This document shows positions 1 to 64,000 of a stretch of DNA of 64,000 nucleotides, one piece after another. Under the pieces are notes generated by a model. It worked only from the letters and a program-made list of their open reading frames with translations, was not told where the DNA came from and searched no databases. The stretch lies in NCBI GenBank assembly GCA_015232015.1, contig JADGAM010000001.1:1734-65733 (forward strand). Direction: 5' to 3'. Source of the DNA: Oligoflexia bacterium (GTDB lineage: Bacteria > Bdellovibrionota > Bacteriovoracia > Bacteriovoracales > Bacteriovoracaceae). Within the stretch, counting starts at the first letter, position 1, and every line of letters starts with the position of its first letter. The position numbers and the translations under genes are program-made.

Positions 1-912
1 GGGGATAGAAAAGTAGGGTGTATTACTCTTCCTATAGGGCATTTGGAATATGATATTGATAAAAATGGAAAGAGTAAATTTGCAAAAGTTAGGGTTCCTA
101 AAATGACAACAAAGTTATCTCAGTCGGTTTATCAAAAAGTTGGATTTTTTGATTCTTTAGTTCTGAGATTTTACATGGGATCAGTATTAAAAATGGAGAT
201 TGCAGATGGAAGAAAAGTTTTAATTGGTTCTGATAAACTTACTCATTTCTTCGCTCAAGGATTGGAAATTCAAGATAAAGATGAAGATGGAAAAGAAATT
301 GCTGCTCTTAAATATGGTATTAGTACAGAAGAAGAAAAATATGGAATGAAGGGTACTGGAATTTTTTCCTATGGAGATCTGGCCGCAAATTATTCAGGAA
401 AAAAATTTTGGGATAGTATCACCGATTATTTTAAGTGTGATGAAAAAACAAAAAAATGGACTCAAATAAAAGATTTTAAATTAAAAGATCATGTAACCCC
501 TGCATGGGATGAAGCAATTAATCCAGTTCGGTTTAAGAGTAAATCAATAGCTCAGAAATTTAGAGAACAATTAAAGGTAATTAGAAAAGCAAAAGATGCT
601 CAAGCACCTATTGATATAGAAGCATGTGAAAGTATTCCTGAATATTACAAAGATAAAGATGGAAAATTACCTGAAGATTTCTATGAAAAAATTAAATATT
701 TTGTAAGTAGAGAGTGCTTACAATATATCTTGAAAAAAGATATTGATTCTATAGATATTCCAGTTACAAAAGGCGTCGGCCTTGATTTACATGATATAAT
801 AAAAGAAGAAAGAGAAAATGAAAAAAATGGTGTAGATAAAGATTCCTGTCAGATGTCTAATACAAAAAATATTAATTCAGGTATAACTGTAAATTCTATT
901 GATTCAATGTAA
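1..912 (+). CDS. Uncharacterised protein, 5'-truncated by window edge; paralogue of the CDS at 34170..35126
   Basis: Frame is open from base 1 (GDRKVGCITLPIGHLEYDIDKNGK...). Shares IGxDKxxHFFAxG, GxGTGxxSYGDLxANYxGxxFW and (D/K)(Y/H)VxxxWDExIN with 34170..35126. Confidence 0.75.
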   Translation, partial: GDRKVGCITLPIGHLEYDIDKNGKSKFAKVRVPKMTTKLSQSVYQKVGFFDSLVLRFYMGSVLKMEIADGRKVLIGSDKLTHFFAQGLEIQDKDEDGKEIAALKYGISTEEEKYGMKGTGIFSYGDLAANYSGKKFWDSITDYFKCDEKTKKWTQIKDFKLKDHVTPAWDEAINPVRFKSKSIAQKFREQLKVIRKAKDAQAPIDIEACESIPEYYKDKDGKLPEDFYEKIKYFVSRECLQYILKKDIDSIDIPVTKGVGLDLHDIIKEERENEKNGVDKDSCQMSNTKNINSGITVNSIDSM

Positions 913-963
913 CTACCTTGGCGGACGGACACTAATCTGTATTGGTTTTCAATTTAAGAGAGA

Positions 964-1977
964 TTATTTGCTAAAAAATTTTATAAGATAGTCGAGCGAA
1001 TAATCAAATAATTTTTCCTTTAATCGCTTTGTTATTTTTAAATCAGGTGGTTCACTTGAACGAAGTAATAGTAACTCATTAATTCCTTTTTGTACTTCAT
1101 CTTTTGTTTCATTAAAAATACCCATACAATTTTGAATATTATTACACTCACCATTTAATGAACTAGTCTCAATTGGTTTGCCAAACTTTAAATATATTTT
1201 TTGAGGTTTAGGAATTAGTGTTGGGCCAATACCTTTAACAATTGGAAAAATACTTTCTTGCCGATATCCTATGGTCTTAAATAATTTTCCTAGAGGAGAA
1301 TTATAAATCTCATGATTATCAACTAAAATATCATAACACTCTTCTGGACCGACAGAGGAGATAGGAATAATGGGATATTGATGTTCAATGGCCATTCTTG
1401 CAAAACCTGTACGATGTTTCCAAAAAAGATTGTATTTTTCACCCTTTAATTTAAAGGCCTCTCTTGCACCACCAGGAAATACTAATAAATTTTTTTTATG
1501 TTCCATTAGATATGAACAATTTGCTCTCGTGCCTTCAACTACACCTAAGCGGTAAAGAAAATCTTTCCAATATGGAATTTTGTAATGATAGTGATCTGCT
1601 AAAATTCGCAAAGCAATTTTATTATTTTCAAATAACTTTTTCCATAAACATAAAGTGTCGAATACGGCCATTATAGTATGGTTTGCAACAAATAATGCCG
1701 GTCTTTCTATAGGAATATTTTGTATTCCTATGAAAACTGGATCGCACAACCATTCCCATGGTCTTATAATTTTAAGTACTTCTTTAAGTGTTTCGGATGA
1801 GTGTGATTCGATTGAAGCAATGTCAGCAAGGTAACTATCTTTTACTTCTTGTACTTTTATGCGTCTCTCTTGTACGCTTTCCGCTTTTTTAAGAGTAGGT
1901 GATTCTTTTTTGAGATAATTATTGTAATTAACATTATCGTAATGTTGAAAATCTGCTTTTAATACTTTTGCTGCCAT
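964..1977 (-). CDS. Lysophospholipid/diacylglycerol acyltransferase-like protein (PlsC/LPLAT superfamily)
   Basis: 337 aa; RPALFVANHTIMAVFDT (HX4D-like block) and LLVFPGGAREAF motif. Confidence 0.75.
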   Translation of the reverse strand: MAAKVLKADFQHYDNVNYNNYLKKESPTLKKAESVQERRIKVQEVKDSYLADIASIESHSSETLKEVLKIIRPWEWLCDPVFIGIQNIPIERPALFVANHTIMAVFDTLCLWKKLFENNKIALRILADHYHYKIPYWKDFLYRLGVVEGTRANCSYLMEHKKNLLVFPGGAREAFKLKGEKYNLFWKHRTGFARMAIEHQYPIIPISSVGPEECYDILVDNHEIYNSPLGKLFKTIGYRQESIFPIVKGIGPTLIPKPQKIYLKFGKPIETSSLNGECNNIQNCMGIFNETKDEVQKGINELLLLRSSEPPDLKITKRLKEKLFDYSLDYLIKFFSK

Positions 1978-2101
1978 AATAGTATTTCTCTTGTTAAGGT
2001 GAGCGATAGTTTTTTAGTAAAGTATTGATCGGATTTTTTTGCTAAATACTTTATCTGCTTTTATTTGATTTATTTATTTTATTTGATAGCAACGTTAGAG
2101 T

Positions 2102-2287
2102 TTAGGGCCCGTCAAAAAATAATTGCTCATTTTTGCATCCAATCTTTAGGCCATCTTAAGCTTCTCCTCATTCACAAAATCCTCGATGTAGTTACACTAC
2201 ATCTGCGGTTTTGTTCAGTCGTCGAAACTTAACCTGACCTAAATCTTGGCGCAAAAAAAGAGCAGTTATTTTTTGACGGGCCCTTAG
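2102..2287. repeat. Large imperfect palindrome (MITE/REP-like element)
   Basis: Left arm AGGGCCCGTCAAAAAATAATTGCTC...; right arm reverse-complements to AGGGCCCGTCAAAAAATAACTGCTC...; centre GATGTAG-TTACA-CTACATC at ~2194 is the exact midpoint. Confidence 0.85.
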
Positions 2288-2306
2288 ATATTTTTTATTT
2301 ATAAAT

Positions 2307-4358
2307 TTAAAATTGGGAGGGATGTTTGGGAAAGAAATCTATTCGCGGTTCAAGCACTTTGAGAGGGTGATTTTGTGGGTCAGGCATAAAAGTGAATATA
2401 GAATCAAAAATACGTTCCCAGTTCCAAAATTCTTCTCCCACATTTAGATATTCTCTAACCATCTCAGTCCCATTGGGTGCAATTGGGTGAAGAAGAATCA
2501 TGGCAACCCTTACCATATGAAATGCATCGATTAGTGCTTGTCTTTGAGTTTGGTTATCACAAGAAATTGCTTGCCCTGGTAAAAAGTTTTGAGTCCAAAA
2601 TTTATTAATACTTCTACTATAGTTATCAACAATAGTCATCGCTTGATGAAATTCGTGTTTAAACATTGCCTCTTCATAATCTAGAATTGATTTTTTAGCA
2701 TTATGAATAATGCTTGCACTAATTTCTCCAACTGGAATTTGTCCATTAAAATACTTTTGAGTGGTATAGAAACAAGTACGAACTGCTTTATTTAAAACGT
2801 TACTTAATAAATTTCCTTCTTTTAAAACGGGATCAGCATCTTTTTCTTTAGCATTGGGATTAAATGGTTTTGGCATAAATGCTACATTTCTTCCTCCAAG
2901 CCAGAGGGCGAAGAAGTGAGTTCGCAATTGATCAGCAGTATAGTGATCTAACAGTTCACGGGCCATAGGAGGAACTATTTTACCACTACTGCTGGCCTTC
3001 TTATCAAAAAATAACAGATGATAATTAACTATTAAGTGAGGCATTTTTAAATCACCATCTGCTGGAGTAGGTGTTGGCATTGAAGATGTTGATGATATTG
3101 TGGTCTTGTTTTGGTTGCCCATAAACATACTCATTTCAGCTACACTATAGAAAAATACATTATCTTCTCCAATGAATTGATAAACTTTTGAATCATCAGA
3201 GCACCACCATTTCTTCCATTCGTCTTTATCAATGCGGCCAATCTTTTCTAAGTAAGTGGCGGTAAAAGATATTGGCGCCCAAAGTGATTCTGGCCAAACC
3301 CAGAAAGTAAGGTTTTCATTTTTCCCTTTATTTTCTTTATTATCTATTTCATCGTTGTTGTCTTCTAAGTTAGGAATAGGTACACCCCATTCCACATTTC
3401 CTGTTAATCTAAAAGGAACCAGTGTTTTACCAGTTCGATAACGAACAGATTTTTTTGAAAGAATAGCACAAGCACTTTCTCTCTTTGCTAGAGTATCAAA
3501 AACCAATTTAATGGACTTATTTTTTTCATCGTAGCGCTTATAAGGAGGAAGTTCTGTTGCTAATTCATTTAAAAGATCGCTATGATCTTGTTTAACATAA
3601 ATGGCCGGTGGTTCAAGAAATTCTTTAATACTACTAATTGCAAAAGGTCTGTAGCCGGGAATGCTACTAAGAGAATTTGCCCATGAAGTTAATTCAACTT
3701 TAAATTTTTCTAAATCAATATACCAGTTAGTGACATTTCTCATTTCAGGTTTTTCATCTGAAAGTGCACTTTTAGGATTGATAAGATCTTTTGGTTCATA
3801 AGGATGCCCCAATGAACATTCATCTGCATATGCTTTTTCGGAGGAGCAGCCAGGGATAGGACATTGTCCAGTTACTTGCCTGCCATTTAAAAAAACATTA
3901 AATTTTGTGTCGTAAAATTGTAAGGATGAATGTTTGATCAAATGACCATTACGATAAAGTTTTTTAAAAAATTCGCCACACAACTCATGATGAATTTCTC
4001 CCGAGCGGTCAAGCCCTGAGGCCGCAAATAAATTTAAATCTACACTGTATGCTTTTAAGGCATCAATTTGCCTGTTATGATTGAAGCGAACAAAGTCTTC
4101 AATAGTTCCGTTAAATTCACCTTTGTTTTTTACTTGTCTGTAGTGCTCGACAATGGGAGAGCCATAGCAGTCAGTACCAGAGATAAATATTACATTTTCT
4201 CTTCCAATTCTATCTCTCATAAAGCGTGCGAAAATATCCGCATGAATAAATACACCACCAATATGACCAAAATGTAAATCTTTATTACCATATGGCATTC
4301 CACCTGTGATAACTATGCGTTTAGGAAAGCTAGGCCGTTTATTCTCATTTTCTGACAT
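2307..4358 (-). CDS. metG: Methionyl-tRNA synthetase
   Basis: GMPYGNKDLHFGHIGG (HIGH region), IFISGTDCYGSPI, Cys-rich CPIPGCSSEKAYADECSLGHP, class-I aaRS architecture. KMSKS region reads KKASSSGK. Confidence 0.9.
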   Translation of the reverse strand: MSENENKRPSFPKRIVITGGMPYGNKDLHFGHIGGVFIHADIFARFMRDRIGRENVIFISGTDCYGSPIVEHYRQVKNKGEFNGTIEDFVRFNHNRQIDALKAYSVDLNLFAASGLDRSGEIHHELCGEFFKKLYRNGHLIKHSSLQFYDTKFNVFLNGRQVTGQCPIPGCSSEKAYADECSLGHPYEPKDLINPKSALSDEKPEMRNVTNWYIDLEKFKVELTSWANSLSSIPGYRPFAISSIKEFLEPPAIYVKQDHSDLLNELATELPPYKRYDEKNKSIKLVFDTLAKRESACAILSKKSVRYRTGKTLVPFRLTGNVEWGVPIPNLEDNNDEIDNKENKGKNENLTFWVWPESLWAPISFTATYLEKIGRIDKDEWKKWWCSDDSKVYQFIGEDNVFFYSVAEMSMFMGNQNKTTISSTSSMPTPTPADGDLKMPHLIVNYHLLFFDKKASSSGKIVPPMARELLDHYTADQLRTHFFALWLGGRNVAFMPKPFNPNAKEKDADPVLKEGNLLSNVLNKAVRTCFYTTQKYFNGQIPVGEISASIIHNAKKSILDYEEAMFKHEFHQAMTIVDNYSRSINKFWTQNFLPGQAISCDNQTQRQALIDAFHMVRVAMILLHPIAPNGTEMVREYLNVGEEFWNWERIFDSIFTFMPDPQNHPLKVLEPRIDFFPKHPSQF

Positions 4359-4400
4359 TTTTGTTCCCCTTAAACATTAATAATAATGTACTAAACAATG

Positions 4401-4438
4401 TACTAAAGGTTGTAGTAGAAGTAGTACGACCTTTAGTA
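4401..4438. promoter_or_regulatory. Inverted repeat/hairpin between divergent metG and the kdpD-like gene
   Basis: CTAAAGGTTGTA-GTAGAAGTAG-TACGACCTTTAG: ~14 bp stem with one G:U-compatible mismatch. Confidence 0.5.
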
Positions 4439-4642
4439 AAACTTATAGTACAAAACAACAAGCTTTATAACAATTAGTTGTACTACAGGCCATTGTAGCT
4501 TTTTTTAAAATTTGTTTCAATAATTGTTTTTTTAAGTAACAATTATTATTATAAACGCGTCATGATGGGTGAATTGAGAAATAATTATTTATTGATAATT
4601 TTGATAATAGGTAATTTTGATAATTAAAGAAAAAAGGAAAAG

Positions 4643-6616
4643 ATGAAAACTTCAGAGGGTAAATTAAGAATTTTTTTTGGAATGTGTGCTGGTGTAGGAA
4701 AGACTCATGCAATGTTACTAATGGCCAAAAAGTTAATTTCTGAGGGAGTAAATGTTGTTATAGGTGATGTTAATACTCATGGTAAAGAAGAGACAAGTAA
4801 ATTGTTGGAGGGTATCCCGGTTGTTGAAAAAAAGAAAATATATACTCAGGATAGTAGTGAAGGCGATACTTTCGGCGATAGTTTTAAAGAGGAGATGGAT
4901 TTAAGTGCCATTTTAAAATTGCATCCTAAAATTGTATTAATTGATAATTTGGCCCACACTAATATTCCAGGAGGATTGCATCCGAAGAGATGGCAAGATG
5001 TTTTCGAGATTTTGTTTAATGGTATAGATGTTTTTTGTACTATTAACATACAAAATCTAGAGAGTCGCAAAGATGATATTGAACGGATAACTGGAATAAC
5101 TATCACTGAAACAGTACCTGACATTGTTATAGAACGTGCAGATTATATTGATATTATCGATATTCCACCAGAGGATTTATTATTGCAATTAAAAGCAAAA
5201 GAATCAAAAAAAGAAAGTACTAATAATTGCAATGATTTTTTTCAAGAGGATAAACTTACTGCTTTAAGAGAGATCTTATTTCGAGTTTCTGCAGATAAAG
5301 TAGATACAGAATTAAAATTACTAAAAGAAAAGCAAGGGCAAAATAAACAAATTGATAGTAGTGGTAATGAGGAAATTTGGAAAACTCAAAATAAGTTATT
5401 AGTAGCAGTTGGATATGGACCATTTTCTGAAAAATTAGTTCGAACTACAAAACAATTAGCAGATCAACAAAGATCACTTTGGATTGCTTTATATGTTGAT
5501 GTAGGCCATGCTTTAGAAGAAAGAGAAAAAATAATTGTTACTAAAAATTTAGAGCTAGCAAGAAGCTTGGGAGCAGAAGTAGTAACAACTGCAGATGTAG
5601 ATTTAGTAGAAGGCATTGATAGAATTTGTCACCAATATCAAGTCTCAAAAATTGTAATTGGAAAACCAGGGGATCATTTTATAAAAAATATTTTAAAAGG
5701 TGGCAGTATAATTGAACGCTTGAATCAATTAGATACAACTATAGATATTCATATAGTAAGAAGGCCAACAGATAATATAATAAAAAAAGAACAAAAATAT
5801 TATGCAGAGATAAGAGAATTTTTTAAGGAAAAAAGAAATTATAATCCTTATATTTTAGTTACTATTTGGACAATAGCAATCACTTTGTTATCAGCACTAC
5901 TTGCATATAAATATAATTTTATTTCTTATAGAACTGTAGGAATAATATTTTTGTTGAATTCTGCAATAATAGGAAAATTTTTTACATTATTTCCCACAGT
6001 ATTTGCATCAATTTTAGCAATTGGATTATGGGATTTTTTCTTCATTCCACCACTGTTTAATTTAATAATCAAATCCCGAGAAGATCAGGTATTATGTCTG
6101 AGTGTTTTTATTGTGGCCACATTAATAGGAAGTTTTACAAGCAAAATAAAGAGAAGTCAGACGTTACTTAGAAAGCGTGAAAAGCATAGTAATATTTTGT
6201 ATCAAATAGCTTCAACAATTGTTCAAGCAGAAAATAGAGATGATTGCATAAAGGGAATCGAGTCAACTATAACCAATATTTTTAAGGGTGAATGTGCAAT
6301 CACTTTGAAAGATAAATCAGGAGCTTTAGAAAATTTTAAAAGAGGCAAGGATTGGAAATTTAATCGACCAAAAGAATGGGAAGTGGCCTTATGGGCATTT
6401 GAAAATGGATTACCTGCTGGTAAGTGGACAGATAATGGTCCAAATGCGGAGGCCATATATATCCCATTACTGGCCAAAGGGAAAAAGATAGGAGTGCTTG
6501 CTTTCCTCTCTATCAATAATAATACTGATCTTACTTTAGAGATGAGAGAAATTTTGTTTACTATTTGTTCACAGCTTGCAATGTATATTCAACATGAACT
6601 AAGTACTCAACAATAG
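4643..6616 (+). CDS. KdpD-like protein: KdpD N-terminal P-loop domain, Usp-like domain, TM (DUF4118-like) and GAF-like region, no histidine kinase domain
   Basis: GMCAGVGKTHAML, IDNLAHTNIPGGLHPKRWQDVFEIL, GITITETVPD are KdpD signatures; TM block ~5850-6130; ORF ends after a GAF-like segment. Confidence 0.85.
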   Translation: MKTSEGKLRIFFGMCAGVGKTHAMLLMAKKLISEGVNVVIGDVNTHGKEETSKLLEGIPVVEKKKIYTQDSSEGDTFGDSFKEEMDLSAILKLHPKIVLIDNLAHTNIPGGLHPKRWQDVFEILFNGIDVFCTINIQNLESRKDDIERITGITITETVPDIVIERADYIDIIDIPPEDLLLQLKAKESKKESTNNCNDFFQEDKLTALREILFRVSADKVDTELKLLKEKQGQNKQIDSSGNEEIWKTQNKLLVAVGYGPFSEKLVRTTKQLADQQRSLWIALYVDVGHALEEREKIIVTKNLELARSLGAEVVTTADVDLVEGIDRICHQYQVSKIVIGKPGDHFIKNILKGGSIIERLNQLDTTIDIHIVRRPTDNIIKKEQKYYAEIREFFKEKRNYNPYILVTIWTIAITLLSALLAYKYNFISYRTVGIIFLLNSAIIGKFFTLFPTVFASILAIGLWDFFFIPPLFNLIIKSREDQVLCLSVFIVATLIGSFTSKIKRSQTLLRKREKHSNILYQIASTIVQAENRDDCIKGIESTITNIFKGECAITLKDKSGALENFKRGKDWKFNRPKEWEVALWAFENGLPAGKWTDNGPNAEAIYIPLLAKGKKIGVLAFLSINNNTDLTLEMREILFTICSQLAMYIQHELSTQQ

Positions 6617-6717
6617 GGCCATACAAGGAACATACAATTCTTTTTCTCTTTTTCTTTTGATTTGAATTTATATTGAGTTTATCCTTTACTTAAGGGAGGG
6701 ATTTTTTAAGGGGGTGT

Positions 6718-7785
6718 ATGAATAAGAATCATTCGGATATAAAAATATTTACATCAAAAGCGCATGCAAGAATAAATATTATAGGGGGGCATACTGATTA
6801 TAATCAAGGATGCTTGTTGTCTGTTTTAACTAAAGAATTTGTATCTGTAACTCTCATCACTAATCAAAAAGCAATATCAAACCAAGTTATAGCAAGAAGT
6901 AGTGCTTTTGGAGCAGTAATTTCATATGATTTAGGAAAAGAAGATGTGGGTGGCAATTGGGGTGATTATATTAAAGGTGTTACAAAAATTTTAAGGAATG
7001 AAAATTTTAATTTAAGTGGTTTTGAAGTAAAAATTGATTCCTCAATTCCGATGAATTTAGGATTTGCTTCTGGTGTAGCTTTAATGGTAGCGTTTATTCG
7101 TACATTAATATCTGCCTTCAAATTAGATATTTCTGATTTTACAATAGCAAAATTAATTTCCATTATTAAAAATGAATTTTTAGTTATGCCAGTAGGAGTT
7201 ACTGATCCATTAGTAATTAGTGTTAATAGAGATACAGATTCAGTTTTGTTTATTGATAGTAACTCTTTAAATTTTGAACAAATTAACTTTCCAAATAATC
7301 TTGATATTTTAACTATAACTATTGGTGGAACTTATTCCAAGAGGGGAGAGATTAATATTTGTAGAAGAAGAGAATGTGAAGAAGTAGTAGCTAGATTAAC
7401 GATGAAATCATTTTGTGAATTGCATATTGAAAAGCTCAAAGAATATGAATCAATTTTAAATAATAGAATTTTATTTAAGAGAGTAAAACATGTACTCACT
7501 GAAAATAATCGAGTATTGCAGTTTAAAAATGCTTTTTTATCTGGTGATTATAAGTTAGCAGGTGAATTGATGTACCTATCTCATATGTCACTTAAAGATG
7601 ATTATGAAGTATCTACCGCAGAGATTGATCAAATAATTGAATTAGCAAAAAAGGATGCAAATGTTTTTGGGGCCAGACTTGCAACTGATAGTGGGCTTGC
7701 AGGTGCTATTGTTTTGTTAATTAAGAAAGGAGAAAAAGAAAAAGTATATAAAAATTTAATGGGTAAAAATTTAAAAGGAAATTAG
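6718..7785 (+). CDS. Divergent galactokinase-like GHMP kinase
   Basis: HARINIIGGHTDYNQGCLLS resembles the GalK signature; SIPMNLGFASGVAL and GARLATDSGLAGAIVLL occupy the GHMP motif 2/3 positions. Confidence 0.65.
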   Translation: MNKNHSDIKIFTSKAHARINIIGGHTDYNQGCLLSVLTKEFVSVTLITNQKAISNQVIARSSAFGAVISYDLGKEDVGGNWGDYIKGVTKILRNENFNLSGFEVKIDSSIPMNLGFASGVALMVAFIRTLISAFKLDISDFTIAKLISIIKNEFLVMPVGVTDPLVISVNRDTDSVLFIDSNSLNFEQINFPNNLDILTITIGGTYSKRGEINICRRRECEEVVARLTMKSFCELHIEKLKEYESILNNRILFKRVKHVLTENNRVLQFKNAFLSGDYKLAGELMYLSHMSLKDDYEVSTAEIDQIIELAKKDANVFGARLATDSGLAGAIVLLIKKGEKEKVYKNLMGKNLKGN

Positions 7786-7788
7786 TGT

Positions 7789-8733
7789 ATGTTTGATTGT
7801 ATTTATGCAAAGAAAAATATTTTTTTAATAAATTTCATATCAACTGTTTTTACTGTTTTTATTGCTTCTACTGCTTTTACTGCTTTTGCTTCATCAGATA
7901 TTTATTTGTGCAACATAAATTTGATTCAGCCAAAACAAGAAGTAGCTTTAGAAAATATTAGTCAATATGTTGAACGTTTTAGTTTTGAAAACAAGGGAGA
8001 AGGAGCAGGGGTAAAATCAAAATTCCGTGATATTGAGATGTATATATGGAATCAAAAAAATAATTTGCATTTAATAGTTAAAGATTTAAAAAGAAAAATT
8101 GATATTCAAACAAGTTTTCCCGCAGATCAAGATGATTTGTTTTTAAGATTATCTCCTGAACCAGAAACAAAAGTGCAGTGTATGTCCATTAAAAAATGGG
8201 AGTCATTAGAAGATGAGTCGGTAAAGGTCTTTTTTCAAGTTCCTCCTTTGTCAGATAATAGTAATCTATTAAATTATACTACTAATGTTCAGATTGTAAT
8301 TAATAGAGATATTTTATTTAAGTATCATTCATCAAGAGGAACGGGCGCAGGATCAGAACGAAATGAAGAATTATTTTTTCAGAGTGGAAAGGTGTTGAAT
8401 GGTGGTGTTGATAAAGATAATAATAAAGAGTGGTGTATGTTTCGTATTCAACGAAAGATGGATGAAGATACCACTGTCCCTCTAGGAACAAAGATACCAG
8501 TAGTAACAGTTACTAGTAATGCTGCCAGCAAGGAACATTATGTTTTGAATTACAATTTTGTTGATTTTGTAGCAGGAAAAAAGAATTTTGAAACATATGA
8601 TTTCATACCATTTGTATTGCAATGTAAGATTAGAAATGGAGTAATACTAACTAAAAAATTTTTTAAAGATATTACTGGTAATTATTTTGATGTTGTTTCA
8701 ATTCCTGGCAAAGGAAGTGGCCAAAAGAAGTGA
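7789..8733 (+). CDS. Hypothetical protein, hydrophobic N-terminus (probable signal peptide)
   Basis: Long ORF 4 nt after the GHMP kinase stop; hydrophobic segment FLINFISTVFTVFIASTAFTAFA. Confidence 0.6.
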   Translation: MFDCIYAKKNIFLINFISTVFTVFIASTAFTAFASSDIYLCNINLIQPKQEVALENISQYVERFSFENKGEGAGVKSKFRDIEMYIWNQKNNLHLIVKDLKRKIDIQTSFPADQDDLFLRLSPEPETKVQCMSIKKWESLEDESVKVFFQVPPLSDNSNLLNYTTNVQIVINRDILFKYHSSRGTGAGSERNEELFFQSGKVLNGGVDKDNNKEWCMFRIQRKMDEDTTVPLGTKIPVVTVTSNAASKEHYVLNYNFVDFVAGKKNFETYDFIPFVLQCKIRNGVILTKKFFKDITGNYFDVVSIPGKGSGQKK

Positions 8734-8745
8734 AAAACAAAAAAA

Positions 8746-9765
8746 GTGAAAAGCAAAATTCAGACTGAACAAATAATAAAAGATCACGAACAAATTATTC
8801 AAGAATTACTTTTAAAGAAACAAAAGGGTTCTAATATAATTGTTTGGCAAAAAGATGAAAGTGGTAAACGCTTTATATTAGGTGCAATTAATTTACAATT
8901 AGTTGATCAACAAAATAATTTTATAGAAGTAGCTTCTACAACTGAATCAGAGGTCGATTTTAATAATTTCATAAAAGATCTTTGTATATATATCCATCAT
9001 TCTGAAGATCATTTAATTTATAAATCTGTTATTTTAGAGCAAGAAAATAAATTACTTCGAATTCAGATTCCAGAGAGTATGATGACTTATACTGAAGAAA
9101 ATATAAAAAAATCAGAGGAAAAAACTGAAGAAAAAATTGAGGAAGACACAGTCGTAGTTAAGGGTGGTGAAAAGGATAACAGTGAGAATAAAGATTTAGA
9201 AAATGTTTTAGTAACTGGAGAAGTAAACGAAAATGCTTCTGATAATGATTTATTTATTATTAAAGGTGAAGCAAACAATTCGGATAATGTTAGATATCAG
9301 GTTTCATCAAAGGATAATGGCCATATTAATGATGATGAAGATAAAGCAGTTTTTAGGGTTAGTGATGGAGTTAAAAGTGGAAATAAATTTAGTTCTTCAA
9401 CGGAGTTATTAAAAATTTCATCAGCAACTTTATCCAAAGAAGAGAGAGAAGAACAGTACTACAAAGAAAAAAGAGGCAGTACTCGTAAACAAATAAAAGG
9501 AGATAAGCACGCAAGAATTTTTAAAAAGAATGATGAGAACTCAGTTCCAGAATATTATCAATTATTAGATCTGTCTCAAGGGGGAATTGCATTTGTTTGT
9601 GAAGATAAAAATGAATTCAAACCTGGCGCTATTATAGTTATTGATGAAATTACTGGGAGTTCTATTAGTAATGCAGTAGAGGGTGAGGTTCGTTCTGTGC
9701 GCACTCGAGATGAAGAGACAGGTTATAAGGTTGGCGTAAGATTTTTAGCTAAAGAACCATCTTAA
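8746..9765 (+). CDS. PilZ-domain protein with acidic linker
   Basis: C-terminal RKQIKGDKHARIF...YQLLDLSQGGIAFVCEDK...VEGEVRSVRTRDEETGYKVGVRF resembles PilZ (RxxxR...DxSxxG). Confidence 0.7.
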   Translation: MKSKIQTEQIIKDHEQIIQELLLKKQKGSNIIVWQKDESGKRFILGAINLQLVDQQNNFIEVASTTESEVDFNNFIKDLCIYIHHSEDHLIYKSVILEQENKLLRIQIPESMMTYTEENIKKSEEKTEEKIEEDTVVVKGGEKDNSENKDLENVLVTGEVNENASDNDLFIIKGEANNSDNVRYQVSSKDNGHINDDEDKAVFRVSDGVKSGNKFSSSTELLKISSATLSKEEREEQYYKEKRGSTRKQIKGDKHARIFKKNDENSVPEYYQLLDLSQGGIAFVCEDKNEFKPGAIIVIDEITGSSISNAVEGEVRSVRTRDEETGYKVGVRFLAKEPS

Positions 9766-9816
9766 GTTCCCATTCCTAATTTATCCTGAAATATTACCGA
9801 CAAAGACTAAGACTAT

Positions 9817-9848
9817 ATAGAAAGTGCTATAAATAGAAAGTGCTATAA
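9817..9848 (+). repeat. 16-bp perfect tandem duplication upstream of the protease gene
   Basis: ATAGAAAGTGCTATAA x2 read directly. Confidence 0.9.
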
Positions 9849-9871
9849 AAAAATAATGGAGTAAAATTGTT

Positions 9872-11545
9872 ATGTGGGGATTATTAAGATTCCTTAGATT
9901 GCTAAAATTTTTATTTATAATTTTACTTCCGTTTTCATTTTCATGTTCCTTGCCTAAAAATGTCAAAAAAATAGCAATTGCTGAAGCATTAGTGTCGGCC
10001 ACTGCAACAGCAGGTATGGATCCATTATATTCATATCAATGGCATTTAAGAAATAGTGGAAAACATGATGGTTTGATTGAAGGTATTGTAGCAGGAGAAG
10101 ATATAAATGTAACTTCAGTTTGGGATGAGGGGAATAAAGGAGATGATATTTTAGTAGCAGTTGTGGATGATGGATTACAAATAAAACACCCAGATTTAGT
10201 AGATAACATTAAAAATAATTTAAGTTGGAATTATTTACATAGTAACAATGATCCCTCGCCAGATATTTCTGAAAATAATCATGGAACTTGTGTGGCCGGT
10301 CTTCTGGCCGCTCGAGATAGTAATGGAATTGGTGTTAAAGGAGTTGCTTCCAGAGCTAAAGTTATAGGCTACAACTTATTGGCCGATAGTGGAACAATAA
10401 TTTCTAATGAAGCAGATGCCATGACTCGAAATGAGTCCGCAATCAGTATTAGCAATAATAGTTGGGGGGCGGCCGATGGAACTGGAAAATTATTTGCCGC
10501 AAGTTCTACCTGGATCAGCGCCATTAATGATGGATTAGCAAATGGTAGAGGAGGAAAAGGAATCATTTATGTTTGGGCCGCAGGTAATGGTGCCAGCGCC
10601 GATGAAACAGAATTGGATCGATCAGATTACGATGGTCAGGCAAATTACTATGGAGTAGTTGCTGTATGTGCAACTACTGATCAAGGAATAAAAGCTTATT
10701 ACAGCGAGAGAGGATCTAATCTTTGGGTTTGTGCGCCCTCTAGTGGGGGGAAAAATGCTTTGGCCACTACCGATTTAATGGATGATTGGGGAGGAAATAG
10801 TACAGGACTTAATGAGTTGAGTGATCTTGCTTATACAAAAAAATTTGGAGGAACATCAGGGGCCACTCCCATTGTAAGTGGTGTAGTAGCGCTAATGTTA
10901 AAGCAAAATGCAAATTTGGGTTGGAGAGATGTTAAATTAATTTTAGCACAAACTGCTCGAAAAATACAGAGCAGTGATTCTGATTGGGTTACTAATGGTG
11001 GCGGATTTAAAGTTAATTATAAATATGGTTTTGGAGTTGTAGATGCTAAAGCAGCAGTAGATGCTACAAAAAGTTGGGTTAATGTTGGAACTCTAAAAAC
11101 ATATTCGCAAAATTCAACAATAGATAGTTCGGGAGTAGATATTCCAGATAATGATGGAACTGGAATAAGTGATTCTATTGTTGTTAACTTGGCCAGCAGT
11201 GGAATAAAAAAAATTGAGTTTATTGAAATATCGGTAAATATCACTCATGCTTATTGGGGAGATCTTTCAATTGAGTTAAGCGGAAGTAATGGCCCTATTA
11301 CTAGTGTTTTTTTAAAACCTCATGTTTGTAATAATGGCGATACAGATATTTCATTAGAAGAAAGTTGTAAAGACTCAACTTCAGGAGGAGCAGCGGCGGC
11401 CATATTTAGATTTGGAAGTGCAAGGCACTTAGGGGAGACAAGTGCTGGAATATGGACCTTAAGAGTTGTGGATGCAGTTAATTCTGCTCTTGGAAGTAAT
11501 GGAAAACTTAATAATTGGAGTATAACTTTTTATGGTAGAGAATAA
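9872..11545 (+). CDS. Secreted/lipoprotein subtilisin-like (S8) serine protease with C-terminal P-domain, no N-terminal propeptide
   Basis: LVAVVDDGLQIKHPDL (Asp), NNHGTCVAGLLAA (His), GGTSGATPIVSGVVALM (Ser); C-terminal IEFIEISVNITHAYWGDLSIELSGSNG...WTLRVVDA...LNNWSITFYG is P-domain-like; lipobox-like FSFSCSL. Confidence 0.9.
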   Translation: MWGLLRFLRLLKFLFIILLPFSFSCSLPKNVKKIAIAEALVSATATAGMDPLYSYQWHLRNSGKHDGLIEGIVAGEDINVTSVWDEGNKGDDILVAVVDDGLQIKHPDLVDNIKNNLSWNYLHSNNDPSPDISENNHGTCVAGLLAARDSNGIGVKGVASRAKVIGYNLLADSGTIISNEADAMTRNESAISISNNSWGAADGTGKLFAASSTWISAINDGLANGRGGKGIIYVWAAGNGASADETELDRSDYDGQANYYGVVAVCATTDQGIKAYYSERGSNLWVCAPSSGGKNALATTDLMDDWGGNSTGLNELSDLAYTKKFGGTSGATPIVSGVVALMLKQNANLGWRDVKLILAQTARKIQSSDSDWVTNGGGFKVNYKYGFGVVDAKAAVDATKSWVNVGTLKTYSQNSTIDSSGVDIPDNDGTGISDSIVVNLASSGIKKIEFIEISVNITHAYWGDLSIELSGSNGPITSVFLKPHVCNNGDTDISLEESCKDSTSGGAAAAIFRFGSARHLGETSAGIWTLRVVDAVNSALGSNGKLNNWSITFYGRE

Positions 11546-12158
11546 AAAAAATTTTTTGATAAAAATAATAAAAATATTTTTTTTATTTATTATTAATGCT
11601 GTAATTTTAATTTGCAATGCGGAGGAATATTATTGGTACGATGGAAATATTAAAAGAGTTATTTATTTAAAAGATGATTTGCTTGCTACATTTCCAATAT
11701 TTGCAACTTCTCCTATTTCCGCCGGTGTAGCTAATACATTTTTAAAAACAAAGTCTTTAAACGAAAATTCTTCAAAAGGTCAAAATAAAACTATAATTTA
11801 TAAAATTCCAAAAAATTTAAATACAAGTCTAAATATTAAAAATGCTATTGCAGAAAAAATTCCAAAGTCTGCTGTCTTTGCTCAGTCAAAAAAAGATATG
11901 TCTTCATTAATGGCCTTGCCAGGAGGAATTATTATTACTTTTACTCAAGATTATTCAAGCGCTGATGTTGATAAATGGTCTCATGATAATGGATTAGGTA
12001 GTGGAAATAAATTACCACTTAAAAATCAAAATATGTGGGTATTTGTTACTGCTCCAGGAATTTTTACTTTAAAAAAGGCCAATGAATTAATGGAAAGTCA
12101 TGATCCAAAAATTATATCTGCTCAGCCAAATTGGTGGCGTAGAGTGGAGAAAAAGTAG
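11532..12158 (+). CDS. Secreted protein resembling a detached subtilase propeptide
   Basis: Hydrophobic N-terminus; YYWYDGNIKRVIYLKDDLLATF, then LPGGIIITFTQDYSSADVDKWSHDNGLGSGNKLPLKNQNMWVFV...KKANELMESHDPKIISAQPNWWRRV, matching the S8 propeptide pattern ending in '(Y/S)AxPN'. Overlaps the protease gene by 14 bp. Confidence 0.65.
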   Translation: MVENKKNFLIKIIKIFFLFIINAVILICNAEEYYWYDGNIKRVIYLKDDLLATFPIFATSPISAGVANTFLKTKSLNENSSKGQNKTIIYKIPKNLNTSLNIKNAIAEKIPKSAVFAQSKKDMSSLMALPGGIIITFTQDYSSADVDKWSHDNGLGSGNKLPLKNQNMWVFVTAPGIFTLKKANELMESHDPKIISAQPNWWRRVEKK

Positions 12159-13227
12159 TTGTGTTATTTTTTAAGTAAAGTAAGACAGCATTTTTATTTC
12201 CAATAATAAAAGGAACTCTTTGATGTAATGATGTTGCTTGTAGATCTAAAATTCTTTTTGTTCCAGTAGAGGCCATACCCCCAGCTTCTTCTGCAATTAA
12301 GGCCAAGGGAGCACACTCATAGAGTAAACGTAATTTTCCACTTATTGCTTTAATATCTTCGGGATATAAAAATATTCCACCTTTAAGCAAATTGCGGTGA
12401 AAATCACTAACTAAAGTACCAGTATAACGAGATGAAATTTTATTAGAAACATTAATAGAAGCATTATTGGAATTACATTCATCTGCAAATTCAATATCAA
12501 GTAGTGGATATCCAAAACGAATAAAGTCTGCATATCTTTGAGTGTTTGTAGACCAAAATTGATAATTTGTTTCATTAGCAGAAAAATATTTACACTGAGG
12601 AGGAATAATTATGTTTTCATGAGAGAGCACATATTCACCAATTTCAGGGTCTAGCGTGAATCCATGAACACCACTACCTCCGCCTGTAGTATAAACAAAC
12701 ATAGTAGTTGAACCATAAAGTACATAACCAGCTGCCTTTTGTTGGTGGCCTGGTTGTAAAATGCAATTTTTTGAATCTTCCTCATAACGGTATATTGAAA
12801 AAATAGTACCGATTGGAACATTAGTATCAATATTAGAGGAGCCATCAAGAGGATCAAAAAATATTATATACCTATCACCAGAATAATCATTTTGTTTAGG
12901 AAATGTCACAAATTCGTCTTCCTCTTCGGAACAAATGCCGGCAATAGGAGACCACCAGTTAAATGCTGCTTTCATAATATTGTTTGAAAGAAGATCTAAT
13001 TTCATTTGATCTTCTCCTTGAATATTAATTATTCCTTCTTTGCCAGTTATACCTAAGAGGCCTGCTCGTCTAACTTTTGATTCAATTATTTTTGAAGCTA
13101 CTCCAATTCTTCTTAGGATATTAGAAAATATTCCTCTGCCTTGAGGGTGAAGCTTTTGTTGTTTATAAATGTGACTTTCTAAAGTTTCAAAATCTTTCCA
13201 TTCTGAATTATGATTTTCTTTATACAT
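12112..13227 (-). CDS. fbp: Fructose-1,6-bisphosphatase class I
   Basis: FFDPLDGSSNIDTNVPIGTIFSIYR; GGIFLYPEDIKAISGKLRLLYECAPLALIAEEAGGMAS. Confidence 0.93.
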   Translation of the reverse strand: MYKENHNSEWKDFETLESHIYKQQKLHPQGRGIFSNILRRIGVASKIIESKVRRAGLLGITGKEGIINIQGEDQMKLDLLSNNIMKAAFNWWSPIAGICSEEEDEFVTFPKQNDYSGDRYIIFFDPLDGSSNIDTNVPIGTIFSIYRYEEDSKNCILQPGHQQKAAGYVLYGSTTMFVYTTGGGSGVHGFTLDPEIGEYVLSHENIIIPPQCKYFSANETNYQFWSTNTQRYADFIRFGYPLLDIEFADECNSNNASINVSNKISSRYTGTLVSDFHRNLLKGGIFLYPEDIKAISGKLRLLYECAPLALIAEEAGGMASTGTKRILDLQATSLHQRVPFIIGNKNAVLLYLKNNTTTFSPLYATNLAEQI

Positions 13228-13327
13228 ATTCCAATTCCTCCCATCTTAAAAATGTATCAATGGGTTTTTGAAATGAAAAGAATTTGTTTTAGGGATTATT
13301 TATTAGATTATTTATCAGATTATGAAT

Positions 13328-14857
13328 TTATATAAGAAGTGAGCTAACGTTTAATTTTCCACCTGTAACACTTTTATTGTTCATGGAAGGTATTTTTTGT
13401 GTGCTATTTAATATTGCATTTTTTACTTCACTCCAACTCTTATTTGGATATTTTGACCAATAAAGTGCAGCTGCTCCTGATACGTGAGGTGCTGCCATGG
13501 AGGTTCCATCCCAATAAACAGTAGTGCCCATAAAGTCTAAAACAACATCATTATAAATATTGCCTGGAACTGTAGAGTAAACACGAACTCCTGGTGCTGC
13601 TAAATCAACACTCTTTTTTCCCCAGTTTGAAAAACTACCTAAATTATTATTTAAATCAATTGCAGCGACACTTATGATATTTTCCATATCGTAGCTAGCA
13701 GGATATCCTGGCTTTGCATCTGCATCGTTATCGTAGCCAACACCATTGTGTCCATTTCCAGCGGCGGCAATAAAAAGTACTCCCTTTGTGCCTGCATAGG
13801 TGATTACATCACGAAGAGCTTGGTTTGTTTGGCCTTCACTAGAATCTTCTCCCTCTGAACCCCATGAATTAGATAATACTCTTGCTCCATTTGCAATAGC
13901 GTATTGAATGGCCTTTAGTGCATCAGCAGTGGAGCCTTCACCTTTTTCAGATAAAAATCTTAATGGCATAATTCTTACGTTCGGAGCAACTCCAATTATT
14001 CCCAAAGAATTATCAGAGTGAGCAGCAACGTTACCTGCACAATGAGTTCCATGCCCAGGATTTCCACCTCCCATAATCATTTCCCAAATACTGGTTGTGA
14101 GGTCAAAAGGTTTATTATCATTTTGAACAAAATCCCATCCAATGACATCGTCAATATAACCATTACCATCATCATCAATTCCATTTGATGATTTATCTTT
14201 TCCGTCAGTATCTAATCCCATCTCTCTATTATTCTTCCATATATTTGCTACAAGGTCTTCATGAGTATAATCAACTCCAGTATCTATTACTGCTACAATC
14301 ATGTCAGGAGAACCTTTAGTGATTTTATGTGCTTCTAAGACTCCAATATCTTTCATTCCCCATTGATTAGTAAATTTTGGATCAACACCTGGTCGTTGTA
14401 TTGGAATAGAGGGAATGTTTGGATTATCCGCTATCTTTTCATTCATTGCTTTAGCAAATAAAGGATTTGCTTTCATCTGAGCTGCAATTGTATTTAATAG
14501 AATAGGATCTTGGATTTGATAGTTCTCTTGCAACTTTATTTTGTAGTTTGGTTGTACATAATTTACAACAGGATTAGAGTTAATCTCCTTTAAAAGTTTA
14601 TTAATAGAATTTTTGCTATGTTTTTTTAATATCACTCTAAACCAGGGAAGATCATTAAAAAATTCAATTTGTGCACCTTTGTTTTTTAAATCTTTAATTA
14701 AATTTTGTTCTTCAATAGTTAATGTGTCTTTACTGCTACTTTCATCGAGTTTTACTAAGTAATCGGATATAAAGGAAGAATTTAATTCTCCAGCACTTAA
14801 AGTAATTCTCCATAAAAGCCAAACCATAACGAATGAAAATAAAAATACGTATCTCAC
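13328..14857 (-). CDS. Secreted subtilisin-like (S8) serine protease with N-terminal propeptide
   Basis: AVIDTGVDYTHEDL, GHGTHCAGNVAA, GTSMAAPHVSGAAALYW; propeptide end INKLLKEINSNPVVNYVQPNYKIKL. Confidence 0.93.
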   Translation of the reverse strand: MRYVFLFSFVMVWLLWRITLSAGELNSSFISDYLVKLDESSSKDTLTIEEQNLIKDLKNKGAQIEFFNDLPWFRVILKKHSKNSINKLLKEINSNPVVNYVQPNYKIKLQENYQIQDPILLNTIAAQMKANPLFAKAMNEKIADNPNIPSIPIQRPGVDPKFTNQWGMKDIGVLEAHKITKGSPDMIVAVIDTGVDYTHEDLVANIWKNNREMGLDTDGKDKSSNGIDDDGNGYIDDVIGWDFVQNDNKPFDLTTSIWEMIMGGGNPGHGTHCAGNVAAHSDNSLGIIGVAPNVRIMPLRFLSEKGEGSTADALKAIQYAIANGARVLSNSWGSEGEDSSEGQTNQALRDVITYAGTKGVLFIAAAGNGHNGVGYDNDADAKPGYPASYDMENIISVAAIDLNNNLGSFSNWGKKSVDLAAPGVRVYSTVPGNIYNDVVLDFMGTTVYWDGTSMAAPHVSGAAALYWSKYPNKSWSEVKNAILNSTQKIPSMNNKSVTGGKLNVSSLLI

Positions 14858-15043
14858 AATGCCCCTCCTTGGTTTAAAAGTTTGTTAGCAAAAAAATTAT
14901 TAATTATTGTTTGTAACAAACTTTCTTTGTGTTTTTTAAAATTATATGGAAATCTATTAAAACTATAGATATATTTTCATCCTAACGAAATGCTTTGGCC
15001 AAACTTTTTTATTTATGATTTTCAACTTTTAGGAGAAATAAAA

Positions 15044-15583
15044 ATGCAATTACATTTGGTTCGCCATGGTGATGCAAAACAATCGAACGATGATTTTTCT
15101 AGGGCGTTGAGTGAGAAAGGTGTTTTAGAAGTTGAGTTACTTTCTCGGAAGATTAAAGAAGGCATAGAACAAAATAAAATTTTTATTAATAGGATTTATC
15201 ATAGTAATCTTTTACGGGCCAAAGAAACCGCCGAGATAATTTTTAAAACGATTTTAAAAAATGAAAACAATAAGAATAACAGCAATAATAATAATAAATT
15301 ATTTTTGGAAGAAGATAATGATCTTTCTCTCTATAATGATAATTATCTATATATTGTCGACAAATTAAAAAATTATTCAGAAAATGAAAATACAGAAGGA
15401 ATAATGCTTGTAGGTCATATGCCATCTCTGACTAAAATAGGTGAGTATTTAGTTAGAGCAAATGCTACTAATAAAAATAGTAGAATCGATTTTTCCTTTG
15501 CAACAGCTAATATGGTTTCATTAGAGAGGGATAATAATGATGAGTGGAATTATTTGTGGAAAATTACTCCAAAAGATAAATAA
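15044..15583 (+). CDS. sixA: Phosphohistidine phosphatase SixA-like (histidine phosphatase family)
   Basis: MQLHLVRHGDAKQ with AGGAG upstream; HSNLLRAKETAEII; LVGHMPSLTKI. Start set at 15044 rather than 14990. Confidence 0.8.
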   Translation: MQLHLVRHGDAKQSNDDFSRALSEKGVLEVELLSRKIKEGIEQNKIFINRIYHSNLLRAKETAEIIFKTILKNENNKNNSNNNNKLFLEEDNDLSLYNDNYLYIVDKLKNYSENENTEGIMLVGHMPSLTKIGEYLVRANATNKNSRIDFSFATANMVSLERDNNDEWNYLWKITPKDK

Positions 15584-16604
15584 TATTTTATTTTTTAAAT
15601 TTTTATTTTTATCATTATCTCTTTTTTTTCTGTTCTTATTTTATTCATGTGAAAAAAAATTTATTGATGTTGAGCCAGTAACAATCTCATTTGGGACAGG
15701 GGATGTAACTGGAACCTATTATCAAACTGGAGCAATTATTGGTAAATTCGTAGAAGAAAATACAACAAAAAATAATATGAAGGTTTCAGTAGAATCTACT
15801 GAAGGATCTGTGGCCAACATAAATGCAGTAATGAAAGGGACTATGCAATTTGCTTTTGCTCAATCCGATCGACAATATCAGGCATATAAAGGAATAGAAG
15901 ATTGGAAAAGTAGTGGCGCTCAAAAAAAATTACGGTCAATTGCTTCAATTTATCCTGAAAGTATAACTGTTATTGCTACAGAAGAAAGTCAGATAAAAGA
16001 GTTGGCGGATATCAAAGGAAAAAAGATTGGTTTAGGTGTCAATGGTTCAGGAGTGCTATCTAATGCTCGAGATGTTTTAAAAGTATATGCAATTAATGAG
16101 AGTGATTTTGAAGCTAAATTTGTAAAACCTTTAGAGGCATTTAAACTTATTCGCGAAGGTGGTCTTGATGCATTTTTTTACACCATAGGACATCCAAGCA
16201 CCAATATTAAGAATTTAACTATGACTGCAAATTTAAAATTAAGATTTATTTCTTTGATGGGCCGAGAACGCGACCAAGTAACTTCAAAATTTCCTTACTA
16301 TACGGATACAGTTATATCAGCTAGCACGTATCCTCTGGCATTAAATGAAAGAGATATTCCTACTATAGGAGTTTTGGCAACATTAGTTACTTCTAGTAAA
16401 GTTGATGATGAAATAGTATATAGATTTACTAAGGAATTTGTAGAAAATTTTGAAAAATTAAAGGAATCTGGGCCAGTATATAAAAATTTATCCAAAGATA
16501 AAATGTTTGATGGTCTAACTGCTCCCATTCACCCTGGGGCCATGAAATATTATAAGGAGGCGGGACTAAATAAATACATCGATAAAAGTTTAATTCTTCA
16601 ATGA
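15537..16604 (+). CDS. TAXI-family TRAP transporter solute-binding lipoprotein
   Basis: ISFGTGDVTGTYYQTGAIIGKFVEE, FAFAQSDRQYQAYKG, lipobox LFYSCEKK. Exact start uncertain. Confidence 0.8.
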   Translation: MMSGIICGKLLQKINNILFFKFLFLSLSLFFLFLFYSCEKKFIDVEPVTISFGTGDVTGTYYQTGAIIGKFVEENTTKNNMKVSVESTEGSVANINAVMKGTMQFAFAQSDRQYQAYKGIEDWKSSGAQKKLRSIASIYPESITVIATEESQIKELADIKGKKIGLGVNGSGVLSNARDVLKVYAINESDFEAKFVKPLEAFKLIREGGLDAFFYTIGHPSTNIKNLTMTANLKLRFISLMGRERDQVTSKFPYYTDTVISASTYPLALNERDIPTIGVLATLVTSSKVDDEIVYRFTKEFVENFEKLKESGPVYKNLSKDKMFDGLTAPIHPGAMKYYKEAGLNKYIDKSLILQ

Positions 16605-16637
16605 TAATGATAATGATAATGATAATGATAATGATAA
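16602..16637 (+). repeat. (TGATAA)6 microsatellite beginning at the stop codon
   Basis: Six exact hexamers, alternating in-frame TGA and TAA. Confidence 0.95.
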
Positions 16638-16670
16638 TCTGAAAAATAAAAATAACCAGGAGTAATAAAC

Positions 16671-17918
16671 ATGAGTGCATTTTGTACAGATGAATTTATT
16701 AGAGAAATTCCTAAAACTGATTTGCATCTACACTTGGATGGATCACTACGGATTTCTTCACTAATTGATATGGCAAAAGCTAGTAAAGTGGAATTACCAT
16801 CATATACAGAAGAGGGTCTTCGTGAATTGGTATTTAAAGATAGTTACAATAATTTAGGAGAATATTTACATGGCTTTATGTATACCTGTAATGTTCTTCG
16901 TTCTGCTGAAAATTTAGAAAGATGTGCATATGAATTGGCCATTGATAATCAAAAAGAGGGAGTAAGATATATTGAAGTGCGATTTGCTCCCCAACTTAAT
17001 ATTGATAATAAAGATTTAACAATGGAAGTTGTTTTGGAGAGTGTGAATAAGGGATTAGCACGTGCACGCTCGGAATTTAATCAAAGGGAACAAATTAAAA
17101 ATGGATCAGAACCTCCATTTGAGTATGGAATTATTGCATGTGCAATGAGAATGTTTGGTAAGGCCAATTTTTCTCCTTACTATACTAAGCTCTATTCAAT
17201 TCATTGTTATTCTGAACCAATGGAAGTTATAAAACTGGGGGCATTGGAATTAGCAAAGGCAGTGGTAAAAATAAGAAATGAAAGAGGCATTCCAATTGTT
17301 GGCTTTGATTTAGCAGGTAGAGAAGATGGCTATCCTGCTGAAGAATTTAAGGACGCCTATGCCTATGTTCATAAAAATTTCATGCATAAAACAGTTCATG
17401 CAGGAGAAGCATATGGCGCTGAAAGTATTTTTCAAGCAATCACTGATTTAGATGCTGATAGATTAGGGCACTGTTATTATTTATTTGATACTAATAGGGT
17501 TCAAGATCCAGAGATAAAAGATCGCCATGATTATGTAGAAAAATTAGCTTCATTCATTGCTGAAAAGAGAGTGACTATAGAGGTATGTTTGACAAGTAAT
17601 TTACAAACAAATCCTAATTTAAAAAATATCAAAGATCATACTTTGAAAAATATGTTGGAAAAAAGATTATCAGTTTCTCTTTGTACCGATAATAGATTGA
17701 TGTCTAATACTTCGGTAACTAAAGAAACCAAATTAGCAATAGAAAATTTTAATATCACTCCGGAAGTGCTAAAAAACATAACCATTTATGGATTCAAGAG
17801 AAGTTTCTATCCAGGTCCTTATTTTGAAAAACGTAAGTATGTAAGACAAATCATGAGTTATTATGATCAAGTGGCCGCTAAATATAATATTAGATATGAT
17901 AAACGTGGAATTTATTGA
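16671..17918 (+). CDS. add: Adenosine deaminase family protein
   Basis: IPKTDLHLHLDGSLR, TVHAGEAYGAESI, LGHCYYL, CLTSNLQTN, LCTDNRLMSNT. Confidence 0.88.
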   Translation: MSAFCTDEFIREIPKTDLHLHLDGSLRISSLIDMAKASKVELPSYTEEGLRELVFKDSYNNLGEYLHGFMYTCNVLRSAENLERCAYELAIDNQKEGVRYIEVRFAPQLNIDNKDLTMEVVLESVNKGLARARSEFNQREQIKNGSEPPFEYGIIACAMRMFGKANFSPYYTKLYSIHCYSEPMEVIKLGALELAKAVVKIRNERGIPIVGFDLAGREDGYPAEEFKDAYAYVHKNFMHKTVHAGEAYGAESIFQAITDLDADRLGHCYYLFDTNRVQDPEIKDRHDYVEKLASFIAEKRVTIEVCLTSNLQTNPNLKNIKDHTLKNMLEKRLSVSLCTDNRLMSNTSVTKETKLAIENFNITPEVLKNITIYGFKRSFYPGPYFEKRKYVRQIMSYYDQVAAKYNIRYDKRGIY

Positions 17919-17948
17919 TTTACAAGCCCTTAAAACCGATCCATAACT

Positions 17949-19025
17949 TCAGGTGCTAAATATTGTGTGATCAAAAGATTTCAAAAAACTTTGATAGGAA
18001 AAGACTCTCATAACAACATCTAAATTAACTGAAATATAACCTTTATCGCAATTGATAAGCGAGCTTTTAATTAACTCTTCTATTCCTTCTTTAACAAAAG
18101 GAATAGATTGTATTCCTAAATCATCATAACGAACAGATAAGACATTTTTCATTGGATTATTGGTGCTGTCGTTATTGTTATTATTGTTATTACTGTTATT
18201 GATATTATTAGTTTCCTTATTGATAATAGGTGTTTCGTCTTTTTTTCGTTTTTCCTCTCTAATATTGTAGGCGATTAACTTTTTTAATATTGCAACTGAT
18301 GAATGGCCTAACATCAGATATCGTTCTTTTTTTGCTTCTTGATCTAAATAATTGGTTAGATCATTTAATTGCACAAAATTTATCTCTACTATTCCATCTT
18401 TGATTTCTTTTTTGGTGTTTATAAAATCGTATTCTCCAAGTAGACGCCAGAAGTTTTTAAGATTTATTATTTTTTTCCCTAAAATATCATCTAATTCTTT
18501 ATATAGTGTTTCAGTTTTAACAATATCTTCATTAATCTTTTGTTGTTCATAAACTAGCTTCATGGCCTTTAAAAATCTTAGTAGTTCATAATATATTGTT
18601 TGCGCCAGTTGATCACTTTTTAAACTTTTCTTCTGAAATTCATACATACTTTGAAGGATGGTGATTCTTTGGTCTGCTTCTCTGAAACGATGAAAAACTG
18701 TTTTCATAACAGGCACAACCCATTTAGGAAGAGAGTCCAATTCACCACCAGATTTCTCTCCATCAATAACTACTAAAGAAACATCTGATAATGCTTCCAC
18801 TGAAGCGGATCTTGGTTCAGCATCAAAAAAACTTAGCTCGCCAAAAATCTCTCCTTTTCCTAATATTGCTAGAGTAATTTTTCCTCCGATATGTCCTTTA
18901 AACACTCTAACTTGTCCATCAACTACAATAAACATTTTTCTACAACGTTCATTTTCTTGTACTACAATTGAACCCGCCTTATAATTGACGATATTGTTTT
19001 TTAATTGTTGAGCAATTGAACTCAT
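17949..19025 (-). CDS. Cyclic nucleotide-binding (Crp/CAP-like cupin) domain protein
   Basis: GSIVVQENERCRKMFIVVDGQVRVFKG...LGKGEIFGELSFFDAEPRSASVEA; poly-Asn linker. Confidence 0.8.
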   Translation of the reverse strand: MSSIAQQLKNNIVNYKAGSIVVQENERCRKMFIVVDGQVRVFKGHIGGKITLAILGKGEIFGELSFFDAEPRSASVEALSDVSLVVIDGEKSGGELDSLPKWVVPVMKTVFHRFREADQRITILQSMYEFQKKSLKSDQLAQTIYYELLRFLKAMKLVYEQQKINEDIVKTETLYKELDDILGKKIINLKNFWRLLGEYDFINTKKEIKDGIVEINFVQLNDLTNYLDQEAKKERYLMLGHSSVAILKKLIAYNIREEKRKKDETPIINKETNNINNSNNNNNNNDSTNNPMKNVLSVRYDDLGIQSIPFVKEGIEELIKSSLINCDKGYISVNLDVVMRVFSYQSFLKSFDHTIFST

Positions 19026-19064
19026 AAAATTTCCTCCCCTATTTCTTCCTATTAAAAAATTATA

Positions 19065-20273
19065 TTACATGTCCTTAGTATATTCAATTAGCATTAGTGA
19101 ATCTAAAAAGGTGGATATTTTTTCATATTCTTCACAAGATTTATCTAATTCTAATTCATTTCTCTTTTTTGCTATTTTAAAGTGAGCTAGTAATTTTTTT
19201 TGTTGATAATTTAAGTTTAAATTATAAGCAAATTTATTTGTAAAAAATTTATTGGCAATAGTTTGAGGAAATGGGGACCAAAATTTTAAATATTTTTTTA
19301 TAATTGGATTAAGTGATATGTAGGTTTCAAGTTTACTTTTATATTCCTTTTCATCGATTTTATTAATTTTATCAATTTTATCAATTTTCTTTTTGCCAAC
19401 AAAAAGAATAAAATTTGTAAATAATTTTTTTTCTTTTTGCAAAATTTTTAATCTTTCAATTTCATTTGTAGTATCGGTTATGGCCCCATTATGGGTAAAG
19501 CGTAAAGTAACGAGAGAACATTCATCAATTAAGGTAATTAACTGCTCTATAGAATATGTTTTAGCATATGGGTGTAAAAACATATCAGCAATTCCTGAAT
19601 CAAAATTTGCCTCATAATTATTTTCGATTAATTCTAAAAATTGATATTCTCTATTGTTGTTTATTTTCTTCTTTTGGGCCTTGGCCATTAATTTTTTTAT
19701 CATCCATAATTTATTAATTTTAAGTAATTTAAATGCCCTTCTCACACTCTCAATTTTACTTCTGGCGCCTTTACTGTAAACCATTATACGAGCAATTCCA
19801 TCATCTACTAGTAAATCATGAATATTTTTTAATGCTTTTTTATCATTTGAAATGTGATGGATTACTCCATAACAATCGATAAAGTGAAAAAAAGATTTTT
19901 TATAATTAAAATTTAATAAATCTTCTTCTAGATATTTAACTTTTAGAAATATTCCATGTAAAAAGCAATGCAAGCGAGCACGTCTGAGATTCTTTTTTGA
20001 TAGATCTAATGCCCAGATTTTTTCAGCATCGTTATTTGCGATGGCCGTAGGATAAGGAGAAAAACTGCCACTTCCGGCCAGTAAAATATTAGGTCTAACT
20101 CTTAATATTTTACAATTAAAATAACTCCAAAGTGAATAAACATTCAAGGAGTAAGTGTCAATTTTTCTAATTGAAGAAACTAAAGGGTATTGCGGATATG
20201 GATAGTCTTCATAGTGCTTTTTCACTAAGTTTGAATTGTAAGTTAAATTTAATTTTAGATTATTTTTTTTCAT
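19065..20273 (-). CDS. Class I SAM-dependent methyltransferase
   Basis: ILLAGSGSFSPYPTAIANNDAEKIWALDLSKKNLRRAR; FHFIDCYGVIHHISNDKKALKNIHDLLVDDGIARIMVYS. Confidence 0.75.
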   Translation of the reverse strand: MKKNNLKLNLTYNSNLVKKHYEDYPYPQYPLVSSIRKIDTYSLNVYSLWSYFNCKILRVRPNILLAGSGSFSPYPTAIANNDAEKIWALDLSKKNLRRARLHCFLHGIFLKVKYLEEDLLNFNYKKSFFHFIDCYGVIHHISNDKKALKNIHDLLVDDGIARIMVYSKGARSKIESVRRAFKLLKINKLWMIKKLMAKAQKKKINNNREYQFLELIENNYEANFDSGIADMFLHPYAKTYSIEQLITLIDECSLVTLRFTHNGAITDTTNEIERLKILQKEKKLFTNFILFVGKKKIDKIDKINKIDEKEYKSKLETYISLNPIIKKYLKFWSPFPQTIANKFFTNKFAYNLNLNYQQKKLLAHFKIAKKRNELELDKSCEEYEKISTFLDSLMLIEYTKDM

Positions 20274-20381
20274 TGGTATTTGAGAAGGAATTACCCTTGC
20301 TAAAGGAAATAAATTAATTTAAAAAAATTAAATATAAATTAAATTTAAATCAAAATATATTGTGTGGCAAATGGGGGATTT

Positions 20382-23033
20382 ATGTGTGGAGTTATTGGAG
20401 TTATAAGTCAAAAACAAAGAAATTCTATGGGGGCATTATCAAAAAAATTATTACGTATGTTGGAGTATCGTGGATATGATTCAACAGGAGCAATAATTCA
20501 AGATGAAAAAGGAGAGATCTTTTTTGAGAAGGATGTGGGATCTCCAACAGTAGTAACTAACAAATATTCAATTGAAAAATACAGTGGTAAAATATTTTGT
20601 GGTCAAGTTCGTTGGGCCACTTTTGGAGTAGTTGATAAAAGTAATGCTCAACCTCACCTTGTGAGATGTAAAACATATATTTATGGTGCTCATAATGGGA
20701 ATGTTACTAATTGTGATCAATTGAAGAAATGGTTAGAACAAGAGGGACATGATGTTATTGGCAACAACGATGGAGAAATGGTTGTTCATTGTGTGGAACA
20801 TTTCTTTGCTTTAGAACTTGCAAAGGCAAGCGCTAGTAGTAATGATAGCAATGATAGTGATGATCAAAAGAATAAAATTCACAGACAGAAAGCATTTAAA
20901 AATGCCATTATAGAAGCAGCAAAAAAATTGATAGGTTCATATGCTGCTATCATAGTAGATCCAATTTCAGAAACTATGGCGGCCATAAAGGCGGGAAGTA
21001 GTCTTTATATTGGGATTGGACATAATGAAGATGGTGAAAAATATGTTTTAGCATCTTCAGATCTTGCCTCAGTACTTTCTCAAACAAAAATATTATATCC
21101 AATTATGGAAAATGAGTTTGCAATATTTGATGATACTGCCAATTTGAATTGTTACAAATTAAATAACGGTGAGAGATTAGAAAAGAGTGCGAAGAGGAGT
21201 AAATTAACAATTGAAGAAACAGAGTTAAAAGATCAACATAAGTTCTTCATGCAACAAGAGATTATGTCTCAAGCTGATGCTGCTAAAAAATTGATATCTC
21301 TTTTTAATGGTGGATCAGAGTTAGTAAAAAACCTTAATACAGTTACGGTTACTGTTAATGGTGCAAAAGAGATATTTGAAAGCATAAAGAATAAAATAAA
21401 ATATCTTTCAGAGATTGTAGAAGATAAAGAACTACTTAAGTTGGCCAAGGAATTTTTTGTTTGCTCTGATTTTATTAAACTAAAAGAAATTACCTCTAAA
21501 ATTTCTATAAATTCTATAAATTCTTTGAATTTTGAGTCCTCTCACGCCTCTTTCTTAGAGGAGTTGTGTCGATTATCTCAAAAGAATTTTAAAATGAAAG
21601 AGAATGATCTTCGTAGAGGATTACGTACTATAGATGCACTATTGATGAATGATGAAGCAAAAGATATTCAACAAAAGATTGATATCTTTGTAGATATAGT
21701 GGGTCAAGCTCATGCAAGAGGAAATACTATTTATATGTTGGCATGTGGAACCTCTTTTCATGCTGCCAAGTCCGCTGCATTCTTTTTTGATCGTGTAGCA
21801 AGTGTGGCCATTCATCCAGTACTCCCTGGTGAATTTAGAGGACAATATGAAAACTCTATTGGAGAAAATGATGTAGTCATTGGAATAAGTCAAAGTGGAG
21901 AAACTAAGGATTTGATAGATATTTTTAATCTATTAAAAAATAAAAATTTTAAGATTAATTTAATCTCTATCGTTAACAATACAAATTCTTCTCTTCCTCA
22001 GGAAAAAAGTGATTTATACATTCCTTTATGTTCTGGTCCGGAGATCGCAGTTCCTGCAACTAAGAGTTTCATGAATCAATTAATAGTGCTTTATATTTTG
22101 GCCTTAAAAATTAAACAAATTAAAGAACAACTTAAACTGCAAAAAACTTCTTCTCCTGCATTTACTTCTACATTTACGTCAGCATCAGCTTCAACATCAT
22201 TTGATATTTTAAATCACATTCCAGAATTAATTGAAAACACTATTAAGACTACAGAGAAAGAGATCGAGCGTGTAGCTGAATTAATATATAATGAACCTAG
22301 TATTCACATTTTAGGGACTGGAATGTACGGAATAGCTAGAGAAGGAGCTCTGAAAATTCGCGAAGTGGTTTTAAATCATACAGAAGGTTTTGAAAGCTCA
22401 GAGTTTAAACATGGACCAAATACAATTTTAGGAGTGAATACTGTTTTTGGTTTTGGTTCAGTAACAGCACTTTTGGAAAAATTTTGTAATGTTTTAGCAG
22501 ATAATGAATTAAAAGAGATGCCAGGGGAATCAATATATAAATTGTTTAAACAAATTTCTGATTATGCTTTTAAAGATGTTGTTCCAGATTTGCCTAATGA
22601 AAATGAATTTACAATATTTAAGAAAATGTTTGAACAACACAACTTTTTTGATTCGCTCTATAGTAATTATCCTTTGATTTTTGTAACTGGACCTAGTGAT
22701 AGAGAAACAAATCTTACTATAAGCCAAATCAATACTCATAAAATAAGAGGGGCCAATATCTTTATTGTTGCTGAAGAAAATGAGTTACTAAGAGATGCTA
22801 TAAAAGTAACAGATACTTCTAGGTTTGGTAGTAGTTATAAGTGTGGATATATTGGTCTTCCTAAAACTGGTCATGAGATCCATGCATTTTTTAGTTCCAC
22901 AGTAGTATTACAACTTTTAGCACTTAAAATGAGTGTAAAGAAAATGAATCTTTTAGATCGATTGGAAATCTTTGATCATGGAGTTCATCCTGATTCACCC
23001 AAAAATGTTAGTAAATCAATTACTGTTGATTAA
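20382..23033 (+). CDS. glmS: Glutamine--fructose-6-phosphate aminotransferase, enlarged by insertions
   Basis: MCGVIGVISQKQ (Cys nucleophile directly after Met), LEYRGYDSTGAII, ACGTSFHAAKSAAFF, GISQSGETKDLID, C-term VSKSITVD. ORF-track start at 20364 would bury the catalytic Cys. Confidence 0.92.
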   Translation: MCGVIGVISQKQRNSMGALSKKLLRMLEYRGYDSTGAIIQDEKGEIFFEKDVGSPTVVTNKYSIEKYSGKIFCGQVRWATFGVVDKSNAQPHLVRCKTYIYGAHNGNVTNCDQLKKWLEQEGHDVIGNNDGEMVVHCVEHFFALELAKASASSNDSNDSDDQKNKIHRQKAFKNAIIEAAKKLIGSYAAIIVDPISETMAAIKAGSSLYIGIGHNEDGEKYVLASSDLASVLSQTKILYPIMENEFAIFDDTANLNCYKLNNGERLEKSAKRSKLTIEETELKDQHKFFMQQEIMSQADAAKKLISLFNGGSELVKNLNTVTVTVNGAKEIFESIKNKIKYLSEIVEDKELLKLAKEFFVCSDFIKLKEITSKISINSINSLNFESSHASFLEELCRLSQKNFKMKENDLRRGLRTIDALLMNDEAKDIQQKIDIFVDIVGQAHARGNTIYMLACGTSFHAAKSAAFFFDRVASVAIHPVLPGEFRGQYENSIGENDVVIGISQSGETKDLIDIFNLLKNKNFKINLISIVNNTNSSLPQEKSDLYIPLCSGPEIAVPATKSFMNQLIVLYILALKIKQIKEQLKLQKTSSPAFTSTFTSASASTSFDILNHIPELIENTIKTTEKEIERVAELIYNEPSIHILGTGMYGIAREGALKIREVVLNHTEGFESSEFKHGPNTILGVNTVFGFGSVTALLEKFCNVLADNELKEMPGESIYKLFKQISDYAFKDVVPDLPNENEFTIFKKMFEQHNFFDSLYSNYPLIFVTGPSDRETNLTISQINTHKIRGANIFIVAEENELLRDAIKVTDTSRFGSSYKCGYIGLPKTGHEIHAFFSSTVVLQLLALKMSVKKMNLLDRLEIFDHGVHPDSPKNVSKSITVD

Positions 23034-23066
23034 TATAATATAGGATATAGAATATAGTCTTTAAGC

Positions 23067-25343
23067 ATGAATTTAAAAATCTTCTCGTTAGTTTATTTAT
23101 TGCTTTCCTTATCTATATTTATATCTATACCTATTTTAAACATTGATGAAGGAAATGCAAAAGTTCAAGAGCAAAATCAACTTCCTTCATTTGAACAAGT
23201 TAAAAATAATTTTCATTCTTCAGAAATACTACTTTTAGATAGGAATGATATACTGTTAAAGAAAATAAGATATGACTTTTCTGCTTACAAGCTTGATTGG
23301 ATAAAGTTATCAGATATTTCGCCGGATTTTTTAAAAGTACTTCTATTTTCTGAAGATAAAAATTTTTATTCTCATAAAGGTGTTGCTTGGATATCACTAC
23401 TTTCGGCCACTTTCGCACAGCTAAAAGGTAATTCCAAAAGAGGAGGTGCTAGCACTATCTCTATGCAATTAATAAAAATATTTGAAGCAAATAAAATATT
23501 TTTGAATGTTAATAAAAGTCAAAGAAGAAAAAGTAATCAACTGCCAATTTTAAGAAAAATAAGAGACAAAATTGATCAAGTTAAAGATGCACGTGAATTG
23601 GAAAAATTTTGGAAAAAAGAAGAAATACTAGAAGCATATTTAAATTTGCTTTTTTTTCGAGGAGAACTTCAAGGGGTTGCCGCCAGCACTCATAAATTAT
23701 TTAATAAAATGGCAAAAGATATGAATATTGACGAGGCCTTATTATTAACAGTTTTAATTCGTTCTCCAAATGCCAACATAGAAAAGATAGTTAAACGATT
23801 TTGCATTTTACGAGATAGTTTGAAAGATTATGATTATGAAATGTGGTTTAAAAGTAGTAATTGTGGAAAGGCCCAGGAATGGATAAATGGCATTATTGCT
23901 ACTGCCAATACGACAAATAATCCAGATAGAAGAGAATCAAATATAAATATTTTGCCAGCATTAGGAGAACAAAAAAATTCTATCTTAGATATAAATATAA
24001 ACCAAGACACTCAGGTTATTAAAACTACCATAGATATAAAAACGCAAAAAATAGCAATGAATATTGCGAAAGCACATATTAATAATTTAAAAGATCAAAA
24101 TGTTAATGATGCTTCTGTAGTAATTTTAGATAATCACACCGGCGATATAGTCGCTTACGTTGCTAATCTGGGCACAAGCTCTTCAGCAGCATATGTTGAT
24201 GGGGCAAATGCTCGAAGGCAAGCTGGATCTGTATTAAAACCATTTCTTTATGCTTTAGTATTAGATAAAAAAATTTTAACTGCTGATTCTATTTTAGATG
24301 ACAATCCAATTTCAATTTCCGTAGAGGGAGGAGATTATAATCCTCAAAATTATGATAACTCATTCGTAGGTAAGGTTGCTTTAAGAGTTGCACTTGGTTC
24401 GTCTTTAAATATTCCTGCAGTAAGGGTTTTACAACTAGTTGGAACAAACAATTTTTTATCAATATTACGTAATTTAGGTTTTACAAATCTTGAACGAGAT
24501 GATTATTACGGTCCATCGCTGGCCTTAGGAGCAATCGATATCTCATTATTAGAACTTGCTAATGCATATAGAACAATTGCCAATGATGGTATATGGAGGC
24601 CTATTCGTATAGATAGGAACAAGGATAATGGTAAAAATAATGATGAAGATAAGGATTTAAAAATAACTAAAACTAAAACAAAAAAAATCTTTTCTAAAGA
24701 TACGCTTAATACAATTGCCGAAATTTTATCTAATAAAGATAATCGTAATTTAACATTTGGACTTAATTCAGTTCTAAATACTAGAGGAAGATTTCCAGTT
24801 AAAACTGGTACAAGTAAAGATATGCGAGATAATTGGTGCGTAGGGTATTCAAAAGATTATACCGTTGCGGTTTGGGCCGGAAATATGTATGGAAGTCCTA
24901 TGTGGAATGTAAGTGGAGTAGTAGGAGCAGCACCAATCTATGCTGAATTAATGAATATATTAAGTCCGAACGCTTCGAATACTTCGAATACTTCCAGTAC
25001 TTCGAATAAACAATCTAATTTTAAAATAACAAAAAAAAATAACTCTATTTTTGATAATAGATTTGATAACATAAATACCAAAGTGATTTTATTTCCCAAG
25101 ATTACTTATCCAACTGATAAAATGATAGTTGCACTAGATCCAGATATTCCTCAGGAGTGGCAATATCTTTTTTTTGAAGCAAAAGATATTTCAGTAGAAA
25201 AAAACTTATGGCTTTTAAATGGAGTGGTAATTTCTAAAGGGGACAAAAAAGTTAAGTGGCAAATAAGAAGAGGAAAATATAATCTGATATTGGCCACCAA
25301 TAATATGCAAACCATTGAAGAGATCTCTTTTGTCGTTAGATAG
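23067..25343 (+). CDS. pbpC: Penicillin-binding protein 1C-like (GT51 transglycosylase + transpeptidase)
   Basis: LFSEDKNFYSHKGVAW, GASTISMQLIKI; QAGSVLKPFLYALVLD, SSLNIPAVR, VKTGTSKDMRDNWCVGYSKDYTVAVWAGN; BiPBP-like C-terminus. Confidence 0.9.
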   Translation: MNLKIFSLVYLLLSLSIFISIPILNIDEGNAKVQEQNQLPSFEQVKNNFHSSEILLLDRNDILLKKIRYDFSAYKLDWIKLSDISPDFLKVLLFSEDKNFYSHKGVAWISLLSATFAQLKGNSKRGGASTISMQLIKIFEANKIFLNVNKSQRRKSNQLPILRKIRDKIDQVKDARELEKFWKKEEILEAYLNLLFFRGELQGVAASTHKLFNKMAKDMNIDEALLLTVLIRSPNANIEKIVKRFCILRDSLKDYDYEMWFKSSNCGKAQEWINGIIATANTTNNPDRRESNINILPALGEQKNSILDININQDTQVIKTTIDIKTQKIAMNIAKAHINNLKDQNVNDASVVILDNHTGDIVAYVANLGTSSSAAYVDGANARRQAGSVLKPFLYALVLDKKILTADSILDDNPISISVEGGDYNPQNYDNSFVGKVALRVALGSSLNIPAVRVLQLVGTNNFLSILRNLGFTNLERDDYYGPSLALGAIDISLLELANAYRTIANDGIWRPIRIDRNKDNGKNNDEDKDLKITKTKTKKIFSKDTLNTIAEILSNKDNRNLTFGLNSVLNTRGRFPVKTGTSKDMRDNWCVGYSKDYTVAVWAGNMYGSPMWNVSGVVGAAPIYAELMNILSPNASNTSNTSSTSNKQSNFKITKKNNSIFDNRFDNINTKVILFPKITYPTDKMIVALDPDIPQEWQYLFFEAKDISVEKNLWLLNGVVISKGDKKVKWQIRRGKYNLILATNNMQTIEEISFVVR

Positions 25344-25351
25344 TCTAGTTG

Positions 25352-25372
25352 GTAATTTGGTGACCAAATTAC
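25352..25372. promoter_or_regulatory. 21-bp perfect palindrome with single central base
   Basis: GTAATTTGGT-G-ACCAAATTAC, between the pbpC-like stop and the downstream lipoprotein start. Confidence 0.6.
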
Positions 25373-25393
25373 AATATTTATAGAGGGGAAAAT

Positions 25394-26137
25394 ATGGATG
25401 TACAAAAATTATTAAAACATAAATTGCACTTATTTTTAGTAATTATTTTTCTACAAGCTTGTAACTCTTCTATGATGCCTTGGAAAGATACACCAACAGA
25501 GGGTAAGAGAATAATCAGTATTGGAGATTATAATAGTGGCACACCTACAACAACTGTTAAAGATACTTCTATTACAGCTATAACCGCAAACGCAAACGTA
25601 AACATAAATGCAAACACAAGTACAACTACCGCCAGTGCTACGGAATTTTCACATTGTGTGCTTAATCCTCCAAAATATAATTTTAAGAATAAGTTAATTG
25701 GTTCCTTTAATGTTTGCCAAAGTAGTGATAAGAGCACTAAAAAAATTATTTTTCAAAATAAAGCTAATATTAGAGACTACAAACTATGTTTTTATCCAAT
25801 TAATATTAGCACTAATTCAAATGCTAATTTTGAGTCAAAATCAGTAATGATCGGTGATGAAAAATGTATTTACCCAGTAGTAGCAGAAAAAGTCTTTGAA
25901 ATAGAATTTACTATTAATAGAGAGGGATTTACTGATAAAACCTTTAATGGAGTTATGATTATTAAAGATATGCCTTACGGAGAAGTAACTCCATATCACA
26001 ATAATATGAAAGAGGTCGAACCAACTTATGTTATAGCTTACAAGGATTGTATGAAGTATCTTGATAAAACAGGTGACGATGTAGCATGCAAGCGTTTCTT
26101 GAATAAAAAACAATATATCTTAATTTCATTTTTATAA
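25394..26137 (+). CDS. Hypothetical lipoprotein
   Basis: Signal + lipobox VIIFLQACNSS; Thr/Asn-rich linker. Confidence 0.65.
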   Translation: MDVQKLLKHKLHLFLVIIFLQACNSSMMPWKDTPTEGKRIISIGDYNSGTPTTTVKDTSITAITANANVNINANTSTTTASATEFSHCVLNPPKYNFKNKLIGSFNVCQSSDKSTKKIIFQNKANIRDYKLCFYPINISTNSNANFESKSVMIGDEKCIYPVVAEKVFEIEFTINREGFTDKTFNGVMIIKDMPYGEVTPYHNNMKEVEPTYVIAYKDCMKYLDKTGDDVACKRFLNKKQYILISFL

Positions 26138-26144
26138 AATAAAT

Positions 26145-28259
26145 ATGAAATCTATTTTTAATAATAACCTGTTGTACTTAGGTATTCTCTTTTTTTTAAT
26201 AAACGCATACGTGAGTTTTATTTTTTATCATGCCAATTCATATAAATTAGTGACTCTTCTTATTGCTAATTTTTGTTTATTATTTTTTATTTTTATAAGT
26301 AAAAAACAAATTTTTTCCTTAAAAACTCTTGCAAAGACTCTGGGCATTTTATTTCTTCCCACACTTGGAGTTCTTCCTGGATTATTAATCTATAGAGGGA
26401 CATATAATACTTATTTACCTATAGAATTAGCTACAAATTTATTAGTTATTTTGTGGGCCTATTATATTTACTATTCCCCAATTGATAGTAATGTCGAGGG
26501 CCATGGTGATAAAGAAGAAAAAGGAGTTACAATTCTTTTAATCGCAATGGGTATAACGACAATATATACATTTATTTGCCAATATTTTCATATTCCAGAG
26601 ATTTCGTCTCGACTTTCTTCAACATTTGGGAATAAGAATTATTTTGCCTGTTTTTTATCTATAATGATTCCCTTATATTTTACCTTATCACTCAATGGAT
26701 TTTTAACTAAGAAAAAAATTGCATATTTTTATCTGTTAGTATTTTTAGCGGCCATTTCGGCCATGTTTACTACTGCCTGTAGAACTGGCATTGTTGCAAG
26801 TACAATTGCAGTTATGGTGGCCTGTTTTATTTTTTTCTTAAAAAATCCTATTAAAAAAATTGAAAAAACCCAAAAAAAAATTTTGTTAGTATCTATTTTA
26901 TTAATTGCAATTGTTTTTATTATGATTGGCCATAAAAATAATTTTTTATTTGCCAAACGTTTTACTGAACTTTTTAGAGATACTGCTACTAGAACTGTAG
27001 CATTTAATACTGCCATAAAATCAATAAAAGAGGCTCCTCTATTAGGGTATGGAATTGGAAGTTCTTATGATCTTTATTTTAAACATTATGATAAAGAAAT
27101 AACATTAAAAGGAGTTCCTGAAGAAACTAGTTATAATCATGTTCATAATGAATTAGTAGAATATATGCAAGAGGGAGGAGTAGTCGGATTAATTATTTTC
27201 ATATCATTTTGGGTTTATATATTTTATCTACTTCATATTAATTTTCATAAGAAAAATAGTAAAAATCAGATCCTCTCTCTGGCATTGGCAGCCGCATTTT
27301 TTTCTTATCATTTACACAGTCTCTTTGATGTGGCCCCTAGAATGGTGGTGGTTAAACTACCACTATACACGCTTATTGGAATAACTTTACTAATAAGTAG
27401 AGATAAAATGAAAGAGAATAGAGAGTGTGAAGAGAGTAATTTAATTATTAACAAAGGTATTTCATTATTTATTACAACGTTTATTACAATATGTTCTGTA
27501 GTATTAATACTTCCATGGATGATTCCCCTCTATACTCTCTGTGATTACATGATTACCCAAGAAAAAGATATCCTAATATTAAAAAAAGTAGAAAATACTT
27601 TGTACAAATATCCAAATGTGTATGCTCTATATGAACTTGGAGTTGTGCAACTAAAGCTCGGGCGTTTCAAAGAGGCAACAAAAAGTTTTGAGGCCTCTTT
27701 AAATATAATTCCTAAATATAAAGATGCTCTTTATTTAGAAGCACTTTCTTATTACTATCAGCAAGATTTTGTTAAGGCCAAAGAGTTTGCTTTGAAATAT
27801 CAGCAACAAGATTTATATGAACAAAAAAATTTAAATTTTTTGATTAAACTTGCTGTAACTTCAAATGATTTTGACTTGTTTTTTGAAGTTATAAAAATAT
27901 TTTGCAACATGTATCTTGTTAATGAAAAAATTAATATTAATGTAAAAACCGATGACCTTACCCCTACTAGTAATGCATTGAAAGCTATGATTTATGTTTA
28001 TAAAACAAATGATAGTGTTACAATTATTTGGGACAAAAAATTTCTCTTTAATTTTTTAAATTTTATTAGAGATGAGTTTGAAATTAAAAAAGTTCAATTA
28101 TCTTGGGATAAATCTACAAAAGAAGCACAAAAACGACTTCGTGAATCTTTAGAAAAACAAATTAAAGAACTATTTCCAGATACTGGATTGCTTCAACGTG
28201 AAAAAGATATTCTTTATGGGATTGTAAGACATATTATTTATTTATATGTTTGGAAGTAA
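26145..28259 (+). CDS. O-antigen ligase/polymerase-like membrane protein with C-terminal TPR-like region
   Basis: Many TM segments; LGYGIGSSYDLYFKHY...NHVHNELVEYMQEGGVVGLIIFISFWVYIFYLL typical of Wzy_C; TPR-like KDALYLEALSYYYQQDFVKAKEFA. Confidence 0.75.
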   Translation: MKSIFNNNLLYLGILFFLINAYVSFIFYHANSYKLVTLLIANFCLLFFIFISKKQIFSLKTLAKTLGILFLPTLGVLPGLLIYRGTYNTYLPIELATNLLVILWAYYIYYSPIDSNVEGHGDKEEKGVTILLIAMGITTIYTFICQYFHIPEISSRLSSTFGNKNYFACFLSIMIPLYFTLSLNGFLTKKKIAYFYLLVFLAAISAMFTTACRTGIVASTIAVMVACFIFFLKNPIKKIEKTQKKILLVSILLIAIVFIMIGHKNNFLFAKRFTELFRDTATRTVAFNTAIKSIKEAPLLGYGIGSSYDLYFKHYDKEITLKGVPEETSYNHVHNELVEYMQEGGVVGLIIFISFWVYIFYLLHINFHKKNSKNQILSLALAAAFFSYHLHSLFDVAPRMVVVKLPLYTLIGITLLISRDKMKENRECEESNLIINKGISLFITTFITICSVVLILPWMIPLYTLCDYMITQEKDILILKKVENTLYKYPNVYALYELGVVQLKLGRFKEATKSFEASLNIIPKYKDALYLEALSYYYQQDFVKAKEFALKYQQQDLYEQKNLNFLIKLAVTSNDFDLFFEVIKIFCNMYLVNEKININVKTDDLTPTSNALKAMIYVYKTNDSVTIIWDKKFLFNFLNFIRDEFEIKKVQLSWDKSTKEAQKRLRESLEKQIKELFPDTGLLQREKDILYGIVRHIIYLYVWK

Positions 28260-28287
28260 AAAAAATAAGTAATAGGAGTGAATTTTA

Positions 28288-30315
28288 ATGTTTCTAAATT
28301 TTAATTTTAATTTTAATTCTTGTAAAAAAATAATAGCAAATGATGATTTTGTTTTTAATTATAATTTTTTAACTTTTGTTATTCCCTTCCTAGTAGCACT
28401 GCTTACTTGTTTAGGTGGGGAACTTTTTATCTACTATTTTTATAATCCCGAGGTGACCAGCATTTTGCAAATTGCAAAAGAATTAACTGTTAAAACTGAT
28501 TTTACTCCAGAACCAAAAGAGCGAATGCAGTTTTATTTTGCATTCCTGGGGATTCCCCTCTTTTTTATTATTTATTATTTCAGTCTAAAAAATATATTAA
28601 AAAAAATCTCATCGCAAAATATTAATCGCATTTCATTCATATTATCACTAATTTTAATTCCCTCAATTATCACTCTGATTTTTATTGATTATAAAGAATA
28701 TTATAAAGCTTACTTTGAACATTCATATTTCTATGATCATTATTTAATATATACCTTGGCGATAATTATATTTCTTTTTTCATTAAGATATATTTCTAAA
28801 ATATTTATTAAATACCCCATAATAAAAAAAATAATTTTATTATCAGCATTTATATTTATTATTGTGAGCATAAGAGCTCTTTATAAGAATAATATGTTTT
28901 ATTATCCCAATAGTATTTTTCATGTAGATGCTGTATTTTATTCAATCATTCAAGTTGCTAAAGGAACGGCCATGTTAACTGATGGGCTTGTTAATACCTA
29001 TGGACTCTATGCTCAGTTTTTAGGTCCGATATTTGCCAATAATATTCATGAAAATTTTGCTAATATAAGCAAAGCATTTGCAATTCTTGTGGCATTCTGC
29101 TTTTCACTGTTTTTTCTTACTCTTTATTTTGAAATAAAAAATAAGTTAATTCTTTATATTGGAATTATTAGTTCCATTTGGATATATATGTTTGCGAAGA
29201 TAAGAGATAATGATTATTATTTTCAATACTATCCACTAAGAGCACTTTTTCCTGCATTAACGTTTTTTATGGCCTTTCTGTATAAGAAAAACCAATCTAA
29301 ATTTCTTTATTTTTTATCATTTCCTCTCTTTGCACTGGGAATATTATGGAATCCCGATCATGGTATAGGGTGTTTTATAACTTGGACTGTATTTGTAATT
29401 TATGTAGATAGAAAAAGAGCACTTTATTCTTCTATATTATGGAATTTAGCATATGCAACTTTATCAATAATAATTATATTTTCCCTCTATGTGCTTACTA
29501 TAAAATATTTCTACGGAGTAACTCCTGAACTGCTAAAACTTTTTAATCTAGTTACGATTTTTCCAAAATTTGGATACATGATGCTTCCAATGTCTCTTTT
29601 TCATCCTTGGAATATTTATCTATTATTATCATTAACAGGCATTGTTTATGCCATAAAAAAATATTTTGAATATGATAAAAATAGTGATCAAAATGAAAAA
29701 AATTTTTCAGCGGAGATGTTACTTGTTTGGAGTTTACTAAGCATAATTTGCTTGGGTTATTTTCAAGGCAGGAGTCACCCCAATACCTTTATTACGATCT
29801 TACCTGCATATATGATACAAATTACTCTCATAACAAATGCTCTCTGGTATTCACAAAAAAATCTATTTATGAGAGTTGCCTGTTTTATTGGAATGTTTTC
29901 TCTTTTAATGAATACCTATGATATGGGAGATTATATAAAGCGTTACCTAATAAAAGGGGACCCTCTTTACACTTTTTCAGAATTTGATAGCAGTATTCCT
30001 GAGCACATATATGCTGAAACAAAATTTATTAGAAAGTATGTTAATGAAAAGGAAAATGAAAAAGTAGTAATTTGGATTGTGAATGCACAAGCATTGCATT
30101 TTAGCGAGCTAAACATTTCTTCTGCAATAAATCCAGCAATAGTGGATTTATTCCTTAAAGAAGATGTTGATAGAATTAATTTAGAAATAGAAAAAAAATT
30201 ACCCAAGATATTTATACAAGATAGTGAACATTTTTTTGATAAAGTTATACAAGAAAAATATAAAAAAGTAGACAGCTTAGGTGCCATTACCTTTTATCAA
30301 AGAAAAGACGCTTAG
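28288..30315 (+). CDS. Polytopic membrane protein, possible GT-C-like glycosyltransferase
   Basis: ~12 hydrophobic segments in a 675 aa ORF. Confidence 0.5.
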   Translation: MFLNFNFNFNSCKKIIANDDFVFNYNFLTFVIPFLVALLTCLGGELFIYYFYNPEVTSILQIAKELTVKTDFTPEPKERMQFYFAFLGIPLFFIIYYFSLKNILKKISSQNINRISFILSLILIPSIITLIFIDYKEYYKAYFEHSYFYDHYLIYTLAIIIFLFSLRYISKIFIKYPIIKKIILLSAFIFIIVSIRALYKNNMFYYPNSIFHVDAVFYSIIQVAKGTAMLTDGLVNTYGLYAQFLGPIFANNIHENFANISKAFAILVAFCFSLFFLTLYFEIKNKLILYIGIISSIWIYMFAKIRDNDYYFQYYPLRALFPALTFFMAFLYKKNQSKFLYFLSFPLFALGILWNPDHGIGCFITWTVFVIYVDRKRALYSSILWNLAYATLSIIIIFSLYVLTIKYFYGVTPELLKLFNLVTIFPKFGYMMLPMSLFHPWNIYLLLSLTGIVYAIKKYFEYDKNSDQNEKNFSAEMLLVWSLLSIICLGYFQGRSHPNTFITILPAYMIQITLITNALWYSQKNLFMRVACFIGMFSLLMNTYDMGDYIKRYLIKGDPLYTFSEFDSSIPEHIYAETKFIRKYVNEKENEKVVIWIVNAQALHFSELNISSAINPAIVDLFLKEDVDRINLEIEKKLPKIFIQDSEHFFDKVIQEKYKKVDSLGAITFYQRKDA

Positions 30316-30395
30316 GGCCCATCGAAAAATAACTGCTCCTTTTTGTATCCACTCTTTATTCTACATTAGGTTAGGCCTCTCCTGATACACTATAT
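30312..30395 (+). repeat. Half copy of the 2102..2287 palindromic element
   Basis: TTAGGGCCCATCGAAAAATAACTGCTCCTTTTTGTATCCACTCTTTATTCTACATTAGG aligns with both arms of 2102..2287; the element supplies the TAG stop of the upstream CDS. Confidence 0.8.
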
Positions 30396-30510
30396 TTGCT
30401 ATATTATATATTATGTATGAAAATAATTTGATAAAAATATTCTTAAATAGTAAAATTAATATTAACCTTATCTTTAATACCTTTATAAAAATTTATAATA
30501 TGGAGTTACT

Positions 30511-30762
30511 ATGAGTAATGAAGAACAATTAAGAGCTGAACTTGAAAAATTAAAGGCAGAAAACGACAAATTAAAGTCACAACAAGGAAAATCTGCAAAA
30601 GGACTTTCCATGAAAGTCAGTGAGAAGGGTGCCTTATCCATATATGGTCTTGGTCGATTTCCTGTAACCCTCTATAAAGAGCAGTGGGTACGACTTCTTG
30701 AAATGAAAGATGAAATTGCTGATTTTATAAAGGAAAACGACCAACAACTAAAAACTAAATAG
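30511..30762 (+). CDS. Small conserved coiled-coil-containing protein
   Basis: LRAELEKLKAENDKLKSQQGKSAKGLSMKVSEKGALSIYGLGRFPVTLYKEQWVRLLEMKDEIADFIKENDQQLKTK; in isolation with an SD-like GGAG. Confidence 0.7.
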   Translation: MSNEEQLRAELEKLKAENDKLKSQQGKSAKGLSMKVSEKGALSIYGLGRFPVTLYKEQWVRLLEMKDEIADFIKENDQQLKTK

Positions 30763-30979
30763 TCTTTTATTGTTTTCTATTGATTTTTAATTACGTATAT
30801 GACCAGAAAATTTGATCGCTACTAAATAAATTGTTGAGTGTTTTTAGTATAAAAATTGTAGTAGTTGGTTTTTTCTCCTTGAATATTTTCTTCTTCACTT
30901 AATTTCACAAAAATTAATTTTGGTTGTTAGACTCGTTAGAGAATGCTTGTGAAAAAAATTGTGAGGTAACAACAAAAAT

Positions 30980-31016
30980 TACTAATTACTAAATACTAAA
31001 TACTAAACACTAAACA
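30980..31016 (+). repeat. Tandem TACTAAA-type heptamers, intergenic
   Basis: TTACTAATTACTAAATACTAAATACTAAACACTAAAC. Confidence 0.8.
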
Positions 31017-31078
31017 AAAATAAAATTTCACACGCATACTATAATCTGGAATTGTTCTTGAAAGAATAACTTAAACTA

Positions 31079-31114
31079 AATTAGTCGCTAGAGCGAAAGC
31101 GCCGGCGACTAATT
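31079..31114. repeat. 36-nt hairpin repeat, copy 1
   Basis: AATTAGTCGC-TAGAGCGAAAGCGCCG-GCGACTAATT. Confidence 0.85.
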
Positions 31115-31360
31115 ATGAGAGATTATTATGGGGACATTTTGAAACCAGCTCTGAAATTTTTCAGATGAGTCTATGATTTTTTTATTTGAAGGTGTGAGAG
31201 CTATGTATTTATGTAATTATTATTTATAGAATTTACCTCTATAAAAATATTATATTGCTTTTAAAACCAAAATAAGGCAATATCCTGATCTGTTCGATGG
31301 AGTTCGCTAAAGTTCAAAATTCGCCTCAACAAATAATAACAATTTAACAGAAGGAGACAT

Positions 31361-32596
31361 ATGTTTTCCAAATCATCATCATCTGAAGGTAGTACACAAA
31401 GACTCGTTAGTCTTTGTGTTTGGTATTTCCTATTCTATGTATTAACAGGAATCAGTGTTAAATATTTTCAAGGTAATCCAAAAGACGGTTTATTAGGTTT
31501 TTCTGGATTTGAATTTCTTGTTTATAGTACTATTGGTGGACAGCTTATTTGCTTACTAGTAGTGCTTTTTGGTGGTTGGTATAAATTAGAGGTAACAAAA
31601 AAAGTAAAGTTTTTAGGAATGAATGTTCCAGTTGAACTTTTGTACATCATACCTTCTGGAATTTGTACTGCCGTAGTTATTCCCACAACAACATTAATGT
31701 ACTCATTACCAATCTCAGTTATGGTCGCCATGATCATAATGAGAGGTTCCATCATCATCATAAGTAGAATTATAGATAGCATCCAAATTCACCAAGGACT
31801 TCTTAAGAAGAAAGTCTATGCTGAAGAAAATTTGGGTGTATTTTTCTCAGTATTAGCAATTGGTTCTTACTTATTTTGGGCCAAAGCTGATGGTTTTGAT
31901 TTCTTAAAATCAACTGCAGCTTTAACCATATTAGGAAGCTACTTATTTGCTTATTCAATTAGAATTTACATCATGAACTATTTCAAGAACACCGCCAGTA
32001 AAGGGGTTAAAAGAGACAATAAAGTTTATTTTGGTATCGAACAAATTGCTGCCGGATTAACTCTCGCTATTGTAACTCTTTTAATCTATTTTTCACCAAC
32101 ACTTTTTGGCGTTGATAATCCCCAAATAAATGAAGTAATAAAAGCATTTGATAGTCCTCGTTCAGAGTGGCCAGGAGCAATTCTTGCTGGTATGGCCTTT
32201 GGGATGGTTGCTTTCTTTTCAGTATTTTTATTTATGTTCAAAGGTAGAACAGCTACTTTTGCAGGTCTTGTTAACAGATTAACTTCATTAGTTGCAGGAA
32301 CTGCTGCTACCTTAATTTCTTATTTTGTTTTTAATGGAAAATTTCCATCTCAATCAGATTGGATTTCATTAGTATTAATCTTTGTAGCTGTTTGGTTTAT
32401 TGCTAAAGCAGAAAAGAAAAGAGCTAAAGAACTTGCGGAAACCAAAGAACTTGAAGGTGCTAGCGATAGAAAAAATGCAGAAAAAGGTGATGTTAGAGTA
32501 GAAAAAAGAGATTATTTAGTAGATCCATCTCTTGTGGCCAACAATCAAAACAAAGCAAATCAAACAGCAACTTCTTTTTCAAACAAAACAATATAA
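31361..32596 (+). CDS. Multi-TM transporter-like protein (DMT-superfamily-like)
   Basis: ~10 TM segments; good SD AGAAGGAG. Confidence 0.65.
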   Translation: MFSKSSSSEGSTQRLVSLCVWYFLFYVLTGISVKYFQGNPKDGLLGFSGFEFLVYSTIGGQLICLLVVLFGGWYKLEVTKKVKFLGMNVPVELLYIIPSGICTAVVIPTTTLMYSLPISVMVAMIIMRGSIIIISRIIDSIQIHQGLLKKKVYAEENLGVFFSVLAIGSYLFWAKADGFDFLKSTAALTILGSYLFAYSIRIYIMNYFKNTASKGVKRDNKVYFGIEQIAAGLTLAIVTLLIYFSPTLFGVDNPQINEVIKAFDSPRSEWPGAILAGMAFGMVAFFSVFLFMFKGRTATFAGLVNRLTSLVAGTAATLISYFVFNGKFPSQSDWISLVLIFVAVWFIAKAEKKRAKELAETKELEGASDRKNAEKGDVRVEKRDYLVDPSLVANNQNKANQTATSFSNKTI

Positions 32597-32608
32597 TAAT
32601 CAATAAAA

Positions 32609-32646
32609 TTTATTCTATAATTCTATATTTATTCTATAATTCTATA
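32609..32646 (+). repeat. 19-bp perfect tandem duplication downstream of stop codon
   Basis: TTTATTCTATAATTCTATA x2. Confidence 0.95.
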
Positions 32647-32898
32647 CTAGAAAACCACACTATACTAAAAAATACTTGTGATAATTAATCAAGCTTCCGA
32701 TTATAGTGCTTGCTAGAAGTTATATCTTTGTTAACTTAAATCAAAAGGGAGGGATATGATAACGAAAATTAAAAAAATAAAAAATTTGAAAGTTATTATA
32801 GCTTCTATAATATTAATTGTGTGGGGAATATTTTATTTAATAGAAGATGGATATACGGCCCAATCTGTAAAAGGTTTATTATTTATCGAGAGAGATTT

Positions 32899-33324
32899 AT
32901 GCAACAATTCGAAAAATTTAAATATCACACCAAAATTTTAGAGAAGCATTTAGATATTTTAGGTCATGTTAATAATGCAACTTACATTCAATTATTCGAA
33001 GAAGCACGTTGGGATTTTATTACAGAGAGGGGATTTGGTTCTGATGAAGTTATAAGACGTAAAATAGGGCCCATAATAATTGAAACTGAAGTTAAATACA
33101 GAAGAGAATTAAAAAATAGAGAAAACATTTTAATTGAATCTTTTGTAGTGGAATTGATGGATCGACTTCGTTTTAAATTAAAACAAATTATTTATACTGA
33201 AAACGGTAAGGTGGCCACAGAAGCAGTATTTGTTATGGGATTAATGGATCTTGATAAGAGAAAACTAATAAACATAATGCCTGAATTTATGAAAGCAATG
33301 GGTATTGTTAATAGTGAAAGTTAA
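32899..33324 (+). CDS. Acyl-CoA thioesterase (4HBT hotdog family)
   Basis: LDILGHVNNATYIQLFEEARWDFI and ETEVKYRRELKNREN. Start set at 32899. Confidence 0.75.
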   Translation: MQQFEKFKYHTKILEKHLDILGHVNNATYIQLFEEARWDFITERGFGSDEVIRRKIGPIIIETEVKYRRELKNRENILIESFVVELMDRLRFKLKQIIYTENGKVATEAVFVMGLMDLDKRKLINIMPEFMKAMGIVNSES

Positions 33325-33343
33325 TTCAATATAATTTCAAATT

Positions 33344-33379
33344 AATTAGTCGCCGGCACTTTCGCTCCAGCGATTAATT
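33344..33379. repeat. 36-nt hairpin repeat, copy 2 (opposite orientation)
   Basis: AATTAGTCGC-CGGCACTTTCGCTCCA-GCGATTAATT; reverse complement matches 31079..31114. Confidence 0.85.
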
Positions 33380-33473
33380 AAACTTAAATTCAAATTATTT
33401 GATCTCTTGTAATAAAAATAATAATCTTTAAATACATATAATTAATCTGCCTTGCGGGGGAGGGGGGAGAAAT

Positions 33474-34091
33474 TTGAAAATTCAAAATAAAAATAAATGT
33501 ATAGAGTATTCATTGGGTAAATTTACTATCATTTTTCTTTTTTTTGTTTTCTTTATTTTTACTAATAAAATACATGCTAGTATTTATTATCAACACAGTC
33601 TAAGCATCTATAATACACAGGATAATGCTGAAAATCTCAACTACAATACAATGAATAACTTCATGTTTTTAGGCGCAACATTAGGTTCAACCAATAGATT
33701 TGTTTTAGGCTGGAGTATTGTATTGTGGAATCGAACATATAAAAGTCCAGAGGGTACAGATTCAAAGATTAATACGACAGAGCTTGGTCCAAGGGTAATG
33801 TATTTTTTAAATCAAGAAAGAAATTTTGGAATCTCTGCCGCTTATCACGTTTATGCAAAAGGATCAAGAACTCTGGCAACCACTGGTATTAAAGAAAATA
33901 TCTCTGGTAATAGTTACTTTATTGCTCTTAGTTACCACTTAAGGCTTACATCAACTATCTATGGAGGAGCGGCCTTTGTGTATCAAACTTTAAATATATC
34001 TGAAGCAACAGTGGATGAAACACAATCAAAGGTAAGCCACTCCTATTCAACCTATTATCCAATGTTAGAGTTTAGCTTGCGTTTTAGATGA
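33474..34091 (+). CDS. Probable outer-membrane beta-barrel protein
   Basis: Signal-like N-terminus, alternating beta pattern, C-terminal MLEFSLRFR. Confidence 0.6.
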   Translation: MKIQNKNKCIEYSLGKFTIIFLFFVFFIFTNKIHASIYYQHSLSIYNTQDNAENLNYNTMNNFMFLGATLGSTNRFVLGWSIVLWNRTYKSPEGTDSKINTTELGPRVMYFLNQERNFGISAAYHVYAKGSRTLATTGIKENISGNSYFIALSYHLRLTSTIYGGAAFVYQTLNISEATVDETQSKVSHSYSTYYPMLEFSLRFR

Positions 34092-34169
34092 GTCATAGTA
34101 TACTCTATTTTTTTTCTATTTTTTTGCTAATTTTTTGATTTATGGATTTGTTGATGGAGGATTTAGAGT

Positions 34170-35126
34170 ATGAATATGAATCGGACAACTGTATTTATTT
34201 TGTACTTTTTTGTTTTGGGCCTTATGCTAACTCAAACATCGATAGTGCTAACTGCTGAGGTAGACAATTTCACTCAGCGATACGATAAGCTTAACGATTC
34301 TACTTTGGCCATTAACAGTTTAATAAATAAGCATTTATTAAAAGCAGTAAATGAAACAAATACCTCTAACAACTTTTGTAACAAAGATATTCTGTTTAAA
34401 AAAATTTACAAGGAACTTGCATATGGAATTTTTTGGTCCAAAATAGAGTATTTAATCGAAGAAGATCCTCATATAGATAAACGTAAAATAGATTTAGATG
34501 CCTCTGTTTACAGAGGCATTAGTTTTTTTCAATCAATTCCAATTCACATTGGTAAATTAGATTCAATAGTAAAAATAGGAGAGCACATTGTGGGAATTGA
34601 TAAGTTTGCTCATTTTTTTGCTTTTGGATATGATTCTTATAAAGTGGCATTTATAGATAATAAAGGAGTTATTGAGGCGTTAAAGAAGAGTGAAGATACT
34701 GAAAAAGGTATCTATGGACTTCTGGGTACAGGAGTTTATTCATATGGAGATTTGGTGGCCAATTATCAAGGAATGCTTTTTTGGCATGAATTTGTTTATG
34801 ATAATAGCACATTTACTCAAGAGAATTCAAAAACATTAATTAAATGTAAAGATAACAAATGGGTGATAGTTAAAAATTTTGATGTACGTGATTATGTCGA
34901 TTATGGTTGGGATGAGGGAATTAATTGTAGTAAATATTGGGATAAAAATTTTACAGGTATAGTGTTATCAAACATTTCAATATTAGAACAAGAAAATGAA
35001 GATTACAATTACATGTGCCCAATTGATCCATGGGCATGTGAGTTTTTATTGAAAAAATATGCAAGTGAAGGGGAATACTTAATAAGTCCTTATTGTCTAC
35101 AAGAGGTTGTTAGAACAAATAATTAA
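34170..35126 (+). CDS. Uncharacterised secreted protein, paralogue of 1..912
   Basis: Signal-like N-terminus; VGIDKFAHFFAFG, YGLLGTGVYSYGDLVANYQGMLFW, VDYGWDEGIN. Confidence 0.75.
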   Translation: MNMNRTTVFILYFFVLGLMLTQTSIVLTAEVDNFTQRYDKLNDSTLAINSLINKHLLKAVNETNTSNNFCNKDILFKKIYKELAYGIFWSKIEYLIEEDPHIDKRKIDLDASVYRGISFFQSIPIHIGKLDSIVKIGEHIVGIDKFAHFFAFGYDSYKVAFIDNKGVIEALKKSEDTEKGIYGLLGTGVYSYGDLVANYQGMLFWHEFVYDNSTFTQENSKTLIKCKDNKWVIVKNFDVRDYVDYGWDEGINCSKYWDKNFTGIVLSNISILEQENEDYNYMCPIDPWACEFLLKKYASEGEYLISPYCLQEVVRTNN

Positions 35127-35170
35127 GAAACAATTAAGAAACAATTAAGAAAATAAATAAAGAGAGGTGA

Positions 35171-36700
35171 ATGATGAAACAACTATGGGCCACCAAATCC
35201 ATTGATAAAATTATGCAAGATACTGGTGAATTGAATGCCATGAAGAGAACTTTAGGTGCGCTTAATCTTACAACTTTAGGGATTGGGGCCATCATTGGTG
35301 CAGGAATTTTTATTCTAACTGGAAATGCAGCTGCTCAATATGCCGGACCAGCAATTGTTTTGTCTTTTATACTCTCTGGTTTTGCTTGTGCTATGACTGG
35401 TCTTTGTTATGCTGAATTTGCTTCGATGATTCCATTATCAGGTAGTGCTTATACCTATGCATATGCTACTCTTGGTGAGCTAATTGCGTGGACAATAGGT
35501 TGGGATTTAATTTTAGAGTATTTATTTGCTTCTTCAACGGTGGCCGTTGGTTGGTCTGGATATGTAGTAAGTTTTCTCAAAGATTTTGGTGTAATTATTC
35601 CTGCATATTTATCAAATGCTACAGGAACATCTCTTCTCCAACTACCAGACACTGGTCAATGGGTTGTTAGCAGTGCTGCCTTGTTGAGTAAATTATCATC
35701 TCAAGGATTAAATCCAGATATGCTTCCACATATGACAGCGATTATTAATTTGCCAGCAATGCTTATAATTGGTTTACTTACAATACTGTTAGTTATTGGC
35801 ATAAGCGAGTCAGCAAATTTTAATAATATAGTTGTTTTTGTTAAATTAGCTGTTGTTATAACTCTAATCTGTGTTGGATTTGCTTATATTAATAAAGAAA
35901 ATTGGTCACCATTTATTCCTGAAAACACTGGAGAATTTGGACACTTTGGATGGAGTGGAATTTTGCGAGGAGCAGGTGTTATCTTTTTTGCTTACATAGG
36001 ATTTGATGCTGTTTCAACCGCTGCTCAAGAGGCAAAAAATCCTCAAAGAGATATGCCTATAGGGATTCTTGCTTCATTAGCAGTTTGTACTATTCTTTAT
36101 ATTTTAGTTTCTTTAACCATTACAGGAATGGTTGATTATAAATTATTAGCTGTTCCAGATCCAATTGCAGTTGCAGTCGATGCTGCTGGTCCTGAATTAT
36201 TTTGGTTACGCCCATTAGTAAAAATTGGTGCTATTGCTGGTCTTAGTTCTGTTATATTGGTAATGTTGTTAGGTCAACCTAGAATTTTTTATTCAATGGC
36301 AAAAGATGGATTGTTACCAAAAAGTTTTACAAAAATTCATCCTCGCTATAAAACCCCTTTTGTTCCAACTATTGTCACTGGTGTAATTGCAGCTCTAATT
36401 GCTGGTTCATTTCCAATTAACATTTTAGGAGAACTAGTTTCTATTGGAACATTACTTGCTTTTACTATTGTTTGTTTGGGAGTGCTTTTCTTAAGATATA
36501 AGAGACCAGACATTAAGCGCTCATTTAAAACTCCATGGGTACCAGTCGTTCCAATTTTAGGAGCAGCTTTCTCCATTCTGCAAATGGCAGCATTGCCAGG
36601 AGATACATGGATTAGATTAATTATATGGATGGCAATTGGTTTTTTTATTTATTTCTTATATGGTAAGAGAAATAGTTTGTTGAAAAAAGAAAATAAATAA
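35171..36700 (+). CDS. APC-family amino acid permease
   Basis: LGIGAIIGAGIFILTGNAAAQYAGPAIVLSF, GVIFFAYIGFDAVSTAAQEAKNPQRDMPIGI. Confidence 0.9.
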   Translation: MMKQLWATKSIDKIMQDTGELNAMKRTLGALNLTTLGIGAIIGAGIFILTGNAAAQYAGPAIVLSFILSGFACAMTGLCYAEFASMIPLSGSAYTYAYATLGELIAWTIGWDLILEYLFASSTVAVGWSGYVVSFLKDFGVIIPAYLSNATGTSLLQLPDTGQWVVSSAALLSKLSSQGLNPDMLPHMTAIINLPAMLIIGLLTILLVIGISESANFNNIVVFVKLAVVITLICVGFAYINKENWSPFIPENTGEFGHFGWSGILRGAGVIFFAYIGFDAVSTAAQEAKNPQRDMPIGILASLAVCTILYILVSLTITGMVDYKLLAVPDPIAVAVDAAGPELFWLRPLVKIGAIAGLSSVILVMLLGQPRIFYSMAKDGLLPKSFTKIHPRYKTPFVPTIVTGVIAALIAGSFPINILGELVSIGTLLAFTIVCLGVLFLRYKRPDIKRSFKTPWVPVVPILGAAFSILQMAALPGDTWIRLIIWMAIGFFIYFLYGKRNSLLKKENK

Positions 36701-36722
36701 ATAAATAAATAAATAAATAAAA
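36696..36722 (+). repeat. (AAAT/ATAA)n tetranucleotide repeat spanning the stop codon
   Basis: AATAAATAAATAAATAAATAAATAAAA between the permease and cydA. Confidence 0.95.
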
Positions 36723-36751
36723 TATTAAAGTTTATAGGAGGGCCGTTTAGA

Positions 36752-38176
36752 ATGGATGTAGTGCTTTTATCGAGAATTCAATTTGCAATGACTATCGGTT
36801 TTCACTACATCTTTCCACCTCTTTCAATAGGTCTTGCTTGGATTATTTTTTTCTTTTTAAGCTCATACATTCGCACTAAAGATAATTTTTATTTAGTCAT
36901 ATCAAAATTTTGGATAAAATTATTTTCAATTACCTTTGCTATGGGAGTGGCCACTGGAATAACTATGGAATTTCAGTTTGGAACCAATTGGGCCAACTAT
37001 TCTCGTTTTGTTGGAGATATTTTTGGAGCACCTCTGGCGGCAGAGGGAATATTTGCCTTTTTTTTAGAATCTAGTTTTCTAGGTGTTTTGTTATACGGGG
37101 AAAATAAGATTTCAAAGAATGTTTATTGCTTTTCCTCATTAATGGTGGCCATTGGTTCAACTCTTTCTGCGTTCTGGATTATAGTTGCAAATTCATGGCA
37201 ACAGACTCCTGCAGGTTTTGAAATAGTTAATGGACGGGCACAGTTAGTAGATTTTATGGCCGCTGTATTCAATCCATCCACTATACCTCGTTATTTTCAT
37301 ACTATTTCGGCGGCCTTAATCACAGGTGGTTTTTTTGTTATGGGAATATCTGCATACCATTTATTAAAATATAAAAGTGAATCAAATACAAATCAAAACA
37401 CCAACACCAACACAAATCAAAATTCAAGTGTAAATTACAATTATAATTGTGCTAAAAAGTCTTTGAAGGTTGGAATTATATTTGCAGTAATATCTAGTTT
37501 TATGATTTTATTTTTTGGCCATATTCATGCAGTACAAGTAGCACAAACTCAACCAGCAAAATTAGCGGCCTTTGAAGGATTATGGGAGAGCAAAAAACGT
37601 GCTCCTCTACTATTATTTGGTATTCCAAATGAAGAAAATGAACGTACTGATTTTGAAATATCTATCCCGGGACTTCTAAGCCTTTTAGTCGGAAATGATT
37701 TGGAGACCAAGGTTACTGGTCTAAAAGATATCGCTTTGGATGAACGACCTCCTGTTAAAATTTCATTTTTTACTTTTCACTTAATGGTGGGACTGGGTTT
37801 TTATTTTATTTCAATTTCACTTATTAGTTTTTATATATTTTATTTTAGAGAAGAAAATAAAAGTAATTTTCTTGTTAATTTTTTTGTTGAGAAAGGTGTT
37901 GATAATTTAATTTTAAAAATACTTTTCTTTTCTATCCCTCTGCCATTTATTGCCAATGAACTTGGGTGGATGAGTGCAGAGATTGGAAGGCAACCTTGGA
38001 TAGTTTATGGAATTTTAAAAACTAGCAAAGGGATATCAGAAAATATTCCTTCATCCCATATAATTTTTTCAATTATTTTATTTGCAATTATTTACTTACT
38101 TATTTTTGTTTTATGGATTTTTTTGCTCAAACAAAAAATTCATAATTCATATGAAAGTAGAAATGAGAAAGCATGA
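36752..38176 (+). CDS. cydA: Cytochrome bd ubiquinol oxidase subunit I
   Basis: SRIQFAMTIGFHYIFPPLSIGLAW, GVATGITMEFQFGTNWANYSRFVGDIFGAPLAAEGIFAFFLES, GRQPWIVYGILKT. Confidence 0.95.
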   Translation: MDVVLLSRIQFAMTIGFHYIFPPLSIGLAWIIFFFLSSYIRTKDNFYLVISKFWIKLFSITFAMGVATGITMEFQFGTNWANYSRFVGDIFGAPLAAEGIFAFFLESSFLGVLLYGENKISKNVYCFSSLMVAIGSTLSAFWIIVANSWQQTPAGFEIVNGRAQLVDFMAAVFNPSTIPRYFHTISAALITGGFFVMGISAYHLLKYKSESNTNQNTNTNTNQNSSVNYNYNCAKKSLKVGIIFAVISSFMILFFGHIHAVQVAQTQPAKLAAFEGLWESKKRAPLLLFGIPNEENERTDFEISIPGLLSLLVGNDLETKVTGLKDIALDERPPVKISFFTFHLMVGLGFYFISISLISFYIFYFREENKSNFLVNFFVEKGVDNLILKILFFSIPLPFIANELGWMSAEIGRQPWIVYGILKTSKGISENIPSSHIIFSIILFAIIYLLIFVLWIFLLKQKIHNSYESRNEKA

Positions 38177-39264
38177 TCTCATCAAGCATATCAAGTACAT
38201 TAAGCACGATTGAATTATTACAAATAAGTTGGTTTTTACTCATAGGTTCATTGCTGGCAGTTTACGCTGTTTTGGATGGGTTTGATTTAGGAGTAGGAAT
38301 TGTTCATCTTGTAAATTCTAATGATAAAGATCGCCATCGTAATTTTAAATTAATTACTCCTTTTTGGGATGGAAATGAGGTGTGGCTTTTAACTGCAGGA
38401 GGTGCTTTGTTTGCCGCTTTCCCTAATGCTTATGCAACAATATTTAGTGCGTTCTACCTTCCTTTTATGTTTCTAATATTTTCTCTTATTTTTAGGGCCA
38501 TAAGCATGGAGTTTAGAGATAAATTTGAAAATAAGGGTTCAAAATATTTTTTAAAATGGAAAAAATTATTTGATTACTCGTTTGCTTATTCAAGTATGCT
38601 AGTTAGTTTTCTTTTTGGAGTAGCAATAGCAAATATAATTAGAGGTTTACCATTAGATAACAATGGTAATTATATTGCAGATATCTTCTTTATGTTAAAT
38701 CCCTATTCTATGTTAGTGGGAATAACTGTAGTATTGATGTTTGCAACTCACGGAGCACTTTATCTTTGTTTTAGAAATGATCATGAGAGTGATAGCAACT
38801 TAGATTATGTTAAAATAGCAGTAAAAAATAGAATATTAGCCGGATGGTTATGGATTCCTTTTAATATTTTTTATTTTTTAAGTGCGATGATTACTATCTT
38901 ATATTATCAGAGGGAGCATAAGTGGATATCACTACTATTTTTTGCACTTTCAATTCTGTTTATGTTTTTAAATAAATTTTACAATTATAAGAAAAAAGAT
39001 TTATTAGCATTTTTATTCTCTTCTTTAACAATCATTTTCGCTTTTCTTTTAGTTTTATCCACACTCTTTCCTTATTTTGTTCCAAATTTTGTCAGCAATG
39101 TTGCTATTACAACAAATAGTATAACAATATATAACTCATCATCATCAAAAAACACCCTTGCAATTATGTTGCTTTTGGCCTTTATAGGTATGCCTTTGGT
39201 TATTGCCTATACAACATATATATATAAGACATTTATATTCAAAAAAAATTCTTTGAAAATTTGA
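38173..39264 (+). CDS. cydB: Cytochrome bd ubiquinol oxidase subunit II
   Basis: VLDGFDLGVGIVH, TPFWDGNEVWLLTAGGALFAAFPNAYA; 4-bp overlap with cydA. Confidence 0.95.
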   Translation: MISSSISSTLSTIELLQISWFLLIGSLLAVYAVLDGFDLGVGIVHLVNSNDKDRHRNFKLITPFWDGNEVWLLTAGGALFAAFPNAYATIFSAFYLPFMFLIFSLIFRAISMEFRDKFENKGSKYFLKWKKLFDYSFAYSSMLVSFLFGVAIANIIRGLPLDNNGNYIADIFFMLNPYSMLVGITVVLMFATHGALYLCFRNDHESDSNLDYVKIAVKNRILAGWLWIPFNIFYFLSAMITILYYQREHKWISLLFFALSILFMFLNKFYNYKKKDLLAFLFSSLTIIFAFLLVLSTLFPYFVPNFVSNVAITTNSITIYNSSSSKNTLAIMLLLAFIGMPLVIAYTTYIYKTFIFKKNSLKI

Positions 39265-39401
39265 AAATTTGAAAATTAAGATAATCAGTCTTTTATTATT
39301 TTTTATTATTTTTACAATTTATATTTTATCTTGATAAGCTAATGCGATTATGATTATGGTTAAATTATAATATTCATAATGAAAACAAAAAAATTAAATT
39401 C

Positions 39402-40418
39402 ATGATTTTACCAAAATTTCCCTTGAAAATTCAAATTGAGATATGTAATTTCTGCAATGCTGGATGTACGACTTGCCCCGTTCCATCTATGAAACGTAAA
39501 AGAGAAATAATGAATTTCAATCTATTTAGTAAAATTATCTTAGAGTTAAAAGAAAGAGATTTTGATGGAGAGATATATCCATTTATAAGTGGTGAATCAT
39601 TATTAGTAAAGAATTTCGTAGATTATTTGCGTTTAATAAAAAATGAATTACCTAAAGCAAAAACAATTTTATATACGAATGCTTCTAAATTAGATGAAGA
39701 ATTAAGTAAGCAAATAATACAACAGAAGCTTTTGCATGAATTGGTAGTTAGCTTTGATGGAGGCACAAAAGAATCATACGAAATTATAAGAAAAAATTTA
39801 TCCTTTAAGAGCGTAAAACATAATCTACACACTTTTTTTAAAGTTAGAGATGATCATAGTACTCATAAAGAGCATATCCTTCATAAAGAAAAAGAAAGAA
39901 CTAAAGTAACTATTAGAATGACAATGACTAAAGAAAACGCTCATACTAAAAATGATCTCAAGAGAGAGTTTCAAGGATGTGATGAATTTATTTTTCAACG
40001 AATGCATAATTGGGGCGGGCAAATTGATAGATCATTAAATATCACTAAGGGTCTTGGAAAGGGCCTTGGAATATTTTCTAAAAAGAGTAACTTTTGCTGG
40101 GCCATGCATGATAAAATTTATATCTTAACAAATGGGGATGTTAGCATTTGTTGCCTTGATTATGAGGCCAAAGAGTTAGTTGGTAATGTTGAAAAATCAT
40201 CAATTGCGGAGGTATGGGCCGGTAGTAAATTTAATCATAAGAGAGAGTGCTTACATAAAAGAATATTTAGTGAACTGCCACTTTGTAATGATTGTGATAT
40301 AATAAAGCAAAATATTGTTGTTCAACAATTTGTAAAATTAAAACCTTTGATAGAATTAAAATTTCCGAAAGCTGCAAAATCTGCAGAGAAAGTTTATAAA
40401 CTTCTTTTTATGAGTTAG
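39402..40418 (+). CDS. Radical SAM protein with SPASM-type C-terminal cysteines
   Basis: CNFCNAGCTTCP and C-terminal GDVSICCLDYEAKELVGNV...LCNDCD. Confidence 0.85.
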   Translation: MILPKFPLKIQIEICNFCNAGCTTCPVPSMKRKREIMNFNLFSKIILELKERDFDGEIYPFISGESLLVKNFVDYLRLIKNELPKAKTILYTNASKLDEELSKQIIQQKLLHELVVSFDGGTKESYEIIRKNLSFKSVKHNLHTFFKVRDDHSTHKEHILHKEKERTKVTIRMTMTKENAHTKNDLKREFQGCDEFIFQRMHNWGGQIDRSLNITKGLGKGLGIFSKKSNFCWAMHDKIYILTNGDVSICCLDYEAKELVGNVEKSSIAEVWAGSKFNHKRECLHKRIFSELPLCNDCDIIKQNIVVQQFVKLKPLIELKFPKAAKSAEKVYKLLFMS

Positions 40419-40428
40419 GATTGAAAAA

Positions 40429-40710
40429 TTGATTAATAATATGCAAAGACTTTTAAAAATATTTTGCTTTGATTTTCTTAAGTGCTCTTTAGTAGAAAAA
40501 ATTATTATTTTTTTGTTTGTGATTAATATTTTAAATGTTGTTACAACATTTACTCGTTATACATTTCACTATAGATATTTTGTCCCTAATTTTTATAAAG
40601 AAATTATTGTTTCTCACCAACCACAGAAGATGCGTGCGCTGTATTTTGAAGAATCAAGATACGATATTTTTATCCAAGCTAAAGAACCTAAACCTGTTAG
40701 TGTTCGTTAG
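40429..40710 (+). CDS. Small hypothetical single-TM protein
   Basis: 93 aa ORF starting 11 nt after the radical SAM stop; TM EKIIIFLFVINILNVVTTF; 3' end overlaps the opposite-strand gene. Confidence 0.35.
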   Translation: MINNMQRLLKIFCFDFLKCSLVEKIIIFLFVINILNVVTTFTRYTFHYRYFVPNFYKEIIVSHQPQKMRALYFEESRYDIFIQAKEPKPVSVR

Positions 40711-42222
40711 AAAAAGTTGTCCCATCATAAGTAAACTCATAAATAGGAAGGTGGATGACTGAAAATTTAGCCTATATAATACATTGGTTCCAAGACCAAA
40801 ACCATCGTTGATGTTACAAACGATTGGTTGGAGAGTAATGTATATTGGCAAAATACTGAACATGAAATTCAAATAAAAGATAGCTAATTGAGTTCGTATT
40901 ATAGGCATCCAATTTGATGGTGAAAACCAGAAGTAAATAATACCAATAAGAGAGAGTGGGATTGACCATAAATAAGAGGTTTTTAATAAACCGTCACTTT
41001 TAGTTATAGAGTAATAAATGGCCTTGAGGGCGATAGGAAGTTGACTTTTAAGGTGTTGACTGGTTAGTACTATAGAGTCAATGTATTCATTATAATTTCC
41101 ATTTGTAGGTGAACCCAGTTTATTTATACCTTTAAACAATAAAATAAAAGCAAACATCCATATATAATTTTTTATAGGAAGTGGCCTTCTATACATAAAG
41201 ATATGAAATGGAACAAGCAAAATTATAAATCTATAAAGACCTTCATTCTTAGTGATAGACATTACTCCTGCAGTTATACCAATTAAAATGAAACTTATAT
41301 TTATTGATGAGTTATTAGATTGCCAAGAGTGGCCAGAGCAGCGTAGGGAGGAGCATGTAGAGTAACCAGAGTGTATTGGGGTAATTGCATAGACCAATAG
41401 ACTAAAAATTAAAAAAGAGTAGTAATTTAAATTTACTTCAGCATAACCTGAACCAATAAACATAACTAAACCACGTTGTGCAAAGAAAATAAGTGTAGCT
41501 GCAATAAATGCTCTAATGTTTTTCCAAGCAAGGAATTTTAAAAAGAAAAATGCAGTAAAAATAATGGCCAATGAATTTGTAAGATCAGAGAGCTTTATAG
41601 ATTGTGCTGGCAGCATTGGTAGTGCAATCACACTTGAAATCATTTCTAGATAATGAAAAAGTGGATAATTTGCAACAATCTCTTTGATGATATTTAATGG
41701 ATTTTGCATAAAAAAACCATCTTGAATTTTTTCATTTAAAATCCAATCTACAACTCTACTCCCCCAATGACCATGACCATCTCCCGCACGTATGGGCATA
41801 ATGGCAGCATGACTGATAAATTGAATAATACCTAGAACAATAATTATAAAAATAATTTTTGTAAAAGTATTCTCTGCTTTAAAGGAGGAGAGTGAGTTTT
41901 TTATTAGATTTTTAAATGCCAATCTTTCTTTAATTAATAAGATAAGAGAAATTGTAATCCAAGGTAGCAATAAAGAGTGAGAACTAAATGGTATATGAAG
42001 AGTATTTAAAGATATTAGTATTAAAAAAGGTATAATGGAACCAAAGAGAGGTGATAGGGCCAGAGAGAGAGAGTTATGTTGAGGGAGTTTTTTAACTATT
42101 GTTTGAGCTAAAAAATATCCTGTTAGAATGAAAAATATAATATATAAGTAAAACATACTGATTGAGACCTTTTGTTTAGGATAGGTTCTTAATACTTTGT
42201 TATCGTTACCGTATTTTGTCAC
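40654..42222 (-). CDS. Polytopic membrane protein (glycosyltransferase-like, function unknown)
   Basis: 522 aa, ~11 hydrophobic segments; MPIRAGDGHGHWGSRVVDWILNEK luminal loop resembles GT-C proteins. Confidence 0.55.
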   Translation of the reverse strand: MTKYGNDNKVLRTYPKQKVSISMFYLYIIFFILTGYFLAQTIVKKLPQHNSLSLALSPLFGSIIPFLILISLNTLHIPFSSHSLLLPWITISLILLIKERLAFKNLIKNSLSSFKAENTFTKIIFIIIVLGIIQFISHAAIMPIRAGDGHGHWGSRVVDWILNEKIQDGFFMQNPLNIIKEIVANYPLFHYLEMISSVIALPMLPAQSIKLSDLTNSLAIIFTAFFFLKFLAWKNIRAFIAATLIFFAQRGLVMFIGSGYAEVNLNYYSFLIFSLLVYAITPIHSGYSTCSSLRCSGHSWQSNNSSINISFILIGITAGVMSITKNEGLYRFIILLVPFHIFMYRRPLPIKNYIWMFAFILLFKGINKLGSPTNGNYNEYIDSIVLTSQHLKSQLPIALKAIYYSITKSDGLLKTSYLWSIPLSLIGIIYFWFSPSNWMPIIRTQLAIFYLNFMFSILPIYITLQPIVCNINDGFGLGTNVLYRLNFQSSTFLFMSLLMMGQLFLTNTNRFRFFSLDKNIVS

Positions 42223-42242
42223 CGTGTTTTTTTGATGCAGTT

Positions 42243-42319
42243 GAATCTGCTACATCTGCGTCCGTGATCGTGACTTACTGTCGCACGCGCTGACATCGCG
42301 ATCCTATTGACAGCGTTTC
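42243..42319 (-). repeat. Dispersed ORF-compatible repeat, intergenic copy (22 nt longer)
   Basis: Reverse complement GAAACGCTGTCAATAGGATCGCGATGTCAG...GCAGATGTAGCAGATTC matches 44180..44234 and 55641..55695. Confidence 0.85.
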
Positions 42320-42441
42320 GATCAAAGAATTTTAGTTTATTAAGTTAGATAAAATTTATAAGATTGAATTGGTAGAGTAAAGAAGCGAAGCTAAACAGAA
42401 ATATAAAAATATAAAAATATAAAAAAGGAAAATGAATAAGA

Positions 42442-44325
42442 ATGTATTTGCTTGGTAATAAAAATAGTTTTTTAGATGATAAATTTAAAAAAATTGGTAA
42501 AAAAACATTTAACTTGCATTTGATGAAACATGCCTTGTTTAATGTTCCTGAAGGAGTTGTAATCACCTATGATCAATGGGCGTTGGAGAGTGGAAAGAAT
42601 GATTTTGACTTACTATTAGAACAATATGTGCATCTTATAGGAGGTTTTCCAGTTGTTGTTAGATCTAGTGGTCAACTGGAAGATTTAAACAATGCTAGCT
42701 TGGCAGGACTTTATCAAACATTTTTAGAAGTAAATGGAATAGCAGAATTAAAAGAAACGATAAAGAAATGTTTTAAGTCCGCTACTTATAAAAGAATAAG
42801 TGAATGTCTTAAAAAAATGAAAAATACAGTCACTAATTCAGATTTATCAGAAGTAAATTTATCTGAGGATTTTTTAAAGAAACAAGTGTCTGTGTTAGTG
42901 CAAAAGATGGTCGATTCTAATATTTCAGGAGTAGCATTCACAGTTGATCCTCTTACAGGAAAAGAGGAACATGTAAGAATTGAAGCAGTCAAAGGATTGG
43001 GAAAAAAATTGCTATCAGGTATTATTACTCCCACAACATTTGTTATAGATAACAAAGATGGAATGTTGATAAATTATTATGAGGGAGATGAGATTATTGA
43101 ATTAAAAACAGAGCAGCTATTAGAATTAGTAGATAATGTTTTTAGAATACAAGCATATTTTAAATCACCTCAAGGTGTAAAATGGAGCGTAGATAGTAAA
43201 GGAAAATTGTGGATATTACAATCAATGCCTATTACTAATATAAAATGGAGAACAGATTTTAATGGATATAGCAAAGTTGATTTAAAAGATGAAGGAGTAT
43301 CATTTAAAGTTTGTACTCCAATGATGTTTTCTCTCTATAATATGGCGATGTCTTACGGAATGGATCGCTATTTTAAAAATTTAAATCTTAAAAAAGAAAA
43401 TATAGAAAATATAAAAAATATAGTAAATAATAAACCAGGTAAAAAAAGTAGTAGTGATAAGTGGATGATCTATAAGTATGGCAGGGCCTATTGGAATGCT
43501 AGACTAGCAAAGCAATTATTATTCAAAATTCCTGGCTTTAATGAAAAAGCTTTTGATGATAATCTTGGAATAGAAAAAGATTATGGAGCGAAAGGGCCAC
43601 ATAGAACACAAATTTGTTTTAAAACCATAATCGAGGCCATATCACTTTTGATTGCTCTAAATAAAGAATATAAAAATTCTTTAAAAATGTCGGAAGATTT
43701 TAAAAAAAAATTTCCTACGATTATTGAAAAATATTTAAAAAAATTAGAAAATATAAAAATAATTTCTTGTGATGATTTTTATAAGGATTTTCAGGATATA
43801 TTTTTGAATCTTTTTTTTAATACTGAAACAAGTTATCTTAGAATTGTTTATAATAATATTAATTTTCAGAGTGATTTTGAAAATCGCTTAAAGTTTTCAC
43901 CGATTACAAAAATTAGATTTAGATCATCACTAAAAAAATCACGCCATTTTCTTACGAATAGAGAAAAGATGAGAGAATTTTCAACTATAACTTATTCTTT
44001 GATAATAAAATATCTGTTGGAGATGGGAAATCGATTAAAAGAATTGGGTTTTATCGAATGTGCGAATGATATTTTCTTTTTTTATATAGATGAACTAATT
44101 GAATTTTGTAGTAAAAAAACTTTTTCATATAATTTTTTCGATGAAAGCAGTTTTGCCTTAGGTGGGGCCGATGAAGGCCGAAATGCTGTCAATAGGATTT
44201 CGATGTCAGTACTTTGTACAGACGTAGCAGATTCTATAAAGAAAGAACTAAAATATAGGAAGATTTTTTATAAAGGAATGACCAATATAAATGCACCTAA
44301 TAGTCTTAAAGACTATAATTCATGA
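42442..44325 (+). CDS. PEP/pyruvate-binding (PPDK_N-like) domain protein without recognisable phosphohistidine swivel domain
   Basis: VVRSSGQLEDLNNASLAGLYQTFLEV, VLVQKMVDSNISGVAFTVDPLTG, KWSVDSKGKLWILQSMPIT. Confidence 0.8.
   Translation: MYLLGNKNSFLDDKFKKIGKKTFNLHLMKHALFNVPEGVVITYDQWALESGKNDFDLLLEQYVHLIGGFPVVVRSSGQLEDLNNASLAGLYQTFLEVNGIAELKETIKKCFKSATYKRISECLKKMKNTVTNSDLSEVNLSEDFLKKQVSVLVQKMVDSNISGVAFTVDPLTGKEEHVRIEAVKGLGKKLLSGIITPTTFVIDNKDGMLINYYEGDEIIELKTEQLLELVDNVFRIQAYFKSPQGVKWSVDSKGKLWILQSMPITNIKWRTDFNGYSKVDLKDEGVSFKVCTPMMFSLYNMAMSYGMDRYFKNLNLKKENIENIKNIVNNKPGKKSSSDKWMIYKYGRAYWNARLAKQLLFKIPGFNEKAFDDNLGIEKDYGAKGPHRTQICFKTIIEAISLLIALNKEYKNSLKMSEDFKKKFPTIIEKYLKKLENIKIISCDDFYKDFQDIFLNLFFNTETSYLRIVYNNINFQSDFENRLKFSPITKIRFRSSLKKSRHFLTNREKMREFSTITYSLIIKYLLEMGNRLKELGFIECANDIFFFYIDELIEFCSKKTFSYNFFDESSFALGGADEGRNAVNRISMSVLCTDVADSIKKELKYRKIFYKGMTNINAPNSLKDYNS
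44180..44234 (+). repeat. Dispersed ORF-compatible repeat, in-frame copy inside the PEP-binding protein
   Basis: GAAATGCTGTCAATAGGATTTCGATGTCAGTACTTTGTACAGACGTAGCAGATTC; encodes NAVNRISMSVLCTDVADS. Confidence 0.85.
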
Positions 44326-44577
44326 GCTAAATAACACTTATGAAGTATGAAGTATGAAGCATGAAGATCAATAGATATTACATAACTATATTACTTCAGA
44401 ATAATTTGATCAGGAATTTGCTTTTTTATTTATTTTAGTTTTTTGATATACATCTATTTTAAATTAAAAGAAATTTTTTTTTCTTTTCTTTTCTTTTCTC
44501 TTATTTTCACCCATAATAAAGAAAAGCATTTTTATTTTGGCCTTAAAAAAAGGCCCATATCATAAAAGGAGAGGGAG

Positions 44578-45072
44578 ATGAAATTTTCTAGGTTTTTCTT
44601 GGTTTTTTTAATGTTAATTCTTTGTGGAAATGGTTTTGCACTAGAGGTACAAAAGTTTTATTTTAAAAACGTTAGATTGGCCCAACAGTCAGCATTTCAA
44701 AATGATGGAAGTTATTTTTCAGGTGCTTTGATTTTAAATCCATACTATGTTTTTACAGAAAACTTTGCTCTGGGAATTGATTTAGGTGGTACAATTTTGA
44801 AAATCAAAGATAGAGATACTTTCGTGGCCCCAGAGTACTTACTTAAAGCAAACTTTTACTTTAAACAAAATTATTCTTTTGAACTTGGTGCTGGAGCTCA
44901 GACATGGATAAATAATGGCGGTACATTTTTCGCAGCAGAGGGAAATTTTGTATATATGTTCTCTGAGCCTTTAACTGCATATCTTAGCAATATTTTTCTT
45001 GGATACAGTTTTATTAATTCAGATAAGAGAAGCACACATATGATTCGTGCAGGACTTGGTTTTTCTTTTTAA
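44578..45072 (+). CDS. Outer-membrane beta-barrel-like protein
   Basis: Signal peptide FLVFLMLILCGNGFA, amphipathic beta pattern, terminal GLGFSF. Confidence 0.7.
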   Translation: MKFSRFFLVFLMLILCGNGFALEVQKFYFKNVRLAQQSAFQNDGSYFSGALILNPYYVFTENFALGIDLGGTILKIKDRDTFVAPEYLLKANFYFKQNYSFELGAGAQTWINNGGTFFAAEGNFVYMFSEPLTAYLSNIFLGYSFINSDKRSTHMIRAGLGFSF

Positions 45073-45089
45073 GTTAAGTTAAGTTAAGT
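45070..45089 (+). repeat. (TAAGT)4 tandem repeat starting at the stop codon
   Basis: TAAGTTAAGTTAAGTTAAGT; TAA in all three frames. Confidence 0.95.
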
Positions 45090-45177
45090 TTTTTTAAAAA
45101 AGAATAGTTTATTTATTAAAAAATAAGTTTAAGTTTAAAATTTAAAGTTAAAATTAAATAATTACGAGGGTAAATAT

Positions 45178-46305
45178 ATGTTTAAGAGAATTTCGTTTTT
45201 GTTTTTTTTAAGTTTCTTTATGTTAACAATGTTTGCAGGTTGTGGAGACGGACTCTACAAAGAAGAGACTGTGGCGGGAAATAATGTGTATGTCGGGGGT
45301 TTTAGTATCAATGTCAGCGACGTTAAAGTTCCAGGCTATTGGAAAAATAAAGTTTGGAATTCATTAACTCCAATTGATGTAGCAAGAAACTCACAAGTTA
45401 ATTCTATTTTTGTTACTACAGATAGTAGAGTATATGCCGGTGGTTATAGTACAAGCACAACTAGTATTATGACTCCAGGATATTGGTTTAATGGTACGTG
45501 GACAGCACTTGTTCCAGGAGTAACTACAAAGGACGCAGCAGTAAGTTCTATGTTTGTTGATTCAAATGGAAAAATCTATGCTGCTGGTTATACCACAAGC
45601 GCCATAGATAAGAAGGTACCTGGTTATTGGTTAGATGGAGTATGGACAGCTCTTACTACTCTAGAAGGTAAAAATTCTGAGGTTTATTCTTTAACTGTTG
45701 CTGGCGGTAATGTGTATGCTGTGGGATATGATACAAAAACTGTAAGTGGAGCAGATGTAAAGGTTCCTACTTATTGGTATAATGGAACAAGAACAGAACT
45801 TGCTAGAATTTATACTGACAAAGTAGGGGAAGCATTTGGTGTTTCTATTGCTGGTGGAGAAGTTTATATTGCTGGTTACAATGTTGATACTGCAACCAAT
45901 GTAAAAACTCCATGCTATTGGAAAAATAATGTTTTAACTCAATTAACTAATGGCTTAAGTTCAACGAAAGATGCTTATGCAAAAGCAATAACTGTAGCTA
46001 ATGGTCATATTTATGTTGCTGGTTATGGTTTAAGCAGTGGTGTAAATGATGCTAGTACAAACAGACCATTTGTTTGGACAGATGGTGTATGGTTGGAATA
46101 TTCAAGAATTCAATCAACAACTTCTGGTGGTTTAAATCATACTTATGGTGTTGCAATAGATGTTACTTCTGAAGGAAGAGTTTATGTTGCTGGCTACTCA
46201 GATCTTTATGCAGGTTTTTGGAGAGATTCACTTTTAGAAACTCTACCACCTCTATACACAACAAAAGCAGCTCAAGCACTTTCAATATTCATAACCGCAA
46301 ACTAA
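45178..46305 (+). CDS. Lipoprotein with repeated 'VYVAGY...PGYWxNGxWTxL' units (beta-propeller-like)
   Basis: Lipobox MFAGCGDG; ~6-7 tandem repeats of GxVYxxGY...K(V/T)PxYWxxxxxxxL. Confidence 0.8.
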   Translation: MFKRISFLFFLSFFMLTMFAGCGDGLYKEETVAGNNVYVGGFSINVSDVKVPGYWKNKVWNSLTPIDVARNSQVNSIFVTTDSRVYAGGYSTSTTSIMTPGYWFNGTWTALVPGVTTKDAAVSSMFVDSNGKIYAAGYTTSAIDKKVPGYWLDGVWTALTTLEGKNSEVYSLTVAGGNVYAVGYDTKTVSGADVKVPTYWYNGTRTELARIYTDKVGEAFGVSIAGGEVYIAGYNVDTATNVKTPCYWKNNVLTQLTNGLSSTKDAYAKAITVANGHIYVAGYGLSSGVNDASTNRPFVWTDGVWLEYSRIQSTTSGGLNHTYGVAIDVTSEGRVYVAGYSDLYAGFWRDSLLETLPPLYTTKAAQALSIFITAN

Positions 46306-46338
46306 TATTTATCTAATTTTTTTTATCACCACAAATAT

Positions 46339-47262
46339 TTAATCATATTTTAGACCATCAAATAATGCCTTAATTAATGATTGTTGAAGTTTATTATATA
46401 TAAATGAACGCCAAAGAATAATGACTGGAGTTTTACGTACTAATCCTAGAGAGAGAAATTCATTTTTTTCTAAAGAGATCTCAGGAGTATAAAAATTACT
46501 AGTACATTTCTCACCATAAATAGCAAGAAGATGATTTTCTAATTCTTTTCCATCGCAACTAAGGGGTTTTCTCTCGCCCTCTACCAGCATGGTGATTAAA
46601 TTTTTTACTTGTTCATTAGTTCGTTCTTTGTGTGCTTTATTCGTATTATTCGTAGATGATGATAATTGATTGTCGATTGATTCGAATGAATCAGTAGGAG
46701 CAACAGTAGTGGTAGTGACATTAGTGTTGTTAGATACAGGGAGAAGGTCATGGTATATGATACGCATATAAGTTGTTCCTAAATTACTTTTTAGTATCTG
46801 CCACAATTCTTCGAAAAAACTTGTTCGGTCACTTTCAAGTAGAGAGCGTAAATGTTCCAATACTATAAAAAAATTATCTAGTAGTTTAATGTTATTGCAG
46901 ATGATCCATTTGGAATACACCTCTAAAAGTGAGTTGTCGCTTTTGTTAAAATTATTAAAATTGTTGAAATCATAAGAGCTAGTAAAATTATCGAAATCAT
47001 CTTCACTTTTAATGTTGAAACTATTTGCTGGCCAAACTGGGTAATACTTATTTTCTTCCTCTAAAATATGCGCCACATCTTCACTTTGAAGATCACTACT
47101 AAAAAGCAACATATTAAGATTTTCACTTTTAATCTCAGATGCAGAAATTTTAGTTTTTACATTTTGATTTTTATTATTAGCTGCAATGGCGGCCGTATTT
47201 GTATTGATGATATTGATTAATAGTGATTTCTCAGAACAAAGATATCCAATTTTAAAATTCAT
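46339..47262 (-). CDS. Hypothetical protein with Asn/Thr-rich linkers
   Basis: 307 aa ORF; NTNVTTTTVAPTDS, NNFNNFNKSDNS. Confidence 0.5.
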   Translation of the reverse strand: MNFKIGYLCSEKSLLINIINTNTAAIAANNKNQNVKTKISASEIKSENLNMLLFSSDLQSEDVAHILEEENKYYPVWPANSFNIKSEDDFDNFTSSYDFNNFNNFNKSDNSLLEVYSKWIICNNIKLLDNFFIVLEHLRSLLESDRTSFFEELWQILKSNLGTTYMRIIYHDLLPVSNNTNVTTTTVAPTDSFESIDNQLSSSTNNTNKAHKERTNEQVKNLITMLVEGERKPLSCDGKELENHLLAIYGEKCTSNFYTPEISLEKNEFLSLGLVRKTPVIILWRSFIYNKLQQSLIKALFDGLKYD

Positions 47263-47449
47263 TAAATTTCCCTCGTTATAAACTACATAAAAGGATCAAT
47301 AGACATTTGAATAGGCATGTTAACAATTTTTTTTTGTATAATTATAATTTAAATATGTCCATATATATTTACTGTTGATGAAAATGCATCTATTGATAAT
47401 AATATAAAAAATATTATTAAAAAAATAGATTTAAAGTGAAACTTAAATT

Positions 47450-48169
47450 GTGAAATCAAAAAATATTTACTCTAAAATTTTACGTTGTCAAAAATGTTTT
47501 TTGCATAAACCACTATGTATTTGTGAAGATATTCAAAGACTACTGTATGCAAATAAAATAAAATTTCATTTTGTAATACATAGAAAAGAATGGATTACTA
47601 CTTCTAATACTGCAAGAATTGTGGCCATGACTTTATCAAATAAAGAAATTTATACATTTGCAGATGGAAATCCCCATGAGCATTTAGATTTAAATAAGTT
47701 ACCCAATGATCCAAATAAGACTGTAATAATGTTTCCCCTCACTGGTCTTGAAATTGACGTTGATGTTGATAAAAAAAATTTATCAGAAAATGCTAAAATT
47801 AATACTGAAAATATTACTGATATTATCGTTCCTGATGGTAACTGGAATAACACCAAAAGGATGGCCAAAAAACTTCATATTGCAATCAAAGCGCCATTTA
47901 TTACCCTAAAAAGTGACCGTTTATCTAAGTATCGTTTGAGAAAACAACCTGACCTTAAATTTCTTTCAACTTTTGAAGCTGTAGTACAAGCAATAAAATT
48001 TTTTGAAGAAGATGTCAGTAAATCTCACATTGAAAATCTCTTTGATCTTTTTGATAAATTTGTTGATAGATCATTGTGGGTAAATGGAAGAATTTTAGAG
48101 CAAGATTTAAAATACCCACTGGATAAAACAGCAAAGCAATTTTTTCCTAATAAAATAATTCATCTATAA
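47450..48169 (+). CDS. DTW-domain protein (tRNA-uridine aminocarboxypropyltransferase-like)
   Basis: CQKCFLHKPLCICEDI; FHFVIHRKEWITTSNTARI; VPDGNWNNTKRM (DGNW at the usual D(x)TW position); LRKQPD. Confidence 0.8.
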   Translation: MKSKNIYSKILRCQKCFLHKPLCICEDIQRLLYANKIKFHFVIHRKEWITTSNTARIVAMTLSNKEIYTFADGNPHEHLDLNKLPNDPNKTVIMFPLTGLEIDVDVDKKNLSENAKINTENITDIIVPDGNWNNTKRMAKKLHIAIKAPFITLKSDRLSKYRLRKQPDLKFLSTFEAVVQAIKFFEEDVSKSHIENLFDLFDKFVDRSLWVNGRILEQDLKYPLDKTAKQFFPNKIIHL

Positions 48170-48191
48170 TTCATCTATAATTCATATATAA
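48158..48191 (+). repeat. TTCATCTATAA x3 (last diverged) spanning the stop codon
   Basis: ATTCATCTATAATTCATCTATAATTCATATATAA. Confidence 0.9.
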
Positions 48192-48202
48192 GTAAAGTGA
48201 TA

Positions 48203-50491
48203 TTATTTATGAGACAGGGTAAATACTCCATTCCAGTCTACAGGAGGAGGATTTTCTTTAAAGAGATTACACCTTTCAATATATACCTTTGATGGATTAG
48301 TTTTGTGTTTCAAGTCAGGGTATCTTTTATATTCATATTCAAGAGATTTTTCAAATGTAGCGATGGCCTCATCCCACTTTTTTTCTTTATAAAGTTTTAT
48401 TCCTTGATGGAAAAGATTTTTTAGTGCGATCAAATCCTCATGAGTTTTATCTTTTTCACCCAATAGGTCGTAGGTTGTAACTGGTTCACTCTTACCGACA
48501 ACTTTCATTGTATCTAGCTCTCTCATTTCAAAAGCATCACCTGTTAGCTTTTTTGTATACTCTGAAATTTGAACAAATATTCCATATTGTTTTGCACACT
48601 CTTCTAGACGGGCCGCTAAATTTACGGAGTCACCCATCATAGTATAGTTCATTCTGCTTCGAGACCCCATATTTCCTGTAACAATCTCTCCTGAGTTAAT
48701 ACCAATTCTCATTCTCATATCATGAACAACGATAGGCCACTTCTCACCTTCACTTTTCCACTTCTCCCTTAAAGTAAGAAGATTTTCTTGCATTCTTAGT
48801 GCAACTAAACACGCATTTACTGCATGGTCAGCAAGAGGCATAGGAGCGCCAAAAAAAGCAATGATAGCATCACCTTCATACTTATCAAGTGTTCCTTTAT
48901 GGGCCAGCAATATATCGGTCATAACGGTTAAATATTCATTTAATAACTCTACTAATTGAGGGGCCGTTAATTTCTCTGAAAACGTGGAAAAACCCTGGAT
49001 GTCAGTAAAGTATGCACTAATTAACCCAACTTCACCTCCTAATTTAGGAGGTTCGCCTCGTTTATACATTTCATCAATTAACTCAGGTGAGATGTAACTA
49101 CCAAAAGCACTTTTCAAGAATTTTTTATCCTTATTGGCCAGATAAAAATTAAGAAGAATATTCCAAATGAAAGTACCGCCCATAGAAAAGAAAGCAAAAA
49201 ATAGTGTAATGTTACATCCTTTAGGTAATAAGTAATAGGTATCGAACAGGAATAACAAAACAAAAAATACTGAAACAATTACTGTATCTAATAGAGCATT
49301 ACCGATCATTGAAAATATTACTACGAAAATTGTACCGAAAATTAGAATTCCCCATGACCAATACATCGATTCAGTATCAGACTTAAAAAACTTTCCTTCA
49401 TTAAGCATACTTACAACATTCATATGGAAATATACTCCAGGAAGTACAGGGTCTACGGGAGTATGTCTAATATCATGAGCTGCAAATGCTGTGGAACCAA
49501 TAAAAACCAATTTATCTTTTAATATTTTTTTAAATTCGATATCGTCATCTTTAGCATCTAAAATTTTGTAAACAGATATGGTATTAAATGCAAAACGATT
49601 TCCATACCATCTAACCTTTGCTTCACCATCATTGTTTACATCCGCTTCGCCTTTTTTTAATTTTAAAATAAGATTTTGGCCGCTAAACATATTGGTTTTC
49701 TTTCTCATTCCTAAAACTGTTGAATCACCAGTTAATGCTTGATAAGAGGCCAATGCCAAAGATGGGAAATATGTAGAATCAAAATTTTGTACTAAGGGGT
49801 AGTGCCTAAATATTCCATCAGGATCAGGTTCAGCGTTGATGTATGCAAACATTACATCTACATCCATAAATGCTTTTATGGGAATAGAAGATCCCAGAAC
49901 CATTTTTTCATTTAAAGCATTGCTTTTATCAAGAGGTTCATTGTTGATGGCATACATATAAAGATTATCAGGAGGTTTTGGAAGTCCATCAGGATCTCCC
50001 ATAATAGTGCTAGCATATCCAAGAATAACTTTTCTATCTGCTGTACTTTGAAATTCTTTAATAGCATTGGCCATATCTTGATCAGGAGATTCTTTAGCAC
50101 AATATTTTTCTTCTTCCGGATAGACCGCATCGAATGTTACAACCTTTGCTTCAAATTTATGAAGTTTTTTTATGATTTTCGCAATGATGCTTCTACTCCA
50201 TGGCCAACGACCAATTTTTTTTAATGAATCATCATCAATTGCAAGTAAAACCATTGTGGGTTCAATCTTATTTTTACTAAAGGCCCTTTCTGCTTCAAGA
50301 TTTTGGTTCATTCTAAAATCATAAAATCTATCTTCAAAAAAAGAGACAATAGTTGTGATTGTTCTTACAAAAGGATATGTTGCTTGAACATCTTTTAAAT
50401 CTCTACTATATTGGAAAATAAAAATACTAACGATAGAAATACCAATAATAATAATTAATCCAGAAATACGTATTAAGATTTTTGATAACAC
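48203..50491 (-). CDS. CHASE2-domain adenylate/guanylate cyclase
   Basis: MVLLAIDDDSLKKIGRWPWSRSIIAKII (CHASE2); AYFTDIQGFSTFSEKL...LDKYEGDAIIAFFGAP (class III cyclase). Confidence 0.92.
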   Translation of the reverse strand: MLSKILIRISGLIIIIGISIVSIFIFQYSRDLKDVQATYPFVRTITTIVSFFEDRFYDFRMNQNLEAERAFSKNKIEPTMVLLAIDDDSLKKIGRWPWSRSIIAKIIKKLHKFEAKVVTFDAVYPEEEKYCAKESPDQDMANAIKEFQSTADRKVILGYASTIMGDPDGLPKPPDNLYMYAINNEPLDKSNALNEKMVLGSSIPIKAFMDVDVMFAYINAEPDPDGIFRHYPLVQNFDSTYFPSLALASYQALTGDSTVLGMRKKTNMFSGQNLILKLKKGEADVNNDGEAKVRWYGNRFAFNTISVYKILDAKDDDIEFKKILKDKLVFIGSTAFAAHDIRHTPVDPVLPGVYFHMNVVSMLNEGKFFKSDTESMYWSWGILIFGTIFVVIFSMIGNALLDTVIVSVFFVLLFLFDTYYLLPKGCNITLFFAFFSMGGTFIWNILLNFYLANKDKKFLKSAFGSYISPELIDEMYKRGEPPKLGGEVGLISAYFTDIQGFSTFSEKLTAPQLVELLNEYLTVMTDILLAHKGTLDKYEGDAIIAFFGAPMPLADHAVNACLVALRMQENLLTLREKWKSEGEKWPIVVHDMRMRIGINSGEIVTGNMGSRSRMNYTMMGDSVNLAARLEECAKQYGIFVQISEYTKKLTGDAFEMRELDTMKVVGKSEPVTTYDLLGEKDKTHEDLIALKNLFHQGIKLYKEKKWDEAIATFEKSLEYEYKRYPDLKHKTNPSKVYIERCNLFKENPPPVDWNGVFTLSHK

Positions 50492-50518
50492 GATTTATCC
50501 TTATTGTAAGAGTAGAAT

Positions 50519-51376
50519 TCACAGATGTTTTAAAATAATTTTTATTTTAGGTAATGAACAACAAGTGTCTACTAATAATGCTATTTTTTGTTTTATCCAA
50601 GAATTAATATTTTTATCAGGATAATTTATGACCTTATCTTTATAGGCATCAGAATAAATCAGAGGTAGTTCAAAATTTATTAATGAAAGAAGATTTTTAG
50701 AATGGATTTGTTTATTACTATTTTGATATAGGTTTAATAAGTTAGATGTATTATATATTGCCAGATCGTTATCCAAATCATGTATTCTGAGTGCTTTAAA
50801 TTTCAAAATACGGGCAGCTAATTTCATTAGCATATTTGAGTATTTTTTTAATTTCAAAGATGTTAATTCACAATCAGAAAAATTTATTAATTTAGCATCT
50901 TTTTCAAATCGGGAAGTGAAAATTCCACAGATCGTTTCATTGCGTGTTTTTATTGTATTATATATTTCAACTAGTGTAGATGTGTGGTGTGTCCCGGTAT
51001 AAGGATAAAAAACACAATAATTATTTCTTTTATTATCCTTAAACAATTTTTGAATAAAAAGTGATAGCGACAATGGTTGTGGACCGAAATTAAAATCTTC
51101 ATCTTTTATTTCAAGAAGATAAATTTTTTGTTCAATTTTTTTTTGAATAAGATCAACTCTTTCTTTAAGAGATATTGGATTGACGACATTACAACTATAA
51201 TTAGAATAAATTATAGTAAAAGTATGTGGTATTGATAAACTAGTTAGAACCTCATTTAAATTTATTATAGTTTGAGACAATGAAGATATAATAGTATGTG
51301 AGAGATTTAGATTTAAATTCTCATCGATTATGGAATTTAGGTGCACTTGTAAAGGAATAAAAATATTTAAAGACAT
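50519..51376 (-). CDS. Hypothetical protein
   Basis: 285 aa ORF, no recognised motif. Confidence 0.5.
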   Translation of the reverse strand: MSLNIFIPLQVHLNSIIDENLNLNLSHTIISSLSQTIINLNEVLTSLSIPHTFTIIYSNYSCNVVNPISLKERVDLIQKKIEQKIYLLEIKDEDFNFGPQPLSLSLFIQKLFKDNKRNNYCVFYPYTGTHHTSTLVEIYNTIKTRNETICGIFTSRFEKDAKLINFSDCELTSLKLKKYSNMLMKLAARILKFKALRIHDLDNDLAIYNTSNLLNLYQNSNKQIHSKNLLSLINFELPLIYSDAYKDKVINYPDKNINSWIKQKIALLVDTCCSLPKIKIILKHL

Positions 51377-51410
51377 ATATATTAAAATTAAATGAAGAGT
51401 AGAAAGAAAG

Positions 51411-54065
51411 TCAATTGTTTAAATTTTTATAAACAATTTCATAAACATTTTTTGAAAGAGTTGAGCTAATTAATTTAGTTAATTGTAAGTGGATTAATTC
51501 CCGCCTGTTTTGTTCAAGCCTTTTGTAGTTATTAAATACGCGAATAATAGCAGAAGAGAGCATTGGATTATTTTTGTCAATTTCAAGAACTAGAGAAGTC
51601 AAGAATTGATAATTCAAATCTGCTTGATGAATATCTTTATGATGAAATGTAACATGATTATTACTCCAAGTTGATATTAATGCTCTTGTAATATTGGGAA
51701 CTAAAATATTAAACTTTGGATCTTTCATCAAGATTTTTACTCTATCAGTAGTATCTGAAAGATCAGAGCTTGCTTGGACAGTAAACCATTTTAATAGAGT
51801 AAGTTGGTCTTCTTTAAAAAGATCATAGAAAAATTGATAAGCATGAAATCTATCTTCCGTATTAATGTTTGATAATTCAATCATAGCGTATAATCTATCA
51901 GTCATATTGGTGGCATCGTAGAATTGTTTAGTACAAAGCTTGATCTTATTTGCATCTGGATTTGTATAAAGACCAGCATCGATCATTAAATAATGAAGGG
52001 CCACATTTTTTAATGCTCTCTGAGAAGCAGAGTATTTATTAAGAATATCCTTACTATTTTTTAAAGTATCATTTAATTTATGATAGATTTCTTCAAATTT
52101 ATTATAATAAGTTTTACTTAATTCTCTTTCAAGGAATTGTCGTGCTTGATAAATTAAATGATAGTCAATAAGATTTAAATCATTTGTAATGATAGAAATA
52201 GTAGGTACTGTTAGAATCATCGATTTGAAAGTGTTATCTAATAATTGATCATCAAGCAATCTTCCGTAAGCGCGCAAATAACCTTCATGTAACTTAAGTT
52301 CAATATTATTTTTTTGATCGCTCATTAGATCTTTGATTATTCTAATGGTAAGCGTTTGCATGGCCTCAAAGCGATTAAAAGCATCAGAATCGTTTGCCAT
52401 TAAAAAAATCAATTCATCGGTTGAGTAGGGTATATTTAATTTTATAGGTGCTGAAAAGCCTCTATTAATGGAAGGAATTACTTTGCTCTTGATGTTTTTA
52501 AATACAAAAGAATTCTCTTCAGAATTTAAAGATAATATTTTTGAGTGCTTCTTATCCTCAGTTCCATTTTCATCGATTAATCCAATAGCAAGAGGAATTA
52601 AAAGTGGTCCTTTTTTATCATCATCTTTGGTTTGTTGTTTCGTTTTTATAGTGAAAGTTTGTTTTTGCTCATCATAATGATAGTCAATTGTTACTGTTGG
52701 AGTTCCTGCTCTCTCATACCAAAGCTTAAATTGTGATAAGTTGATATTGGATGCTTTTTCCATGGCAAAAATAAAATCTTCAGTGGTGACTGCTTTGCCA
52801 TCAAAAAGTTCAAAGTATTTTGTGATTCCCTTTTTGAAATTATCCATTCCAATAAGTGTGGCAATCATTCTGATAACTTCGGCACCTTTGTTGTAAACAG
52901 TGGCGGTGTAAAAATTATTTATCTCAATATAAGAAGGTGGTCTTATAGGATGAGACATGGGACCCGCATCTTCTGCAAATTGGGAGGTACGCAAATCTTT
53001 CACGTTGGAGATTCGCTTCTCAGAGCGAGAGTTTAAATCACTAGAAAATTCTTGATCTCTAAAAACTGTCAGGCCCTCTTTAAGAGTTAATTGAAACCAA
53101 TCTCTACATGTTACACGATTCCCTGTCCAATTATGAAAATATTCATGACCAATAACCGATTCAATGCCTAAAAAATCTTGATCAGTAGCAGTTTTAACAT
53201 CAGCAAGTACATACTTGCTGTTAAAAATATTAAGACCTTTATTTTCCATTGCACCCATATTGAATGAGTCTACTGCAACTATCATATAAATGGATAAGTC
53301 ATACTCCAGTCCAAATACCTCCTCATCCCAGCTCATGGCCCGCTTTAGTGCCTCCATTGCAGAATAACAGCGAGATTCATTACCCTTGTCACAATAGATT
53401 CTCAAATCAATATTTTTATTTGAACGAGAGATATATCGATCTTTAATGATGCCTAAATCGCCGGCCACTAAAGCAAAAAGATAGCAAGGTTTTGGGAAGG
53501 GATCTTTCCACGTCACATAATGACGGTGGCCATCGTTTATATCACCCTTGGCCACTTGATTACCATTGGAGAGTAGAATTGGATAAAGCTCTTTGTTAGC
53601 AATAATCATAGTAGTAAAACTAGACATGATATCAGGGCGATCAATAAAGTAGGTAATCTTTCTCATTCCTTCTGGTTCATTTTGAGTACAAAAAATATTT
53701 CCTGATTTATATAATCCTTCCAAAGTTTTATTATTGCTGGGATCTATTTCTGTAATTGTTTCTAAAATAAATTTCGATTTATTTAAGGGTAGATTTTTGC
53801 TATCAATAATTAATTTTTCATTATCAATTTTATATTTACTCTCATTTAATTTTTTACCATTGAGAGATATTTTCTGTAGTTTAAGATTTTGCCCGTTAAG
53901 AATTAAAGGCCTATTGTTTTTATTATTTTTTACAATCTTTAATCTTGCATGTACTAATGTTTTATTTTCATCTAGTTCAAAACACAAATCAACTTTGGGA
54001 ATAAGATACTCTGGTGGTTTATAGTCTTTTAAGTAAATAGATTGAGGATTTGAAATATTATCCAT
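51411..54065 (-). CDS. pepN: Aminopeptidase N (M1 metallopeptidase)
   Basis: MGAMENKGLNIFN, IGHEYFHNWTGNRVTCRDWFQLTLKEGLTVFRDQEF. Start set at 54065 (SD AAAGGAGTT) rather than 54143. Confidence 0.93.
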   Translation of the reverse strand: MDNISNPQSIYLKDYKPPEYLIPKVDLCFELDENKTLVHARLKIVKNNKNNRPLILNGQNLKLQKISLNGKKLNESKYKIDNEKLIIDSKNLPLNKSKFILETITEIDPSNNKTLEGLYKSGNIFCTQNEPEGMRKITYFIDRPDIMSSFTTMIIANKELYPILLSNGNQVAKGDINDGHRHYVTWKDPFPKPCYLFALVAGDLGIIKDRYISRSNKNIDLRIYCDKGNESRCYSAMEALKRAMSWDEEVFGLEYDLSIYMIVAVDSFNMGAMENKGLNIFNSKYVLADVKTATDQDFLGIESVIGHEYFHNWTGNRVTCRDWFQLTLKEGLTVFRDQEFSSDLNSRSEKRISNVKDLRTSQFAEDAGPMSHPIRPPSYIEINNFYTATVYNKGAEVIRMIATLIGMDNFKKGITKYFELFDGKAVTTEDFIFAMEKASNINLSQFKLWYERAGTPTVTIDYHYDEQKQTFTIKTKQQTKDDDKKGPLLIPLAIGLIDENGTEDKKHSKILSLNSEENSFVFKNIKSKVIPSINRGFSAPIKLNIPYSTDELIFLMANDSDAFNRFEAMQTLTIRIIKDLMSDQKNNIELKLHEGYLRAYGRLLDDQLLDNTFKSMILTVPTISIITNDLNLIDYHLIYQARQFLERELSKTYYNKFEEIYHKLNDTLKNSKDILNKYSASQRALKNVALHYLMIDAGLYTNPDANKIKLCTKQFYDATNMTDRLYAMIELSNINTEDRFHAYQFFYDLFKEDQLTLLKWFTVQASSDLSDTTDRVKILMKDPKFNILVPNITRALISTWSNNHVTFHHKDIHQADLNYQFLTSLVLEIDKNNPMLSSAIIRVFNNYKRLEQNRRELIHLQLTKLISSTLSKNVYEIVYKNLNN

Positions 54066-54100
54066 AAATATAACTCCTTTATTAATTAATTTACTTAAAT

Positions 54101-55057
54101 TTAAGATATTCTTTCTAAAACAGCAATGAAAAGTGGGCCCCAACCACTATTATCTGGTAAAATTATTTTTCCATACTTAGTGTTTTCTGCAATATTAGAA
54201 AGGAGTTTATGAGAAGAAGAAGACGATGATGAAGAATAAGATAATATATTAAAACGCTCTTTTCTACGATGGTCATTAATTAATTTATCTATTAAGAAGT
54301 CATTTTCTAGAGGAGAAATTGAGCAAGTACAATATGCTATTTTGCCTCCTACTTTTAAGCACTGTAGTGCCGAACAAAGCATACTATACTGCATTTTAGA
54401 GAGGTATTTAGTTCTATTTACCTTCCATTGTGCTATCAAATCAGTTGATTTTAATAGATGTCCCTCTGATGAACAAGGAGCATCTAATAATATCTTATCA
54501 TATTTATTTTTTTCATTTGAAAGAAGGCACCATTTAGAGGCATCAAAACCTTTTATTTTAATTTTCTCATTAATTAGTTCAGAGGGAAGGTAATTTTTTA
54601 ATGTTCTAATTAATCTCATTCGACGATTATTAGACAATTCATTGGCCACAAGTTTTCCTTGACTTGGACTTTGATTTTGACTTTGTAGATAATCAACAAT
54701 ACAAAGAGTTTTTCCTCCTGGTGCTGCACACATATCGAGTACTAAATCATTTTCTTTTATATCAAGTAACGACACAGCTAAAATAGATGCCAAATCTAAG
54801 AGATAATAATTGAAAAGACCATTAGTAGTTGCGGCGGGAGATGGAACTTGTATATTTTCTATCTGGTAACAAAATTTTAAATCAATGGGAGCTATAGCTG
54901 AAGAAATAAGTGAAACATTAGTATTATCATTATCAAAATCAGCAAATTTATTTATTTTTAAAATATATTTGTTTTTAGGAGCGACTAAAGCATCTCGTAA
55001 TTTAATCCATCTATCGCCATAAAGATTTTGATAATAGTTTTCAAAGTCATTAATCAT
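54101..55057 (-). CDS. RsmB/NSUN-family RNA m5C methyltransferase
   Basis: VLDMCAAPGGKTLCIVDYL; LLDAPCSSEGHLLKS; GGKIAYCTCSISPLENDFLIDKL. Confidence 0.88.
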   Translation of the reverse strand: MINDFENYYQNLYGDRWIKLRDALVAPKNKYILKINKFADFDNDNTNVSLISSAIAPIDLKFCYQIENIQVPSPAATTNGLFNYYLLDLASILAVSLLDIKENDLVLDMCAAPGGKTLCIVDYLQSQNQSPSQGKLVANELSNNRRMRLIRTLKNYLPSELINEKIKIKGFDASKWCLLSNEKNKYDKILLDAPCSSEGHLLKSTDLIAQWKVNRTKYLSKMQYSMLCSALQCLKVGGKIAYCTCSISPLENDFLIDKLINDHRRKERFNILSYSSSSSSSSHKLLSNIAENTKYGKIILPDNSGWGPLFIAVLERIS

Positions 55058-55163
55058 TTGTTACTTATTTTGTTTATTTGCTTTTATTGTGGTGAATTAG
55101 CATAATTTTATTAACCCATTCTAAAATCCATACATAGAATTAAAGTTATTAAGTTCCCATTTC

Positions 55164-55427
55164 TTACTTTCTCAAACGAAATCTCTGAAAATCTCCCCCC
55201 ATAGTTCTATTTCCAGTAACATTAGCGATTATTTTACAAAAATATGAATCATTTGGGCAATCTCCCTCACCTACCAAAAACATTTTTAATTTGTTAGCTA
55301 TGGAAAAACATAAAGAACCAATCACCGCAAACATTAGTAAATACTCAACAGCTGTTTGCCCTCGTTTGCCTATTTTAGAAAATACTCTACAAATATGCTT
55401 TATTATTTTCGCTATAAATATGTTCAT
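55164..55427 (-). CDS. Flp/class-III-like pilin subunit
   Basis: GKRGQTAVEYLLMFAVIGSLCFSIANKL: basic leader followed by hydrophobic helix with TAVEY. Confidence 0.6.
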   Translation of the reverse strand: MNIFIAKIIKHICRVFSKIGKRGQTAVEYLLMFAVIGSLCFSIANKLKMFLVGEGDCPNDSYFCKIIANVTGNRTMGGDFQRFRLRK

Positions 55428-55435
55428 ATTTTATA

Positions 55436-56830
55436 TTATAACAGATGATGATTGATTTTTAGCAAGATAGGTATTAAACCGCACCCTTCGACAATTATTT
55501 TTTCATTTGAATAATTATTTATTGTTTTAGCAATCTTTTTGTACTTTTTAATATTATTTAAGCTAACTGTTTGTTCTATTAAATTTGGTAAATTTGATAA
55601 ACTTGGTAAAGTTGATATTTTTGATAAATTATGTAGATTTGAATCTGCGACGTCTGCGTGAAAAGCTGAGATCGCCATCTTATTGACAGTGTTTCCGCTA
55701 AGACCGAAACTGCTTTCACATGAATTTAATATTTTATTTTTGTAATAGTTGTGACTAAATCCCTCTTTTTTAATATATGGGACGAAGTAATCGCCAGATG
55801 ATTTAATTTCAATATATGGTATGTCTTCTAAAATAGAGTTAATACTAGAGATAATCAAATTGTTAGATAACCTTAAAGGATAAGGATTATTTTGAGTGAA
55901 TTGAAGATATGAATAAGTAAAATTTGTATCAACACCATAATCACCATAATCATAATAATCACATAATTTTATATTTTTTTCTTTTTGGTCTTGTTTTTGT
56001 TCGTGCTCTTGAGCAAGAACGCCCCCTCTTCTAATAAACATTTCATTTAATTCTTTATTTAATTTTTTTACATTTAAATTATAACTTGGCGAAAGTAGAG
56101 AAACAAATAGTTCAAATATAGTAAAATTATTAGAATGGTTACCTATGTAATGAATGGTTATTAATTGTAAAAGATCGTTGAAAGTTTTTAAGAATAATTT
56201 TTCAGTAGATAGTACTTTAGCTTTTTGAATATTAAAAATTGTTGTAATGAAACTTTGTAATATTTTAAAATAATTTTGTTGATTATTTTCTAAACCGCAA
56301 TTACATAGATCACACTTAAATGTAAAATATTTTTCATCGATCTTTCGAAAGTTAGTTTTACCTTCTTCTAATAACAGAGAGCAGATATTTTCTATATGTT
56401 TATAAAAATGCTCCTCAATTAAGGGTAGATCTTCATTAGTTATTTCAGTTGGATCCATAAATAAAAAAGGAAATTTTCTAAGTATCTCCTTTAAATTTCT
56501 TTGAACACTATTTCCAAGCAGTATTTGTTTACCCTCGAAAACGATAGTGTATGTATCCTTATTGATGTAATTATCTAAATATTTCAAAGGAACAATATTG
56601 TATTTATTTGCAATTTTTTTTATGAGAGACAATTCTAAGAGATTAATCTTTTCTATTATATTTCGGGGTATGTTAATTTGTGGATTATCAATTATTAAAA
56701 CTTTATGCCCAATATTTAGTAAATGTATACCAATTATATAAGAGATAAAATTTTCTGCCTTTAAAATATAATCATAAACATTATTCATATTTTTTTTCAG
56801 GCCCTTAAATTTTTTGCATAAAATTTTCAA
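55436..56830 (-). CDS. Hypothetical protein, weak resemblance to an FAD/NAD-binding oxidoreductase N-terminus
   Basis: YDYILKAENFISYIIGIHLLNIGHKVLIIDN; CxxC pair CDLCNCG; contains in-frame dispersed repeat. Confidence 0.5.
   Translation of the reverse strand: MKILCKKFKGLKKNMNNVYDYILKAENFISYIIGIHLLNIGHKVLIIDNPQINIPRNIIEKINLLELSLIKKIANKYNIVPLKYLDNYINKDTYTIVFEGKQILLGNSVQRNLKEILRKFPFLFMDPTEITNEDLPLIEEHFYKHIENICSLLLEEGKTNFRKIDEKYFTFKCDLCNCGLENNQQNYFKILQSFITTIFNIQKAKVLSTEKLFLKTFNDLLQLITIHYIGNHSNNFTIFELFVSLLSPSYNLNVKKLNKELNEMFIRRGGVLAQEHEQKQDQKEKNIKLCDYYDYGDYGVDTNFTYSYLQFTQNNPYPLRLSNNLIISSINSILEDIPYIEIKSSGDYFVPYIKKEGFSHNYYKNKILNSCESSFGLSGNTVNKMAISAFHADVADSNLHNLSKISTLPSLSNLPNLIEQTVSLNNIKKYKKIAKTINNYSNEKIIVEGCGLIPILLKINHHLL
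55641..55695 (-). repeat. Dispersed ORF-compatible repeat, in-frame copy inside 55436..56830
   Basis: Reverse complement GAAACACTGTCAATAAGATGGCGATCTCAGCTTTTCACGCAGACGTCGCAGATTC; encodes NTVNKMAISAFHADVADS. Confidence 0.85.
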
Positions 56831-58208
56831 AAGGAATTTTCATGCTAGCAATTAACTTTTCTCTCGTGCTGGTATTTATGTTAATGCTTTTATCACAGTT
56901 TGTATTTGTAGATACAACATCATAAAAAGTTGATAATTCATTAATAATAAATATCTCATTTTTTGAAATTTCTTTTACTAACTCATACTCAGTTGAACGA
57001 AAAACTTTTGGTCCAACATAAGTCAAGCAGTTGGATAAATAGGGTTCAATAACAGAGTGTATAGATCTACCATGTCCCCCTCCCACAAATGCATGAGCAT
57101 AAAGAGAATATAATTCGCAAAGGATGCCTTTGATAGCAAAAATAATGATTCCATTTGTTTTAGCAATTTTTTCAAAGATCTCTTCTTTTGATTCATTTAT
57201 TTCATTAATTACATAAACAGGTAATTGACTCTCATAGGAAATTGTATTTATAATTTTTTGCAAAGAATTTTCATCTAATAAGTGAGGCACAATAGCGACA
57301 TGGATATCTTTGCTAATAATTGCTTCAATTAAACGTTTATTATCAAATATTTTTGCTTCAATTTCCCAAAAACTACCTAAGATAATGGTATTATCTTTAG
57401 GAAAAGAACTAATAAATTTTTGAAGTTGATTAAAAAATGAAAGAGAATTAAGTTTTGTTAAGCGATTTTTTACTCTCTCTGCAACTTGAAGAATGCGAAT
57501 ATCCATGGTCGATGTATCGATTTTAAAATGTTTTTTAAAACGCTCTTCATCTAAGGGAGTAGGAGTAATAATTTGATCGAAAGAATTATAAATAAATTTA
57601 TAATAGTAGTAATTAATAATATTTTTTTTAATTTTATTTAATTTGTCTTTAAGAGTTGCGGATAAGAGTACAAAATAAATATCTGCTCTTCTACCAAAAA
57701 GCATCAACTCAGGAAAAAAATCATAACGACAAAGTATTAAAGTTGAGGCACTAATCCATTTGCTCACAGATGTAGTATGGTAATCAATACCAGCACAATT
57801 AACATAATTAACATAAGGGAAATATGTGACTAGAGGTAATCTTAATATTCTAAGGTTGTCAGGATATTTTTCATATAAATTAATTACATTTTTTTCAACA
57901 CTCTCTGAACAAAATATAATTTCTAGTAATTGATTGTCATTAAGCAATTTATTAATTAATGGACGAATTTGTTCTAATTCTCCTTCGCTAGAGATTTCAA
58001 ATGCTACTTTTGCTTTTTTGTTATCTAATTTAAAAGAACGAGAAGATAGAGAGGAAGGCAAAGAGAAAGAATTTTTATTTTCAAAAGATTTTCTTTGTTT
58101 AATAAAAGGAATGAATTTTACTAAAATAAAATTAGTTAACGGATATAACAGCATAGGCCATAAAATATAGAGAAAAAATCTGTAAGATAATGTAAAAAAC
58201 ATTTTCAT
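56805..58208 (-). CDS. waaA: 3-deoxy-D-manno-octulosonic acid transferase-like glycosyltransferase
   Basis: FEISSEGELEQIRPLI (conserved SxGE), LILCRYDFFPELM, FVGGGHGRSIHSVIEPYLSNCLTYVGP. Confidence 0.75.
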   Translation of the reverse strand: MKMFFTLSYRFFLYILWPMLLYPLTNFILVKFIPFIKQRKSFENKNSFSLPSSLSSRSFKLDNKKAKVAFEISSEGELEQIRPLINKLLNDNQLLEIIFCSESVEKNVINLYEKYPDNLRILRLPLVTYFPYVNYVNCAGIDYHTTSVSKWISASTLILCRYDFFPELMLFGRRADIYFVLLSATLKDKLNKIKKNIINYYYYKFIYNSFDQIITPTPLDEERFKKHFKIDTSTMDIRILQVAERVKNRLTKLNSLSFFNQLQKFISSFPKDNTIILGSFWEIEAKIFDNKRLIEAIISKDIHVAIVPHLLDENSLQKIINTISYESQLPVYVINEINESKEEIFEKIAKTNGIIIFAIKGILCELYSLYAHAFVGGGHGRSIHSVIEPYLSNCLTYVGPKVFRSTEYELVKEISKNEIFIINELSTFYDVVSTNTNCDKSININTSTREKLIASMKIPFENFMQKI

Positions 58209-59401
58209 TAATCACCTTTGATTAAATTGCTAACCTCAAACATACTACGAATAACTTCATCAACAGAAATTTCAGTTAGACAGTAACGTTTCTTACGAAT
58301 ACAAAAACCTTGACCATTAGTAGTGCATGGCCTACAAATAAGTTTTTTTGCCACCATTTTTGATTTTTTAAGATGAGGGTAAAATCCAAACTCCTCTCCA
58401 GTAGGCCCTAAAATAAATATACTTGGAGTACCAACTGACTCTGCAATATGAGGCAAACCAGTATCATTACCCACAACCATAAATGCTTTTTTTAAAAAGA
58501 TGGTGGATTCAACTAAACTACATTTTCCTTGTAGATTGAAAATTTGCTGAGGATATTTGGCCATTAATGGATTAAAAATATCGCAAAATGTATCATCCTT
58601 ACCTGCTAAAATTACATATAAAAAATCGAAATCAAAATTATCATGTGCATGTTGACTATATTGTTTTTGTAAAAGTTTTTCTAATAAATGGTAAAATTTT
58701 TCAGCAGGCCATCTTTTTTTTGGATAGGAAGCAGATGGAACAATTGCAATAAATTTTTTATGCTCTAAAATATTTAATTGCCATTTATCTAGAGAAAATT
58801 TAAGTGCTTTTTCATCGCAAAAGGTGACGGCTGTAGAAGATAGTTGATTACAATTGCTTGCTGTAGTTACAAATTTTGACAGATCATCAAAAAAGGCCTC
58901 ATTTGGGTTCATTTTATTTATTTTATTTTGATGAAAAATAGGAAGTAGATCTATAACATTTCTTTTTAAGAGTAATTCTCCAAATTTTGGAAAATTATTT
59001 TTTTCTTTATTTTTAACTAAAATATTTATTTTAAAAGTTGTTAATAACACTCTTTCAAATGTTCTTTTATCAATACTTATTCTAGGAATGAAAAAGAAAA
59101 AAAAACGAACAAAGAGTGAGCGTAAACTTCCATGCATATCTATGATGAGATCAATTTTGTGTTTGCAGTTTATTTCTCTCACCAATTTGATCAATTCAAA
59201 TAACCCTTTAAGACCACCACGTCTGGAAAAACCATATACCTGATCTATATGCGGGTGATTTACAAGAAGAGGAACAAACATAGAGGAGGTAAGATAACTA
59301 AGCGAAACCTTATTTCCAAGATATTTTTTTATTGCACTTACAGTGGAGGTAGTTAGTACAATATCTCCTAAACTTGAAAAACGTATAATTAATATATGCA
59401 T
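58208..59401 (-). CDS. Glycosyltransferase family 9 (heptosyltransferase-like)
   Basis: MHILIIRFSSLGDIVLTTSTVSAIKK; AFMVVGNDTGLPHIAESVGTPSIFILGPT; CRPC. Confidence 0.85.
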   Translation of the reverse strand: MHILIIRFSSLGDIVLTTSTVSAIKKYLGNKVSLSYLTSSMFVPLLVNHPHIDQVYGFSRRGGLKGLFELIKLVREINCKHKIDLIIDMHGSLRSLFVRFFFFFIPRISIDKRTFERVLLTTFKINILVKNKEKNNFPKFGELLLKRNVIDLLPIFHQNKINKMNPNEAFFDDLSKFVTTASNCNQLSSTAVTFCDEKALKFSLDKWQLNILEHKKFIAIVPSASYPKKRWPAEKFYHLLEKLLQKQYSQHAHDNFDFDFLYVILAGKDDTFCDIFNPLMAKYPQQIFNLQGKCSLVESTIFLKKAFMVVGNDTGLPHIAESVGTPSIFILGPTGEEFGFYPHLKKSKMVAKKLICRPCTTNGQGFCIRKKRYCLTEISVDEVIRSMFEVSNLIKGD

Positions 59402-59461
59402 AATTTAACAGCTACATTTTTTACATTCTTTGAATTTTTTGCATTATGAAGGAAGATTTAT

Positions 59462-60217
59462 TTATTTCTTGTTTATGTTGGTTAAGATGCTTTGGATGAA
59501 ATCTACTGGAATTGGAAAAAATGTTGTAGTTTTTCCTTCTCCGGAAGATATCTCTTTCATAGTATCTAAGTATCTAAGTATGATTGCCCCATTTTCAGAA
59601 CTCAAATTACGAGCGGCCGCTGCTAACTTAATTGAAGCATCAAGTTCTCCTTCTGCAGAGATAACTTTTGCACGTTTATTTCTTTCTGCTTCTGCTTGCT
59701 TGGCCATTGCTCTTTGCATTTCAATTGGCAGATCGATTGCTTTAACTTCTACTGCAGAAACTTTAATTCCCCACGATTCCGTTTGTTCATCTAAAATTAT
59801 TTGTAATTTTTGATTTATCTTATCTCTTTGAGAGAGTAATTCATCTAATTCAAATTGACCGATAATAGATCTTAATGTTGTTTGAGCAATTTGTCCGGTG
59901 GCCATTAAATAGTCTTCAATATTAATGATGGCCATCTCAGGGTTATTTACTCTGAAGTATACTACCCCATTTACTTTTAGTGTTACGTTGTCACGAGTTA
60001 TAATATCTTGAGACGGGATATCCATAGTAACAGTTCTTAAGTCAACCCGACGCATTTTTTCTATCCCAGGAATTAAAATAATTAAACCAGGGCCTCTTAT
60101 TCCAGTGAAGCGACCAAGTCTAAATACAACTGCTCTCTCATACTCATTTAAAATCTTAACAGTATTAAAAATTAAAATAACGGCGATAATTATAAACGGT
60201 AGTGAAGTGAATAGCAT
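59462..60217 (-). CDS. SPFH/stomatin-like (slipin) membrane protein
   Basis: [67 protein letters not shown]. Start set at 60217 with SD AAGGAGT. Confidence 0.9.
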
Positions 60218-60430
60218 ATGATACTCCTTTTTATCTTGTTTCATATATTATTAGATTTATAAATAAATCCCACTTTACCAGTGAATATATCAATTAAAAA
60301 TATTTTAGTAAAATATTTGAGGAAGAAAATATTTTTAGTGTTGTAAGAAAATTGATTTATAATGTTAGTAATAACATTATTAAAAAAAGCACATTAAAAA
60401 GTTATAAAGTTATAGAGAGATCTAAAAATA

Positions 60431-61462
60431 ATGAAGAAATTTTTTCAAAGTTTAAATTTTATATTTAAAAAAATAGTAATCTTCATAACTGGATCTACTA
60501 TTTTAATTCAAATTTTATTAATTTTATTACTTACATTTGTAATTGCATTCACATCTACATCTATATTTGCATTTGCAAAAGATGATAATTTACAAAAATA
60601 TCCTTCTGCTAATACTGGTGATAGTGGAAAAAGTGAGGGAATTGCTGGTGATACTGTTGCTGTTAATAATGATGAAAAAAAGAGTAATGCTAATGCCTTG
60701 CCTTTATTTGAATTGGGAGCAGGTTTCTTATATTTGAATATGAATCACTATCGCGGATCTGATCAGACTGCTAGTTATCTTTGGCCACTTCCTTTTTTTA
60801 TATATCGTGGAGAAAATGTTTACGCTAAAAACTCTATGGTTCAAGGTAATATTTATGAAAAGGGAGATTTTAGTCTAGGACTAAGTATGATGGCATCGTT
60901 AAGAGTCAGTAGTGCTGAAAACCATGCCAGAGAGGGAATGCCTACTCTTGATCCAACCTTAGAGATTGGTCCTGTAGCAGAGTGGACATTTTGGCGTGAT
61001 AAAAATAATTTAAATACATTGAGCGTTTCTTTTCCAATAAGAGCAGTAAATGCTGTAGATTTTTTCTATGCCAAATATGAGGGTTGTTTTTCCGTTCCAT
61101 TCGTTTCACTTTCAAGCTACCCTCAAGATTATACTTTAGGTTTTTTTAGTGAAATTACTATGGCAGTTATGTGGGGGTCAGCAAGATATCACAATTATTT
61201 TTACGGAGTTTCTGAAGAGTATGTAAGAGAAAATCGTCCTAAATATAATGCTAGTGCAGGATATAGTGGAGCTCATGCGACATGGTGGTTAAGTAAAAAA
61301 TTTGATCCATTTTATCTTTATGGGTTTTATCGATATGATCGTTTAAATAGAGCAGTCTTTATCGATAGCCCTCTAGTTAAACAAAAAGATTATCATGTTA
61401 TGGGTGTTGGTCTTATATGGTATTTTTATCAAACTAAGGCAATGTCGGCCCGTCGTCAATAG
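60431..61462 (+). CDS. MipA/OmpV-family outer-membrane protein
   Basis: WPLPFFIYRGENVY; HNYFYGVSEEYVRENRPKYNASAGYSGAHATWWLSKKF...DSPLVKQKDYHVMGVGLIWYF. Confidence 0.75.
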   Translation: MKKFFQSLNFIFKKIVIFITGSTILIQILLILLLTFVIAFTSTSIFAFAKDDNLQKYPSANTGDSGKSEGIAGDTVAVNNDEKKSNANALPLFELGAGFLYLNMNHYRGSDQTASYLWPLPFFIYRGENVYAKNSMVQGNIYEKGDFSLGLSMMASLRVSSAENHAREGMPTLDPTLEIGPVAEWTFWRDKNNLNTLSVSFPIRAVNAVDFFYAKYEGCFSVPFVSLSSYPQDYTLGFFSEITMAVMWGSARYHNYFYGVSEEYVRENRPKYNASAGYSGAHATWWLSKKFDPFYLYGFYRYDRLNRAVFIDSPLVKQKDYHVMGVGLIWYFYQTKAMSARRQ

Positions 61463-61504
61463 ACCTACCTAGGCTTAAACTTAGGGCACATTCTAATCTT
61501 AATC

Positions 61505-61900
61505 CTAATTTGTTTCCATCTCTTCTTCGAATGGAGAGTTAGAATTTATGTTGGAGGTTGTATTTACATTTGAGTTGTTAACATTGTCTACAGAAGGAAA
61601 GGATGCAGTTTCAGTAGTTATCTCTTCTGCATTTAGACCAGCAGTAGTAGTATTTGTATTGTCATTGATATTAATGTTTGTGCTGGTAGGAGGAATATAA
61701 TTTGACAAGCTACTTGGATTTGCATCTATGTTGTTACTAATGTTGTTAGTGTCGTTAGTATCACTTTGATTTTGAATATCATAAGTAGGATCGTCTTCAG
61801 AGAAGCATTTAGAAATAGGAAAGGAAGATAAAAGTAAGATGGTGTTTATAGATAATAAATATAAAAATATTTTAAATTTAACATTCATATGAATATACAT
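61505..61900 (-). CDS. Hypothetical secreted Asn/Thr-rich low-complexity protein
   Basis: Signal-like N-terminus; NDTNNISNNIDAN..STNININDNTNTTT. Confidence 0.5.
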   Translation of the reverse strand: MYIHMNVKFKIFLYLLSINTILLLSSFPISKCFSEDDPTYDIQNQSDTNDTNNISNNIDANPSSLSNYIPPTSTNININDNTNTTTAGLNAEEITTETASFPSVDNVNNSNVNTTSNINSNSPFEEEMETN

Positions 61901-61922
61901 AGTAATCTCCAGTTTTTAAGAA

Positions 61923-62999
61923 TTATACATTAAAAAGGAAGTTGCATATATCTCCGTCTTCGATAATATAGTCTTGCCCTTTTACCATAAACTTACCTAA
62001 AGTTCTAATTTTTTGCTCATTTCCACAAAACATTAAATCATTATATTTAATAACTTCTACTCTAATAAAACCTCGCTCTATATCACTATGAATTTTACCT
62101 GCTGCTTTTGGAGCACTTGTTCCTTTTCTTATAGTCCAAGCACGAACCTCATCTTTTCCCATAGTATAAAAGGACATTAAACCTAGTAAATCATAAGCTG
62201 CAATATTTAATCTATCACTTCCAAGTGAACTTATATTTAAATCCTTTAAATATTCGGTCCTCTCCTCTAAATTATCAATTGCAAGAATCTCTTTTTCAAT
62301 TTGAGCTGAAACTATAAATACATCATCATGAGATTTTGTTGTTTGTTGCGGTTGCTGCTGTTGTTCTCTAAGTTTATCTTCATCAACGTTATAACACCAG
62401 ATAATAGGTTTTATTGTAAGAAAATTTAAGCTATTAATTGATGCTTCTTCCTCTGCAGAAAGAGTTAGTGTGTTTAATTTTTCATTACTTTCGAGAGTTT
62501 TTTTAAATTTTAAAATTGTTTCTTCTTCTAGATTTTGAATGGCGGTTGTTTTGACTTTCTTTTTATCTTTATCAATTCGATCAAGCCTTTTTTCAACTAG
62601 ATCTAGATCTGCAAAAATTAATTCTGCTTCTAAATTTTCTTTATCTCTATTAGCATTTACTGATCCAGCAGGATGATAGACTTCTTCAGAGGTAAAACCC
62701 CTCACCACAATACAGAGAAGATCAGAAGTTTTTGCTTCTTGTATCCAACTATTTGCAAGCTGTCCGCCGCCTCCTCCAGAATTATCAATATCTGAACATA
62801 AAACAAAATCAGTTTGAGCGTAAGTAATTTTAGCAGGTTTTGCAATTTTTGAAATATCATCAACTCGTTTATCCCAAACATTGGCCTTGCCAGAAATTAC
62901 TTCTCCTGCTCTCTTTGGGCCTAAAACATCACGAGCAGTTAATAATCCAAAGAGAGTTTTTTTTCCCGCCATGGGCAGACCTAAAATTGCAATTTTCAT
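61923..62999 (-). CDS. ychF: YchF/Obg-like GTPase/ATPase with C-terminal TGS domain
   Basis: MKIAILGLPMAGKKTLFGLLT (P-loop); C-terminal ARAWTIRKGTSAPKAAGKIHSDIERGFIRVEVIKYND-type TGS block. Start set at 62999. Confidence 0.88.
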   Translation of the reverse strand: MKIAILGLPMAGKKTLFGLLTARDVLGPKRAGEVISGKANVWDKRVDDISKIAKPAKITYAQTDFVLCSDIDNSGGGGGQLANSWIQEAKTSDLLCIVVRGFTSEEVYHPAGSVNANRDKENLEAELIFADLDLVEKRLDRIDKDKKKVKTTAIQNLEEETILKFKKTLESNEKLNTLTLSAEEEASINSLNFLTIKPIIWCYNVDEDKLREQQQQPQQTTKSHDDVFIVSAQIEKEILAIDNLEERTEYLKDLNISSLGSDRLNIAAYDLLGLMSFYTMGKDEVRAWTIRKGTSAPKAAGKIHSDIERGFIRVEVIKYNDLMFCGNEQKIRTLGKFMVKGQDYIIEDGDICNFLFNV

Positions 63000-63063
63000 A
63001 AAGTAAAGCTCCTTAAATAACAATTAACTTATCATTTTATAAATTTAATTATAAGTACAAAGT

Positions 63064-64000
63064 ATGTTTATACCAACTACAAAAGAAGAACTAGAAAAAT
63101 TAAAGTGGAAAGAGCTAGATGTAATTTTAGTATCTGGAGATACCTACATAGATAGTTCATATATTGGTGTCTCAGTTATTGGTCAAATATTAATTGCTGC
63201 TGGTTTCAAGGTAGGAATTATTGCCCAGCCTGCAGTGGATAGCGAAAAAGATATCACTAGACTTGGAGAACCAAAACTTTTTTGGGGAGTAAGTTCGGGA
63301 TCGATGGATTCCCTGGTGGCCAATTACACCGCTAGTTTAAAAAAACGCAAACAAGATGATTTTACTCCCGGAACAATTAATAATAAAAGACCGGATAGAG
63401 CATTAATTGCTTATAGTAATCTTATAAAAAAATATTTTAAAAAGAGTAAATGTGAAGGTGAAACGAGTGCTCCTATTATTTTAGGAGGAGTAGAGGCAAC
63501 ACTGAGACGATTTTCCCATTATGATTACTGGAGTAATAAAGTCAGAAGATCGATTTTGCTTGACTCAAAAGCTGATATTTTAGTTTATGGAATGGGAGAG
63601 AGGGCAATTGTAGAGATAGCTAATTGTTTAAAAAATAAATTAAAACTAAAAAATATTAGAGGAATTATGTATGTAGGAAGAAGTTCTGATATTTTTGAGG
63701 AATATTTAGAATTGCCCTCTTTGCAACAAGTAAACGAGGATCCAAAAGCATTGGCCCAGATGTTTGCTATTTTTTATAACAATAATGATCCTTTAAATGC
63801 CAAAGGTTTATATCAGGCCTGTGATAAGGATAGATTTATCATTCAAAATCCTCCAGCATTACATTTATCTACCAATGAATTAGATAATATTTATGAATTA
63901 CCATATCAAAGAGATGTTCATCCATACTACAAAAAAGATGGAGAGGTTCGTGCATTAAATACTATTCGTTTTGCAATAACTACTCATAGGGGTTGTTATG
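63064..64000 (+). CDS. YgiQ-family radical SAM protein (3'-truncated by window end)
   Basis: Open frame to window end: MFIPTTKEELEKLKWKELDVILVSGDTYIDSSYIGVSVIGQILIAAGFKVGIIAQP...ILGGVEATLRRFSHYDYW...; ends at TTHRGCY, the start of the Fe-S motif. Absent from the ORF track because it has no stop. Confidence 0.9.
   Translation, partial: MFIPTTKEELEKLKWKELDVILVSGDTYIDSSYIGVSVIGQILIAAGFKVGIIAQPAVDSEKDITRLGEPKLFWGVSSGSMDSLVANYTASLKKRKQDDFTPGTINNKRPDRALIAYSNLIKKYFKKSKCEGETSAPIILGGVEATLRRFSHYDYWSNKVRRSILLDSKADILVYGMGERAIVEIANCLKNKLKLKNIRGIMYVGRSSDIFEEYLELPSLQQVNEDPKALAQMFAIFYNNNDPLNAKGLYQACDKDRFIIQNPPALHLSTNELDNIYELPYQRDVHPYYKKDGEVRALNTIRFAITTHRGCY

Follow-up and report, generated by a model that had tools for sequence, protein, structure and literature searches.

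How does the same short segment of DNA come to lie, in the same reading frame, inside two unrelated proteins of one bacterium, with a third copy between genes? The question is raised by a 64,000-nt stretch of an Oligoflexia genome (hereafter the window), in which an earlier note had described a dispersed repeat of about 55 nt and likened it to the Rickettsia palindromic elements (RPE). Based on searches of the MAG containing the window (4,908,165 bases, 413 contigs, 84.7% complete) and on comparison with a sister MAG of the same genus, Oligoflexia bacterium nKLKbin12 (JADFZW01), we conclude that the repeat is very probably a non-autonomous selfish element of two hairpins, about 84–132 nt long, which acts in an RPE-like manner and has spread through the genome.

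Repeat copies and host genes in the window

All three copies were found at the sites and on the strands originally given for them, each as a pair of blocks (44180–44209 with 44218–44234, plus strand; 55666–55695 with 55641–55657, minus strand; 42290–42319 with 42243–42259, minus strand). Their occurrence exceeds chance, as none of 100 shuffled sequences contained any left-block match and none of 100 contained three right-block matches. The repeat is real, but its length had been underestimated, the 55 nt being only the right part of the 84–132-nt element. The features of the window that bear on the question are as follows, with bit scores from a covariance model (CM) trained on 13 element copies:

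44136..44234, plus strand: complete copy, 99 nt, hairpin 1 with a 15-nt loop expansion and short hairpin 2 (90.7 bits); in frame inside ORF 42442–44325, encoding FFDESSFALGGADEGRNAVNRISMSVLCTDVADS
55641..55724, minus strand: complete copy, 84 nt, short form (76.4 bits); in frame inside ORF 55436–56830, encoding NSCESSFGLSGNTVNKMAISAFHADVADS
42243..42319, minus strand: intergenic copy, hairpin 2 in its long form plus 4 nt (37.3 bits over 42243–42364)
42442..44325, plus strand: host gene 1, PPDK_N (pyruvate phosphate dikinase, ATP-binding) protein, 627 aa
55436..56830, minus strand: host gene 2, 464-aa protein with no Pfam family, the insert lying in its poorly conserved C-terminal part

The copies first located at 44180 and 55641 do lie within ORFs and share one frame. 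In the intergenic copy the left arm of hairpin 1 is missing; if read, this copy would be out of frame, as had been proposed, and its 22 extra nucleotides are accounted for by the long form of hairpin 2 (+18 nt, 102 vs. 84) and 4 further nucleotides.

The host previously called a PEP-binding protein is a PPDK_N-domain protein, but the degradation of its gene had been missed. Compared with the 830-aa sister orthologue, it lacks about 129 aa internally and about 128 aa at the C-terminus and, judged from its sequence, is probably a decayed pseudogene; the tolerance of insertion therefore rests on the other host genes, genome-wide. The insert does interrupt the DIFFFYIDEL...RKIFYK region of this protein, the sister orthologue reading DVFFFYINELINFCKEKKFPHNFY-IEKELVYRKTFY there. 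For host gene 2, protein alignment with the sister-MAG orthologue (41% identical) revealed no element at the position of the insert.

Other repeats occur in the window. At 2102–2286 (arms 2104–2192 and 2196–2284) lies another dispersed palindrome, about 185 bp long with AGGGCCCGTCAAAAAATAA... at its ends, which looks like a TIR-type MITE; a further copy of it is located at L093 98–282, L076, L092 and L099 carry single ends, and some of its copies or ends adjoin copies of the two-hairpin element. At 30293–30344 there is a related single arm of this GGGCCC repeat, inverted with respect to 2254–2305. Finally, 48-nt inverted repeats (31068–31115 and 33343–33390; 85% complementary), about 2.2 kb apart, bracket two ORFs of 411 and 167 aa and could be the ends of a mobile element.

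Architecture and distribution of the element

Read together with their flanks, the copies are composed of two adjacent imperfect hairpins with the consensus TTCCTATGAAAGCAGTTTCGGCC-loop-GGCCGAAACGCTGTCAATAGGATCGCGATGTCAGCGC-loop-GCGCAGACGTAGCAGATTC. In hairpin 1, TCCTATGAAAGCAGTTTCGG pairs with the right arm, and the loop sometimes carries a GC-rich expansion of 15 nt or longer; hairpin 2, in which TCGCGATGTCAGCGC pairs with GCGCAGACGTAGCAGA, is either short, giving an 84-nt element, or long, giving one of 102 nt. There is also a second subtype of the element, with CGCCAATGCCAG...CAGGCGTGCAGATTC. In an alignment of 28 copies, 27 from the same genome and one from the sister MAG, the stems contained 24 cells with double-sided changes, where shuffled controls gave 9.7 and slid controls no more than 10, and 10 stem pairs showed a double change. 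Paired cells reached 86.4%; keeping in mind that fitting the alignment to the CM biases this percentage towards the model, we take the double-sided changes as the safer measure.

Terminal inverted repeats across the whole element were not found, the two hairpins being separate and the ends, TTCCTATG and GCAGATTC, being neither complementary nor inverted repeats of each other. Among the 24 copies compared for their flanks, A was present at −2 in 19 and T at −1 in 15, and the comparison gave no signal of target duplication. The letters CGTAG, replaced by CGTGC in the second subtype, sit within the paired right-hand stem, and no unpaired GTAG or CGTC tag was found at a hairpin end. Three element-bearing loci had no match in Rfam up to E = 1.

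The doubt that the three window copies might be the only ones in the genome is removed by its search. BLAST with a window copy returned 34 matches, and the CM returned 37 at the E≤1 used as threshold (30 at ≥35 bits; most 84–132 nt long), corresponding to about 35 copies spread over about 30 contigs of one 4.9-Mb genome. By CM the sister MAG contained one weak copy, and a DNA search of that MAG with its own copy recovered just one full copy. The CM search of 369 genomes of the phylum, including these two, detected no element in the 367 others under strict filters with 11 candidates scored per genome. A 22-base core pattern of the element had no match in GTDB genome contigs or IMG/VR, the absence from genome contigs arguing against close identity to RPE families, and the element consensus had none among phage and plasmid records. 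Literature searches, covering mostly papers outside subscription, turned up no such repeats in Bdellovibrio or Oligoflexia.

In-frame copies within conserved genes

Twelve well-aligned copies and a weaker thirteenth sit inside ORFs with homologues. Outside the window, the hosts are:

L068: ATPase_2 protein, sense, in-frame copy
L071: Ppx/GppA protein, two copies, sense, in frame
L073: trypsin-like protease, sense, in-frame copy directly behind the signal peptide
L074: methyltransferase, sense, in-frame copy
L075: histidine kinase, two copies, sense, in frame
L078: NtrC-type regulator, sense, in-frame copy
L081: family-5 solute-binding protein, sense, in-frame copy
L083: FlhG/MinD-like ATPase, sense, in-frame copy
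L095: radical-SAM activase, the weaker copy, sense, same frame

Whether most copies keep one frame had been suggested as a check, and the answer is clear for the genic copies, all of which lie on the sense strand in the single common frame SYESSFGQGRNAVNRIAMSALRADVADS. Their length is a multiple of three in 12/12 aligned cases, vs. 4/13 among non-genic copies (Fisher p = 4.6e-4), and the consensus of the short, mid and long forms is free of stop codons in that one frame only, of six. The inserts would add about 28–45 residues to the host protein, with the same peptide theme recurring across many hosts; the Pfam HisKA match ends just ahead of the insertion. While ORFs of at least 100 aa make up about 83–91% of the examined sequence, only about 40% of the copies are genic, an under-representation that is expected if most genic insertions get removed.

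The sister MAG has orthologues of most host genes, and DNA alignment with it showed clean, element-sized gaps at window position 44136, in the ATPase_2 gene, at the second insert of the Ppx/GppA gene and in the FlhG/MinD-like gene (L083). For the radical-SAM activase the DNA agrees with absence, with other indels nearby, and for further hosts the insert is absent from orthologues at the level of protein alignment. In the case of Ppx/GppA, none of the 12 orthologues compared across family and phylum contains either insert, and the residues on the two sides of the second one join directly in the alignment. The segment therefore does not behave as the ancestral domain that the earlier note had held out as the contrary outcome: orthologues of host gene 1 and of most other hosts compared lack it, which indicates that the element entered the genes after divergence. 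The stronger cases of tolerance are L068, L071, L074, L075 and L083, where the length of the protein minus its inserts is close to that of the orthologues.

Divergence from the consensus is about 13% in genic and non-genic copies alike. Codon changes in the genic copies comprised 19 synonymous, 72 nonsynonymous and 0 stop changes, the random expectation being 23% synonymous, and those in non-genic copies 25, 64 and 1, respectively; no signal of protein-level selection on the insert peptide was seen in these changes. As they occur at the random ratio, only an open frame and a length divisible by three are kept, and the peptide is not. An AlphaFold2 model of the Ppx host has a confident core, which matches Ppx/GppA crystal structures, and values of pLDDT <50 at residues 30–75 and 146–173, so that both inserts are predicted to be disordered loops on an intact fold.

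The remaining copies lie between genes or at their ends. At L069 5959–6062, a 181-aa ORF extends into the left end of a copy and takes its stop codon from it. A 123-nt open-frame copy (L077 6045–6167) stops 2 nt short of a plausible start ATG for a membrane protein; it may lengthen that protein at the N-terminus or form a hairpin in the 5' untranslated region. On L087 the N-terminus of a PstS-like protein contains a copy in a different frame, and on L086 a right-half remnant keeps the usual frame. Two fragments consisting of hairpin 1 only (L088 3183–3237 and 5592–5676) are antisense but open inside ORFs for a chorismate-binding enzyme and a membrane protein, and may mean that a single hairpin can also insert or be left behind.

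Alternative explanations and possible mode of movement

An ancestral or functional protein motif of about 30 residues, common to the hosts or spread as a domain, would explain why one peptide theme is met across many proteins, but it is refuted by the element-free orthologues and is hard to reconcile with the many intergenic copies, with codon changes free of protein-level constraint and with stems that covary as nucleic acid; we regard it as highly improbable. Just as remote is the idea that the insert never reaches the protein or the mRNA, owing to translational bypass or RNA processing comparable to mitochondrial byp elements or self-splicing introns. Strong hairpins within ORFs would suit such a process, yet a skipped insert needs neither an open frame nor a 3n length, both of which were found in 12/12 copies, and the element falls far below intron size, with no Rfam match at the three loci queried. 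Inspection of the sequence also led to rejection of an integron attC site, as there is no attC core motif and copies lie inside ORFs, and of an intron, for which the element is far too short.

The alternatives that treat the repeat as mobile DNA of another class deserve more weight. Membership in a REP/RAYT-type family, with GTAG- or CGTC-tagged palindromes and genic copies that are REP dimers, is suggested by the two-hairpin layout, the absent target duplication, the CGTAG within the right-hand stem, the existence of Y1_Tnp genes in the genome and the fact that REP dimers inside ORFs, coding for 20–30 aa, are already known (PMC3733652). Considering, however, that the GTAG/CGTC letters form part of a paired stem and do not persist in the CAGGCGTGCAG subtype, that no copy is near a Y1 transposase and that the element is one fixed unit of 84–132 nt, we find this assignment possible but doubtful. 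A MITE descended from a (DDE) insertion sequence with TIRs would likewise be short, dispersed and non-coding, and some copies do carry internal deletions; the ends TTCCTATG and GCAGATTC are, however, no inverted repeats, target duplication is absent and no parental insertion sequence ending in them was found, which makes such an origin unlikely.

Returning to the selfish two-hairpin repeat, the comparisons show that it inserts without detectable target duplication at sites that are empty in orthologues, and that the genic copies which survive are those leaving the host gene readable, being sense, open in frame and 3n in length. Selection would purge insertions that break genes by being out of frame or reversed, and would otherwise be blind to the peptide; we infer that the element is not kept for a protein function. 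More tentatively, a Y1-type (IS200/IS605-like) transposase acting in trans may mobilise the hairpins while the DNA is single-stranded. Hairpins with compensatory changes, together with the absence of both terminal inverted repeats and target duplication, fit Y1-type transposition; the genome has five Y1_Tnp genes, none of which adjoins an element copy, and we give transposition of this type in trans a real but minor chance. The circulating forms of 84, 99, 102 and 114 nt are multiples of three apart and have the same single open frame. That the element itself is shaped for carriage in genes, beyond host-side filtering of random insertions, seems rather unlikely to us; if true, it would mean that a selfish DNA had evolved an architecture that genes tolerate.

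Comparison with known systems

The RPE, whose source studies are Ogata et al. 2000 and 2002, are described in PMC2229807, PMC10969869 and PMC4316617 as elements of 105–146 nt found in frame in many genes. On these descriptions they share with the Oligoflexia element a size of about 100–150 nt, strong pairing and many copies, both intergenic and in frame in unrelated genes, and their host proteins, too, apparently tolerate the insert. They differ in that their host is an obligate intracellular alphaproteobacterium, in contrast to a 4.9-Mb genome, and in that an RPE is one element with terminal inverted repeats, whereas the Oligoflexia element is made of two adjacent hairpins. The likeness thus concerns behaviour as described, and the two are not demonstrably homologous; the analogy drawn by the earlier note is supported in the sense of "works like" and is not evidence for common descent. 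The same kind of likeness, by description, extends to the Wolbachia palindromic elements (WPE; Ogata et al. 2005, as cited in PMC2229807), protein-coding palindromic repeats from a different host lineage.

Intragenic REP dimers of the GTAG and CGTC families, described in Opitutus terrae and Rickettsia conorii (PMC3733652), are likewise palindromes, often paired and some in frame in ORFs, sometimes with two per gene (PMC3733652). Unlike them, the Oligoflexia element has no conserved unpaired GTAG/CGTC tag, is a constant ordered pair and has no RAYT gene adjoining. Enterobacterial RU/ERIC sequences are also short repeats with an open frame fused to host ORFs, but these fusions involve mostly small or unique ORFs (PMC2759123), whereas the Oligoflexia hosts include many conserved enzymes and regulators with empty-site orthologues. 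The roughly 13 protein inserts, most with insert-free orthologues, offer a test set for effects on fold and activity, and the test at the codon level shows that an insert can drift freely provided its frame remains open. Until now, in-frame, gene-invading palindromes were known chiefly in Rickettsia, Wolbachia and some REP-rich bacteria, and Oligoflexia adds a lineage to the short list of those in which such palindromes have invaded conserved genes. This suggests that hairpin repeats with a single open frame lead generally to the phenomenon known from RPE, which would not be peculiar to reductive intracellular genomes.
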